From Nemania diffusa (lineage: Eukaryota; Ascomycota; Sordariomycetes; Xylariales; Xylariaceae), in the NCBI GenBank assembly GCA_038501195.1, contig JBBPUQ010000004.1, positions 372,001 to 436,000 of the forward strand: a stretch of DNA of 64,000 nt. Reading direction: 5' to 3'. Under the pieces are notes generated by a model that saw only the letters and a list, made by a program, of their open reading frames with translations, searched no databases and had not been told where the DNA came from. Below are positions 1 through 64,000 of the stretch, piece after piece; position 1 is the first letter of the stretch; the number at the start of each line of letters is the position of its first letter. Made by a program: the position numbers and the translations under genes.

Positions 1-160
1 GCATGAGCGTGCTCGCCAGCGCCGGCACAGGGCTAGGGGGAGGACCCTCGGCGGGGCCTGGCGGGGCGGACGATCCCAGTAAGATGGTATCGGAACTAGG
101 CAGGCTCCTGAAATTAAATTGGTTAGGCAGAGGCCGTACAGGTCGGAACCGGAGAGGCAT
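1..160 (-). CDS. Possible 5' end of a gene running off the left edge
   Basis: On the minus strand an ATG at 160-158 opens a frame that stays open for 53 codons to the window edge. The translation starts MPLRFRPVRPLPNQFNF and continues into a Gly/Ala/Pro-rich stretch. The basic start with no acidic residue resembles a mitochondrial presequence, and the edge-proximal codons mostly end in C or G, like real genes here. A CTAAC followed by TTTCAG near 110-135 could instead be an intron 3' end, in which case the exon would begin near 113. I do not recognise the product. The frame is short and truncated, so chance is a real alternative. Confidence 0.35.
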   Translation of the reverse strand, partial: MPLRFRPVRPLPNQFNFRSLPSSDTILLGSSAPPGPAEGPPPSPVPALASTLM

Positions 161-1207
161 TGTTGGTGGTAGGGTCAAACGGCCGGAGAATAGGTCAAGC
201 GGTAGTGCTCTACACGAAGCTGTGCAGGAAGGGATCGGCGTTACGGGGTAACGGAGTAACGGGAAACGATACCTACACGGTTGCAATATGATATATTTTT
301 TATTTGGTCATGTCACAATGAGTGAAACCACGCTTCCCTACACACAAGTATGAGGATAGGCTTGTCTATTACTTAAGAGATAGTGAACCAATATAACCTA
401 TAACCCTACTCCCTCACAGGGAGAGGCTATTACTGCCAGTACCTATGGATATATATTAGCAGTCTGAACTAGGTATATGTACACTTCATCATGATTGGCG
501 CCTGCCGTGGATGAAAGGAAGCTGTTTGGCGGAGACAGGTTTATATGATTGCTTAAAGCTGAGACGCGGTACGATGCTCGATACAAAGAACCTGAAGTCA
601 AATACCAGGGGCCAGGGGTGCAAGTACAGCAAGTTACCTAATGTATCCCTAGACTATCTAAGACTTACATGCGTACATACATGTACTATATGTAGACAGG
701 ATAGTTGCAAGTTGCACAGCGTCGTATCAACAAGACATACATGTAATTCCGAACGGTCCGTACAACCAACCCATAAGACCCGTCCGACCATCCGTACAGC
801 TCTTCATCCACTGTGCCCTTGCCTTTACTGCGCTCCCAAATCAGTCAGTAAGAAGAGGACAGTAGTTCTCTTTCACTTTACCAGTTTTCAAACCCCCCCT
901 CGATTGGGATAGAAACAGAACCCTATCACTTTCTTTGTTCTCTCACGTCCTTCTCGCGACTCAGAACAATCGCCTTGATCACAGGCGACGTGAAGACGAT
1001 AAATAAGACTCTGAAGAGCAAGCATCTCGCCGTACCCCTCATAAACCCCTCATAAACCCTGCAACCACCAAAACCACCAAAACCACCAAAACCACCAAAA
1101 CCACCATCACGAATGCTCACAGCATCTATCGATCCCTTAACCCATCTCCTATACTTATCACCTACCAAAGCATAAAAGAAAACAAAAAAAAATAAAATAA
1201 AGTAAGT
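161..1207. other. Intergenic region with a short 9-bp repeat
   Basis: I see no convincing gene. The notable element is a run of a 9-bp unit (ACCACCAAA type) at about 1064-1105, just upstream of the cupin gene. The region 1170-1200 is A-rich, as expected for an mRNA leader. Confidence 0.5.
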
Positions 1208-1783
1208 ATGTTATCCCTACTCTCCGCCGTCCTCCAACTAATCACCTCCATCCTCTACTACAGCATGTCCCCGCACCCCCCGCCCGCCCTCACGGCGCAG
1301 CAAGTCATCGAGCATCTCGGCCTCGCACCGCACCCGGAGAAGGGCTACTTCGCCGAGACCTTCCGGGACCCGGCGACCACGGCCGCGACCACGCCGGGCG
1401 GCGCGCCGCGCGCGCAGAGCACGTGCATCTACTACCTGCTGGAGGGCGAGGCGGGCCTCTCGCACTGGCACCGCGTGCGCGACGCGGTCGAGGTCTGGCA
1501 CCACTACGCGGGCGCGCCGCTGCGGCTGTCGCTGGCGCGCGACGACGGCAGCCCCGTGCGCGACGCCGTGCTCGGCACCGACCTCGCGCGCGGCGAGCGC
1601 CCCCAGGTCGTCGTGCAGCGGGACGAGTGGCAGCACGCCGTGAGTCTGGGCGACTGGACGCTCGTCGGGTGCACGGTGGCGCCGGCGTTTAACTTCGAGT
1701 CGTTTGAGATGGCGGCGCCGGGGTGGGAGCCGAATGGAGGTGCCGCTGAGGCGGCGGCGGAGGAGGCGGGCAAGACGGTTTGA
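1208..1783 (+). CDS. DUF985 (Cupin_5) family protein
   Basis: Single-exon gene of 191 codons. The body matches the DUF985/Cupin_5 family: QQVIEHLGLAPHPEKGYFAE near residues 30-50, an STCIYYLLEGE strand, SHWHRVRDAVEVWHHYAGAP near residues 88-107, and a C-terminal GCTVAPAFNFESFEMA strand that closes the barrel. The SHWHR and EVWH histidines sit where cupins bind metal. Substrate and reaction are not established for the family, so only a small cytosolic beta-barrel is inferred. Start choice is uncertain. The first ATG (1208) adds a hydrophobic LLSAVLQLITSILYY leader that could be a membrane anchor, while the in-frame ATG at 1265 starts at the usual family N-terminus. GC content is very high compared with the flanks. 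Confidence 0.85.
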   Translation: MLSLLSAVLQLITSILYYSMSPHPPPALTAQQVIEHLGLAPHPEKGYFAETFRDPATTAATTPGGAPRAQSTCIYYLLEGEAGLSHWHRVRDAVEVWHHYAGAPLRLSLARDDGSPVRDAVLGTDLARGERPQVVVQRDEWQHAVSLGDWTLVGCTVAPAFNFESFEMAAPGWEPNGGAAEAAAEEAGKTV

Positions 1784-4700
1784 GGGTTTGTTGGGGAACT
1801 TTGGAGGGGAAAGGACTTGAAGAGGAGGAACGTGTGTGCGTGCGGGAGAATAGATAGGTATTAGATTCTTTGGGCTTTTAGGCTGGGTTGTTCTGTCTGT
1901 CTGCTTGCATGGTTTTGGTGTTTGCGTCGAGTTGCTTGTCTGGAAGCTCTCTCACGCTCACTACGTGCGTACGTACAAACTGCCTGCTAACTAGTTGTCC
2001 TTAAGGCAAAGAGAAGTATGTAGAGAATGTGAAAAAAACAAAAACAAGACAATCAATATATTGTCCGAGATATACTACCACGGCGAGATGACTTCTGCTA
2101 GGGCCTTGATATTTCTGTATACCTTGTACGTGCTTTCCGATACACATTTCCTTACTGCTACCTACTCAAACAAATGTTTTAATGTGAAGGAAACTGCATA
2201 ACTACGGTTCTCTATCCTTCAGCTGGACCTGCGTGATCGATGCGTGAACCTCAGTAATATTAACTACGGCCAAGGCGGCTATCACTTGCTGTTTGTACTT
2301 ACTGCCTAGTGAATCCTAACTAAATAACAGTGGAACTTTGTCTAAGGCTTAACGGCTGACTGATTTTACTTTGATTGGGGACTACCTACATATCCTCTAC
2401 CAGGCTGACGGCTGCGTGCACACGATGGCTCTCCAAACTTATGTTATTAAACCAAAACACATGAAACACACAACATATGACTCGTCACGTATGCAGCTTG
2501 GAGTATTGGAGGCACGGAGAATATTCTTTCATTCGTTCTATTTAACTGAATCATACTGGTCTCCAAGTGTGCACGCAGGGCTATCGCACTTGGGAAACAC
2601 AAATAATACGATGTTTACTACTCGCAAAAAGACATTGTAGAAAGATAAGCAAATTCTAGAATGTACCTGTAATCTACTAGTCAGCCTTGATGTTTCAATG
2701 AAAAAACTGCAGGAAAAATTTAGAAACGAGTGTTGATCAGACATCCAAGGAAGGATTAACCCTCATCTGCTTCAAAATAGGCTCGCATGAAGCTCGAGTG
2801 GAAACTGCGAATAGTTGTGGAAAATTCATCATATAAACGGAAAGGTGCAAATGAAAACAAATGTTTCAGCTTACCTACTAACAATACATGGGTCGATAGA
2901 GTTCAGAGACCGGCCCAGGTGTTTGAAGATGATCGAGTTGCTAGGATTAGCGGGCAAATCTGTAATCATGGAAAACAAGTCTAATTGATGATAGCAATAT
3001 TAGCAGCTAGATCAAGGTGGATAAGGATATGCGGCTCTCGCGTGCACCTCTCCGGCCCGTGTGCAGACGCGCCCAAGGCGTCAATCATGACACACGAGAT
3101 CAGACAAAGTATACTGGCAAGTAACAGGCTTAGAGCCCGAGCAGTCGAAATTTCTTCAAGGGCGATTCGGTTGGGAAAAGAAGACAATTTGTTTGGATGT
3201 CATCCTGAAAATTGGAGATCGTGGGATATGGCAAGAGAGTTTGGAGGACAAGCTTACCATGCATTTCAAATCACTGCGCGGAAAAGCGCGGACGCGTCGT
3301 ACCAAGCACAAATACACAATGGCGAGACGAACACCGTCGCCCAACTCGCGAGGAGAAAAGGCCCTGGAAAGTTGAATTGTGGTTGAAGGAAGGAGGTGAG
3401 TTGATGGAAAGGGAAACTTGTTGGGTGAGTACGAAATTTATAGGCAAGGAAAAGTTGAGCAGAGCCTTGCGAGAAGAAAAATTTCAGTGGAGATTCGCGG
3501 ATGAGTTTGTTATCGGATAAACTATGGAGTGGGGTAGAGCTGTCAAGGTGAGGCCTAACAGTTGGTCCGCGCGAGTGCCAGCTGGCATTAAATAAGCTTT
3601 GTGAGATTAGGTAATTGAACTTCTTAGTAGGTAATCTCAAACAATGCTTACCTATCTACATTTAGATGCCGGCATTTATATATATATATATGTATGAAGG
3701 GTTTGGTCTTTATCTTCCGCCCACCGGCTTATATTTATGGTATACCTAGTCATACAAGACCTGTCATTGTCTTACACGCATGGCCTGGCTATGCTCAGTG
3801 GTAGAATCGCAGAAACCCTTTTCTACTGGTACATATTCTGTTTTGTACTACTATCTGAGTAGGTGGCTGGGTGGGTGTGTGGACCCCGCAAGTCTATTAT
3901 TGGCGTCAGGAACTTTATTTTGTCCGATATCCGAGAAATCTCCTGCTCCTGATTGGATAATCGGTGCTGATGCACGTCAGAGTACCCCACTTCAAACTCT
4001 CTAGCGTCCTGACCTTCACCCTGTCCCTCCCGTCACTCCTCGACGGGGGTATGCGACCAGCCCACTCACTTGGTCCTGACCGCATGTCGGCTTTTCCCTT
4101 CTTTCTCTCGCCCTTTCCGCTTCTCATAGCTTGGAGGAACGCGCCAATATTTCCGTTAGTCATCTACCGGGAACTTAATAGCTATATATGTAGGCACCAA
4201 CTATATCTCGCTACCCATAGCCTATGGGAGCGCACAGTATCTGTACAGTACTTAGTGCTAGGTGGGTTAGGTACCTAGGTAGTGCAAATCAATCGATCCC
4301 ACGCTTTACAGCTCACAAACACGCTTTTTATATAACTAAGATTGCTGCCATAACGTACCTATTGCATACCTGTTACCTACATGAGCAGTCTACTGTAGCC
4401 CATTGTAGTACAGCATGCCTGAGGTATGTATGTCGGTATCTGCCTACCTAAGGTACTTAGATAGCGTACAGTACATATCTTGATATCAATCGTTCTACTA
4501 TACTGATCAACATATGATTCGACAGCAACACTCAGCTGCAAAAAAAAGAAATCATTGGCAACTTCTCTTTAGGTTTGCGTGGTAATGGCGTGTTTGGAAC
4601 TTAAAATTGAGGTGGCGTATATGTGGTCTACCTACATATCTACCTTCAACGACCTACAACACCACTAACATAGAATATCGTCCTATTAGGATGTACCTAA

Positions 4701-5099
4701 GGTAGGTAAGTTTATGGACTCTGGCTATGTATATTGGGTTTGGATATAAATTACACGTAGGTATTGAAAATCTGAATAGATAGAAGAACAGCATCTCTCT
4801 CTTTCTCTCCCCACCGCACTGTTGTTACGGACTGCCAGATGTTTGGGGATTGGTTTCACTTGGAGCTCTAGATACGGTGTTGCACTACGATACCTGCTGT
4901 AAACCGCCAACACACAAGCTACATAACCCAAGTAAGGTTAGGTAGGTACTCTGTATACATACGTGCCTGCCTCATTCACTACATGTAGGTGCTTATCTAG
5001 ATAATTCCTTAACCTACCTAACCTACCTGCCTACCTGCCTACCTATCCTACCTGTATTGAACACCCGGCTGACAGAACCCCCGTTATAATACAGAATAC
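1784..5099. other. Long intergenic region, no supported gene
   Basis: Short ORFs occur on both strands, but none has codon bias, splice structure or recognisable motifs. From about 4240 to 5050 the sequence is dense in CCTACCT / AGGTAGG and TAGGTACCTA-like palindromic motifs, a dispersed pattern seen in most intergenic DNA of this window. Confidence 0.5.
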
Positions 5100-6630
5100 C
5101 ACCACTCTTTTTTCAGCCCTGCTCACACTGTCACCCCCCCGTCCCTCGTCCCCCATCCCCCATCCCTCGTCCCCATCGCACTCACCACGCTCCTGTTACT
5201 TTTGGCCTGATTAATCAACGCCGTCTTTTTCCCTCCCTACCAACATTGAACCTATCCACATTTGTCCTGCACCGAATCCCTCCCAGGTTCCCAGGTCGCT
5301 TCCCAGGTCACTCCCAGCTATCCAGGGTTCGACTAACCGACCAACCGACCGATCGTCTCTGCAAGCCCTCCGCCGCTGCCAGTCCGTCGCTTTCTAAGTA
5401 GGGTCTGCTGCTACTGCCGCTACCTACCGCTACTACCATCGCTACTACTCGTCCGACTCCCGCGGCGCGTGTGCCCTACTCAGTACTTTCCCTACCTCCA
5501 CCACCACCACCGCTACTACTATCACTACCACCACCACCGCCCTACCGCCCTACCGCCAGACGCTCGACGCTCGACGCTCTACCCATCCTGCAGCTTAATC
5601 CGACGACACACCTACAAATCTGTATCTCTGCAAATCTCCCACCCCTCTCGACTATTACATTCGACAATCGAGTACTATCTGTCTAGGACGAACATCGTTT
5701 TACGGGATTTCCTCGCGATTCAACCGTCACGGTTCGACTCGGTTGTTAGCATCACTGCTACCCGAGCTACCGCCGCATCTTTCCAACGCGACAACACACG
5801 CCGGCGAAACTCGAACGGCCCTCATCTCATCCGCCAGTCATCCTGAGCCACAGCTCTCTCTACTACCCACCTGCCAACACCGACAGACGCACGGATAGAC
5901 GTCCAGACAGACGCAGCATACGATCCAGGACACAGTCTCTTGCCGTGCCGGTGCTGGTTTGGGTGCCTCGCCGATCCTACGAGACTCGCCCAGAGGTTGT
6001 CGCGTACCGGTGCGCAATTGTGCCCTTCTAGTACATTTCGTTTCATTCTATTCCGCTGAGGCCATGTGCTACTGCGTTCGGAGTTCGTGATTGCGGCTCG
6101 TCTCCGTGTATTTATTTCTCTTCTTTCTCTGCATGTCTTCCATACTAGACCATCGCATACTGTTGCTCAAAGTGGAACCACTGGTTCAACCGCAGCAGCA
6201 CTCTTTCTAGCTGCACTCGCGCATCTGCCTATACCGTCCTGTTTGTCTGTTTCGTTTAGCCCGAACACGGCCAGGCTAGACCAGACGTTTCTATTTTTTA
6301 TTTTATTTCTTTCTCCTGGAAGATCAAAGACCGGTCGACTACGTGTGTGGCCGCCATATCGTACCTTTCGTCTACCGCGCGTTGTCGCCTCACTCCCGAC
6401 GGATAGTGCTCTTACAGGCTCTCGTCGCAACATATAGTACACCACCGCTGTCTGTCTCCTTTTCTCGCCGTCGTACACCGATCGGCAGAGTTGAGACGCG
6501 CGCGTGTCGGTTCGTTGTTCCATAGTTTTGCAAGCATATCGCACCCCTCGCCGCCGACCCATACGCGCATGATATATTGTCGAGAGTGGGACGTCGATAT
6601 CCACGCCGTGGGTAGTCGACAATATTAGAC
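5100..6630 (+). promoter_or_regulatory. Probable promoter and long leader of ptaB
   Basis: About 1.5 kb of pyrimidine-rich sequence (CCCTCC, TACTACC and CTCGAC runs, no long credible ORF) precedes the ptaB start. Long CT-rich leaders are usual for fungal regulatory genes. Transcription start and leader introns cannot be placed from sequence alone. Confidence 0.4.
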
Positions 6631-7812
6631 ATGATGGCGAGTATGGCTCCGGGTTTCCACCCATCTATGCAGCAGCACCCTGGTGTGCATCCTGGCCATC
6701 CTATGGGTGCTCCCGGTATGGTTCACAATCCAAGCCAACCTGGAGCGCAGCCGGGTATGCCACCGCAGATGGCTGCTCACATGGCCGCCTCCGGTCCGGG
6801 TGGACAGGTGAATCCCGCTGCCATGATGGCAGGCATGCCTCAGGGTGCCCCCGGTCCCAATACTCATGCTTTGTCGCATCTCACGCCGCAAATTTTCCAA
6901 CAGCAGCAGTATAGTGAGTATTTCCAACCCGTCGTGTCCATTCCGTGGCGCGACCACAACAACCTATTCTATCGCTAACATTATACAATACCTAGTGGCT
7001 CAGTCGCCCCAGAGTATGTATGCCATGCAACAGCAGCGGCTGCTGCAGCAGCAGCGAACGGCAGCGATAATGCAGCAGCAGATGATGGGTGGTATGCCCG
7101 TTATGGCAAACGGGAACACACAACAGTTTTTATTAAGGCAAAACGGGATGCAGCAACAGATGCCTGGACATCTCCAACAGGGTCATCTTCCACCGGGCGG
7201 GCAACATCCAAACCCCCAGCAAGTAAGTAAACTTTAGTAGTATCTGGGCTCTATAGTGGGAGCTTCATTATATCATGCTATGTCTTTGATCTAGAGCTCA
7301 AGGCCGTGTTGCTAACTGAGTTATTCACATAGTTGGCACTACAACGACTTGCTATACAGCAGCAGCACCAACAGCAGCAGCAGGCTCAGCAACAAGCCCA
7401 GCACCAGCAGCAAGCTCAACAACAGGCCCAGCAACAGGCCCAACAACAGGCTGCGAATAATGCGATGCACCAAGGGGGTCAGCCAGGGCATCAAGTCCAC
7501 ATGACGCCGCATCAAATGCAGGCTCTGCAGCAGCAAAACCAGCTCGCACAGTCTATGGCGCAGCAGATGCCCTCGACGATCGCACAGAATCAGCAGCCCC
7601 AATCCCAACCCCAGTCACAACAACAAGGACAACCACCAGGCCAAACCCAACCGCCACAGCAGCAGCCGCAGCAGCAGCCGCAACAGCAGCCAGGCCAGCA
7701 CCAAACTCAGCAAGCCCCAGTGGGTAACCAAGGTCCTCAGAGAGCAGCTACTCCTGCTAGTAATCAAGCCAACCAGGCACAGGCTCAGGGCCCAACAGCA
7801 ACTCAGCCTAAT

Positions 7813-7850
<38 letters not shown>

Positions 7851-9617
7851 GCAACAGCAGCAGCAACAGCAGCAGCAGCAGCAGCAGCAGGCACAGGCAC
7901 AGGCTCAAGCACAGGCCCAAGCACAGGCTCAGCAGCAGGCTCAGGCTCAGGCACAAGCACAGGCACAGGCCCAGGCACAAGCTCAGGCCCAGGCCCAGGC
8001 ACAGAACCCCGCGGCAGCAAACCAGCCTCAACAGGCCAATGCACAGTTACTTCAAGCGCATCAGCAGCAATTGGCCAATTTTCACATGCAAGCTCAACAG
8101 CAGAAGAATGATAATATGAAGGGCCACTGCCTATTAAAATTGATGCAATTTAGCGAGCATCTAAGTAATTTTCAGGTTGGTTACAGTAACTACTGCTTAA
8201 TTTAACTATTGGGCGCCTCTAACATTTCGACTAGGGTGGCAAGGCTAAAGACGACGTTAGTTATTGGCATGGATTTGTTGAGCGGTTTTTTTCACATAGG
8301 GGTGTCTTCCGATTATCGCTTCCTGTTACTGGATCAGACCCGTCAAGCGAAGAACACGGACCCGATAAGCAATACGAGATAGTACAACCAGCACTCGCTC
8401 GGTATTTCCATACACATTTTCAGAGCGGCATTCGCCAGATTCAATTAACATTCGAGAGGGGGACGTCGGACCGGCAACTGTCCAACGGCTATCACTACCT
8501 GGAGAATCCTAGGGCAAGCCTGATATATTGGTTTGAGAACTCTCACGTATGTACACGCAGACTAGATCGAAGCACTCATTCCTCTGGGCCACGTTACTGA
8601 CGCGCTTGGATCAGGTGATTTCTACGGGGCAGCTCAGAGCTCATTTCGACAGTGAGCAGAAGTTAGAAGTGCTTGAATTTAACACACAGAGTCACGAGGA
8701 ATATGTGTCGAGGAACATGGTCATCAATGCGGCTAGACCAACGCATTCATGGGCGAAGGACTGGAAAAAAATGAATGGGCAAGATGCTAGCACATCTCCC
8801 GAGATGAATAAGAAGGGTAAACAAAAACCAATGAAGTCACCGCCGAATCCGCCTCCGGATTTCCTCATACCGCATTCCGCCGTCAAAGGAAACATGGGCA
8901 TCACGGAACCGGTGTTCCAATTTCTCGAGGTACGTATCTTGAAGGGCCCGAGACATTGGAGCAAGGATACTAACATGCATACCTCAGATTGTTGAAGTGA
9001 TGGGTCAAATGAACGTAAGTCGATGCCGAGTTATCAGGCCACTGAAGGAGCGGTGGCGGGAGGCGTGGCGAGCAGTTGTCTACCTCAGCTTCGGGGTTTC
9101 AGGGATATCCAATTGCTAACTCATCTTGTGTCAGCCACTATTCAACTTCTACCAAACACATTCGGCCCTCGACCCGTATCAAGCTCTCGACCAATATGTC
9201 AACGCCCACATAAATAACACGGCCCAGCACGCCACCATGAACGGGCACCCGCCGGGGAATATGCCACAAGCGCAAAGGGCACAAACCTTTAACCAGTTTC
9301 CTCTGGGGGCTTCGCCGGCGGCGTCGCACCTTCAGCTTCCCAATTCCCCCCATATGGGCAGCCCCGCACAGGGACACATGCAAGCACCGGGCATGCAGCT
9401 CCAGCAGAGCCAGCAAGGGACAAGTTCCAGCGGGCCCAGTGCTAATACGAGCCCGGCGAGCAACAAGCGCAGGAGACCGTCGACAGTCAAAGCGGAAGAC
9501 GATAGCGGCGCTCCAACGCCAGCCAGTATAGGCGCAGCTCAAGTTAACGGTGTGACCAAAAAGCCGCCTACACCACGTATGGCACACCATAAGCGCCAGA
9601 AAGTCAATCCGGCATGA
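6631..9617 (+). CDS. ptaB: LIM-domain-binding protein (Ldb1/PtaB/SEUSS-type transcriptional adaptor)
   Basis: Seven exons: 6631-6913, 6996-7222, 7333-8175, 8235-8546, 8615-8929, 8988-9014 and 9135-9617. They join in frame to 829 residues; all introns have GT..AG ends. The N-terminal half is Met/Gln/Pro/Gly-rich. A polyQ then (QA)n tract covers about residues 332-397. The LIM-binding homology region runs from about residue 452 (DDVSYWHGFVERFF) through YHYLENPRASLIYWFENSHV, GQLRAHFDSEQKLEVLEF and EYVSRNMV to PLFNFYQTHSALDPYQALDQ. The C-terminus is low complexity with a basic NKRRRPSTVKAE stretch that could act as a nuclear signal. In Aspergillus and Magnaporthe this family partners the Flo8/Som1 factor downstream of PKA to control adhesion, development and virulence. 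That role is inferred here from family membership. Exon 6 is only 27 nt. Confidence 0.93.
7815..8010 (+). repeat. CAG/CAA and GCACAG microsatellite coding polyQ then (QA)n
   Basis: Inside exon 3 of ptaB, mixed CAG/CAA codons encode about 26 Gln and are followed by about 20 Gln-Ala dipeptide units (CAGGCA, CAGGCT, CAAGCA). Codon mixing should partly stabilise the tract, but the length is likely variable between strains. Confidence 0.9.
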
Positions 9618-10994
9618 GGCTGGTCGCTGTCAACAGGCGTTTCTATTGTCATTTTATCTTTTCTTTTTTTTTTTCACCCTCGTCATCATTAGCATATCGG
9701 CGTCGGGCTGGATATGAAGTCAACCTCGGCTTTGGTCACAATTTCTCGGTGTTGGGGTGGCTGTTCATAACATATTGCTTCGTCAAGAAAGCGACTACTC
9801 CATGCGTTTGGGATCGATGTTGATTTTTTTTCTCTCTCTTTTTAGTCTCTTCTCTTTTTGGATGAAGAGCATTTATGGCCGTGTGGGTGTATCTCCACTG
9901 GAATAACATGGTCGTCAGATTGGCTAAGATAAAGGCTCGGAGACTTAGTCTACGAAGGCATTGTCTAACTGTCCTCTCGAAACCGGCAGAGGGGGGCGGG
10001 GAGAGAGAGGGAGAGAAAGGGAGAGCTAGCCAGGCAGTTTAGCATAATTAGCGAGATTTCGCTTCGGGGCCTCGGGGGGGCGATGGGACCTAACTAATGC
10101 CGAGCGATGATGAGGACTTGTATGAAGAATTTTGGCACTCACCCATGTACGATATACCTTTTCTCCTTTTTCTCCCGGGGGGTTTATTTTCGGCTTCTCT
10201 CTCCGCGTTGTTGTTCCGTTGCTTCTGGCGTTTCAGTGTCATCAACTCGCAAAAGCGGTGCAAGGAGTAGAGGAGGGCTGGGCGGATTCATACGTGTCCG
10301 GATCTATACGCTCCCATTGATATAAGAAAAGTTGTTATTTTATTATCTGTTGTCTTTACGGGTTGCCTTATTGATCAGACTAGCGCATGCATAGTGACTC
10401 CGTCTCTATCTAGTTGACAACTCTTGGATGCCTGGTCTAGATGTTTCGGGTCGAGGGTAGAATTAAAGCTTCGTCCGATTTCAAGTCGAATTTCGAAATA
10501 GAGACATTAGATGATAATCCCCAAAGTTTATTCAGATCATGCAACTTGGTCTCTATTACCTTTGTCTTCCTTGTCAGCTCAGGTTGTTAGACTTCCAATA
10601 AATTTACCTACCTTAGTACCTCATTTTCGGATACCCTTTGTCGCAAATGTGCTACATCTAGGCTTACATTTGTATGCCATATATACCTTAGGTATTTATA
10701 TGGATACGTACCTAGGTACGTGGAAGGCATGTAAAAGCAATAGCTCCGGTTGCGGAAAGATTCCCGCCCACTAGCTACTTAGATAGCACGGGAGACGGGG
10801 AGCTACATAGCGGGAGGTAGGGGTTGTCTAGGCAGCTTTGACGTCGATCGCCTGATTCATGTCTAGACTCCACTATCTAACCTACCTCTCTCTACAAAAC
10901 TATATAGATATAAGTTACTTACATTATACGTAGTATTTAAGGCGTCAAAACCACAAAAAAACAACCTATCACGGAAATAACAGCTCTATGCGAC
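9618..10994. other. ptaB 3' region and intergenic
   Basis: A T-rich stretch (9655-9680 and 9820-9850) follows the stop codon, as expected for a 3' UTR. The rest holds no supported gene. TACCTAGGTACG-type palindromes are present near 10680-10720. Confidence 0.45.
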
Positions 10995-11936
10995 ATGTCT
11001 CCCAAAGTGCTCCGCCGGAAAGACAACGCGGCAGGCGTCGGACTGCGCGCGGTGCTCGCCGCTCAAGCCGAAGGGGCTTCCGCGACGCCGATTCCGAGCC
11101 CGCCGACTGATGTACGTCATATCCAACTCCATCTATAAGCCACGACATATACCTATATAAATATATATATATATATACTTATAGCTATATTTTCTACATT
11201 GTATATATAGTTATAGAGGATCAAATTTATATATATATATGTACCTGTCTAAAGGCCAAGTATAACTAACACGACAAAACAAAACTAACACATCCAACCC
11301 CCAGCCCGACGCCGTAAAAGCAACCTGCGACACCTTCACCCTAGCCACCTTCACGGCCGCCGACGCCTGGGAACTAGGCCACCTCCTCTACGCGCGCCTG
11401 CTCCCGCTCTCCGCGGCCAAACCCACGGTGATCTCCATCGCCACGGCGCAGGGCCACGTGCTCTTCCAGGCGGCCGCGGGCGCCGGCACGACGCCCGACA
11501 ACGACGCCTGGGTGCGCCGCAAGCGGGCCGCCGTGCTGCGCTTCGGGGTCTCGTCGTGGTTCCTGCGGTGCCGGTTCGCGGGCGACGAGGGCGCGTTCCG
11601 GCGGAAGTTCGGGTTCGGCGAGGAGAAGGCGGGGGAGTACGCTATTCATGGGGGCGGGGTGCCGAGTATGTTTATTTTTCTCAGATTTTTTTTTTTTTTT
11701 TTTGGTCTTGAGCGTCTGGGTATAGTCCAGATGGGGTAGATTGCTGGGGCGGCAGGGGACGTGGTGGTGCTTTGAGTAATATGGGCTTTGTACGGTTGCT
11801 GACTTACTGACTTGCGTCTCTTGTAGTCAAGGTCGATGGTGTGGAGGGGATTGTGGCGGTTGTTGTGGTCTCGGGGCTGAAGCAGCATGAGGACCATGGC
11901 GTTATTGTTGACGTTATTAACAGCAACTGGGAATAA
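10995..11936 (+). CDS. UPF0303 / haem-degrading-domain (HbpS/GlcG-like) protein
   Basis: Three exons, 10995-11111, 11305-11665 and 11827-11936, give 195 residues with consistent phases. The first intron is long for this window (193 bp) and contains (TA)n. After an N-terminal extension the protein shows AADAWELGHLLYARLLPLSA, the central VISIATAQGHVLFQAA strand, TPDNDAWVRRKRAAVLRFG, and a C-terminal VEGIVAVVVVSGLKQHEDHG strand. This is the layout of the UPF0303 (DUF967) proteins in the haem-degrading/GlcG-like fold. Bacterial relatives bind haem or small ligands, but no specific role is known for the fungal proteins. An out-of-frame ATG lies 7 nt upstream of the chosen start. A tract of 18 T follows the second donor. 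Confidence 0.82.
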
Positions 11937-13580
11937 GGGTCTTTCTTGATTCTCATCTCGGGATATCACTGCTGGTTATGGGTATTGTCTCGCTAAGTTC
12001 GGACATAATTTGTCGAAATATAGTATATATTAAGTATATATGAAAGTGTATATACGGCCATCGATATTCTACAAGTCGAAGCAGAAAAATAACCAGCACT
12101 GTTAGAATAGCTCGTTAGTCAACACAAGGAGTGAAAACAATAAATAGAAGGTGACAATCCTATTGTCTCGAACATCTTACGAAACACTAGCATATTCCTT
12201 CCATCCCTGCTATCGACTCTCAGGACAACTCCTCACTTTGAAAAAAACAGAGGGAATTTAAACAAAAGCAGTCTCAAACAGTACAAGTTTATGAAGTTTA
12301 TAAACGGTAGCGACGGCAACTAGGGTCTGTAATCCTAGATCTTCTACAGTCCTATCCGTCGACGTTGAAGGGTTTACTCGAGACATCTATATACGATAAC
12401 TAACTATCCGGGGAAGCAATGGGGAAGGGGGGGACAGCGTTTACGGTGTTCTAAGTATAAATTTACCCCATTTTAAAATGAAAGCTCGCGATGGTAGCAT
12501 TCACTTGTGAGCATGAAAGCTAAGCTATACTTATGCAACAAGACATCTGAAATAATCATGTTGCCTCGAGTTTAAGTCGGTACACTGCAGCTCTACAGAC
12601 CTCCTTCGCAAGCAGCCGAGTAGCTACGATAAAGGTCATGGCCTTAGATCTGCGAATTATTATTATAACGTGTTCCAAGAGTGCTTGTGTTTGTTGAATA
12701 GTTAAACTGCACCGAATCCAGAGCTAGGCTCGCCGCACGTGTCAGTTTGAAAATAAATAGGGGTTAGGGGTGACGGCGGCCAAGCCTGATAGCGCGAGTC
12801 AAGCGTTTTCGGGAGGATATAAAGATAGCACGCTAACTAAGAGATCTACTGTATGACTGAATCATGGCTAGGTAGCATTATATCGGAGCGGCTACTGATT
12901 CCCGACGGTTATAAATCTTCTGACATCCAGTACTTCGAATATAAGCAGACGGGAATAGCTATGTCACAACGTGGAGTGTTTGTATCGTGGATGTATATCT
13001 TTCACATGTATCTCGTCTAATGAATTATTGAAATGCTTATACGCTTGAAAGGTGGTAACTCCGAAGACGCAGAACCTAGATAGTTGTGTGCGCATATTAT
13101 GACATAGGAGATAGGAGTCACTCCTTTGCTAATTTTCTATATATTTTGAAGAGGAATCTACGAAACAGCCAGATGTCACAAGCCATACTATAAGGCGCTT
13201 TCAAACCAGAACTAACCCACTACTAGTTTCCAAATTCCTCACAGCTGTGCTAGACACATGGACAATTGAGAGCACTAAAAGCAAATGTAGGGTTTTAAAG
13301 AAACAGTGAACATGGAACAGATACACTGGTCGGCAGAATGCCGCTATTGGTCATATTCGTAGATGAATTGAACGTGGCGGAGAAAAAAACGAAGCTGGTT
13401 CGCCTGCAAAGAGGACCTAACAGGGCACCAAATCCCGGCGGCGAAGTGATCCTCCACGGTACCTCCGTCTTCTGTCTTCCCTCCAGAACCCATAGCGTAT
13501 CTTGCTATCGCATATTACTGACAGCATAAAGTCGAACCTGTCAACGCCGAGGAACCCCAAAAATCAACTAAATGACAGCT
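11937..13580. other. Intergenic region between convergent genes
   Basis: Contains the 3' ends of the UPF0303 gene and atg8 (minus). No ORF with coding bias and no RNA gene is recognised. Composition is mildly AT-rich. Confidence 0.45.
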
Positions 13581-14128
13581 CTAAGCGGCCTCGCCGAACG
13601 TGTTCTCTCCCGAATACGTAATGTAGAGAAACCTGGATAGATGGCCCCAAGTCAGTCACATGTCAAATGGAGAGTGGAGAGTGGGCACGAGGAGATGGAG
13701 AAGGGGAGACAGAGAAGTACCCATCTTCGTCCTTGTGTTCTTCGTAGATGCTGCTCATGAGGGCGGCGGTCGGAGGGAGGACCTCGTCGACGAAGATAAA
13801 GATGGCCTTCTCGGGCGACAGCTTGATGCGCTTCCGGATGACGTAGACGAACTGGCCTACGGTAAGGTCTGCGGGTACGAGATACTTCTTCTTGTCAATA
13901 GTGGCAATGTCGGACTTTTCCACCTTTTCGCAGATGACCTAGAGAGTGAGACGAGTTGCGGTTAGCAGGAAGCGCATACCACGGCCGAGGTAATTCTGTG
14001 GCGATGCGACAAGGGAGATGAGTAGGCTGGCGACGTACAGGAATGCGATCAGAGTATTTCTGGCGGATGCGCTCGGCCTCAGCCTTGCGCTTCTCGAAGG
14101 GGTGCTCGTCCTTAAACTTGCTTCGCAT
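13581..14128 (-). CDS. atg8: Autophagy ubiquitin-like protein Atg8
   Basis: Three exons on the minus strand, 14128-14039, 13938-13721 and 13632-13581, give exactly 119 residues, the usual length for filamentous fungal Atg8. The protein starts [20 protein letters not shown] and contains the [20 protein letters not shown] core and [20 protein letters not shown]. It ends GENTFGEAA, which places the Atg4 cleavage glycine at residue 116 with three residues to be removed. Atg8 is conjugated to phosphatidylethanolamine on the growing autophagosome and binds cargo receptors through its LIR pocket. The frame is open upstream of the chosen ATG, but that extension does not match the family. The last intron splits the Gly codon before FLYITYSG. 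Confidence 0.97.
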
Positions 14129-15828
14129 CTTGACGGGAGGACGGATGTCGGTGTATGTGGGCGAGGACAAGGTGATGGTGGTGGTGGTGGGCTATCAAAG
14201 ATGGCAAATGAGCTGGATGTCGAAGTCAGTTAGTTGTTGGCTCTGCTGGCTGAGAAGAACTCGTGTGACTGACGTAGACTAGGTCAGGTAAGTAGATTGA
14301 GGTCGGGGATCGTCTGCGGGGTGGATGGGCATATAATAGGTTCACGCAGGCTAGACTAAAAGCCGATCTGAGATGATGATTGCGTAAGGTGAAGGGCTGA
14401 TTATGTAGACGATGGATTGTGGGCGAGAAGAATGGCGAAAGGGAAAGAAAGAAAGAAGGAAGCAGGAAGAAAGACTCTCAGGTGTGAAAGGGTTGGAGTA
14501 GAGGGGCTAATAATGGATGAGAATGGTCAGAGAGAGACAATGCGTTGCGTAGGCTAAGGTTGGTTGCCTGCCTGCCCTGACGTGCCGTGGCGCTGCCTGT
14601 GAATGACAAGACTGACTGACTGACTGTGCCTGGCTTTGCTTGCTTGCTCCTTGCTTATCTGCCTGGGACAGCTGGCTGGCTTGCCTGACGCCAGTGGTGA
14701 ATGGTTGAATAGCTGAATGGGTGAATGACTGGGTGAATGTGTTGGATGTATGCTGTACCTCGTCTGTGTTGTCACCGTGCCTCTGCGTCTCTTATCCTTC
14801 TCTCTTATATCTGGTATAGAATACAACAACGGACTCTACCTACTGTGTGTAGGTAAGGGGGGGAAGTGGGCGGAGAGGATCAATGATCAATGACGGGCGG
14901 CGGGTAGGTAAGTACCTAACTGCGTAGAGGGGGAGGGTCAGGGTCGGGGTCGAGGGGGCAGGTGACGATGACGAATGACAGTCAGTTGCTCTGCTCACTG
15001 GATTCACTGACTTACTTTTAAGTACTGCCTAATATAGTATGACCTAGGTAGTCGGTCACTAGCCGGGCCACCCGATGGGTTCACTGGCCGAATGACTGTC
15101 GATGGAATGCCCGCGACAACAGATAACCAACCAATGAATGACTGGGTGCTTCTACTTCGCAGATAGATTGTAGAAGTAGGTACTCTGTAGTAGTAGGCAG
15201 AAGAGCGAGCAGCTGAGCAAGAGGGTAGATTGGTAATAGGCGGTATGTAATGTAAAGGCGGTGGAGGGGGAAGCACTGCCTGGCCTAAGCCTAGGTAGTC
15301 TGAGCAAGACCCGCTTTTACATTACCTAAGATCAATGAGCTTGCATAATAGAGACTATGCACTTTACCGTAGTTATCCTTTTATGCGTAAGGTTTAAGTG
15401 CTGCTTCGACCCACCCCCGGTTTTTGCTCCACATTGGCTGCCTCGCCATAGCCTTGCGGTGCTGCTCATGTAAGATGCAGCTCCTACCTACCTCCTACTC
15501 CTGGACTTCGATCAGGTTTGAGTCTCTACCTGCTACCTCTCCGTAGGCGATTTGTTATATCTGGTTATATGCATAATCACTGTTTTCCTTTTCGTTTAGC
15601 ACTCAAAGGGATAAATGATCACAAGAACAAACACCCAGCCCCGTACTAGTTTGCGACCTACAAATAATCGCTTTCTATCCCATTCCCCATTGCCCAACTT
15701 AGACTTCAACTTAATGTGATCGTACTACTGGTACTACTCGTACTACTATCGACAATATCATTCTCGCCATCTTGCCTTGCTAGCTGAGGCTTCGAGAAAT
15801 CCTAGGTTGACCCTTCAGTCTACCCAAC
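14129..15828. other. Divergent intergenic region between atg8 and the APH-type gene
   Basis: Upstream DNA for both genes. It contains short repeats such as (TGAC)n-like sequence near 14609-14630 and AGGTAGGTA motifs near 14840-14920. No supported ORF. Confidence 0.4.
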
Positions 15829-16725
15829 ATGTCTGTGCCCGAACCAAAGGCGCCCCTCCCGGAAGCAATAACTTCATCACAACCACCTCCGCCGCCAGTC
15901 ACAAGCGCGCCAACTCCTCAAGAACCTCTGGTTCTGAAACCTTGGAAACCATGTATGGATGATCCGCGAATCCTAAGCAAACAATGGGGATGCGAAGTCC
16001 GCATCTTCGACGAAGGCATAGTCTTGAAACGAGGAGACCGGGTCACGCGCAGCGAAGAAGCAGCCCTTCGCATCGTGAGGGAGCACACCACCATCCCCGT
16101 GCCCGAGGTATATTGGACAGAATACAGCACCGTTGGCGGGCTTCCACATGGTCAAATCTTCATGGAACACATCCCGGGCTCGTCGTTGGATGGATTATGG
16201 GACACGTTAGAGCCGTCCTCGAAAGAGCGCCTCTGCAATCAAGTCTGGGGCTTTGTCGAGCAGCTGCGGAAAATACCCAAGCCACTAGAGCTTGAGACGT
16301 TTTATCAATGCGGCGCCGACGGCTCTGGCAGTCAAGATGTTTTACTAAGAGACTTTAAAGCTCCCCCTAGGTCTCCCTCTTTGCCCATCTTAGACGACGA
16401 GTCTCTCCGAAGACGCATCAATGAGGGCTATCTGCACTGCAATGGAGGCAGCTATAGAGAGCACCTCCCTGATTTCCTCCCACGCTCCGACATCTCCGTA
16501 TTTACACATGCCGATCTAGCTCCACGTAACATCATGGTAGACGAGTCTTTCACCATCACTGGCCTGATTGATTGGGAGTTTTCTGGCTGGTACCCAGACT
16601 ACTGGGAGTATGCAAAGACGCAGGTACAATGGGCACGTAAGGACTGGATACACTGGATGGATAAGACCAAGCCTCAAGATTGGGACATAGTTGGAATCCA
16701 CAAAGCTAAGAGAGTTCTCTTTTGA
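15829..16725 (+). CDS. Aminoglycoside phosphotransferase (APH)-family kinase-like protein
   Basis: Single exon, 298 residues. A Pro-rich N-terminus is followed by GIVLKRGDRVTRSEEAALRI (ATP-site lysine and helix C glutamate positions) and TTIPVPEVYWTEYS. The hinge-like GQIFMEHIPGSSLDGLW comes next. The catalytic loop HADLAPRNIMVD (near residues 227-238) and the metal-binding LIDWEFSGWYPDYWEY follow. These are the hallmarks of the APH fold, which is heavily expanded in filamentous fungi. Most fungal members have no known substrate and are not resistance genes, so a small-molecule kinase role is only possible. The stop comes soon after the DWEFSGW block, so the C-terminal lobe is slightly short compared with typical family members. 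Confidence 0.85.
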   Translation: MSVPEPKAPLPEAITSSQPPPPPVTSAPTPQEPLVLKPWKPCMDDPRILSKQWGCEVRIFDEGIVLKRGDRVTRSEEAALRIVREHTTIPVPEVYWTEYSTVGGLPHGQIFMEHIPGSSLDGLWDTLEPSSKERLCNQVWGFVEQLRKIPKPLELETFYQCGADGSGSQDVLLRDFKAPPRSPSLPILDDESLRRRINEGYLHCNGGSYREHLPDFLPRSDISVFTHADLAPRNIMVDESFTITGLIDWEFSGWYPDYWEYAKTQVQWARKDWIHWMDKTKPQDWDIVGIHKAKRVLF

Positions 16726-16728
16726 GAT

Positions 16729-19069
16729 TTAACAGCCCATTTCACCTGCAAAACAAGTTAAGCAAATAATAGATAGCCCTTAGACTTGTTATGCTTGCCT
16801 TTACTGCAAAAAGGGAAAAAAAAACTCGTTGAGTTATCAATAGTTTTGTTTAAGTTTTAAAAGTGACAGCAAAAACAGGAGTACAGAAAGGTTTATAAAC
16901 AAGGTGCCACCCAGCTATTGGTAGGTCAGCTATATAGCTTGATAATAATACACCTCCTTGTCCTTTGGAACACTACACCCTTTAGCTCAGTCGTAATGCA
17001 GTCGAATCACTGCCATCCTCTTTGTAGCGCCCAACAAATCAGGCTAAGGGTACTTGCCGCCCTTGCTTACAGCCCATGGTTAGGCAGGCGACTAATACAG
17101 TGTGTTTTATACAGAGACGAACAGTTTCCAAACCGTTCTTTTACCGTTTGCCAGAGGTATATCACTCAACATCTTGTCATTACTTTGTCACATGTATAAA
17201 TGCCCTAATCGCACAGGGTATAGCGTGGTAGATGGTTTGTTCAGAACTGAGGTGGCCCTTTGCAGACCAGTGGCAATAGCTTCGCAAGGTGTTGCCTAGA
17301 TTCTGAGACGTAGGTAGGTGTATTGGTCAACCTTTTCTACATGTTGGTCTAATTAATAATCGGAGGCTAGCGTTCGCGTTGGCTTAGGGGCATGTATAGG
17401 TTTATTCTCCCTTAGCTAGCGGCCCTTTTATAGAAAACATTGAGACTCTAATATAAATCTATATATTACCCTTAGGCCTTCTATAAAAATACAAAATAAT
17501 AAGTTTATTTGTATATGGTGATTACGTTGCAGCTATAAAAAGCCAGTGATTATTTGATTTGTATTATAGTATGCTTAAATTAGAATTAAAACTAAGGCTG
17601 GAAGTAACTTAATCACTCTAACGCCTTTGTAAAATGTCGTTGAAGTTCAAAGTCCTGGGGGATAAAAGCACCATTATAAAGTGGCAGGTGTTTGACTACA
17701 TTATGGCGATTAAACACTGAATATAGAACTTGTAATAGTATTAGATTCGAGAATAATGCTCAATGGGTCTTAAGGTCCACGGTTTTCCTCGTCTTCTGAC
17801 TCTGTAAACATGATAATTTTCAAATACCGATTTAGACCCCAAAGGCAGGCCTCAAATTCTAGTGGTGTGAAATGTGCATCCGAAGTATCCTTATTGTAAC
17901 TAGATCTATGGGCATGTGCTGTAGGCATATACTTATCCCAGATGGCATGTCAGAGCTATTGATGTATATCCCCGTGTGGCATTTTTGGCAAGGCCTAATT
18001 AATATTTGTTCTTCATCGATCATCAGTCATTGATTTAGAAGTGGTAGTTATTATTGATATCTGCCCTTCTGTCTTCAATTCCTCAAATTAATAGCAGGCC
18101 GTCTATTTAGGGTTGTTGGGCTAGAGTTAGGCCTACACAATTAGTGCCCTAGCCACTTGTACAATATATATATACAATCCTGACTAAATTTTTAGAGTTG
18201 GCTTGAATTTGACCGAAGGGAGATTCTCTGCTAGAACAATCACACATAGTAAACAGACCTTGATGCCAGTACGACATTTTAAATCAGCATAATTCATGAA
18301 TCTTAATGAGTGGTTGACAAGCACGCGGGCTATTCCTAAAAACCGCCCAAGAGGAGTTCAATCTCATCATTGTCAAGCAATCATATTTCAGATTTTAGAG
18401 TAGGAAAAATCCGCGTACTCTTAGTGGTACTTGATAAGCTCTGCAAGTATTGTGCGTTACGACCTACCGCTTGACTTACAGTAGCGCGAGTTAACGAGAC
18501 AACAGTTGCTAAATCTCAAAAAACAACTGGCCGGTGAGATTTTAAATGATCAATCATATGGTTCCAGTCCAGGAAGTGAACCAAATATCAAGACCAGCTG
18601 CAACTATAGTCTACGATAGACCTCCTAGGCCGATTTCATACGCCTGATTTGATGGCTTAATTGTTTGTTGGTTGTCATGGGGTAAACAAGATGACTCTAT
18701 TGTTTCAAACCATTCTTCTCGGCGCCTAGCAGTGCCCAAGTAAGCGATCTCTAAGTATGATTTAAGAACTATCGGTGATTATAAGAATCGCAAAGTCTCT
18801 CTGCAATGAGAAGGTCTGATTCCACGCTTTTAACATGAGCAAAGCAGAGAATCAATATTCTATGATATTTATATTAACACCATTTCGTTCCTGGGCTATC
18901 TATATCAACAATTTCTCCTGGTAGAGGCCATCTCAACCTCCCTTCTCCTTTGATATCTGCTCTCGAACTCGCTCATTCTGTACCCCAATCCGAATATTTC
19001 ATTACGGTATACGACCACAACCTCTAGATTATTGTCTAATAGTCTAGCTAATTAGCAACCACAGAAACG
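16729..19069. other. AT-rich gene-poor block
   Basis: About 2.3 kb with many stop codons in all frames, TA-rich dinucleotides and no codon bias. It probably holds decayed repeats, possibly degraded by repeat-induced point mutation (RIP), but I cannot name a source element. Confidence 0.5.
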
Positions 19070-19779
19070 ATGTCTTGCCAACAAGTCACCTTCGGTGAGC
19101 CAGAGCGTGTCAGGAGTAGGGAATACTGCACCGCGAGTGATGGTACTAAATGGGTTCGCAGGATTCGGAGTGATGGGACTAGAACAGAATGGAAACAGTA
19201 TACTATTGAGGAGATGGCACCAGCACAAGCAGCCCCTCGAATTTGTCTTTGGCTCGTTCGTCAGTAAGTAAGCCGCTACATTCTAATCTTTTCGATGGCA
19301 AGTGCCCTTGCCCGTTTACTCCTGAAGACAATTGCATAAATTACTTCACATACACTGAACCAAACCATCAATTCATCAACCATGGCCAATAACAATACTC
19401 CTTTTTGTATAGGATCCAGTCCGCGGGACCTTATCACTGGTCGCTTGCTATTGCCGGCGAGCACGGAGGGGAGGGGCAACTTTACCAAGTGAAGGGAGAC
19501 GCTGTTTACATGCACTATCTTCATAGTGCAAATGTGAATGTCTTCACGTCTAATTCGTACTATGATTCGTACAGCTTGGCATATCTTGATGATAACGGTC
19601 CAGCCAAAGTAGATTATGTTGCGAATTCTCAACCACCTCCCTGGGCCGAAAACGCCGCGTCGATCACCGAGAACTGCCAAGGATGGACCGTCAGAGTTCT
19701 TGTAGAACTGGAAGCACAGGGGGTTGTGCCAAGTGGTACTGTCAATAGGGCCCAGGGTATGATGGAGGCTTTGTTTTAA
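19070..19779 (+). CDS. Hypothetical fungal protein, two exons
   Basis: Exons 19070-19263 and 19413-19779 join in frame (GTAAGT donor, TATAG acceptor) to 186 residues. The joined reading LVRQIQSAGPYHWSLAIAG restores a continuous globular sequence that neither exon gives alone. Visible features are PYHWSLAIAGEHGGEGQLYQ, GDAVYMHYLH, an AENAASITENCQGWTVRVL segment and a C-terminal NRAQGMMEAL helix. The HW-containing strand and the ENCQGW segment recall a widespread family of small uncharacterised fungal proteins, but I cannot assign a family or function. It sits alone between two AT-rich blocks, which suggests a fast-evolving compartment. Confidence 0.6.
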
Positions 19780-20660
19780 CTTCAGTCTTCAAAAAGACAT
19801 GTCTGAACAGCGCTCTTTGCAAGCAAAGTATTACTTTGACAGTTTGACAAATAACTTAGCGGCTAATCTAAGCAAAGCGAAAATTTTACTATTGTAACAC
19901 AGAGTAATAATTTGTATTTTTGTATTTTTGTATTTTTGCCGATTTCTTTTCTTTTTTTATAAATAGCCTATATAAAAGGTGTAGTATTGTTTTTCAACAT
20001 TTAGCGTGCTTAAAAAAATTATATATATTTTATATTTATATAACTTCTTTATTATTATTTGAGTTAATTATTTTGTTTTATTTAACTGTTTTGACAAGCT
20101 TTACATACATCATTACCTCTTTTTAGTTATGTATAAAATGTTTAGACAAGCAAAGTGCTTATAAATTACAGAACATAATATATATAAATCTTTTTTTATA
20201 AGTTATACACACTATATACTTTGATTTCGAATACTGCATACAGCATATTATATACAGCCCTCACTACAATTAAACCAAGTCAAAACAACACTTTTGACTT
20301 GTTCAATTAAATTATTGTTTGATTTAGCCAGTTATTTGATTTAAACAACCAAATAAACCAGGTGTGTTAGTTAAAGCCAAAGCCCTTTATTTTTTCTAAT
20401 GCTTTTTATAAGCCGCTTAAGTCACTTTATAAAAAAAGGTTGTAAAGTCAAAAGGTCGAAGGGTTGTAGGGTTAAAAAGTTGTATAGTCGAAGGGTTATA
20501 AAGTCGAAAAAGGTCCTAAGGTTGGAAAAGGTTGTAAAATTATAAAAAAAAAAGGTATAGGAGGTGGTAGGTAAGGTAGTAAGTAAGGTGGTAAGTAAGG
20601 TAATATATAGGTAGGGTAGGTGGGTAACTAGGTAGGTAAGTAACCAGCTCCGCCAAGCTC
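19780..20660. other. Very AT-rich low-complexity block
   Basis: About 0.9 kb, the most AT-rich part of the window, with poly-T/poly-A and TATATA runs. From about 20430 it degenerates into AAGGTTGTAAAGTCGAA-like and GTAAGGTAG-like short tandem motifs. No telomeric repeat array and no ORF of interest. It ends sharply at GC-rich sequence near 20650. Confidence 0.6.
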
Positions 20661-20778
20661 CTTTGCATAGACTAGACTATTAAACTCCGTTTCCGCGCCC
20701 GCAACCCTCTAACCGTGTCACACGTAACAGCGTCCACGGCAGCCTCGCCTGCCCCGCGATAAATTCGGCGCGACTGGC

Positions 20779-21015
20779 TTACGTGATGGCACCGAGCGGC
20801 TTGCCCACGACCACGTTGAGCGAGTCCGATGTCTCTGTGAAGCTGTACACGAGGAGCACGGCTGCTTTGTCCGCTGTGAAGGCGCTGATGAGGTCGGCGT
20901 AGCGCGAGGCGAGTTTATTGCCGTCTTTGGGGTCGAGGCACCAGGTGCAAGGTGTGAGTGCGGGTATTGCTGTGGCGATGCTGGCGAGGCAGGTGATGAA
21001 TGTTGTCTTTAACAT
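20779..21015 (-). pseudogene. Truncated secreted NTF2-like (SnoaL-type) protein fragment
   Basis: The ATG at 21015 opens a 78-codon frame. A signal peptide MLKTTFITCLASIATAIPA is followed by CTWCLDPKDGNKLASRYADL and FTETSDSLNVVVGKPLGAIT. This matches the N-terminal half of small secreted fungal NTF2-like proteins, which usually run to about 150-200 residues with a C-terminal sheet. Here the frame stops at a TAA embedded in a GTAAGC donor-like site. No downstream exon is visible before the AT-rich block. I infer a gene cut off, or with a decayed 3' half, at the compartment border. A missed distant exon is the alternative. Confidence 0.5.
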
Positions 21016-21969
21016 TATGAGGGTATCTGTATTTTGTATCCGTGAGTTGTATACCATCGAAAGAGGGGCGAGATAAATCTAGATCGAATATCTTGTAAGT
21101 GACCGAGTGTATTATCTGATGATGTATAATACTTGTTCCAGTTGGCGGAAAATAACTAAGTCCTTCAGATGTGAGTTGGCTACAGCTTTATGATCATTTA
21201 CCCTCACAGCACGTTGGTCATCCCTCTAATTCTATCTCTAACGTTGTGTCACGACAAGTTTGACACAACTCGTTACCTAGTTATCTAAATACGTATAGAA
21301 TATTCAACCCTATGAAGTACTATCTACCAGTCGAAATTCGACCGCGACATCTGAGCTTGCCAAGACACCATCAACTATCACCAGATATATTAGTAGTACA
21401 CTCGACCTAGCCCCTATCATGGCCCCCTCCCTTAAAATTCCCTCTATTTAACTTACGGGATATACCAAAGAAGAAAGTGATAAGTTCTGGAGCACCCTAC
21501 TGATTCAATAGTTATCTATGTACAATTCATGAGTTTCAGAAATATAATTGACTGAACAAACAAACACGGAGCACGAAGAGAGACATAGTACTACTACTAA
21601 ATATATATGATCACCGTCTTACCTGATGCTGCTAGAATATCCTAGAAGAAGCCCACAGTCTTATCGTTGATCTGCTGTGTTACAATATAATACCATACCA
21701 TACAATACCATAGCCAACCGAACACCGCGTACACCAATATTCATTCATACATGTAATCAGCTCACAGATCGCTAGCAGTGTACGACAACAGCACCAGACA
21801 GTTAAAGCATCAGTATACAATCTATTATTATTATTATAACAGCACCGCTCCCAGACTACCAACCACGCCGAGCAACTGTCCATCCATCAACCTACAGCAA
21901 CCATGCTCTCCCACATGCCTCTGCTTCCCCTACTGTTCACTCTGCCGAGCACAACACGCACGACGCAAT
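21016..21969. other. Intergenic, nothing recognised
   Basis: Upstream sequence of the NTF2-like fragment and 3' region of the Ama1-like gene. AT-rich short repeats (ATACCATACCATACAATACC near 21690-21710) and no supported gene. Confidence 0.4.
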
Positions 21970-24099
21970 CTAACGAATGACATCCCCCTCCTTATCAATG
22001 CCCTCCTCCATCTCCAAGATATCGCTCCCCGCGAGCACGCCGCTCCCAAACGCCGTCGCCTTGCGCCTAGCGAGCCAGACCTCGTGGAACTTGACGCTCT
22101 CGTCGCTCGACGCGACGACGACGCACCCCTCCTCGGCGGTGCGGGAGCGCCGCCGGGCGCGCGTGCGGTACGTGTCGGCGGGCCCGCCGGGGTACGCGAC
22201 GGCGTAGAGGGCGCGGTGCTCGCCGCCGTCCCAGGGCACGGCGGCGACCTGGCGGCAGTCGGGCCAGCTGAAGACGGCGATGCGGAACGGGTGGTCGGGC
22301 TGCGCGTAGCCGAACGTCGCCGCGATCTCGCGCCGCGTGCGGCTCCAGATGAGCGCCGTCACCTGCGCCGCCACGGCGATGCTCGCGAGCGCGGCGCCCG
22401 ACGTCGTGTGGTAGAAGTGGATGCACTTGTCGTTGGAGCCGCCGCCCGTCGCGATCAGACCTTCGCGCCACGGGCAGAAGGCGATCGCCTTGACTGCTGC
22501 TGCGTGGCGCCAGCGGTGCTTCTCTGAGCCGGCGGGCAGGTAGCGGATGACGTTGCGCGGCATCGTGTGGTAGTCTGCTTCTTGTTGGTTGTCGGGGGTG
22601 GCACCGGCGGTGCAGCAAGGGGGCACTTCGGCGGCAGTGCAACCGCCGGATAGAGAGAATGATGTGGTTTTGGGGAGCGCCTTAGCTGCCGAAGTCGTCG
22701 AAACAGTAGTCTCCGTCTTGGCTCCTTCGTTGCTAGTATCTAATACTTTATCCGCTCGGAAGAGACAACAGAGGTTGTCGTTGCCGCCCGTCGCGAACTC
22801 GGTTCCCGTGGGAGACCAGGCCAGACCACAGATCTGTTGCGAGTGGACTTTGATGCGGACCATCAGTGTCATCGACCCCGGCCAGTTCTCCCGGACCACT
22901 TCCCAGGCTTGGGGCCACTCGACGGAGTAATAGTAGACCTCTCCCATCTCGTCGCCCACGAGTAGGTCTTCCGTGGGCACGGCGGCGCCAGAGTTGTGAA
23001 TATTCATCGATGGTCTCATGGTCACGGTGGGACGCCAGCACAAACAGGCCACGGGTGCTGGCTGCTGGGCCTCAAAACGGGGAAGCAAGCTGTCGAATAA
23101 CGACATCAACGAAAGACCGCCGTTTGACCGGCCGAAGGCCAATATCGACTTGCCGCCTATCTCAGATGAGAAAGCCACCGAGGTCAGCCATGAGCCGTCC
23201 TTGGCACCGGCGTTGAGAAGAGTAACGCCGGTGGCCTCGGACCACCCGTATAAGAGATTCCCTAGGCCGACAGCCAACGTGTTGCAAGACTTGGAATAAT
23301 CCATGATAGAACAGTAGAAGTCATCACGCAGACCAGGAGCATCTAAAACCCTAGATATATGAGATGAGCAGCGATTCAGCGTCAGCGTCAGTACTGGGGT
23401 GTCATTTGAGGGCTTACTTGAAGGGGGCGTTGGGTAAAACGCGCTCTGGTTTTGAGGCTTCTGGCTAATGTTAGTCTATCTCCCATGTGTAATCTTGGGG
23501 GTACAATGGACCAACTGACTAGGTGCAGCATGAGCGTCGTTGGCCCACTCTGTTCCTGTCCAGGTGGTCTTGGAGGATAGTAGAGGCGGCCTCGTCTTCC
23601 TTTTGCATCGGGGAAACGTGGAGTATCCGTCAAAGTCGAGGACACGCCGCACGCGGTCCATCTTGAGTGCCAAAGCGAGTCGGCCCTCGTGTTTCTCCTG
23701 GTCTTCTTCGGACTTGGGTTTAAGATTGGAGAAAGAGGTAGTATATAAGCGAGCGTTGGTGCCGGAACTGACGAGTCGGCCACGTCCTCCGTCGACAGCC
23801 ACGCCGCTGGGGGCGGTGCCGCCAACCGACCACACCGCGCCATGGCTGACCTGGCGATCGAGGGGGGATAGCTGCAAGACGGTGCCTTGTCGACGGTCTA
23901 TACAGTCGGAGCGGGAGCCGCGACGGGGCGAGGTCGGGACAGACCGCTTGGGAGTAAAGCAGAAGGCGTCGGTGCCAGCATCTTCGGTACGCAATAGGCG
24001 TTCCGAGGGCGATAGCTCGTGAGGCTGCTTGTTGACTCGGAACCGATCAGGTGCTTCTACATGAAAGGGTACGAAGCGGTCGGGAGACAGGATAGGCAT
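21970..24099 (-). CDS. ama1: Cdc20/Cdh1-family WD40 activator of APC/C, Ama1-like
   Basis: Three minus-strand exons, 24099-23520, 23460-23418 and 23350-21970, give 667 residues. The junctions rebuild FKVLDAPGLRDDFYCSIMDY, the signature entry into the Cdc20/Fizzy WD40 propeller. The N-terminus carries a C-box-like DRFVPF at residues 7-12, and the protein ends in Ile-Arg. Together these are the two APC/C docking elements of activator proteins. Propeller blades are recognisable (VGDEMGEVYYYSVEWP, ICGLAWSPTGTEFATGGNDN, AVKAIAFCPWREGLIATGGG). The divergent sequence and long N-terminus fit the meiosis-associated Ama1/Mfr1 branch better than Cdc20 or Cdh1, which is inference. A Ser/Thr-rich insertion lies between two blades near residues 400-450. 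Exon 2 is 43 nt. Confidence 0.9.
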
Positions 24100-25430
24100 C
24101 TTATAACGGATAATACGAAAGAATGAGGGTATTTATTCATAATGGTCATGCCGACCTAACCCACCTTAACCTAGGGAGAGAAGAGATAGGAGCCAGGAGA
24201 AGGATTCGGCGAATGAGGCATAGTTAAGAGCAAGTAGGTAGCCCCAGACGATGCCGCCGTCTCCCAGCACTCAAACGCAGAAGTCTCAACACGGCCAGTG
24301 TGCTTCCCTTGGGAATGAGATAGCTCGGGACGAGACTCCCTACTATGTATGCATGTAGTCTTGTCAACCATAGTGATGAATAGGGCACCTTCTTCAATAT
24401 GTCGAGGAGAGAAGGGATACTTTGAGCATCTTGGTTGCGACACCCGTAAGTTCCCTTGCTTTCTACTCGCATATACAAATCATATGTGTGCTTCGGTAAT
24501 GACCTCGGACTTCCAAGGATCCAGGTTCCCCTTTACCTTGACTTCCCAACTCTCTCTCGAGTATATGGGTGCGCGAGGGAAATCAGCACTTGCTTAATCA
24601 TATCTCTTGATAACATGAGATTGATGTTCTTGAATGCTCGCCCGAATGTTTGCATGATTAACCTAGATGTGGAGGTGGTGCACCTGTAGTTGAGTAGTTG
24701 CTCAATGCCGACAGCCACTGTTGTGTGTTGTTTTAAAATCTGCCGTTCATGATGTAGACGCATCTTGCCCTATTAGCAGAGCCGAATCGAGAGTAGCAAA
24801 AACGAGCTTATCGCATCTGTGGATGCCCGAGGAAAGAAGTGAGGTGGAAATGAGAAGGAGTGCAGACAACTCTCATCTACGTCGTTTGCAGGAAGAACAT
24901 CTCATACCCCCCTTTCTGAGTATTCCACAGTCCGGCGGAGCCGATGTATAACTAGAACAGATCAAGTCAGATCTCACATTTAAACACTTAATCTCAACAA
25001 GCTAAGGCCTCTTATGAGGGTGAAAATTAATGAAAATAATTAAAGATAGCGACTCGTTTACTTGAACGGAAGATGCTTGTGCGAGTTTACGTTCGCCAGT
25101 TGCTTGCACGGAAAACCCTCTTGTATGGGGTAGCATTGTATGGCAAGTCCCGAGAGGCTTGGGGGTAGCATTGTATTGTGAGAACAGAGCGGTACTGTAG
25201 ATGCCTGACGTAAGTACAGTGCGGGATACAGTTAATGCACAGTACGCTCTGTTCCCACGCCCGCACTTGCCCATCTATGCGTATGCGTATTATCAAGCAC
25301 ATGAGCAGGCAGCATCTTTCCCATTTTCTTAAATGTGTAAGACCATGAACAAACAACATCGCATGCTTCCTGTACTCTGTTTTCTAGGGAGCAACCGGCG
25401 TTGCAAAAAAAGGCCTAATGAACAATTGAC
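24100..25430. other. Divergent intergenic region, ama1 / BET4
   Basis: Short ORFs without coding bias. A pair of related 15-20 bp segments around 25125-25170 (GGGGTAGCATTGTAT) is repeated directly. No RNA gene seen. Confidence 0.4.
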
Positions 25431-26801
25431 ATGGATAATGTATGCTCTCTCATCCTCTTCTTCATCTCTTTCCTTTTCTCTCTCTCCTTTTCTATGTATA
25501 AATAAATATGCATGCAAATATAATACAACATGGGATCAGATAGCAGTGGCTTACACACAACCTCGTAGCACGGTATAGCCCGAGTCGCCCGAACCGCCCG
25601 AACCGAGGAGCAGCACCGCCAAGACGTCGAAAAGATCCGGAAATACCGAGAGCTCGACGAGGCCATCCGCGACAAGACGTCCCGCGCCGCCTTCGACGAC
25701 CCCGCGCTCTTCGCCCTCACCACCAAGCTCCTGCGCCTCAACCCCGAATACTACACGACATGGAACGTGCGCCGGCGCTGTCTAACCTCTGGCTTATTGT
25801 CCAGACCCTCGGCTGGATCGTCGCCCTCGACGGCGTCGCCGAGTTCTTCGCCGAGCGCCACTACGAGTCCCTCGCCCGCCGCCTGCTCGTCCTCTTCCTC
25901 GGCTGCCACGATCCCGCCAAGCCCGCCCTGCCCGACAACTGGGAAGAGTGGTACTACAGCTGAGACGGAGGAGAAGAATAATAATAAAAACGACGTCGAC
26001 GTGCTGCAGTCAGAGCTCGCCTTCATCATACCCTTGCTCCTCGAATTCCCCAAATGCTACTGGATCTGGAAGTACCGGAAGTGGCTCCTCGAGCAGGCCA
26101 TCCTGCGTCTGCCGAGACCCCTCGCCAGCACCGTCTGGGAAGCCGAGCTGGCTCTCGCTTCCAAGATGCTCGTCAAGGACCGCCGCAACTTCCACGCCTG
26201 GGGCTACCGGCGCTACCTCGTCGCGAGACTCGAGAGCCCGGCCCTGCTAGGACGCAGCCTCGTCGAGGCCGAGTTCGCCTATACTACCACCATGATCGAG
26301 CGTGACTTGTCCAACTTCTCGGCCTGGCACAACCGTAGCCGCCTGATGCTTCGCGTGCTCCAAGAACGTGATGCTGACGACAAAGCCCGCGCCGCTTTCC
26401 TCGAGACCGAACTGAACCTCGTACAGGAGGCTCTCAACGTGGGACCCGAAGACCAGAGCCTATGGTATTATCACCGGTACCTCATAGCTCAAGTTGTGGA
26501 TTCCCAAGGGAAACCCAGCATCGCTCCCCAATTGACAGCTGAGCAGAAGATCTCATACCTTGAGCGGGAGGTCGAGTTCATCAAAGACCTCCTCCAGGAC
26601 TTCCCAGATATCAAATGGCCCTACGAGGCCCTTCTCGAGTATACATTGGCATTACGCAGATTACAGCTGGGCGCCGAAGCGGGAGGGGAGGAGGAGGACC
26701 CTAACTTCTGGCTGACGAAATTAAGAAAGCTAGATGCTATGCAGACGGGTCGATGGAACGACGTCGAGCGGGACATCGAGCGGCAATTAAGTAGCATGTA
26801 G
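25431..26801 (+). CDS. bet4: Rab geranylgeranyltransferase (type II) alpha subunit Bet4
   Basis: Proposed exons 25431-25439 (Met-Asp-Asn) and 25569-26801 give 413 residues. The 129-bp intron has a GTATGC donor, a strong pyrimidine tract and a CGTAG acceptor, and the family start M-x-x-H-G supports it. PFTA repeats are clear: PEYYTTWNVRR, PKCYWIWKYRKWLLE, NFHAWGYRRYLVA, NFSAWHNRSRLM and DQSLWYYHRYLI. Bet4 with Bet2 attaches geranylgeranyl groups to Rab C-termini presented by the escort protein. Between repeat 1 and repeat 2, residues of about 78-136 form a Ser/Pro-rich insert absent from yeast Bet4. In the next frame the same DNA (25790-25963) looks far more like real coding sequence. A small unrecognised intron or compensating frameshifts there cannot be excluded. 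Confidence 0.85.
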
Positions 26802-26924
26802 GTGCAGCGAGCAGCGAGCAATGGTGATAATGGTGTGACGGCGTATTTATGAATTGTCGTAATTATCATTATCGTTTCAGTTGAGCTATAACATTATCAT
26901 ATCATTATACGGTATGCCCGCCGA

Positions 26925-28788
26925 CTATATCTGAACGGTCCCATTACACTTCCCCACCACCAAGCTAGCATCTCTGCCCACCAGACCGTCAAAATACGCC
27001 AACAGCGTCTCGACCGGCAACATATCGATGGCGCCAAGGCTCGGGTTGGAAGACCGGAGAACTCGTCCACCAAAGAGCACCCGCACGTAGTGTCCGCTCG
27101 GGCTGCTGGCGTCCCCCTGCGTAGTCGAATCTTGTGCGTGCTGATATAGCTCGAACACGACCTCGCTGCCCATGCCAGGCCATACCATGACGTCGATCTG
27201 CAAGATACTCAGCACCCGACTCACGGATCCATCATGCGCCACGTTGTGGAAGTACAACGGCCCCTCCTCCCCCGCTATCACCGCGCGCAGATGCGCCGCC
27301 AGTTCCGCGATCCACACGCCGTAAGACGCCACCGACGCCGCGAGCGACTGCGGCGCGTCCCGGTACATGTACGAGTACTCCCACTCCCCCAACCTGTAGA
27401 CGGTGTCCGCGAGCGCCTGGTCGACGCATGGCGGCGAGGCGTCGGCGGTCCCGAGCTTGCAGGGCAGCGGCTTCGCGTGGCACTGGCGCGCCGACAGGTT
27501 GTCGAAGTAGTGGTCGAAGCTGGCGTGGAACCCTGCGTCGGTGGGCGGGACCCCGGAGATGTTGTCGAGCACGCTGTACACACCCGCCGCGCCGGCGAGA
27601 TGGGCCTGCCACGCGGGGTCCGAGGGGGACTTGATGGCGTTGAAGAGCGCGCTGCCGATGGCGCAGGGGTACTGCGGCTCCAGGCTGTCGATGCCCGCAG
27701 CCTGGATGAGTAAGGGGGTAGAGGCACGCGCATCCCACGTCCCGCCGATCAGCATGCCCGCGACCTGGCTCGTGATGACGTTTTGGGTCACGCGGTAGAC
27801 CACCCTGCGCCCCCAGTCGCGCGCGCCGCGGGAGGGCAGGAAGCCCAGGAGGTCATGGTAGACGCCGTACAGGTCTTCCCCGTGAACGTAAGAGTCGTCG
27901 AGGCCCGGCGCCGTGATCTGCGGGAACTGGCACGTGCCCACCCACCCGGCCGGCACGAACGGGTTCACCGACGACGTGAAGCCCTGCCAGAACCCGGGTG
28001 CCGGATGCCGCTCGTCGCCGGCGCTGAAGGGCGCGCCGTAGTAGTAGAGCCCTTGATCGTTGCAGTCCCAGTGGTAGGACTCCACGGGGAAGGCGTTGCT
28101 GGCGTAGGGGGTGCGCTTGTGGTGGCGTTGGATCTGAGAGATGGCTTAGTATTTTCTGGTGCTTTCTCCGTGCTGAGGTGCTTAATTTCTTGACTATACG
28201 ATATATAATAAAATAGAATGGAATGGCATACGATTTGTAGTAAGACAATAAAAAACGAACATATCCTCATGACTTCCAAATGCAGTCTCATCAAGTGTCC
28301 CATTTCATTCCATCATACAATATCCCAATCAATTAAACCAAAATCGCCAACAAAAAAGAAATATAAAAACAACTTACCACCTCCACATATCGCAACTCAT
28401 ACCCCCCAGCGGGCCTCACGTACTCCGTCCTCCGCACATGGGGCATGTTACACCAGTTATACGTGCCGTACTCAGCATCAGGTGTATGCGACGAGTTGAA
28501 GATGAACCCGTACACGCCAGAGCCCCGCAGCGCCGTCGCGAGGTCGTTGACGGACGTGTTGCGCGGCGGGTACCATCCCAGATCGACACCGCCGGCTGCC
28601 GCCGCGACCGACCCCATCGCAGTAGCCGGCAACCACGACGAAACCCAAGACCGGCCCGGCATGCTGCTCTCGGGCGCCGCGACGAAGAGGTAAGCGAGGT
28701 ACGCGGCGGAGAAGCTCGTGGCGAGCAGGATGGTGGACAGTACGCGCTTGTTAAAGGCGTCTCGACATGTCCTTCGATTACGGACCAT
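26925..28788 (-). CDS. Membrane-anchored histidine acid phosphatase-family protein
   Basis: Two minus-strand exons, 28788-28378 and 28133-26925, give 539 residues. A single hydrophobic segment at about residues 16-38 (VLSTILLATSFSAAYLAYLF) follows a basic N-terminus, so a type II secretory-pathway membrane protein is likely. The intron lies just before the active-site motif, which reads IQRHHKRTPYASN (residues 138-150). Arg140 and His141 are kept, but the usual Gly after His is His. The C-terminal catalytic HD pair is present at His437-Asp438 (NVAHDGSVSRVLS). Many Cys residues and NNS/NGT-type sites fit an extracytoplasmic domain. The layout resembles clade-2 histidine phosphatases of the acid phosphatase/2-phosphoxylose phosphatase type. 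The substrate is unknown. It converges on BET4, with only about 120 bp between the stops. Confidence 0.88.
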
Positions 28789-29315
28789 ACTAGGTAGATT
28801 GTTGGGTCGGGAGGATGGACGCGAGATGCGTAGATGTAAAAGATGGGTATCCCTGCTCCTGTTCCCCCCTTTCTCACCAAGAAGTACCTATGTGAACAAG
28901 AGGTAAGTACTACGGGCGGTGCCGGTAGACTGGAGAAGATGAATACCCAGATATGGTAGATGATGGTCCTCACGTTTGTCAAGGAAGCAACCCGACTGGC
29001 TAGCCTTTCTGCATGCCATCCAAAGTTGTAAGAATTTCATTCTTCCCCCGCACGCTCTCCACTTACATCTATTTTGTTCGCATTTTAATCACTAGATAAT
29101 GTTATTTAAATAAGTAGTTTTTATTTCTTATTACCTATTCTCTCTACGTCGCCCATTTTTCAGCCTTTTCATCCTACGCAACCCGGTTCTCTCGAACATT
29201 GGTAGGTAGGATAAAACACCGAAGTACCCGGCAGGCCATACTGTAGCTAGCCACTGAAGAGGCTTGTCAACCCTAGTCACCACGAGAGCAATCGTTACAA
29301 CATTGCGCCTATACT
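28789..29315. other. Short intergenic region
   Basis: Upstream of the phosphatase gene and downstream of the next minus-strand gene. No supported ORF or RNA. Confidence 0.4.
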
Positions 29316-31408
29316 TCATTCAAGGCTTTTGAGATGGCAAGACGGCCCAGCGTCGGGGAATTTCTGGGCTTCTGCACATCCCATTACCTTTGTGACGTCG
29401 GCCTCCGCATGCTTCTCGCTCTCGTAGATCGACGAGCCATTACTGACCGCTGTGGGCATACGGTCTACTGACGTCGTATACCCACAGAGATCAGCAATCG
29501 CTTGATGAATCCCCCCCTTTGCGAGACTAGCAATGCCATCATCATACTTCTCCTGTAGGATCACCTTCCACGCATCACAAATGGTAGGGCACTCTAAAGT
29601 TTCTTCGTAGAGAAACTGTAGCTTGCGTGACATCGGGACGCGGGGATGGGCCGACAATATATGTTGAAGGGCTTGGGTAAAATCACCAAAGTCCAGGATT
29701 TTCTTGAATGGGCCCGCAGGGTCGACATGATTATCGAAACCGTGACATAACGGACATTGGTATTGTGGCAAGCGGGAGTCGAAGCGAGCGTTCACGCCTA
29801 GTTCCTTTTCGCTCTCTCTAGCAAGGAGTGGCGAATTGCGCCTCCTCGCATACCAGAACAGAGAACTCGACATATGATTGAAGGACAGGTCGGTCCACGT
29901 GGGAAGCTTCCGAAGAATGGGTCCCATATTCTCCACTGTGTACGTGGGAGGAATTTGCAGCATGGTATCCACCTGAACGAAGGAATCATCTTCCCACTTG
30001 TCAACAAGTATGTGGCCATAAGATGTGCGGAATGGGAAAATGAGTCCAACGTCCTCGTTATTCACCAGCTTTCCAAGCTGATGCTCGCTGATCGGAGCGT
30101 ATAGATCTTTGTACAAGGAGCTCGTCACAGGCCCGAATGAAACTTGATGGAATGCTGCAAACTCAACCATAACAGAGTGCAGAAGGTTAGGGGTTGGATA
30201 GCGATGAAGGCAGGGTGGCCAACAGCCAGGCGAGTTGCAGGTTGACATAGAAAGGGGGGTAAGGCGACCCGTCGACGAGTCACGAAGACGAGCACCTTTA
30301 TGTAGCCTGTCTGATGCGATTCGACACTTGAGGCGGCTCGACATGCAATCAATAGGCTCGAGAACCATGTGTTTCAACTTGATACAACTACGCTGGCCGC
30401 ACAAGTTGAATAGATGGCTTTGATGATGCGCCCATCGCATAAAATCTCGCCAATCTTGAATAACCATCAGTTCCGCTAGCCGGATGTACCGAACATGCTG
30501 TTCGCAGCCGATTGTGGTGCCGGCCGACAGATATTGCGTATCGGAAGGCTTAGGGCTACGGCCCGGGGAATCTAATGTAGATTTGAAAAGGAAGGCCAGC
30601 CTCGACACAGCAATTGACCAGGGCATGTCTGGGAGAGTCAGACATATCCCGGTCAAGCAGCTGTCGCTGATGGTGTCCATTTCCTCACAAAAGAGCGCGA
30701 ACGGATGAGCGTACTGACGGCGCAGCCGCTCGATGTGAGCGAACTGACACTCGTCAGCAGTCAGGGGACAACCCCCAGGAGGCAGGGCAACTTCAAGTGT
30801 AGCGGTATTCACCATTGGCCCCTCGACAACAGGGGCAGCCTCGGCGAGAACATCTCGCCTTTTTCTATAGTTTGATCATGGAATCAGCGGACGCACATGA
30901 GTTAGTGTGATAGCTCTAGATAGACATACCCGTCGTCTTTTGTCTTTTGTTTCTTCCGAATCGGAGGCTCGATGGGAGCTAGTATAGCTGGGCCGTTGTT
31001 GCCCTTTGCATTGGATGTGGCTTTTCGGAAGTTTGCTTCCATGGGCTCAAGCTTCTTCTGCAGAGACACAATCTCGGCTGACTTGAATCTTACATCTGAT
31101 TGGAGGGAGTCGATTTTTGAGCGTGGGAAGTCGAGAGCCCTCAGAGCATCGACCAGATGAGCCTCGGCTTGGTTCAGTTCGGCCATAGTCTTCCGCACTT
31201 GGCTTCTTAGCTCATACATTTTCTTAAAGGGCATTCCAGCACGCAGGGGCGGATCAGACTGCGAAGAGTCAGGCTGCGAAGCGAGAACCGGGGGCATCGG
31301 GGGTTTTGGGGGTATCGATGGCATCGCAGGTTGGGCGAGGGAAGAAGCCGCCGCCTTGGTCTGGCTCCTAGTGCATGGGTACGACATGACTAAAGATTGG
31401 CCATTCAA
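29316..31408 (-). CDS. Hypothetical protein with coiled coil and Cys/His finger
   Basis: Two minus-strand exons, 31408-30930 and 30864-29316, join in frame (GTATGT donor, CTATAG acceptor) to 675 residues. The join yields KKQKTKDDGKRRDVLAEAAP, a basic cluster that could be a nuclear signal. The N-terminal 70 residues are Pro/Ser-rich. About residues 65-140 are predicted coiled coil (MYELRSQVRKTMAELNQAEA, SAEIVSLQKKLEPMEANF). The large C-terminal part has CPLCHGF followed about 30 residues later by a QHILSAH helix, which fits a C2H2-like zinc finger. I recognise no family. It resembles species-restricted fungal proteins with C-terminal zinc fingers of unknown role. A regulatory function is only a guess. 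Confidence 0.65.
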
Positions 31409-34400
31409 GGAGCTGCGATAACTAGGGGATCGGGTATGTCACTACCGCTATAGGATTTGGTGGTGTTTGATGTGCAGAGGATGGGTGGTAGTACATGCGA
31501 TATTGTGACATTGAAGACCGGGGCGTGTTAAGAGGTAGAGGTGAGTCCCTAGGTAGAGGCAGAGGGAGGCAGAGAGAGAGTACTTAAGAGAGTGAGCACC
31601 TAATGGCATACATCCTATTTACTTACCAGACATTTCTAGGTCAGGTGTAGGTGCGCAGGCTGCCTGGATAGACATAGACAGAAGGCAGGAGGTACGTGCC
31701 TGTCTACATAGGTAGTTACAATATAAGTTGGTTGTTCTTGCTATATAAAACCCCAGATAGAGGCAAGAAAAGGGCAGGTGCGCTATTAACACACCCGACA
31801 AAAACAATCACAGGTACATGTACCTTATATATATATAACGTCAGAAGTTAGCATTTATACATATTGTGGACAAACCGAATGCGCACCAGATATTCAACTG
31901 TCGGATAATACTAGTATAACTACACCATATACCAACACATATACCTTCTATGTAAGCCGATATAATTATGGACTAGATGCAACTATGAATTAGCTACGGT
32001 AGAGATATTAGGAATTTATGAGCACGTAAAGATGTGGAAAAGGAAACACCTTTCGTCACTTGGAGGCAGACCCCTGACACATGGAGTGAATAGGAGAGCA
32101 TATTTCAAGTTTTGTTCTTACATAGACCGGCGTTGATGTATATCCTATGGAACGCAGGTAATATTCTCCTCATAGATATGGTGGGTACGGAAGAAAGATG
32201 TCCTAAACATATAAGTTTTTCGTGTTAGCTAGCTTCATTAATTGATATAACCTTTAATATGTTCCTCCTCGAATTTTATATAAGGAAAATAGGTCTTAGT
32301 CAAACACACAGGTTCAACATAACAAGGAAGTTATGATGCTGTAAATGTACTGATGAAGAGTTATCCGCTTAATTAAAAGGCATTGTTTTCAAACGTATCA
32401 AGTATGCTATTCATGGCGGTTTACAGACCGCGAGAACAAAATGCAGCGCTACAATCCATGACACAGAGCAGAACTGCAACATTAATATACCACGACACTC
32501 CTACAAAATGAAAATCTTGTCAAGGTTTGGAACCTTCGAGGTTTGTTTATACCGACTTATATGGAGGGATGTAACAGTCATGCTAATAACCATTTGCAGG
32601 TCACGTGGGAAAAACTCGGGATCATATTTATATCACAGGGTTTATGGAAAAGCCAAGTAAACGTTGTTGTAGAGAAATAAACTATGTTAACCTGGCAATG
32701 CATTTTCATGCCGTTAACCCAGGCTTAAATAGTAACCCGCGAGAATAGAAAAGGAAGCTTCAAACAGAGTATAAAAACATTAAAACATCAAGTAAACTAC
32801 CTACCTAGTCCTAATAGGACTATCTAATCGAATTGTTGATAAGGCTACCATCCATCACAGTTATAGTTTTACATGTAAAACTTTTCATATAGCATGTAGA
32901 GAACGGATCACTAAAAGTTAGATATTATGTGCGGAAAATCTTATAATATATCACATAGCATTTACAAAGGACCTGTACTTCTCCCTTACCTTACATCACC
33001 TTGGATGAAGATTCACTTTCACTACTTACTTGATACATTTCTTAATAGACAACTCAATGCCCAAGACGATGCACCCAAAATGACACATGAACCTCCCCTC
33101 ATATCCATACTTCGATAAATAGGCAAGGGGTGATTGGTTCATTATACGGCTGTTGTTGGGGGTCAACAGGAGGCGCACAGAGGCATATATGTCCTAACGC
33201 AGTAATCTCACGCGGGTGGAACATGTCTCAAGGGCAGTAGGAGGGCTACCCGTCTCTCTATATATTCATCTGGGAATGTCAGGTCAGGTCAGATTTGGCT
33301 GCCTCCTGTCGTGTCACGGTTGCACGGGTCTACACGGGTTACCTACATATATGGTAGGGTAGGGTAGAGTAGGACAGGGTAGGAGATGTATCTACCCCCT
33401 CGGCGATGCGGAGAGGCATGGAACCTAAATGATGGGGGCTAGAGTTGCCCTAGCTAATATTAAAATAGAACCGACGTACGTATTTATCCCTGACCCTCCA
33501 TAGCAGGCCGGAGACCAGCCTGGGGCAAGCAATCTACAATTTACTGTATGTAGGGCCGTGGCGTTTCGATGACCGCATCCTTTTTAGTACTTATAGCTGG
33601 GACTAGGGGTCGATCGTGAGTACGCATGAAGAAAGAAAAAAAAAGAAAGAGGGTTATAATCCCTAAGGGCAAAAGTCGGTCAGTGACATGCAGGTGACGA
33701 TGGGAGACGAACGACGAGAATTGCCGTCCAATCAAAGATAATGAGGGGGACGGTAAGCTGTTTTTTTATGTACCGGTATATCGCCTATACCTACTTCGAT
33801 ATTTATACCTCGGGAGTAATGCCCTATATGTGCCTCTCTGGACGTAGGAGGTCCAATGGCGGCAGTGGTAGCGGGCTCTTACAAGATGCAATTTTCCCTC
33901 ATAGCCACCGACGTTGGTCATGTTATTTATTTATTATTATACCCACGCACACTTGCGCATACATACCTAGGTCGTCTATGTATGTATGTAGACTAGTGCA
34001 TGTAGACTAGTGTAAATATGTATGCGTATGTAGGTAGGTCTGGTGCGTTGGCGTTGGCATCTCATCGAGCAGGGGTTCGCATGCGAGTGGTGCACTAAAC
34101 ATGGTATCTGGATCCCTGCGTGGAGCTGCATGGGGAATCTCCATTCGTCACAACTTCACTTCAGTTCGTTCGTTCGTTCGTTTGCTTTGCGCGCCCCCTC
34201 ATAGCACTCCGCAAAGTAACTTTCCTGTTTCGCTCTTGGTTGGTCGTTTTCAGCTTCTTATCGCGTCCAAGGTGTGCAAGGGAAAGAAGGCGTCACTTGC
34301 ATCTCGGTGAGGAGGCGGGTTGGCTTAGGGGATGAACTACGTACGAGCAAGAATCTGCGAGCGTGAACCATAAAAATCAAGACATGTTTGCATTGTGTTT

Positions 34401-37400
34401 CTCACGTATCCTTGCGTGTGATAGGAAGGGGTAATCAGATTACTTTCTGGGATACCCATGCATGTGGCGTTTGTACTGCCGCCCCGGAACAAGAGCTTGG
34501 TGCTAGAACATACATAAAGGTGCCTGACCTGGTACATAATTAGCAGGAGAGTTCGGTCGTTAGCGCTCTGTTTAAAATTTATAGAACACTTATACGTACA
34601 AGTGGTATACTACGTACCTATATTCTCGTCGTACCCCCGTCCCACCGCAGCTACCCGGGAGAAGGCTTCCACTTTCACCCTTCACAACACAACACCAACA
34701 GACGTTGTCCGTATCTGACCTAACGTTTCCTACTCGAGGTTGTCGTCGGCCACAGTCCCGCTTGCTACCACAGACTGGTGCGCATGACGACGACAACGAC
34801 GACGGGCAATGCAGGTGAACCCGTCCACAACAGCGTTGGACTTGCATGCGCGCGCGTACGAGCCCGCACGGGACGTGTACTTGCATGTCTCGACCCTTCC
34901 TGTGCCCTCGAGTTGACTGGATTGCCTGTAGACAGCTCTCACGCTGAGCTGCTATCTATCTAGATGCGCCGACCTGCTGCTCACTGAAACAAGACAAGAC
35001 GCGGAGTGGGATGCGCTATTGACGACACACTCATCGTAGACATGATGCAGTCCCGGCGACCGCCTTCTCAAATACACCTTTTCTACCCTGCATTTATATA
35101 CCGACTTATACATATATAAACGTATATAAACATAGTGTGTATATGTACGGTACTCTGGTGGACGTGTGTCTATTTAATGGGAGAGATATAATACTGTACC
35201 TAGATATACGACATACACACTCGGGTAGGTGTGTTTATTCGGATGTCCCTGTCCCCAATCCTACCCAGCCAAGTGGATATGGAGGGCTATTATTGCAGCA
35301 CGCATAGGAGGGCAGGCAGAGAGAGTGTGATGGGCTTTCAATATCCGAACCCCCCTTGCTTCGTTGTTCCCCGCCGGTGCTACTTGGGCATTCTGCATGT
35401 CGTGATGCTCAACATTCGGTACCTGGACAGCCGTGTTGGGGGTGCAACGACGACGGAGATCATGACGACGACGTTAGCGATATGGCGAGGTGAGTAGCAT
35501 CGTTTGGCTCTGGGCATAGACCACTCTGTCGGGGTAGAACATGTCACCTGTCAAATCAGAATAGCTATAGCTATATCATTATATAACGAGGGATGGAGGG
35601 CCAGGTGTGGTAATGCTGATTGATTGATTGATCGATCCGATCGGCTCGCGGTTGGGCACTAAGAGCAGTATCAGACTAATAACCCTTCGTCTATCTACCT
35701 ACCTATCCCATCCAAGATAAACTAACAGCACTTATCACGGTGATACGTTAGGTACTTGTACACCACCAATGAACCTAATACTGTACGACGTCGGCACAAC
35801 TTCGTGTATCCACCTACTATGTACACTTACGCAGAACCTACCTAGGTACCTAGTTCAAAGGTGGGTAAATGATGTCGTTGATTGTCGTACCTTCTTATGC
35901 GCACTATCGAATAAGTACGCATAGCGCATAGCGCATAGCGCATACATGGCAATCGCTATTCGGTCTTTGAGGTAGGTTATTACATAGGTATGTACCTAAT
36001 ACCCTTTCCTGGCTTGAAGTTCCCCTTGTTTTGTCTTCTTCCTGCTGTGGCCTGTAACCTCGGGCTCTACATATATATTTCCCTCTTATTTCTCCCTCTT
36101 TAATCTATTTACAGCGTACGTTATAGAGAGGTACATATGTATGCGTACCTACCGAAACACTATGCAAGCAGGGACAGGTGGAGTATATATGTAGGTTATG
36201 TAGGTACATAGGTACGTAAACTATGTGCACAGGGGTCAAGCCCAGATCCTTGCCCGATGCCAACCTCCCTCATCGAACAGGTACCCTTGGCACTCGTGCT
36301 TGTCATGGGCGCGTGTGCTGGTGCATTGTACCTAAGCCCACTAGGGTAGGTATCTAGGCTTCCCGTGTCTTAGGTACGTAAGGTGTCGTGGCGGAAAGCT
36401 CTCGAGCTATTAGACCGCTTTCGAACTAGCGCGTTCTATTTTCTTGGAGGTCAAAAAAAAGGGACAAGGATGTCAGAAAGGTCACCTCGGATGGGTGGGG
36501 CGGGAAGGACATGGACAGGGGTGGCCTGAGTAACAAGGAACGGCAGGAAGCTGTGAAACTTCTGCGCTGCTTGCTGCTGCTAGGTACAGAAACGCATAGG
36601 TAGGGTAGGTAGGGGCTGCGCTGTCGCTACGCTAAGGTACACAAACGTTGGGGTATGATGCTTGCTGCTCCTCTGCTGCTCTGCTGCTACCCTCCGAGCA
36701 GAACCCGAGCTTCTGACCCGAGAAAAATAAAACCACCATACCGCAAGGTTGATCCATGCCTGCGCCATAACTCTGTACCTACCTACAACATACTTACATC
36801 CTGATACATACGTACCGACCGACATACATACCTACATCCATACAACATACTGACTACCGTATTCTGTATGTATGCACATCCCGTCCGTTATTCATAGCGT
36901 ACGCATACCTACACTATCTAGATTTCACCACACACTACCTACTACTCTACACACTACACATCACACACTACACACACACACACACACACACGCAACGCCG
37001 CCCCCCAAGTTCCATCCAGGTTGGGGGAGGCTTGGTCGACCACGTCTTTTTTACCCATACTAAACATCCACATGTCCACACGCTCACATCCACTTTCGCA
37101 AATCTAGTGTCCACACCTGTCCCCGTCCAGGTCCGTCTTTTACCGTCTTGACATCGATAGCCCAAATTCTGACTCTGTCTCCAATCTAGGTATCTGTTGC
37201 TCTTCTGTTCGTTTGCGCTGTTACTCTTGGACGAGCCGGGCTGCTGTAGCTTCTTTTCCTGATATGTTATCTGGACGTATTGGATCTTGTGTTGCATCTG
37301 TCCGTATCAGTCGTCTCAGTCGTCGAGTGTCGGAAAACACGAAGCGCATTTGATTCCGAAACTCGCATCTTTGCGTTCACGATCTGCTGCCAACTTGTCC

Positions 37401-37695
37401 TGTCTTCTCTCGCCGCGGCCGTCACCGTTACCGCTTCGACGCATCCTGAGGGCCGTTCGATATGCGATACTACTCCCCGTGTACTGGTAAAGACGACTCG
37501 CCCCGTTTCCTCTCGTGCGTTCTCGCGCATTTCGATACCGACACGACACGACACGATTACACCTATCCTCGCTCCGACTGGCAGTCTCTGGCTCTGCGAG
37601 CCAACTGAGTGTGCACGTTTAGTATATAGAACTATAGGAGAAAGAAAATAAAAAGAGAGAGAGGGAGAGAGAGACAGCTCTTAACCGCACACACG
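31409..37695. other. 6.3-kb gene-poor intergenic region and RXT3 leader
   Basis: No ORF shows codon bias or motifs. Between 31.9 and 33.1 kb the DNA is AT-rich. Between 33.3 and 37.0 kb it is rich in GTACCTA/TAGGTAC palindromes, GTATGTATG steps and CGACGA tracts. A (CA)n microsatellite lies at 36963-36991. A tandem GCGCATA motif lies at about 35925-35945. The final roughly 700 bp are pyrimidine-rich and end in GAGAGAGAGGGAGAGAGAG just before the RXT3 start, which suggests a long leader. Confidence 0.5.
36963..36991. repeat. (CA)n microsatellite
   Basis: A dinucleotide run embedded in CACACTACACA-type low-complexity sequence in the upstream region of RXT3. Confidence 0.85.
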
Positions 37696-40600
37696 ATGGA
37701 CCCGAGAATGCCACCGCAGATTCCTTTCTCTCGTAACAATGCGGCGTCACCATCCTACACACGCTCGCCCTTTGCGCCAACGCCCGCCTCCTCGGCATCG
37801 ACGACGACTGTTTCTTCGGCATCGCCCTACCCTCCCCGTCCTGCTCCAGCTACGACGAGCCCTGTTCCCACATACGCCGAACACCATGCGCGACGACCCT
37901 CCGACACGAATCCCTTCTACGCCTCTCACGCCCAGTCGAGACCGCCTCCCCCTTACGCCACCGAGCCCACGTCTCATCCCGTCCATGCCCACGCGCGTCA
38001 CCCGAGCTCGTCATCTGTCAATAATGCACCCATTCATCGTGCCATGCCGCCGCCTTCGCCCCCCCAACAACCACACGCCCAACACCCGCCCCCCAGCAAC
38101 AGCAGCAGCAGCAGCAGCCTCCACCGCCGCACCAAATGGGGCCTTATGGCGGCCCACCTGCCCCCCGCCCACCTCCCGTGAATCTCGGCCACCCTAGTGC
38201 CTTTCCTTCGGGTCGAGAGCTGCCCGCGCTCAACTCCATAGCGAGAACTGCCAACGCCGGTGGGAGTATGTCCATCTCTTCCATGCTTGGCGGCCCTCCG
38301 CCTGCGCCCCGCGAGCCTACACCGGGCCATGCACCGCCCTATCCACCTCCCGCTACCACTTCTGCTGTCTCAGGTCCCGCATACGCTAGTTCCATGCACG
38401 CGTCACCACGGATGCAGAATGCTCCTGAATACAATTCGTTCCACCACCGCCGGCCACAAACGCCAGAGCCTGGTCGACCACCGTTTGATACGCGCGACCA
38501 CAGGGGAAGTGTCGCCGGGTCCCCCCCTCGGGGCATCTATGGCACGCCCGAAGTGCCTAGGTATGGCACGCCTCAAGCCTACCAACAGATACCCCCACCC
38601 ATGCCATCTGCTGATGACAATAGGAGGGAACCCGTGGGTCGTGTAAGCGTTGGCAGCGTCCCCTCTCGACCTAGTAGTCAGCCACGCTCGTACCATGGCA
38701 TGGCTCCGAGACCCACAGAGATGAGCCGCGGCCCGCCGCCCCCTCACGGCGACCCTATGTATGCGCCGCGTGAAGAAGGACGCCCGGGCGTTGTTGAATA
38801 CAACCCCGAGCGAGGACCACCACGTCCTATGCCCTACGAGGAACAGCATCGCCTAGCGGCCGAGCGAGAGTACAGAGAACATATGAACCGGGAGGCAGAA
38901 CTGAGAGAGAGAGAGCGCGAACGACGGGAAAGAGATCGATTGCATTTTGAAGAGCCACGGCAGTTCATGGTAGAAAGAGAGCGCATGGAAAGAGACCGCG
39001 AGAGGGAACGAGAGAGAGACCGCGAGATGGAGCTTCAACGAGTACAACGGGAACGGACGTCGTCAGATCCATCGCACCCACCTGGACAGCATCCTGGAGA
39101 GCATGGAGCTCAACCTACGTCTCGACAACCTCTGCCACATTATGGTCGGCCTGATCCTCGTGATCCACATGCCTGGCAGCAGCGACCTGGCTATGATCAG
39201 CCCCCGAGAGATGTGTACGGCCAACCATATGCGGGACATCGTCCGGGAGAGTTCCCTGCAACGACTGGACCTCCGTACGGCAGCCATCCTGCTTACGCGC
39301 ACCAACCGCCACCTGAGCGTTTTCCACCTACCAGTCAACCACTGCACCATGGAATATCCAACAGTCAGCCTGGCCCCCCACCGAGCCACCCATTTGAATC
39401 ACCAGATCGACTCCGGTTCGCACCGTTACATGCCCAACAACAGCAGCAGCGTGGAGGACCGCCAGGGGGCCGACCGGGTGAAGAGGGCCCGCCCCCTCCA
39501 TCGGTCGCCTATAACGGTGGCCCCGGTGCTCCTGTCTTTGAAGCTGGACGACCCCGACCTATAGACGACGGTCCTTCTCCTGCGGGACCACAGAGAGGAT
39601 TATTAGGAGTCCAGGAAATTAACCGCAAGGGACGTGTATCGCCGTTGCCACAGGCGGTCCAGGGAGCGCAACCCATGGCGCAAGGGCCAGCGGGGGAACC
39701 TGCGATCAAGAGCGAATTTGGCCGTATGTTTTCTGGCATAGGGATGGGTGTACGCGGTATTGGCGTCTCTAGCCCAGGACCGTCAGGCGCTCAAATACCG
39801 TTTTCGAACCCAAATCTTCGTCGTGAGGACGTTGAGCCTCCTCATCCAGAACCAGTCACTGAGGCTGCTCCCCCAAAGGCACGAAGGAAACGTGGGAAGC
39901 CCAAAGAGGAAGATGGCAAAGGTGACGAGGATAGCACCGGTCGAGTAACCCCCGTTGGCAGAGCGAAGCGCGCTAAAACACATGCTCATCATCATCATCA
40001 CCAGTTTGTCTAATCATTTCCCTACTGAAATATGCCGCGATTTACTAATTCAGTGGTTGTTAGTCACCACCACCATCACCACGCGCCCGAGCGGACATCC
40101 TCGCCACCACCAGGCGTGGGCGGCCCGCTCAAGAATCTGAAGTCAACAACTCCAATACCGTCACCTGCGAGCAGAGATTACGCTTTCGCGCACCACCATC
40201 CGCCGCCTCGGTCCAATCCCACCACTACAGCCAAGCCACCTCCTCCCGGCCCTACCATAATCCCGAAGCCAAAACAGGAAGTTTCATCGCAGCTGGTTCT
40301 CGACAGTGTCGCTGACCGCCCTCGCAAACATCTGGGCGATGTCGTGTACAGTGTCATGCTGAAGCCGGCCAAGTTGGAATCTTCACATAACAAGTTTGGA
40401 TACTCAACTACACCCCGGCCTCTGCCTATGGACATGATCAAAGATAACGAGAATTCGTCTCTCACGGTCAAGATTCCGCGTATCCACTTGACTCCGTCGG
40501 CCCGGGAAGAGATCACCGCTCGTCGAGCGTTGTGGGGTACGGAGGTCTACACGGACGACTCGGACGTGGTGGCCGCATGCATTCATGCGGGTTGGATCCG

Positions 40601-41300
40601 TGGGGAATGGTCGAGCGACGTGGACGTAGATTTGCTTGAGCTTCAGAAACCAACATCCAAATCAAAGCAGCGCATCTTACCGGCCGAGCAGCATTTGGAG
40701 GTACTTAATTCAGTACCGGCATCGGGACCGATTCACGTACCTGCGGATCGCGACCTACATGTGACGCTGCTCATTCTCCCACCGCTAGAGAAGTACGGCA
40801 GCTCTACGCGTTACGGCATACAGAGCCGCGAGTTCGGCGGGACTTATAATGGACGAAAATCAATGCACGACGGCCTGAGCTTCATGATTCTAAGCGTGCG
40901 TTGGGTGGACGGCGCAGCACCGCAGAGCCGGCTACGTGGCAAAGTTCGCAGAGAACGGATTCGCAAAGCCATGAGCGAGGTAAACCGCAGCCAGGTCGTG
41001 GACTTGGGAGAGAAAGAAGTGCCTAGCAGAGCAACGACAAGAGACCAAGTCGCGACGAAAGACGGCCAACCTCGGCGCCGCAACGGAGAGGGCAACAAGG
41101 AGAACCACCCGGTGAATGGCCCGATACTTAGCCCTGCGACCGAGACATTAGCGTCAGTTGACAAGAGCCCCGAGACAAACGGCGAGGGGGCCGTAGGGAG
41201 AGGCGGCCAGGGCGAGGGTAACAGACGGAGAACGGAAGAGCGACTCTCGTTGGAACCGGGCGAGAGGATAGAACGAGGGCAAGTCGGACCGTCTGTTTAA
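37696..41300 (+). CDS. rxt3: Rxt3-like subunit of the Rpd3 histone deacetylase complex, with a one-base frame break
   Basis: The ATG is at 37696. The first frame is open to about 38094 and then continues one frame over from a C6 run (38089-38094) to 40003. A 60-bp intron (40004-40063, GTTTGT donor, TTAG acceptor) leads into 40064-41300. One extra C would give a single 1181-residue protein. The long N-terminal region is Pro/Gln/Ser-rich, with a highly charged REREREERRERDR segment near 38890-39060 and poly-His around the intron. The C-terminal Rxt3 domain is clear: KHLGDVVYSVMLKPAKLE, HNKFGYSTTPRPLP, REEITARRALWGTEVYTDDS and AACIHAGWIRGEW. Rxt3 belongs to the large Rpd3 co-repressor complex in the nucleus. 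A weak alternative to the base error is an 80-bp intron 38017-38096, but it has a poor GTCAAT donor and no branch point. Confidence 0.88.
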
Positions 41301-41968
41301 ATACGATACATGGTTTGCGTTGCGCATTGTGGTCGGCGAGGACGGTGTTTTGGCTTTTTTTCTGTACAGCACTATGTAACGAATGAGGTGCTATGGCTCG
41401 GATAGACAAAGACGGTTGCACCAATGCTGGGTTTTCGCCACCCATTAACGTACGCTTCGGTTTGATTCACAATGATACCTCAATACCAGCTGTAGTAGCT
41501 TTCACAATTCGAAGCAGCACGGCGTGGGATCGCGTTGTATACATTGTCTTATCTCTTGTTTGCTGTTGCTATTTCGTTGCCGGCGTGAAGATTGGCTAGC
41601 ATATGAGGTTCCTAGCCGTCGATGGCGACGTGTAGTAGATATAATATACATAATCAAATATGGACTTAGAATGTAGATGTAGGTGAGCCGTCCTGAACTG
41701 GCTAAAATTATTTTTAATAGTACACCTATTTAGCCCATGTTATACAATATAATCTGTAGCAAGCCGTAGGTAGGTAGGTAGGTAGGCATTGAATCAATAC
41801 AGAAGCTTCACCCAGAAACCATCCCGTCCTCGCTCACCCTTAAACTTTATCACGCCGTAACCTCTATTCATACCTATCATGCCGTCCAACGCCCAAAAAA
41901 TCCACGAGAGCATCTCTGTCTCCCCTCCCCCGCCACCGCCCACGAAAAGCCGTCACACCAAGCCCCCG
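41301..41968. other. Convergent intergenic region
   Basis: 3' regions of RXT3 and the SDH assembly factor gene. It contains a (GTAG)n run at about 41767-41787. No supported gene. Confidence 0.4.
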
Positions 41969-42412
41969 CTAGAAATCCGTCACCCGCCCATTATAGCTAT
42001 AATCGCCCCCGGCGCCCCAGCGCAGCGGCTCGTTCTTGGGCCCGCCGACCTCGCCCGTGCGCGGGTTCACGTCGCCCTCGAACTCGGGGGGCGCGCCCCT
42101 GCGCAGCGGCGCCGGCGGCTTCTCCCCTTCTCCTGCTGCTGTTGTTGCCGCCGCCGCTCCTTCGCCGCCTGGTGCTGCTGCTGTCGCGGCGGCGGGTTCT
42201 GGGTCTGGGGAGGAGGTCGCGGTGAACCCGGCTTGCGTGTTCGCTGTGCGCTGTAGGCGCTCGAACTCGGCTTGGTCGGAGGCTGGGAGGCGCGGGGGGG
42301 AGGGGCCGGGGTTGAAGGTTGAGGAGGGGCGCGTGCGAGGGGCGCGGAGGGTGGTGAGTGAGGGGCGGAGGGGGCGTAGTGGGCGTATTATTCGTGTTAG
42401 GCGGGTGGACAT
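41969..42412 (-). CDS. sdh8: Succinate dehydrogenase assembly factor 4 (SDHAF4/Sdh8), mitochondrial
   Basis: Single exon, 147 residues. The Arg/Leu/Thr-rich N-terminus (MSTRLTRIIRPLRPLRPSLT) is a typical mitochondrial presequence. The middle is Ala/Pro-rich and disordered. The C-terminus carries the DUF1674 signature: PPEFEGDVNPRTGEVGGP, then NEPLRWGAGGDYSYNGRVTDF-type residues up to the stop, with the DY-x-GRVTDF end that defines the family. The factor binds flavinated Sdh1 in the matrix, limits autoxidation and promotes assembly with Sdh2. The gene is much more GC-rich than its flanks. Fungal homologues are of similar length. Confidence 0.93.
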   Translation of the reverse strand: MSTRLTRIIRPLRPLRPSLTTLRAPRTRPSSTFNPGPSPPRLPASDQAEFERLQRTANTQAGFTATSSPDPEPAAATAAAPGGEGAAAATTAAGEGEKPPAPLRRGAPPEFEGDVNPRTGEVGGPKNEPLRWGAGGDYSYNGRVTDF

Positions 42413-44464
42413 TTTGGGTGTTTGGTTTATTGTTTGTTGGCGTTGGCTGGGTTTGAGAGGGGATAGTGGAATAGTTGGTATTGGCTTTGATGGGAGAAAG
42501 TTAGGTGGGTGGGTGTTCGAGTGGTGTTAGTATGGATGAGATGCTAGGGATCCTGAGGTAGAATGGATGGAAAACTAGTGTGTACGTCGGTTTAGATATT
42601 ATTCTATGTTGAGACAGGAATCGATATGGCAGTCATGTCGTGGTGGGTATAAGTGTGTAAGTATTGTAATAGAAATAATGAGGTAACACTAGGAATGTCA
42701 AGGATGAGTAATCGTCCAGGAAATAATCCGGGGAGTCGATCCGGCTAGTCCCGCAAAGAGGGTCTATATAGGTACCTAGGTACCTATGAGATACGAATTT
42801 TATAGCCTGATACCTTATAATTGCATAAAATTGAAACCCATTTATTAGGTATGAAACGGATTCTAGGTACCTAATTATAGGATTATCTATTTAAGCGACT
42901 ACTTAAGAAGTCGCTCGAATAACAAAACGCGCCCCGATCTTGTTTCTGATCACATTTAAGTCTAATGTTGCGTCGGAAACTAGGAGAGGTGCCCTTTATC
43001 TGCTCAATCTGAAAAATGACTCCTACAGTGGCACATCTGCGCATTGCATCTTTAATGACTACAGTTCTACGAACACAATCACACGCCTAATGATGCACGT
43101 TAACTTTAAGCTACGTATGAAGATACGCAGCTTACATATGCCAATTTATCATCATCCGCACTTCGTCACCTTCAACCCAAAATCAACCACCACTGCCCCT
43201 ACTCCCGCCCGCGGTCGCTATCATACCTCATGAGTATTACAATTTATCGTTGCCGACTACTGCTCTAGGTAGGTGTCGAGCTGACTGGACCCTGACGAGC
43301 TAGTTTTTGTCATCATGGCTCGAGGACGGCGAATGTAACCAGTTTTACTCAGCCATGTTATTCCATAGCCCTGTAAGTGTATTGTAGCAGCGGGGTCGGA
43401 TCAGGTTGTAAATGGCGGCCTTGGTAATGCTGCGCGGCGAGAGAGAGCTGTCTCAGGGCGCTCCCTTTAGCAATAATGTGTTGCAACATGAGGATTTGAG
43501 GGCGACGGGTCGGTCGGGATGGATGGGGTGCCTACCACTTGTATGAATACTCCTGGAGCAGCGTATAGATCCTACCCATAGCCTTCAGGTTGTCCTCGTA
43601 TTTGATCCTGTTATAGTAAAACGAGGCGGGAGTACCGCCCTACAAGGAAAAAGCAAAGTTCAATATCGAACCTTGAGGGCATACCTACTACATTACGCCT
43701 ATCTCGAGCGAAAGTTTAAAATTAGGCACGTATACATATATAGAGATCTTCTCATTTTCCCTTCTTAGAATCACCCACCAAGCCGGCGATCACATAAAAA
43801 GACACCCCCTCAGAGATCTTTTCATTTTCTCGCCCGGTCCACCTCGCCTCCAGACAGCTGCCTCCAGATCTACGAAGGCCAAGCATCCGTTATTGCCTAT
43901 TGTATTATACTTTACATAGGCGCAGCGTTTGCATTCCTCTCTTTCCTTTTAAGAAAATTGGGAAAATTCAACATAAGACTATATGCCATTCCTTTGATCA
44001 CATTCATATTTATATTGGTCGAACTCTATATTGCACTATTATACCCACCTCAGCGCGCACCTGGTTATGTTTGGGATGACTGGCAAGTTTAACGGAAATA
44101 ATACTACTGAAGTGGGCAATAACCATACCAAGTCTAATTCACCAATCTATTGTTGTACTATTACCGAAATAGCCTTACGAGACTTCGAAGCGTCTAGACC
44201 CAATATGATGGGTAGAATAAGTTATTCGGCCTGTTTACTATGCTGCTGTGTGACATCAACTGTGGCGCAGCACCATCTCGCAAAGGAGAGTGATTGGGCG
44301 CGGATCAGCCATAATGTAAAAAGCCGTCAACTAGTCTACGTACTCGTACACTCAGATGAGCTGCCTCGGAGCCTCACGCCTCTCATTCGCTTTCCTCTCT
44401 GATATTAGGTTGAACTTTACGAGCCTCAGACCCAGCTGCCATCGCTAGAGTTAGACGATAACAC
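42413..44464. other. Intergenic region with an exon-like segment
   Basis: Mostly AT-rich, with GTACCTAGGTACC palindromes near 42770-42790. The only coding-like piece is the minus-strand 43532-43639 segment listed separately. A related motif (AGAGATCTTYTCATTTTC) occurs twice, at about 43742 and 43812. Confidence 0.45.
43532..43639 (-). pseudogene. Isolated exon-like segment, product unknown
   Basis: On the minus strand a TTGTAG acceptor-like site is followed by 35 codons ending in TAG. They read GGTPASFYYNRIKYEDNLKA and then a helix MGRIYTLLQEYSYKW. Amino-acid composition and C/G-ending codons look like genuine protein, unlike the surroundings. Upstream there is a GTATGC donor candidate near 43680. 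Farther upstream is another short protein-like stretch (VIAGLVGDSKKGK near 43770-43815) that ends in a stop. This may be the last exon of a small gene or of a decayed one. I cannot identify it. Confidence 0.3.
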
Positions 44465-47400
44465 ATGATGGCGTCGTCCAATAATGCCCAACCACAAGGT
44501 TTCGCCCAAAGCAATCCAACGCGATCAAGACCATCCGTCCAGCTCCACTGCGTCCACGATTCGAGCGAAGACAAAAACAGACCTAGAAGCAAGACGGAGT
44601 TGATTGACATCTTTGCCATACATGGCCTAGACACAAAGTCGCCGGAAACATGGACCTGGAAGGACAACCCTCAGGATCCCCAAGAGCGTGGAGTTAACTG
44701 GCTAGCCGACAAACACATGCTTCCAAGCAGGGTTGGTCCGTCCCGTATCTTCACGTGCGACTGGCCAGCGCAACTATTCGAATCGCGGGAATTTGCTGAG
44801 CACACTTTTGAAGAGCTTGCTAGACTTCTACTCGAAGGCATCCTACATCATCATGAAGCACAACGACCGATTCTCTTCATTGCTTCGTGTCTCGGGGGCA
44901 TCATCCTCATAAAGGCGCTCACCATGGCCAATGGTCAGTATTTTCCCATCAAATTAGATACTCGCGCCATCGTCTTTCTCTCTACGCCGTTTCGGGGCAC
45001 TGCGTTCCACGAAGTAGCTAAATGGGCGGAGCCCGGTCTAAGAGCCTGGGCAAAAAGCCAGGACTCCCGAGTTAGCGGGTGGCTCGAGTTTACGAAGAAG
45101 TCGGTTCCCGAAATTAGCGATCTCAGACGCAAATTCACTCAGATCCTCAGAGAACAACAATACGAAGTAACCACCTCTTATGAAATGGGTTACACCGATC
45201 TGCGTCGCAAGGTCCCTAGCTTGTCATTCCTTTTCCCCCCAGATAAGAGAATAGTGTGGCACAACCGTCCTAGTCCCTACTTCTATGGCTAATCAATGTT
45301 TTCAGCTCGTCGACAGCGAGTCGGGGACTCTAGAATGGGACGAATCCCCACTCCCACTTGATCGGATTCACGTGCAGATGAATAAGTTCTCCAACCCTGG
45401 ACACCCACACTACCAACAGATTGCTGGCCGCATTGAACGATACATTGAAAAACTTCGAAAGGGGACACCTCTCCAAAGAGCCGATGATTGCATACTTAAA
45501 CTTTATGCTAGAGAGAAACTCAAGATTGTACGGCTCTCTGGTGATCAATTGGACATGGACCAATGTTACATCAACCTAGCTATTGTAAAGCAGTGGGAAG
45601 ATGCCCCATCTCAGACTTCGCCATTCTCGCTCTCCAGCCGGCTAAGCATTGAGGCAACCCACGAAGATCTCTTAGTCGAGCTTTCGGCACTCTTCAACTC
45701 ACGCGGAAACTCACACACCCTCGCAAAGGAGCCGAGAAGGATACTAATTCGCGGTCGTGCCGGAGTCGGAAAGACTACGCTGTGTAAGAAGATCGTCCAT
45801 AACTTCATCTACGAAAAGATGTGGGGAAACCTATTTACCCGCGTATTGTGGGTGCCCTTGCGAGAACTGAAAGCAAAAAAACGATCTTGGGATAACCTTG
45901 GCAAAATGTTTCATCATATTTATTTCGCCAAGGAACCTGAAGGTGAAACATTTGCCAAGACATTATGGTGTTCAGTTGAGAAGACACACTACTGCTATTC
46001 ACTGTTTATCCTCGATGGCCTGGATGAAGTATCTGAGCTGTTGGATTCAGAACATCTGGCATCCAGTCTTCTGGTGAAACTTTTAAACTGTCCCAATGTC
46101 ATAATTACAACCCGACCCCATGCCCGGCTTCCCATTGCCTTTAAAAAGCCCTATCGAGAATTAGAGGTGATTGGATTCAACCCAGACCAAGTCCACAATT
46201 ATGTCCAAAAGGTTCAAAATCCAGAAAAAAATGCTGAGGAGATCGAGTCGTTTCTTGAAAATCACCGGCTTGTTAAAAGTCTTGTTCGGATCCCGATTCT
46301 GCTAGATGCTCTATGCCTCATATGGGACGAAAACTTTGAAAACAGTTCTACTGCAGAGACTATGACGGCTATTTTTGACGCTATTGTGAAACGCCTATGG
46401 AAGAAGAAGGACGTTATACGGCTTGGCAAGATTGCAGAAGGAGCTTCTCATGTTGCTCACGATTCAGAGATAGAGGAGAGAACGGAGGATGAAAGGAAAA
46501 TTCTTGAATGTTTGGCGTTTAATGGAATGTGCAACAACGTAGTGGAGTTTCAGTCAGAGCATCGGAACCACATACGCAAGCTGGTCAAACCTAATACGGG
46601 GGGCCGCGTGCTTGATGAGATACTCGGGGATCTCTCGTTTTTACGATCTTCAGACCCCTCAGCAAGCATACACCAGCGAAGTTATCACTTCTTGCACCTC
46701 ACCTTTCAGGAGTTCTTTGCGGCGAAATACTTCGCACGACAGTGGAAAGCCAGAAAGGGACTAGAATTTCAGGATTTCAGGACCAGGGAGCTGTTAAGGG
46801 TTAAGCCGGAGGCTTTCCTGGCGCAGGAAAAGTATACTGGACGCTACGATATTGTATGGCGCTTCGTTGCTGGTCTGCTTCAGCCTGGCGAAGTAAAAGA
46901 CGACAACGTGCAAGATGATGAAGTGCGGGACGACAGCGTCGGGGACTTCTTTGAGGCAATTGGGCGGAACCCTATCGATCTTGTAGGGCCTGTACACCAG
47001 CGGCTGATTATGCGTTGCTTGAGCGAGGCCAATACTTGGAAAGGAATGCTACGATCGGAACTAGAATCTAGGTTATCTCAATGGTTGCCCTTGCACTGCG
47101 ACCTAGAAATAGGCACCAAGGAGACATTGGGTGAGGCACTCATAGCATCCGAATCGGAGTTTCCGGACAGCGTCCTACTTAGTGTCTTGAAAAATAGTAC
47201 TGGCCGCCGGAAAAAATATATTATAGAGTCCCTCTATCACTCTAATAGACCCCTTTCTGAACCGGTTGTCGCAGCGCTCGTGGGAGTATTAAAAGAGGGA
47301 GACAATGGTGGTCAAGAATATTGCAGCAGCGTGTTCTTTGCCCTGGAAACGCAATCCGACTTATCAGAGGCGAATATTTCAGTACTCGTAAGGATATTGG

Positions 47401-49352
47401 AAGACCAAGACAGTTTTAGCCAATGCTCCTGGGCGATCAAGCTGTTGAGAAAGCAATCGAACTTATCACAGGCGACCATTGCAGCACTTGCAAGACTAAT
47501 CGCTACCGAGCAAAACGACAAACGTGCTCGAAGAAAAAGTAAACGTACTCGAAGAGACAATGAACGTGCTCGAAGAAGAAGAGAGCGTGCTCGAAGAAGA
47601 AGAGAGTGTGCTCGAAAACTCGCGGCCAGAAGACTAGCCAAACAACGGGAAGACGCGGCCAGAAGCCTAGTCGGACAACGAAAATACGCGGATGCGGCTA
47701 TTATAGCACTTGTCGACATAGAAAAAAAGAAACTGCAGGGACGATCCACCACGGCGGAAACCGATGCGGGCTCATCAGAGCCCGTCGTCATGGAACTGTT
47801 TGCGGGAAACCCCACCGAATCTTCCATCAATCTTATGGCGACTGTGGCCATACAAAACCAACAGAAGTTGTCTGGAGCAGGCATCGCAGCATGCGTGTGG
47901 CTAATTGAAAACGCTCACGCTATTCAGTATGACGTGCTCACACACATGCGGGGCAACATTCACGGCAACGAATTCAACGAATTAGCCGCAAATGTTTTTA
48001 CATCCCTCGTTAGGGTAATCGAAAACGAACGCGGACACTACTCCAAGACATGCATAGACAATGCAGTTGATATTCTAGGGGATGAATGGAGTATACCGGC
48101 GGATGCTGCTAAACCACTTTTTAAGCTAATAGAAAACAAACACCTGTGCAAAAGTACGGATACTCAATTAGCTGCGATCGGAGCCATAGGCAGTCATCAA
48201 GAAAGCTTGCCAGAAACAGTGGTTACAGCACTCCTTGAGCTAATTGAAGACGAACATGCCGCCCAAAACATTCATTTTGCAGTGATCGAGTCCCTAAACA
48301 GGAAAAAGAACTTACCCGAGACAGCTATTAAAGCACTCGTTAGGCTAATCGAAAACGAATCCGGCCATAAGTATATTCGAGATGCCGTAGCCAGTATTCT
48401 AGGAGAGCAAAGCAACATGCCAGAAACAGCTGTTACAGCACTCGTTAGGATATTCAAAAACGAACATAAAAGCCATGATACTCGATTTTGCGCGATCCAG
48501 GCCCTAGAGGGACAAAGAAAATTGCAAGACGACATAATTACCACACTCGTCAAGCTACACGAAGATGAAAGCGAGCACATATGGATTCGGAGGGCCGCAA
48601 TCGGAGTTATAGCACGTCAAACAGTAGCAATATCAGAGGAAGTCATTGCAGTACTCGTCAAGCTAATCAAAAATGACCGAGCGAATATAGATACAGATAC
48701 CAGGCTCAGTACTTTAAAAAAGCAAACAGCATTATCAGAGGAGGTCATTACATTACTCATCGAGCTAATTGAGAATGAACACGAGGACAAATTTATTCAA
48801 GGCAAAGCGGTTGCGATCCTCCTTAATCAGACAAAGTTATCCACAGCAGCTAGCGCGGCACTCTTGGGGGTAATCAAAAACACAATGAAATACGAATATC
48901 CGATTCGACTTCAAGCAGCCTTCGCCCTCGCAAAGCAAACAAGCCTACCAAAAGAGACCATTCATGCTCTCGTAAAACCTCATCAACTCGAAGATGACCG
49001 AAATGAGACCGCTAAAGTCATAAGATCGTTGTCAAACCTGTCGGATATAACCATTAGAGCTATGGAGTTAGCCATAGATTCCGGAAGCACAAGCGAGGGC
49101 CTTGATCTTCTGAAATTCTTGTATGGGAGCTTCCTTCATCGTGGCTTTAGAGAGCAATTTTCACTGTATATTGAGGACGGCAACTTAGTTATCTACCTAC
49201 CAAATGGTTTCCGCGTAAAGATCAAGGTCCCCCCCGGCCAAGTGTTAGCCGCAATCAATGAGGGCCGGCAACTTTTTGTACCACTTGTACCAGCGTATTC
49301 AAACCTATGGCCTAATTATGGAACGTCTCCTCAAATTCTTCCTAGTGTCTGA
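44465..49352 (+). CDS. NOD-like receptor: alpha/beta-hydrolase-like domain, NACHT, HEAT-like repeats
   Basis: Two exons, 44465-45253 and 45306-49352, are separated by a 52-bp intron (GTGTGG donor, GGCTAATC branch-like, TTTTCAG acceptor). They give 1611 residues. Residues 1-263 resemble the DUF676/SesB-type alpha/beta hydrolase of fungal NLRs (IDIFAIHGLDTKSPETWTW, FTCDWPAQLF), but the nucleophile elbow is ASCLGG with Cys142. The NACHT domain follows: P-loop GRAGVGKTTL at about 413, Walker B LFILDGLDEV at about 496, NVIITTRPHARL, and FLHLTFQEFFAAKYFARQ. From about residue 925 to 1500 there are degenerate HEAT-like repeats (LPETAVTALVRLIENE-type). They are interrupted by an Arg-rich 21-bp tandem repeat. 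Fungal NLRs mediate heterokaryon incompatibility and non-self recognition. Here the effector would be the N-terminal domain and the sensor the repeats, by family inference. Confidence 0.9.
47523..47627 (+). repeat. Five 21-bp tandem repeats inside the NLR gene
   Basis: Units at 47523, 47544, 47565, 47586 and 47607 share CGTGCTCGAAGAAGAAGAGA-like sequence. Units 3 and 4 are identical. In frame they encode RARRKSK, RTRRDNE, RARRRRE, RARRRRE and CARKLAA, a highly basic expansion within one HEAT-like repeat. Confidence 0.9.
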
Positions 49353-49945
49353 GAGTAAGGATCTGGAGTGCGGTGCTGTGAATCCTGCTTGTGGTGGTGT
49401 CCGCCCGTGCTGGTATGCGTTCCGATTGTCACCTACAAGGCAAGTGGCCTGTGGCGGCCTGAGATGGTTCTTGGTAATGCTGTTGGGAGCTAGGTTGTGT
49501 GGGCAGACACAGACATACGCCAACTGAGCTTGCGGCGGCTGCGTACAACGTAGTACGGTATTACTCGTTCGTTTAGGGCTACGTGATGGCATTAGCTTTG
49601 GGTCTATGTTTTCAGGTTTGTCATTGCATTGCTTCAACGAGGTAGGAGACTTTCTTCTGAAAGAAACGAGTCTATTTGCAGCTGAGGAAAGGCTGACGTG
49701 TTTATCGCTATTGCGTGAAGGGTTGTGGTTATTATTGTTTTTTCCGCTCTTTTGACAATGATACTCGGGTTCAGCGGCTGGCTGTTATCTAAAAGTATAA
49801 ACCGTCTTCACTTTCTATTATCTCCTAACACAATTAATTGATAATTAATTATCTACTGAAACGAAGTGGAAGGCAGATGGCAAGAAGTAAGGAGATAACC
49901 AAATTATAAAAGACAAGGCAGTTTGTAAAAAAGAAAAAAAGAAAA
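49353..49945. other. Intergenic region downstream of the NLR
   Basis: No supported gene. AT-rich with A-tracts near 49925-49945 that border the inverted-repeat element. Confidence 0.4.
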
Positions 49946-50533
49946 CGTACAACACCGGGGATTCGCTGGTCGTCACCGACCCAACTACTGATCCGGCGGT
50001 ATGTAGCTTAGCTATGGGGGAGCGGACGGGACCCCGCGTTCTCTACATCCTATGGTCGTACGTGACAGCTATCTGTCTAACTTGGATTTATAAAGTTTCT
50101 ATAGAATCCGCTTGGGTGACTAACTAAGAGTCGCCTGTCAAGTCGGTGACTACAAAAGAGAAAAGACTAAATCAATACAAGTGAAAGAAAACGAGTCAAC
50201 TTATTCAGGGTGTCTTGAGCTTCCGTATATATGGGATAAGTATGGTAGAACTTAGACCCGGTCGTGCGCTACAATCTATTTTGTAGATATTATCAGCCCC
50301 CTTTATTTCCCTGTTCAGCTTATTTCTTAATCAGGGAACTAGCACTTTTCATATGTATTCTCCAACTAAACATAACTCACTAGCTATATAAGTGTTCATG
50401 AAGCTAGGTTCTATCACGTACGACCACAGCCGCTGGAAAACTCGGGATCCCGTCCGCTCTCCCATAGATAAGCCGGTGAGCGCCAAATTAGTAGTTGGGT
50501 CGGTGACGACCAGCGAATCCTTGGTGTTGTACG
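49946..50533. mobile_element. Non-autonomous DNA-transposon-like element (MITE) with about 120-bp terminal inverted repeats
   Basis: The left arm 49946-50065 begins CGTACAACACCGGGGATTCG and ends GTCGTACGTGA. The reverse complement of the right arm 50414-50533 begins CGTACAACACCAAGGATTCG and ends the same way. The arms share long identical blocks such as CGCTGGTCGTCACCGACCCA and AGAGCGGACGGGA-type cores. Several differences are C/T or G/A transitions. The internal roughly 350 bp encodes no transposase. A clear target-site duplication is not visible; A-rich sequence flanks both ends. This fits a miniature inverted-repeat element or the remnant of a larger transposon. Confidence 0.75.
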
Positions 50534-51110
50534 TTATTTTTACCCTTTCTTTTATTTTTATTTGCGTTTTTATTTTCGTGATGTTGATTAAGTTTCCGAT
50601 ATCACAGGTTGAGAGTTGTGAGTGGTGTTACAAATTACCTAGGTAGGGGCGGCATTGGGTGGAGACATCGGCGTCAGTATTTCAGTGGTATACCGGGTGA
50701 TCGGGGTCGGTGGTGGGGTAGTGGGGTAGTGGGGTTCGTGGCAATTTATCAGAAAATGCAGAAAGAGAAGGTGCCCCTCCATATACCCCCCTCCGATTGT
50801 CGCATGTGTCCCTATCTTTATCTAACCCGGACAATTTATTAAAAAAGAGTCATCGCCATTCCTTTCGCATAACTAAGGGCAACGCCATCAGCAGCATCAC
50901 CACCCCCATTCCCGCTCCCGCTGTCACCACCACCGAATACCCTTCAGCGTGACTCACCAGGTGTCTATAAAGGGTTACCCTCCGGCACACCGAAGCCTCC
51001 TCAGAATCTACTGTGTCTCGTCTCCAATTCAGACTCCAATTGACTCCAAACGACTAGAATACAAATATAATTACAATCGCAGCCGCAGTCGCAATCGGAC
51101 GATACACAAC
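50534..51110 (+). promoter_or_regulatory. Upstream region of tryptophan synthase
   Basis: Holds a CPC1/Gcn4-type site (see separate entry), a second TGACTC half-site at 51041, and a CT/CA-rich leader before the ATG. No ORF of interest. Confidence 0.5.
50950..50956 (+). promoter_or_regulatory. TGACTCA general amino-acid control element (CPC1/Gcn4 site)
   Basis: A perfect palindromic TGACTCA lies about 155 bp upstream of the tryptophan synthase ATG. This is the consensus bound by Gcn4/CPC1/CpcA, which derepresses amino-acid biosynthesis genes on starvation. The site is seen; the regulation is inferred from the family. Confidence 0.6.
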
Positions 51111-53440
51111 ATGGAGCCTCTAAGACAGACCTTTAAGCGGTGCCAGGCTGAGAATCGGGTACGATAGACCAACAGACAGACAGTACAACACCTACAAGAG
51201 CCAGTAGTCGCTAACGAGAAGTGTACGTGTAGGCTGCATTGGTGACCTATGTCACAGCCGGCTTCCCCAAGCCTGAGCTCATGCCCAGCATCTTGCTGGC
51301 TATGCAGAAGGGTGGTGCTGGTACGTGATGAATCCCAGGCCCACCAATTGACACTACCTGACGCAAGGAAACAGATGTCATTGAGTTGGGCGTCCCGTTC
51401 ACAGATCCTATTGCCGATGGCCCTACCATTCAGACCTCCAACACGGTCGCCCTCGCCAACGGCGTCACCATCAAGTCCACCCTACAGATGGTCAAGGACT
51501 CGCGCGCTCAGGGCCTGATCGTTCCCGTGCTGCTGATGGGCTACTACAACCCCCTTCTTAGTTACGGCGAAGAAGGTCTGTTAACTGATTGCAAGGCTGC
51601 CGGGATCAATGGCTTCATCGTCTGCGACTTGCCTCCCGAAGAGGCCGTCTCCTTCCGCAAGTTCTGTAGTCGTGGTGGCCTATCCTATGTTCCTCTAATC
51701 GCCCCGGCTACCTCCGATGCCCGCATGAAGCTTCTGTGTGCCCTAGCCGACTCTTTCATCTACGTCGTTTCCCGCCAGGGTGTTACTGGTGCTCTGGGTA
51801 CCCTGAATGCCAACCTCCCCAGCCTACTCGAGCGCGTCAAGAAGTATAGTGGCGACAAGCCCGCTGCTGTCGGCTTCGGCGTCTCTACGCGCGACCACTT
51901 CCAGTCTGTGGCTGCTATCGCCGATGGTGTTGTCATCGGTTCCCAGATTGTCACGATTCTCCAGAACGCCGAGGCCGGCAAGCACGCCCAGGCTGTGCAG
52001 GAATACTGTGCTTATGTTACGGGACGGACGGGCGAGCCCGAGGTCACGCGAGAGGTGGGGGTCATTGAGGCTGCTGGCTTGGCGAAAGAGCCTAATGGCG
52101 AGTCTGTCACGGTGAACGGCACAGTTACCGAGGAGGAGGATGCCGCGCTGGTCGCACAACTCGCTGCTCTCCATGGTATAATTCCTGAGCGGTTTGGTGA
52201 ATTTGGTGGTCAATACGTTCCGGAGTCCCTCATGGACTGTCTATCACAACTGGAAGAAGGCTTCAATGCCATAAAAGATGATCCCAAGTTCTGGGAAGAA
52301 TACAGATCCTACTATCCTTGGATGGGACGGCCTGGCCACCTACAGTATGCTGAACGGTTGACGGAATACGCAGGAGGTGCCAAGATCTGGTTGAAGAGAG
52401 AAGATTTGAACCATACTGGTTCTCATAAGATCAACAATGCTCTAGGCCAGTTGCTTCTCGCACGGAGACTGGGTAAAACCAAGATCATTGCCGAGACGGG
52501 TGCGGGGCAGCACGGTGTCGCTACGGCCACTGTCTGTGCCAAGTTCGGCATGGAGTGCACCGTCTTCATGGGTGCTGTGAGTTGTCTTGTTTCCATTATT
52601 CCCCGCCCCGAAAGCCTCGAACTAACAATTCTATAGGAAGATGTGCGACGACAAGCACTCAACGTGTTCCGTATGCGACTCCTCGGCGCTAAGGTAATTG
52701 CTGTGGAGTGTGGTAGCAAAACCCTCCGAGATGCCGTCAACGAGGCGCTAAGAGCCTGGGTTGTGCGTCTCGAAGACACGCATTATATTATCGGCTCAGC
52801 CATCGGCCCTCACCCATTCCCGACCATTGTCAGAACTTTCCAGTCCGTCATCGGCAACGAGACGAAAGCGCAGATGCTCGAGAAGCGGGGGAAACTCCCT
52901 GACGCCGTTGTCGCTTGCGTTGGAGGCGGTAGTAACGCGGTGGGTATGTTCTACCCGTTCGCGAATGATCCTAGTGTGAAACTGCTCGGCGTCGAGGCCG
53001 GCGGTGACGGCGTGCACACGGACCGGCACTCGGCGACCCTGACGGCGGGTTCTAAGGGCGTCTTGCACGGTGTCCGGACCTATGTCCTTCAGAACGAGCA
53101 CGGCCAGATCAACGACACACACTCGGTATCCGCAGGTCTCGATTACCCCGGCGTGGGACCCGAACTATCATCCTGGAAGGACAACGAGCGGGCTAAATTC
53201 GTAGCAGCCACAGACGCCGAGGCATTCCTCGGCTTCAAGCTGATGAGTCAGCTGGAGGGTATCATCCCGGCGCTCGAGTCGGCGCACGGCATCTATGGCG
53301 CCCTCGAGCTGGCCAAGACGATGAAGAAGGACGAGGACCTCGTGATTTGTCTCAGCGGTCGTGGCGACAAGGACGTACAGAGCGTGGCGGATGAGCTGCC
53401 CAAGCTGGGTCCCGAGATCGGATGGGATCTCCGGTTTTAA
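51111..53440 (+). CDS. trp-3: Tryptophan synthase, fused alpha-beta
   Basis: Four exons, 51111-51158, 51233-51320, 51375-52576 and 52637-53440, give 713 residues, the usual length of the fungal bifunctional enzyme. The alpha half has [17 protein letters not shown], with catalytic Glu49 and Asp60 at the same numbers as in bacterial TrpA. The beta half starts near residue 300 ([14 protein letters not shown]). It carries the PLP lysine in [11 protein letters not shown] (Lys397), the [10 protein letters not shown] phosphate-binding loop and the SGRGDKD C-terminal motif. Alpha cleaves indole-3-glycerol phosphate; beta condenses the channelled indole with serine to tryptophan in the cytosol. The linker (about 250-290) is acidic and variable, as usual. 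A TGACTCA element upstream suggests cross-pathway control. It converges on the bL28m gene. Confidence 0.97.
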
Positions 53441-53856
53441 AAAAGAAAACGAAGATAGATTTACAGATTGATATCTAGTATTTGGTATCTGTATCTGGTT
53501 TGCATAGGAGTGTTGTCTTCAAAAGAGAATGAGGGAATCCGGGCGGAGTCGGCGCATGCACGGGGAACAAAATGACTCTAGATTATACTGTATATAAAGA
53601 CGAACGATCATTCATCCACATTGGTGCATGATCGCCCGGTACCCATCTAGATAGTTTTGTATCATGATACATTTTTTGTACAGTTCTTCTAGTCTGGGTC
53701 GATGTATAGTACAGTGCTGTGCTGTCGACTTTACCAGCGTAATTCTTTTTTGAAGGGCACAGCTCCTAGTTCCATGCCCTCCCTGCCTCCTAGTTGCCAC
53801 GAGCAGTCACTTCACCTTGGCGCTGCTCCGCTCTCCTGTTCCCTCACGTAAACGGC
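53441..53856. other. Convergent 3' region
   Basis: Short intergenic stretch between two convergent genes; nothing else recognised. Confidence 0.4.
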
Positions 53857-54621
53857 TTATTCAGGTTTCTGTGCCGGTTGGGGTATATCCTCCCTGGCCA
53901 CTACCTCTTCAGCATCCACACCAGAGTCGTTACCAATAACGAACTCTTCATCTCGAGCCAGCATAGCATCTACGTCATCGAGGACATCCTGAGGCTGCAA
54001 GCTGTCGGCAGCTAGGCTATCGGGAAAGCCATCAGCGCTAGCAGCAGCAACGGCAGCAATGGCACCGTCATCCTTAGGAGGCAGACCGAGAGCGGCGCGC
54101 TCGCGAGCGAAGCGCTCGCGCACAGCGGGGGTCTGCATGACCTTCCACCGTAAAGCCCAGCCGGCGGGGCCGAGCTCGCGCAGGCGCTTGGCCTTGGCGC
54201 CGAGGAGGTACTCGTCGATGCCGCCGAGGCGGTCGATGGTGCGCAGGACGGAGGCGGTGAGGCGCGTGCGCACGAAGGCCTTGAGGGCGGGCGACCAGAG
54301 GCGCTTGGTCTGGCGGTTCGGCAGCCAGGTCGTGCGGGACTTGTTGCCGTACTTGTGGGCCACGACGTTGCCGAAGCGGATCTTGGCGCGCCCGTACAGG
54401 CCCTGGTTGCGCTGCTTGTAGGTCGTGAAGCGCCCGTAGGGGTAGTCGGGGACTTGGTCCGCGGGCACGGTGAGGTAGGAGGGGGTTTGTCGGGCGAGGG
54501 GGGCCGTTGTGCTTAGGGCGCGGCGGCTGAGGGTAGACGAGAGGGTGGGTATGGGAGTGGGTGAGCAGAGGGCGAGTCGGGGTATGCACCGTAGTGGCGC
54601 CATCGTGGGTCGTGGTATCAT
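53857..54621 (-). CDS. mrpl24: Mitochondrial large-subunit ribosomal protein bL28m
   Basis: Single exon, 254 residues. The N-terminal 40 residues are basic, Ser/Thr/Pro-rich and lack acids (mitochondrial presequence). A bL28 core follows: GLYGRAKIRFGNVVAHKYGN, RTTWLPNRQTKRLWSPAL and FVRTRLTASVLRTIDRLGGI, which keeps the bacterial pattern of GN-VSH-x-x-K-T-x-R-x-W-x-PN and a later V-T-x-x-LRTID. A mitochondrial-specific helical extension (EYLLGAKAKRLRELGPAGWA) and an acidic C-terminal tail follow. It should act in the mitoribosomal large subunit. An in-frame second Met six codons in (MAPLRC) could be the start instead. Yeast MRPL24 is the corresponding gene. Confidence 0.92.
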   Translation of the reverse strand: MIPRPTMAPLRCIPRLALCSPTPIPTLSSTLSRRALSTTAPLARQTPSYLTVPADQVPDYPYGRFTTYKQRNQGLYGRAKIRFGNVVAHKYGNKSRTTWLPNRQTKRLWSPALKAFVRTRLTASVLRTIDRLGGIDEYLLGAKAKRLRELGPAGWALRWKVMQTPAVRERFARERAALGLPPKDDGAIAAVAAASADGFPDSLAADSLQPQDVLDDVDAMLARDEEFVIGNDSGVDAEEVVAREDIPQPAQKPE

Positions 54622-55279
54622 GGTTTTTGTGGTTATATCGTGGTTTTGAGAGAGCCTCTTCCTGTCGACGAGGTGGGATGCTAGGTCGGATTGATTGTAT
54701 AATTAGAGGTGCCCGTGTCGTCGGTCCATGGGCCAATTGAATTCACTTGGCTTTGCTTGTAAGTGAGGGGTCTCGGTGGAAGAAAACCACGCCCTAGATG
54801 AGGCGTAGGGGGGGCTTTCTGGTCGAATTTTATCGAGTTTGGGATCGATTTGACTCTTGAAATTCAAGCTGCTTAGTGACCAAAGTCTAAGCTTTGGCGG
54901 TTTCTTGGCACTTGCAGTGTGGGGATTGAGAATTGGAGATTGGGACTGGCGCGGATAATCGATCGGTAGAAGGTTTGTCCGGGTATATAGAATAGGTACA
55001 GTACCTACCCTTCCTTATCAGGTGATAGCGCTCCGATTTCGCGAAGTCAAGACTTTAAAAATACCCCACACTTAAGCTAGATCAACACTGGTGGGGTTCA
55101 GTTGGCGTGTCTATGAATAAACCTACCTAATTGAATACTAATTGAGCATGACGTTTATTAGGGGTCCAAAGTAAACAATCAATACCTTAACTTGAAGAGA
55201 GCTCTGGAGAGACACCAACACTCTACCTATTCAACATCACACCAGTCAGCAATCCATCCGATATTTCTGCCAAGTCAAC
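54622..55279. other. Divergent intergenic region
   Basis: Upstream DNA of bL28m (minus) and of the next gene (plus). No RNA gene or ORF supported. Confidence 0.4.
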
Positions 55280-56530
55280 ATGCTGCCACCAGTGGACGAT
55301 AATGTGCTTAAAAACAATCCCCGTTTCGAGAAGCTCTACAATACCATTACTACCTCGATACTGAACTCGGATGGATCTACCAAGGTCGACCCGTCCGTTA
55401 AACAGCGCGATGCCGTGTGTCAAGTACGTCTGTCTTGCTCTTCTTGCCTACTCATCATACCCTTTATATATATATATCACCGGGCCAAATGTCTAAGTCT
55501 AACGGGTGCATGCCAATTGTACTAGGAACTCAAGGCATACCACCTAAAAGCAGCACGAGTGCATCTCCTCCGCAACGCCATCTCGACCGCCATCCCAACA
55601 CAGAAACCACAAACAACCAAGCAAGAAGACGAAGAGCAACAGCAGAAACAAAGACAATACCAACACAGACGCACCAAGTCCCGCCCCCAACCGCAAATCC
55701 AGACGACACCACAGACACTCTCGTTACCGCCAGATCTAGTCGAGCTGCTGACCCTCATCCCGCCCTTCCTGAATAACGCCTCGACATTACCACCCTCGTC
55801 CGTCACCCTCCTCCTCACCAGTCCACCATTCACCGAGCTCCCGACCCTCTTCCCCAAACTCATCGACATCGTGTCCGCCCGCCTCACAGTGCAAGCGAAA
55901 GCCCTTGCCCGCGTCCTAAGTCCCAGCACAAACCCATCCTACATCCACCGCGTGATCCCGTCTCTCCCTTCCATCGCCAGTACCCTCGTCTCCGACCTCG
56001 CGGTCTCGAAGACACAGCTCTCTGCGGCCCGTCTAGCCGCCACCGCGGCGCTGACACGGCACCTACAACAGCACACCGAGGCGCTCACGCTGCTCCTGCG
56101 CGCTCTCGACGCTAAGCACGGGCCCGTCGCCGCGTCCTCGGAACTGCGCGCCGCACAGGCACGCACTGACGCGCAAGAGTGGGCCCTCGCGGCCGAGGCA
56201 CTGCTCTGGGAGACGCGCCGCCAGGCATACCCACCCGAGGCACGGGCTGCCCTGGCTAATTACCGCCAGCACCTTCGCGACGCCGGGCGCCGGCTCGAGG
56301 ACGGGGCGCGCGTGCGCGAGGCCGAGCTCGCTGACTACGGAGTCGATGTCGATGGCCAGAACCAGAATCGGGGGAGTGGTGGTGGTAGTCGGATAAGGAC
56401 GAGGGGGAGACGGGGCACGGCGACTGTGGATGAGAATAAGGAGCGGGTGATGCGCGAGATGGGGCGCGTCTGGCGTGAGATGGAGACGAGGTTGAATGAG
56501 ATTCAGGGGGATCTAAATCGTTTGCGGTGA
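55280..56530 (+). CDS. Conserved-looking hypothetical protein, helical/coiled-coil
   Basis: Two exons, 55280-55423 and 55526-56530, join in phase 0 (GTACGT donor, ACTAG acceptor) to 382 residues. The N-terminus reads NPRFEKLYNTITTSILNSDG and runs across the junction into ELKAYHLKAARVHLLRNAIS. A Gln/Arg-rich disordered segment (about 75-115) is followed by LPPDLVELLTLIPPFLNN. Long Ala/Leu/Arg-rich helices continue to MREMGRVWREMETRLNEIQG at the C-terminus, with a Gly/Arg-rich linker near residue 330. This pattern looks like a fungal protein family of unknown function with a helical-bundle or coiled-coil architecture. I cannot name it. Codon bias and splice signals make it a confident gene. Confidence 0.72.
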
Positions 56531-57176
56531 TAGGCTTCGTTTGGGAAACTGCTTCTACACTCTAAGATTCAAGTGATAATTCTTATAAAAGCCCGCAAAG
56601 GAATTATACTCGGCAAAGACATCAGCGAGAAGACCTAACGTAACTTTGATTGATTTGTTTTGTATATTCGCCGTCTGTCTATCTTTCTATCTATCTACCG
56701 GGTGTATTTTCTTTTCCTATCTGTATCCCATCTGTATCCTATCTAAGTAGGTACCCGAGAGAGAAAAGGGGCGGAAGAAAAACAAAACATCCAAGTACAA
56801 GATCCGAGGAATGGATAGAAAAGGAAGGCCTCCTGCCGCCGAAGCAGCGTTATGCTAAAAACGCTAATTCAACATTTTATCCACAGCACACGAGACACGA
56901 TGCTGGGCCAAGACGAGCCAAGCCAAGCCAAGGTAAGGTAAGGTAAGGCGAAGTCAGTTTCCTCCGATATGACCCATTTCCCTCCCTTTCCTGATATCAC
57001 AACGAAGAGAGATAGAAACAGAGAAAAAGAGAGAGAGAAAATGACAACGCCTCCATAATCCCGTGAGACTCGTACACAGATATTTATTCGTTTCGTTCGT
57101 TCCTTTTTTTGGGGTTCTTCTTTGGTTCAAGAGTAGCGAAGTCGGTCCGTAAGAGACACACACGTGCTTCTCTTAC
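56531..57176. other. Convergent intergenic region
   Basis: 3' ends of two convergent genes. GGTAAGGTAAGGTAAGGCGA-type tandem near 56930-56950 and GA-rich tracts near 57005-57040. Nothing else. Confidence 0.4.
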
Positions 57177-59067
57177 TTAACCCTTGACCTTGTAGATGGC
57201 CTCGGCAAGACGGCCGACGTTGTCGGTGGTGATGCCGGCGACGCTGATGCGGCCGTCCTTGGTGGCGTAGACGCTGTGCTCCTTGGCCAGGGCGTCCATG
57301 GCGGCGGCGTCGAGCCCCGTGTACGCGAACATGCCGATCTGCGACGTGATGTGGCTCCAGTCGTGGCGGCTGCCCAGCTTCTCCAGGTTGTCCTTGAGCA
57401 GCGCGCGCATCGTGATGATGCGGTCGGCCATCTCCTTGACCTCGGCCAGCCACTGCGTGTAGAGGGCCGGCGTGTTGAGGATCTCGGACGCGATGCGCGC
57501 GCCGTGCACGGGCGGGTTCGAGTACAGCGGGCGCACGAGGATCTTGACTTGCGAGTCGAGGCGCTTCTTCTCCTCGGGCGAGGAGCCGAGGATCGAGAAG
57601 GCGCCTACGCGCTCGCCGTAGAGACCCTAAAAAGGGGGGAGTCAGTCAGCCATTCTGTGTAGCAAGGAGAAGAAGAAGAAGAAGAAGAAGAAGAAGAGTA
57701 GAAAGAGGACCGAGACATACCATGTTCTTCGCGAAACTCTGGGACAGGCAGACCTCGTGGCCCTGCTCGACAAAGTAGCGCAGGGCGAAGGCGTCCTTGT
57801 CGGTGTCGCCGCTCGCGAAGCCCTGGTAGGCCATGTCGAAGAAGGCGAAGTGGCCCTTGGCCTTGACGGCCTGGCTGATCTCCTTCCACTGGGCCTGGGT
57901 CGGGTCGACGCCGGTGGGGTTGTGGGCGCAGGCGTGGAAGAGGAACATGCTGCCCTTCGGGGCGGCGTTGACGTCGGCGAGCAGGCCGGCGAAGTCGAGG
58001 CCGATGGTGTCCTTGTCGTAGTAGCGGTACTGCTGGACCTTGAGGCCGGCGTCGAGGAAGACGGCCTTGTGGTTGGCCCACGACGGGTTCGGGATGTAGA
58101 TGGTCTTGTCGCCGGGGAAGAAGCGCGCGAGGAAGGCCGCGCCGATGCGCAGCGCGCCCGTGCCCGAGATGGACTGCGTGATGGCCAGCCGGTCGAGCGC
58201 CGACGAGTCCGCGCCGTAGGCGAGTGCGGCGGCGGCCTTGGTGAACTCGGGCACGCCCGTGATGCCGGCGTACTCCTTGTTCAGCTTGGCGGCGATGACC
58301 TTCTGCTCGGCGGTGCGCACCGACGGCAGGACGTAGGGCTTGCCCTTGTCATCGCGGTAGGCGCCGACACCTGTAGGCGCACAGACAGAGCATCAATGAG
58401 GACATGTTCATTTCGTTTCATTCATCGTTTATAGTAGGTACTAGTAGGGGTGTCGAGATGTGGGGGGAGGGGGGGCATGGAGGGGAGCTGGGACAGCTGG
58501 GAGAGAGCTTCTAGGCGCTTTGGGAAGTAGATGCAGGTAGCAAACATCGGCAGACGTACCGAGGTTGATCTTCTTCTCGAAGCTGTCGGCCTTGAAGGCT
58601 TCGGTGATACCTAGTAATCACATGTTAGTTATACATTATATAGAGAAAGCAGATGGTGGAGTGGTCAATTGACAGATAGGTGAATATCTAAACATGTGAA
58701 AGAGGAAATGAACCACGACATACCGAGAATGGCCTGAATGAATCCAAAACAACATGGCATCAGCAATTCAAGTCCCGAGCATAGACAACAACATGCTAGC
58801 CTCGATCGACTAGTGCACATAAACCAGTCTCAGCATCTACGAATTCGACTTACATCCTACAACACCCACGACCACCACCAAGTTAGCCATCTTTGTTCTA
58901 CTATTATCATCGTCGCAAACGACGTGGCTTGGTAATCGACATACCGGTGGACCCTGAGGCACGTTGGCCCAGGTGGAGCCAGCTCTGGCAGCTTGAAAGC
59001 CGAAGACGGACGAGGCTCGACGGACGGCGCCCGCCTGGCGAGACGCAATGCGCAGTGTGGAAAGCAT
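57177..59067 (-). CDS. aat1: Aspartate aminotransferase, mitochondrial, with 3-nt and 10-nt micro-exons
   Basis: Six minus-strand exons, 59067-58945, 58856-58854, 58733-58724, 58610-58560, 58370-57721 and 57626-57177, give 428 residues. The first 25 residues ([20 protein letters not shown]) form a mitochondrial presequence. The spliced N-terminus reads [20 protein letters not shown], matching the invariant GPPDxILG of the family. The Asp comes only from the 3-nt exon. Further motifs are [43 protein letters not shown] and the PLP-lysine block [14 protein letters not shown] (Lys277). [14 protein letters not shown] holds the substrate-binding arginine region. The enzyme interconverts aspartate/2-oxoglutarate and oxaloacetate/glutamate in the matrix (malate-aspartate shuttle). 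Intron 57627-57720 has a long (CTT)n polypyrimidine tract. The start was chosen at 59067 rather than 59094 because it gives the family-like presequence. Confidence 0.95.
58854..58856 (-). other. 3-nt micro-exon (GAT) of the aspartate aminotransferase gene
   Basis: The minus strand reads TTGTAG-GAT-GTAAGT. The upstream 88-bp intron has a GTATGT donor and a CTAAC branch point about 27 nt before the acceptor. The 120-bp downstream intron has a perfect GTAAGT donor and a TTCAG acceptor. The inserted codon gives the Asp expected in GPPDxILG. Confidence 0.8.
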
Positions 59068-60509
59068 CGTGGGTGGGGTGTGAATTCCTAGCAATTGAAG
59101 CTGCTGCTGCTGCTGCTGGTCCTACAACGACTGAATAAGAAAGACAAAACGAAGGAAGAGGGGGGGAAGGTGGGAGAGATTGGGGGGCAGGAGACAAGAG
59201 AGGGAGAAATAGAAATAGGTGAGTCAGGTGTGTTGGTGAGGTAGGTAGTGTAGTGTAGTGTAGTGTAAGTATGTACCTAGTTGAACGGATGGATGGATTG
59301 AAGATGGGGATGTGGATGTGAATGTGGATGTGGGATGTGGATAGGGCAGATGGCATGGGTCGATGAATTGACGGACGGATGGATGTAGATTCTAGAAAGT
59401 AGAAAGGTACTTCACTTACGTAGGCACTATTACTATTTAATAGGTAGCTATCTAGACTACCTAACTCTGTGCTCCCTAAGCAGGAAAAAAAAGGTAGGAA
59501 AAAAATAAGCGTGAAGAGGGAGAGACCCAACGTAAACAAATCAGACGGACACAGGAGCTTAACTAGGGACTTTTTTATACACGTCATATGCCTGCCTCCC
59601 TAGTACAAGAATACCGACTTACATGCAGTGTCGTAATATATACATAAGTAGCTAGGCCATGAACAATTAACTACAAACTTCACATATAAGTATAAAGGTC
59701 TGCAGCGCATGTGCAGTACAGTACTGCGTAAGTATAGTCATTGCAAGTCTGCCAAGCCTAGATAGATCCTGCTAAGGAAACAACCCCAGACGCTACGAGA
59801 AAAAGCTAAGATTCTAAATACATACGTACAGGGGAGAATAAGACTCTCATGTTCCAGCCCTTATGCGTATTCACCTACACAACAACAAGGTACCACTATT
59901 ATATACGCTGCAGGTTGTTGAGTACCTACCTATCTGAGGAAGGAAAAAAATTTGGTGTCATGTGTTGTGTCTTATTCCCTTGAGTACGCATGGGTATCCG
60001 GTGCCCCGAGGGGTGGTGCTGCAGCCTTTTAATCCTTGCAATTTTTGAAGCTATTATGAAGTATTACTTACTACACTGGAATCTAGATAGATAGATCCGT
60101 ACTTGCTGCAATTACCTATATAGCACCCATATCTATCATATTCTTTGCATGACAATACTGACTTGTTCAAGTACTTACATAGCTTGAGCTGGAGGGCTTG
60201 CGGGAATTTTACTTCGCATACAGATACCTCTCAGCTGCCTTGCCAAGGTGACTTGGCATCCGATAAATACCTATCTACCTACAGAGTATTTGCTATCGTA
60301 TTGTATTCTAACATCATAACCAGAGAGAATTGATATATGGTACCGTCACCGACATATCTGCATGCCATCCAGTCAGCATTAGTGCGACTATTTTTGTTGA
60401 GCCAAGGGGCAGGCAGGCGTTATTCTAGTTACAACATTGTGTTATTCTTCCTTGTCTGACTTCTTCTTATGTGACAATATGTTCGCCGCTGTCCATCAAT
60501 CACTAATTG
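59068..60509. other. Upstream region of aspartate aminotransferase
   Basis: Contains (GCT)n-type repeats near 59100-59120, a (GTGTA)n tandem at about 59247-59268, and GGATGTGGATGT repeats near 59310-59342. AT-rich beyond 59600. No gene supported. Confidence 0.45.
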
Positions 60510-60635
60510 TCCTCGGTGGCGCAATTGGCTAGCGCGTCGTAAGTTACATTGAAATAAATGAACGAAATAATTAGGTCTAACATGAATCAGTGACTGTTAA
60601 TCAGGAGGTTGAAAGTTCGAGCCTTTCCCGGGGAG
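60510..60635 (+). tRNA. tRNA-Asn (GUU) with a spliceosomal-type intron in the anticodon stem
   Basis: Exons 60510-60538 and 60591-60635 form a complete 74-nt cloverleaf. The acceptor stem is TCCTCGG with CCGGGGA, and the D stem is GCGC/GCGC. The anticodon stem is TCTGA with TCAGG, around loop CTGTTAA (anticodon GTT). The T stem is GAAAG/CTTTC around TTCGAGC, and the discriminator is G. A-box and B-box promoter sequences are present, and a T8 terminator lies at 60640-60647. The 52-bp intron 60539-60590 falls after position 28, between TC and TGA of the stem. It begins GTAAGT, has GGTCTAAC ten nt before the 3' end, and ends CAG. With the intron kept, no anticodon stem forms. No canonical position-37/38 intron is present. 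Confidence 0.9.
60539..60590 (+). other. 52-bp GT-AG intron of the first tRNA-Asn gene
   Basis: GTAAGT at 60539-60544, branch CTAAC at 60577-60581, CAG at 60588-60590. These match the protein-gene introns of this window. Confidence 0.85.
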
Positions 60636-60639
60636 CTTG

Positions 60640-60647
60640 TTTTTTTT
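60640..60647 (+). terminator. Pol III terminator T8, tRNA-Asn copy 1
   Basis: Eight consecutive T start five nt after the discriminator base. Confidence 0.8.
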
Positions 60648-60743
60648 ATAATCCTAGTATTTTTAGTATCTACCGATTGTCACCGATCGAGGGTTTCTTA
60701 TTTGACATAAGCATGTGGGCTAATATCCAACAGCCACTAATTA

Positions 60744-60877
60744 TCCTCGGTGGCGCAATTGGCTAGCGCGTCGTAAGTTGTTCTCAAACAATTATATAAT
60801 CTACTTACCCAGTATCTAACAATCAATTCTAGTGACTGTTAATCAGGAGGTTGAAAGTTCGAGCCTTTCCCGGGGAG
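60744..60877 (+). tRNA. Second tRNA-Asn (GUU) with an unrelated spliceosomal-type intron at the same site
   Basis: Exons 60744-60772 and 60833-60877 are identical to those of the first copy and fold into the same 74-nt tRNA. A T8 Pol III terminator lies at 60880-60887. The intron 60773-60832 is 60 bp. It begins GTAAGT, has TATCTAAC twelve nt before the end, and ends TAG. Apart from GTAAGTT and TCTAAC it shares no clear similarity with the first copy's intron. The short upstream flank (CCACTAATTATCCTCGG) resembles that of copy 1, so the pair probably arose by local duplication about 234 bp apart. Confidence 0.9.
60773..60832 (+). other. 60-bp GT-AG intron of the second tRNA-Asn gene
   Basis: GTAAGT at 60773-60778, branch CTAAC at 60816-60820, TAG at 60830-60832. 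Confidence 0.85.
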
Positions 60878-60879
60878 TG

Positions 60880-60887
60880 TTTTTTTT
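60880..60887 (+). terminator. Pol III terminator T8, tRNA-Asn copy 2
   Basis: Eight consecutive T start three nt after the discriminator base. Confidence 0.8.
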
Positions 60888-62136
60888 CTATAGTAGATTC
60901 TCTTTTTTTTCTCGTGGGACGGAAAATATCTACGTAGATCGGAAGATATCGCTCTAGCGCATCCTTCGCATCTCTCCCCCACGAAAATCTATTTCTAGCG
61001 GGAATGGGAACCTAGTACAGGATTAGGTAGAAGTATACTGCGTATACATGCTTTCTTGAAACTGCGGTCTGCTAAAATACTAATATCTTCCAGGGTCACG
61101 GCAGCTTGAGGCTTGAGGAACGGGTATACTCCTACCTATTGGTGCGCTTATATGCAGCATTTAACTCATCACTTTCAGCATGCTTAGGCGAAAGGCCCCA
61201 TAAAAAACAGCCTCAACTTCGACTCCTCTCAGGTATCCTAGATATCTATCACGCTGTCTTTCCTTTTATACATATTCCTCTTTTAACAATCTTAGTCCAA
61301 TTCCCGCAATCCCGAAATTCCGAAACCCCCCTAAGTCTACTTTCACCGCTAGACTCTATCACCTGTTCAAACGTCTCGAATAGTTGCTCGGCGGTTTGCG
61401 ACTACAGGGCTATACCCACACCGCCATCAATTATAGTATTAAATAAGACATATATTTTTCTATAGAACAAAGTGAAATCTCAGATACTCCTAATCTCATA
61501 ACGTCTGTCCAAAGCATGGTGTATGTGCAACTGTTCTAAAAGCTTCCCCGGCTTGTCAAATCACAAACGTCAGACGCAAGCTTCATAGCTTCATCTGACA
61601 TTTCCTGTATAGGTCTAGCTCAGTACCCCACATCAATTGTTCTGCATGACATTTATCGATATAGTATCCCGTATCCTAAAAGTAATCGTTACAACATGCG
61701 CTGCGTGGACTTATAATTATGTTTATGTATTTTACTAAATAAGAATAGTTGGTTATATGCCCGTGAAGCATTATAAGGTAAAACAGCAGATACCATCAAA
61801 TCACCAACATGCGGGCTGGATTTCACGCGAGGCATGAGCGCTCGGGAAGTAACCCAATCTTCCAGGTTGATTAGGTCATCTTATAACATGGCTATAGTAT
61901 CGCTTATTCATAATTGAGCAGTCCACATGAAATGCAAGCTTCTAAATACACAGGCTGAGTCTAAGGCTTGTTGATGAAGCCGTACATCACTTTCTTTTAT
62001 CATGGTGCAGCAGTCATGCCAGCTACGATTAATGAGCCCGGGGGTGACAAACCGGGGGTATAAATAACAAGCTGCTCTAATACACCACATATTCACATCT
62101 TCTCATGAAAATCACATATATCTCTTATCACCCCCC
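60888..62136. other. Intergenic region, nothing firmly recognised
   Basis: AT-rich with one 119-codon ORF (61106-61465) that lacks codon bias or motifs. No further tRNA was seen. Confidence 0.4.
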
Positions 62137-63140
62137 CTAATACGCCTTCCCAATCTCAGAGTAACCGACGACCCAGTCATTCCCTTGCAAACTACCCGCG
62201 CTCCACCGACCCGTATCAACCGCTCCCAGGCCCCCATCACTCGCGCCCGGCCTCCTATCTTCACACGCGTGCCGCCCGCCGTGCCACAGCGCCATACCTC
62301 CCGTCACCTGCCCCTCGCCAGCCCGCTCATCGGCCACGACGCGGACCACCCCGCGGTGCGCGCTCTGGTACGCGGCCACGGGCGGGTAGCTCCCGCCCGC
62401 GAACGAGTCGGCCGAATCGAGCGCTGCTTCGATCTGGGGGGTCCCCGCCGCCGCCGCCGCTTGAGCTGGCCGAGGACGATCGCGAGGATGACGAGGAAGA
62501 CCACGACCGAGACCACGATGGCCGCGATCACGAGGGCGGGTCTTGCGCTGCTGCTGCTGCGCCCTTCGCCGGATGGAGGGGCGGGTGGGAGAGGGGTGCC
62601 CTTTGGTCGCGCTGTGGGGGCGCTGGGGGTGGGAGGTGGTGGTGAGGAGGGGGTCTGCGATAAGCTGGCTTGTGTTGGTCGTGTTGTGGCCTGGTTTCGT
62701 GAAGAGGTCGGAGTGGTTGGGAGCGGTGGTGATGGTGGTGTGGGTGGTATGACGAGAGGGGGGATATTACCGCTCGTCGCGGAATATGGCGACGAGATAG
62801 AGAGGGGGATGAATGGTTGGTTAGATGCAGACTCTCCTATGAGAGGGAATGGAGTACCCGAGACGGGTAGGGATCTCAAGTCCGTCTCTAATAGGCTTGT
62901 AGGCGACGGGGTAGGGGTAGTCAGACACGGGCTAATGGATGAGGCTGATAGCCACGAGGCGGAAATAGACGGGGTCGGCGAGGATGATATTTCAGTAGGT
63001 GCAGTTTTTAGTAAAGGAGAGGATAGAGATAGGTCTAGGAATGCTGAGATAGCCGCCAAGGGGGTAGTTGTGGCTATTGTGCCGTTGAGAAACGACGTCC
63101 ACGTCGAGGTCAGATGAGGAAATGCTTGCGTGTCTACCAT
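62137..63140 (-). CDS. Ser/Thr/Pro-rich single-pass membrane protein with a one-base frame break
   Basis: The ATG is at 63140. A long Ser/Thr/Pro-rich region (probably extracellular and O-glycosylated) is followed by one transmembrane helix ALVIAAIVVSVVVFLVILAI and a KRRRRRG stop-transfer cluster. Directly after it, at the G6 run 62436-62441 (C6 on the coding strand), the frame must shift by one base. It then continues as QIEAALDSADSFAGGSYPPV and AAYQSAHRGVVRVVADERAG to the stop at 62137. One extra C gives a 334-residue protein with a cytoplasmic tail. This is the architecture of fungal wall-sensor-like or mucin-like membrane proteins. No signal peptide is visible, so an upstream exon may be missing. 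Function unknown. Confidence 0.6.
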
Positions 63141-63382
63141 GTTGTCCCTTGTTTTATTTCATCGTCATAGACGTGCACGTGGCCTGTTCCTTGGAGAACC
63201 AGGAGCTCGTTGAGAAGCTATGTTTGCGTAATCCAGGTAGTATATTTCAAGGCGGTTATGCCACGCTCTTTACGTCGTCGCGGTGACGAGTGAGAAGCAC
63301 ACTGCATTGACAGGCTTAAGAGTATACTTAGGCCTATCGTCAACTCGAGTATGGATTCTCACTAGTAGATGTATTGGGTGTA

Positions 63383-63773
63383 TTATGCTATGACCACAGC
63401 AAGCGAATACACGATCTCGCGCTGGATATACCCAAAGCTCTTGCGAGGGACTAGAGCGCTTTCGCGTACGCCCGCCTGCTGATGGCTGTCGAGTTGCTGT
63501 GACTGAAAGACCTTCTCGACTGAAATAGATCTAGTCACTTTACTGAGAAAATTAGTACAATTAGACAAATGTTAGAAGTGATATAGGTAAATACAAAGTA
63601 AAACTGCACATTACCAACATAGCCTCCCCGTTCATAGCCCTAAGCTCAGACATTCGAAAGTGGCGAGGGCTAGAATGGATGATTGTTCGCAGCATGGAGT
63701 ACTCGCTCTCGACGCTACATTGCCCTTTGGCCCCTAGGCTGGAACGTAGGTAATCACAAAGTCCCCCGATCAT
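63383..63773 (-). CDS. Possible spliced hypothetical gene, weak
   Basis: Two minus-strand open segments (63773 to about 63627, and about 63542 to 63383) flank an intron-like stretch with TTCTAAC and TACTAATTTTCTCAG. A GTTGGT donor would join them in frame, giving MNGEA-IKVTRSISVEKVFQ near the junction. The C-terminal part (QSQQLDSHQQAGVRESALVP) looks protein-like, but I see no domain and the donor is weak. The 5' end is not defined. Confidence 0.25.
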
Positions 63774-64000
63774 CGTTACTCAGCCTACTTCCGATTATCA
63801 GAAAAAAGCCGTCTGGTTATTTATTATACCGCTCCTTACTGGCCAACGGACGGACGGGTCAAATGGAAATAGTCTGTTGGTCGATGATCTCGACTAGGGG
63901 GTGCTATTTTGATATTGCAGTTTTGGGGTTCTTTCCACTAGCGGTGGGTTTATCGTTCTCGGCAGTATTCAATGTCGTCCAAAATTAGATGAAGTTGCAT

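Follow-up and report, generated by a model that had tools for sequence, protein, structure and literature searches.

The window analysed here is a stretch of 64 kb (C4:372001-436000) from a genome of 55.6 Mb in 16 contigs, and its host appears to be an ascomycete of the Xylariaceae kind. An exon of the tryptophan synthase gene in the window is 95% identical to a cluster from Xylaria flabelliformis and 94% identical to Nemania bipapillata. The features of the window, including two tRNA-Asn(GUU) genes that are each divided by an intron of spliceosomal type, are as follows:

2733-2837, reverse strand: SNORD14-like snoRNA (Rfam, 65.9 bits; gathering score 64)
45255-49352, forward strand: NACHT NLR-like protein, an open frame of 1365 aa, nearest to Xylaria longipes at 48% identity
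49944-50063, reverse strand: 5S rRNA, uninterrupted (Rfam)
50416-50535, forward strand: 5S rRNA, uninterrupted and divergent from the 49944-50063 copy (Rfam)
51111-53437, forward strand: tryptophan synthase gene containing three introns, which served among the mRNA-intron controls
60510-60538, forward strand: tRNA-Asn(GUU) copy 1, exon 1, standard positions 1-28 with the A box (exact match to uninterrupted tRNA-Asn genes)
60539-60590, forward strand: copy 1, spliceosomal-type intron of 52 nt, GTAAGT...CAG (signals scored)
60577-60581, forward strand: copy 1, branch-site motif CTAAC, putative branch A at 60580 (motif by sequence)
60591-60635, forward strand: copy 1, exon 2, positions 29-73 with anticodon GTT and the B box (match to uninterrupted genes)
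60640-60647, forward strand: copy 1, Pol III terminator T8 (by sequence)
60744-60772, forward strand: tRNA-Asn(GUU) copy 2, exon 1 (exact match to uninterrupted tRNA-Asn genes)
60773-60832, forward strand: copy 2, spliceosomal-type intron of 60 nt, GTAAGT...TAG (signals scored)
60816-60820, forward strand: copy 2, branch-site motif CTAAC, putative branch A at 60819 (motif by sequence)
60833-60877, forward strand: copy 2, exon 2 (match to uninterrupted genes)
60880-60887, forward strand: copy 2, Pol III terminator T8 (by sequence)

The preliminary description of this locus reported two tRNA-Asn(GUU) genes interrupted at a non-canonical site, between standard positions 28 and 29 in the anticodon stem, and this is confirmed: in both copies the joined exons give a 74-nt sequence identical to two uninterrupted copies present in the genome, which makes the exon boundaries secure. 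Both inserts share the core signal GTAAGT...TCTAAC...AG. The CTAAC motif had been placed 10-12 nt from the 3' end, and while it is present in both introns, its spacing is in fact 9 and 12 nt. The expectation that tRNA finders would miss or mis-score such genes is borne out for ARAGORN, which called zero tRNAs in the 64-kb window under bacterial settings and, with introns allowed, labelled the two copies Pyl(cta) and Val(aac) with the wrong introns, so that mis-annotation of genes of this type is real. An Rfam scan of the window yielded three matches at the gathering score, none of which is a tRNA.

When the 74-nt Asn sequence was compared with the genome (7/7 candidates scored), ten matches were obtained, representing seven genes. 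Uninterrupted genes are located at C1:5465804 and C1:5469041, both 100% identical over 74/74 nt to the joined exons of the window copies, and ARAGORN calls these intact genes tRNA-Asn. Three genes (the window pair and C1:5428209) are split at 28/29 and have identical exons; their inserts, of 52, 60 and 54 nt, all follow the form GTAAGT...TCTAAC...[CT]AG, and their splice position admits a single placement. Of the other two, C10:1634895 carries a canonical 10-nt intron at 37/38, and C6:2587882 is a degenerate copy with changes visible in the D stem and B box.

Although both genes first described are real, two is an understatement of the family, since spliceosomal-type introns are present in at least 15 tRNA genes of the genome, in four isotypes and at three sites: Asn (28/29, n=3), Ile(AAU) (28/29, n=2), Lys(CUU) (T stem, 52/53, n=9) and Arg(CCU) (D loop, approximately 19/20, n=1), with tRNA positions numbered by hand. 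The canonical position 37/38 is not occupied by any of the 15 inserts, and misread canonical introns are thus ruled out. Given that position is shared within families and that the identity between the two Ile introns is 0.911, 15 inserts do not amount to 15 independent gains.

The Lys family emerged from an Rfam tRNA search of the genome (best 63 of 1964 candidates scored), which pointed to two tRNA-Lys(CUU) genes with long inserts. A dedicated Lys(CUU) DNA search (36/36 candidates scored) identified eleven genes, two uninterrupted and nine split in the T stem by inserts of 54-64 nt reading GTRAG[TC]...CTAA[CT]...AG. Position 68 is U in all nine interrupted genes, whereas it is C in both uninterrupted genes, which argues against the interrupted exons being simple or recent copies of the intact ones. 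Of the five Ile(AAU) genes found, two are interrupted at 28/29 (C3:5939312 and C5:1535351; GTATGT..TACTAAT..CAG), and both also carry the canonical 37/38 intron further downstream; the remaining three were judged canonical-only, C5:1574683 on match length alone. At one locus (L095, C5:1535328-1536426) two tRNA-Ile(AAU) genes lie less than 1 kb apart; both hold the 37/38 intron but only one of them carries the spliceosomal-type intron, providing a natural comparison. The splice placement in Lys and Ile is ambiguous, because the first base or bases of the intron and of exon 2 agree, and among placements giving equal joined exons the GT-AG one was chosen. The single Arg(CCU) gene (C6:2151991) has a D-loop insert of the form GTAAGT..TTGCTAAC..TATAG, whose boundaries are provisional because no uninterrupted copy of this gene was seen.

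The probes used for Phe, Trp, Tyr, His, iMet and Gly gave one Phe-like gene (C7:1624585) and none for Trp, Tyr, His, iMet or Gly(GCC). In the other tRNA families searched (best 40 of 93 candidates scored in one of these searches), only canonical-type splits were recognised among genes read base by base in part. A repeat family with tRNA-like ends (TGGCCAAG...GGGGGTTCGATTCCCCCGTTGGCCA, followed by a T-run) was also observed at L076, L124, L128 and perhaps L072; it possesses a long middle in which splice signals were not seen, and it is partly tandem at C9:1252400-1254300.

The inserts are uniform in their signals. All 15 are 52-64 nt in length, begin with GTRAGY (13) or GTATGT (2), end in AG, and contain NCTAA[CT], whose branch A lies 9-13 nt from the intron end. 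Their counterparts in mRNA genes were represented by 17 introns defined by spliced alignment in beta-tubulin, a second tubulin, actin and tryptophan synthase. These range from 54 to 163 nt, with 10/17 at or below 66 nt, so that the shorter ones overlap the tRNA inserts in length, and the branch A lies 11-18 nt from the end in 14/17; two lack CTRAY, and one has its branch A at 42 nt, where the boundary may be wrong. A combined pattern, GTRNG..CTRAY (branch A 8-18 nt before the end)..AG, which was written after the introns had been seen, is found in all 15 tRNA inserts, both U6 introns described below and 13 of the 17 mRNA introns, as against 2 of 400,000 random sequences matched in length and base composition and none of 63,936 positions tried in the window. 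By comparison, among other ARAGORN intron calls on tRNA loci, GT..CTRAY..AG within 4 nt of the boundaries occurs in 0 of 44 (an earlier count by the same rule gave 43). The 44 represent 48 calls at loci L021-L130 minus four calls on interrupted genes (two at L023, one at L088 and one at L118), with mitochondrial L028, L029 and L039 outside the count, and include two repeats in L128 that are possibly not tRNAs. Intron-like strings were also counted ab initio across the window, but the outcome, 73 where shuffled sequence averaged 52.6, carried too much noise to be of use. In both length and signals, the inserts resemble the genome's own mRNA introns. Group I or group II self-splicing is presumably an unlikely explanation for inserts of 52-64 nt with GT..CTAAY..AG.

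The same genome contains introns in another class of Pol III gene. U6 sequences were identified at three loci (L108, C4:4312655; L109, C3:5853313; L110, C6:1445914) in a search in which the best 47 of 2665 candidates were scored, and both full-length U6 genes found contain a 53-nt intron of the form GTAAG..AACTAAC..AG, which encloses a B-box-like string (GTTCGAATTC and GTTCGAGTCC). The fungus therefore appears already to splice Pol III transcripts. The third U6 copy is truncated at its 5' end and lacks the intron exactly at the exon junction; it may represent something like a spliced retrocopy, with an old intronless copy as the alternative.

Several observations bear on whether the interrupted genes are functional. 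The exons of the three Asn, nine Lys and two Ile interrupted genes are all intact, and no family shows a difference among its members, exon 1 of the Lys genes having been located by exact match. Once splice signals are removed, the interiors of the Lys introns show an identity of 0.500 (shuffled 0.476 +- 0.011) and those of the Asn introns 0.468 (shuffled 0.475 +- 0.030), compared with 0.596 (shuffled 0.497 +- 0.008) for whole Lys introns and 0.523 (shuffled 0.499 +- 0.009) for the Lys 5' flanks. The Lys and Asn introns are thus almost fully diverged while the adjoining exons and the splice signals are kept, a pattern that would be expected if the exons are used and the introns are removed; the Ile introns, given their close identity, are of little use in this comparison. 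With the intron taken out, the interrupted genes show a cloverleaf, A and B boxes (judged by eye) and a terminator, with T-runs located downstream. Minimum-energy folding, a poor test, recovered the full cloverleaf for Lys only, a partial one for Asn and Ile, and none for Arg, which was folded with one extra 5' base.

The 3' trailers of the tRNA-Lys(CUU) genes (L024, L025, L041, L067 and L111-L117) are themselves conserved (0.786 over 45 nt), with AATTCC[TC][GA]ATGCC and a stem-loop followed by the T-run. With the arms picked by hand, 7/7 stem positions pair in nine of ten trailers and 6/7 in the tenth (L041), this count covering 10 of the 11 trailers as L111, which differs in register, was omitted. 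The stem includes compensating changes (e.g. C-G to T-A), and the conserved trailer with its stem-loop suggests that the Lys loci are expressed as RNA. The trailer can also pair with the 3' acceptor strand GCAT[TC]GGG.

Considering these data together, we regard it as very probable that these are functional tRNA genes, transcribed by Pol III, which have acquired U2-type introns, and that their precursors are spliced by the major spliceosome. Removal by the mRNA spliceosome had been proposed in the preliminary description, and it gains support at the level of sequence from the presence of the signals in 15/15 inserts, their likeness to mRNA introns, the U6 intron and the lack of exon decay.

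A different question concerns where the inserts came from, and one potential answer is that they are recently spread mobile (introner-like) introns that landed in tRNA genes. Such an origin is compatible with spliceosomal removal, and it would fit the fact that several isotypes and sites have been struck, as well as the description, in the available part of PMC8469720, of proliferating introns in the related family Hypoxylaceae. However, nine of the 15 inserts were searched against the genome (9/9 candidates scored), and all ten matches fall either at the source loci or at one Ile sister; moreover, the Lys and Asn introns are old and diverged. We consequently consider a recent mobile origin unlikely.

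Less probable still, and in our view very doubtful, is that only the uninterrupted copies are active, the interrupted ones being pseudogenes or insertion alleles without function. Intact copies do exist, two each for Asn and Lys(CUU), so that the interrupted genes may not be necessary, and according to the available part of PMC4090602, insertions in the D or T arm of eukaryotic tRNA genes mostly occur in a single gene among many synonymous ones, such genes being presumed pseudogenes. In the preliminary description, an abundant set of intron-free Asn copies with no spliced reads from the pair, or exon decay in close relatives, was to identify the pair as pseudogenes; two intron-free copies are indeed present, yet the interrupted exons are undecayed. 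Identical exons beside Lys and Asn intron interiors that are near or at shuffled similarity argue against loss of function, and it is on this contrast that we reject the pseudogene reading. Furthermore, splice signals are kept in 15/15 inserts, T-runs are present, the truly decayed Asn copy at C6:2587882 looks different in its D stem and B box, and loss of function would have to extend to 9 of the 11 Lys(CUU) genes found.

The least credible of the three alternatives, to which we attach very little weight, is that the inserts are non-canonical tRNA introns cut by the tRNA splicing endonuclease via a bulge-helix-bulge (BHB) structure, as in archaea and a red alga, even though introns at non-canonical sites are on record for that pathway (PMC4090602, available in part). 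In its strict form (a central helix of 4 bp flanked by a 3-nt bulge at each splice site), the BHB is found in 0/15 inserts, although this is a weak test given that canonical controls with ARAGORN boundaries show it in only 6/34. Under relaxed pairing, seven of the nine Lys inserts (L067, L111 and L113-L117) have a tail able to pair over 4 bp with the end of exon 1, against 25% expected by chance and 15/34 in canonical introns; the count for the Asn, Ile and Arg inserts is 0/6. The Lys pairing leaves some room for a possible endonuclease-type structure in that family, and shared ancestry of the Lys intron tails, several of which have CAAC before the AG, may be enough to explain it. Additionally, the 5' site, branch site and AG conserved in 15/15 inserts are not known to be needed by the enzyme.

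If the major spliceosome does process these precursors, the pathway can be outlined as follows. Pol III would transcribe the whole gene from its internal A and B boxes to the T-run. By eye and against the consensus sequences, both boxes are spared by all three insertion sites, the Asn and Ile introns lying between the A and B boxes and the Arg intron after the A box, such that an mRNA-type intron resides within a gene bearing Pol III signals (boxes and T-runs, again by eye). The Lys intron ends in G, and this G together with the exon sequence GTTCGACCC restores GGTTCGACCC. The major spliceosome would then read GURAGY (or GUAUGU), the NCUAAY branch site and the AG in the precursor, and would join the exons. 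As each insert breaks a stem or loop needed by processing enzymes, splicing would presumably come first, preceding folding and maturation of the tRNA. For the two doubly interrupted Ile genes, the anticodon-stem intron would leave first, and the tRNA splicing endonuclease would subsequently take the 37/38 intron.

In existing descriptions, a single dedicated endonuclease carries out nuclear tRNA splicing, mostly at one site. The present data make it reasonably likely, with less assurance than for the splicing of the precursors itself, that the major spliceosome serves in this fungus as a regular tRNA-maturation enzyme, on which most Lys(CUU) genes (9/11 found), part of the Asn and Ile genes and one Arg(CCU) gene would depend, and which two pre-tRNA-Ile would need ahead of the endonuclease. 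If so, splicing capacity would directly limit decoding of AAG lysine codons, tying mRNA splicing to translation capacity, and the spliceosome would be able to act on highly structured RNAs that Pol III makes as short transcripts. It would also follow that tRNA genes can acquire spliceosomal introns, so that intron gain could be tested in RNAs whose fold is known, and that a present finder (ARAGORN) misses or mislabels such genes.

Among the matches listed in a search of the titles and abstract openings of open-licence literature, we found no earlier report of spliceosomal introns in nuclear tRNA genes. None appears in the available parts of PMC11782384, PMC6461891, PMC13149111, PMC3978253, PMC8096339, PMC8393795 and PMC2784804, and likewise none in those of PMC4090602, PMC8527467, PMC10484740, PMC8469720, PMC8450103 and PMC5832005. 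Viral contigs, an uninformative set, contained no match to two exact patterns that combine tRNA sequence with a 5' splice site. The tRNAscan-SE 2.0 paper, in its available portion, states that eukaryotic tRNA genes hold no more than one intron (PMC8450103).

The closest known system is the U6 snRNA gene of fission yeast, a Pol III gene with an mRNA-type intron that must be spliced (PMC10484740, in part); the intron type and polymerase are shared, but the host is an snRNA there and tRNAs of four isotypes here. U6 was the only precedent that the preliminary description could name, which proves too narrow, as short spliceosomal introns, one of 57 bp, have been described in the rDNA of lichen fungi (PMC8527467, in part). 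These share with the present introns a spliceosomal type, a structural RNA not made by Pol II and a fungal host, but reside in Pol I rRNA rather than tRNA. Similarly, fungal U3 snoRNA genes possess ordinary spliceosomal introns, almost only in the 5' stem-loop (PMC5832005, in part), and so also involve a small structured RNA, in that case a snoRNA rather than a tRNA. Canonical nuclear tRNA introns (37/38, removed by the endonuclease) occupy the same class of gene but differ in position, length and signals, and two Ile genes here combine both types. Finally, tRNA introns in the D arm, anticodon stem and T arm are reported from nucleomorphs, Cyanidioschyzon and archaea in the available part of PMC4090602, where the splicing endonuclease is held responsible in archaea and the red alga, and the mechanism for the 3-24 nt introns of the Guillardia nucleomorph is said to be unknown. 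Whereas those introns are short or BHB-dependent, the ones described here are 52-64 nt, carry GT..CTAAY..AG and are without a strict BHB. What would be new in this genome is therefore not the intron, which by its signals appears to be of the ordinary U2 type, but the class of gene that hosts it.
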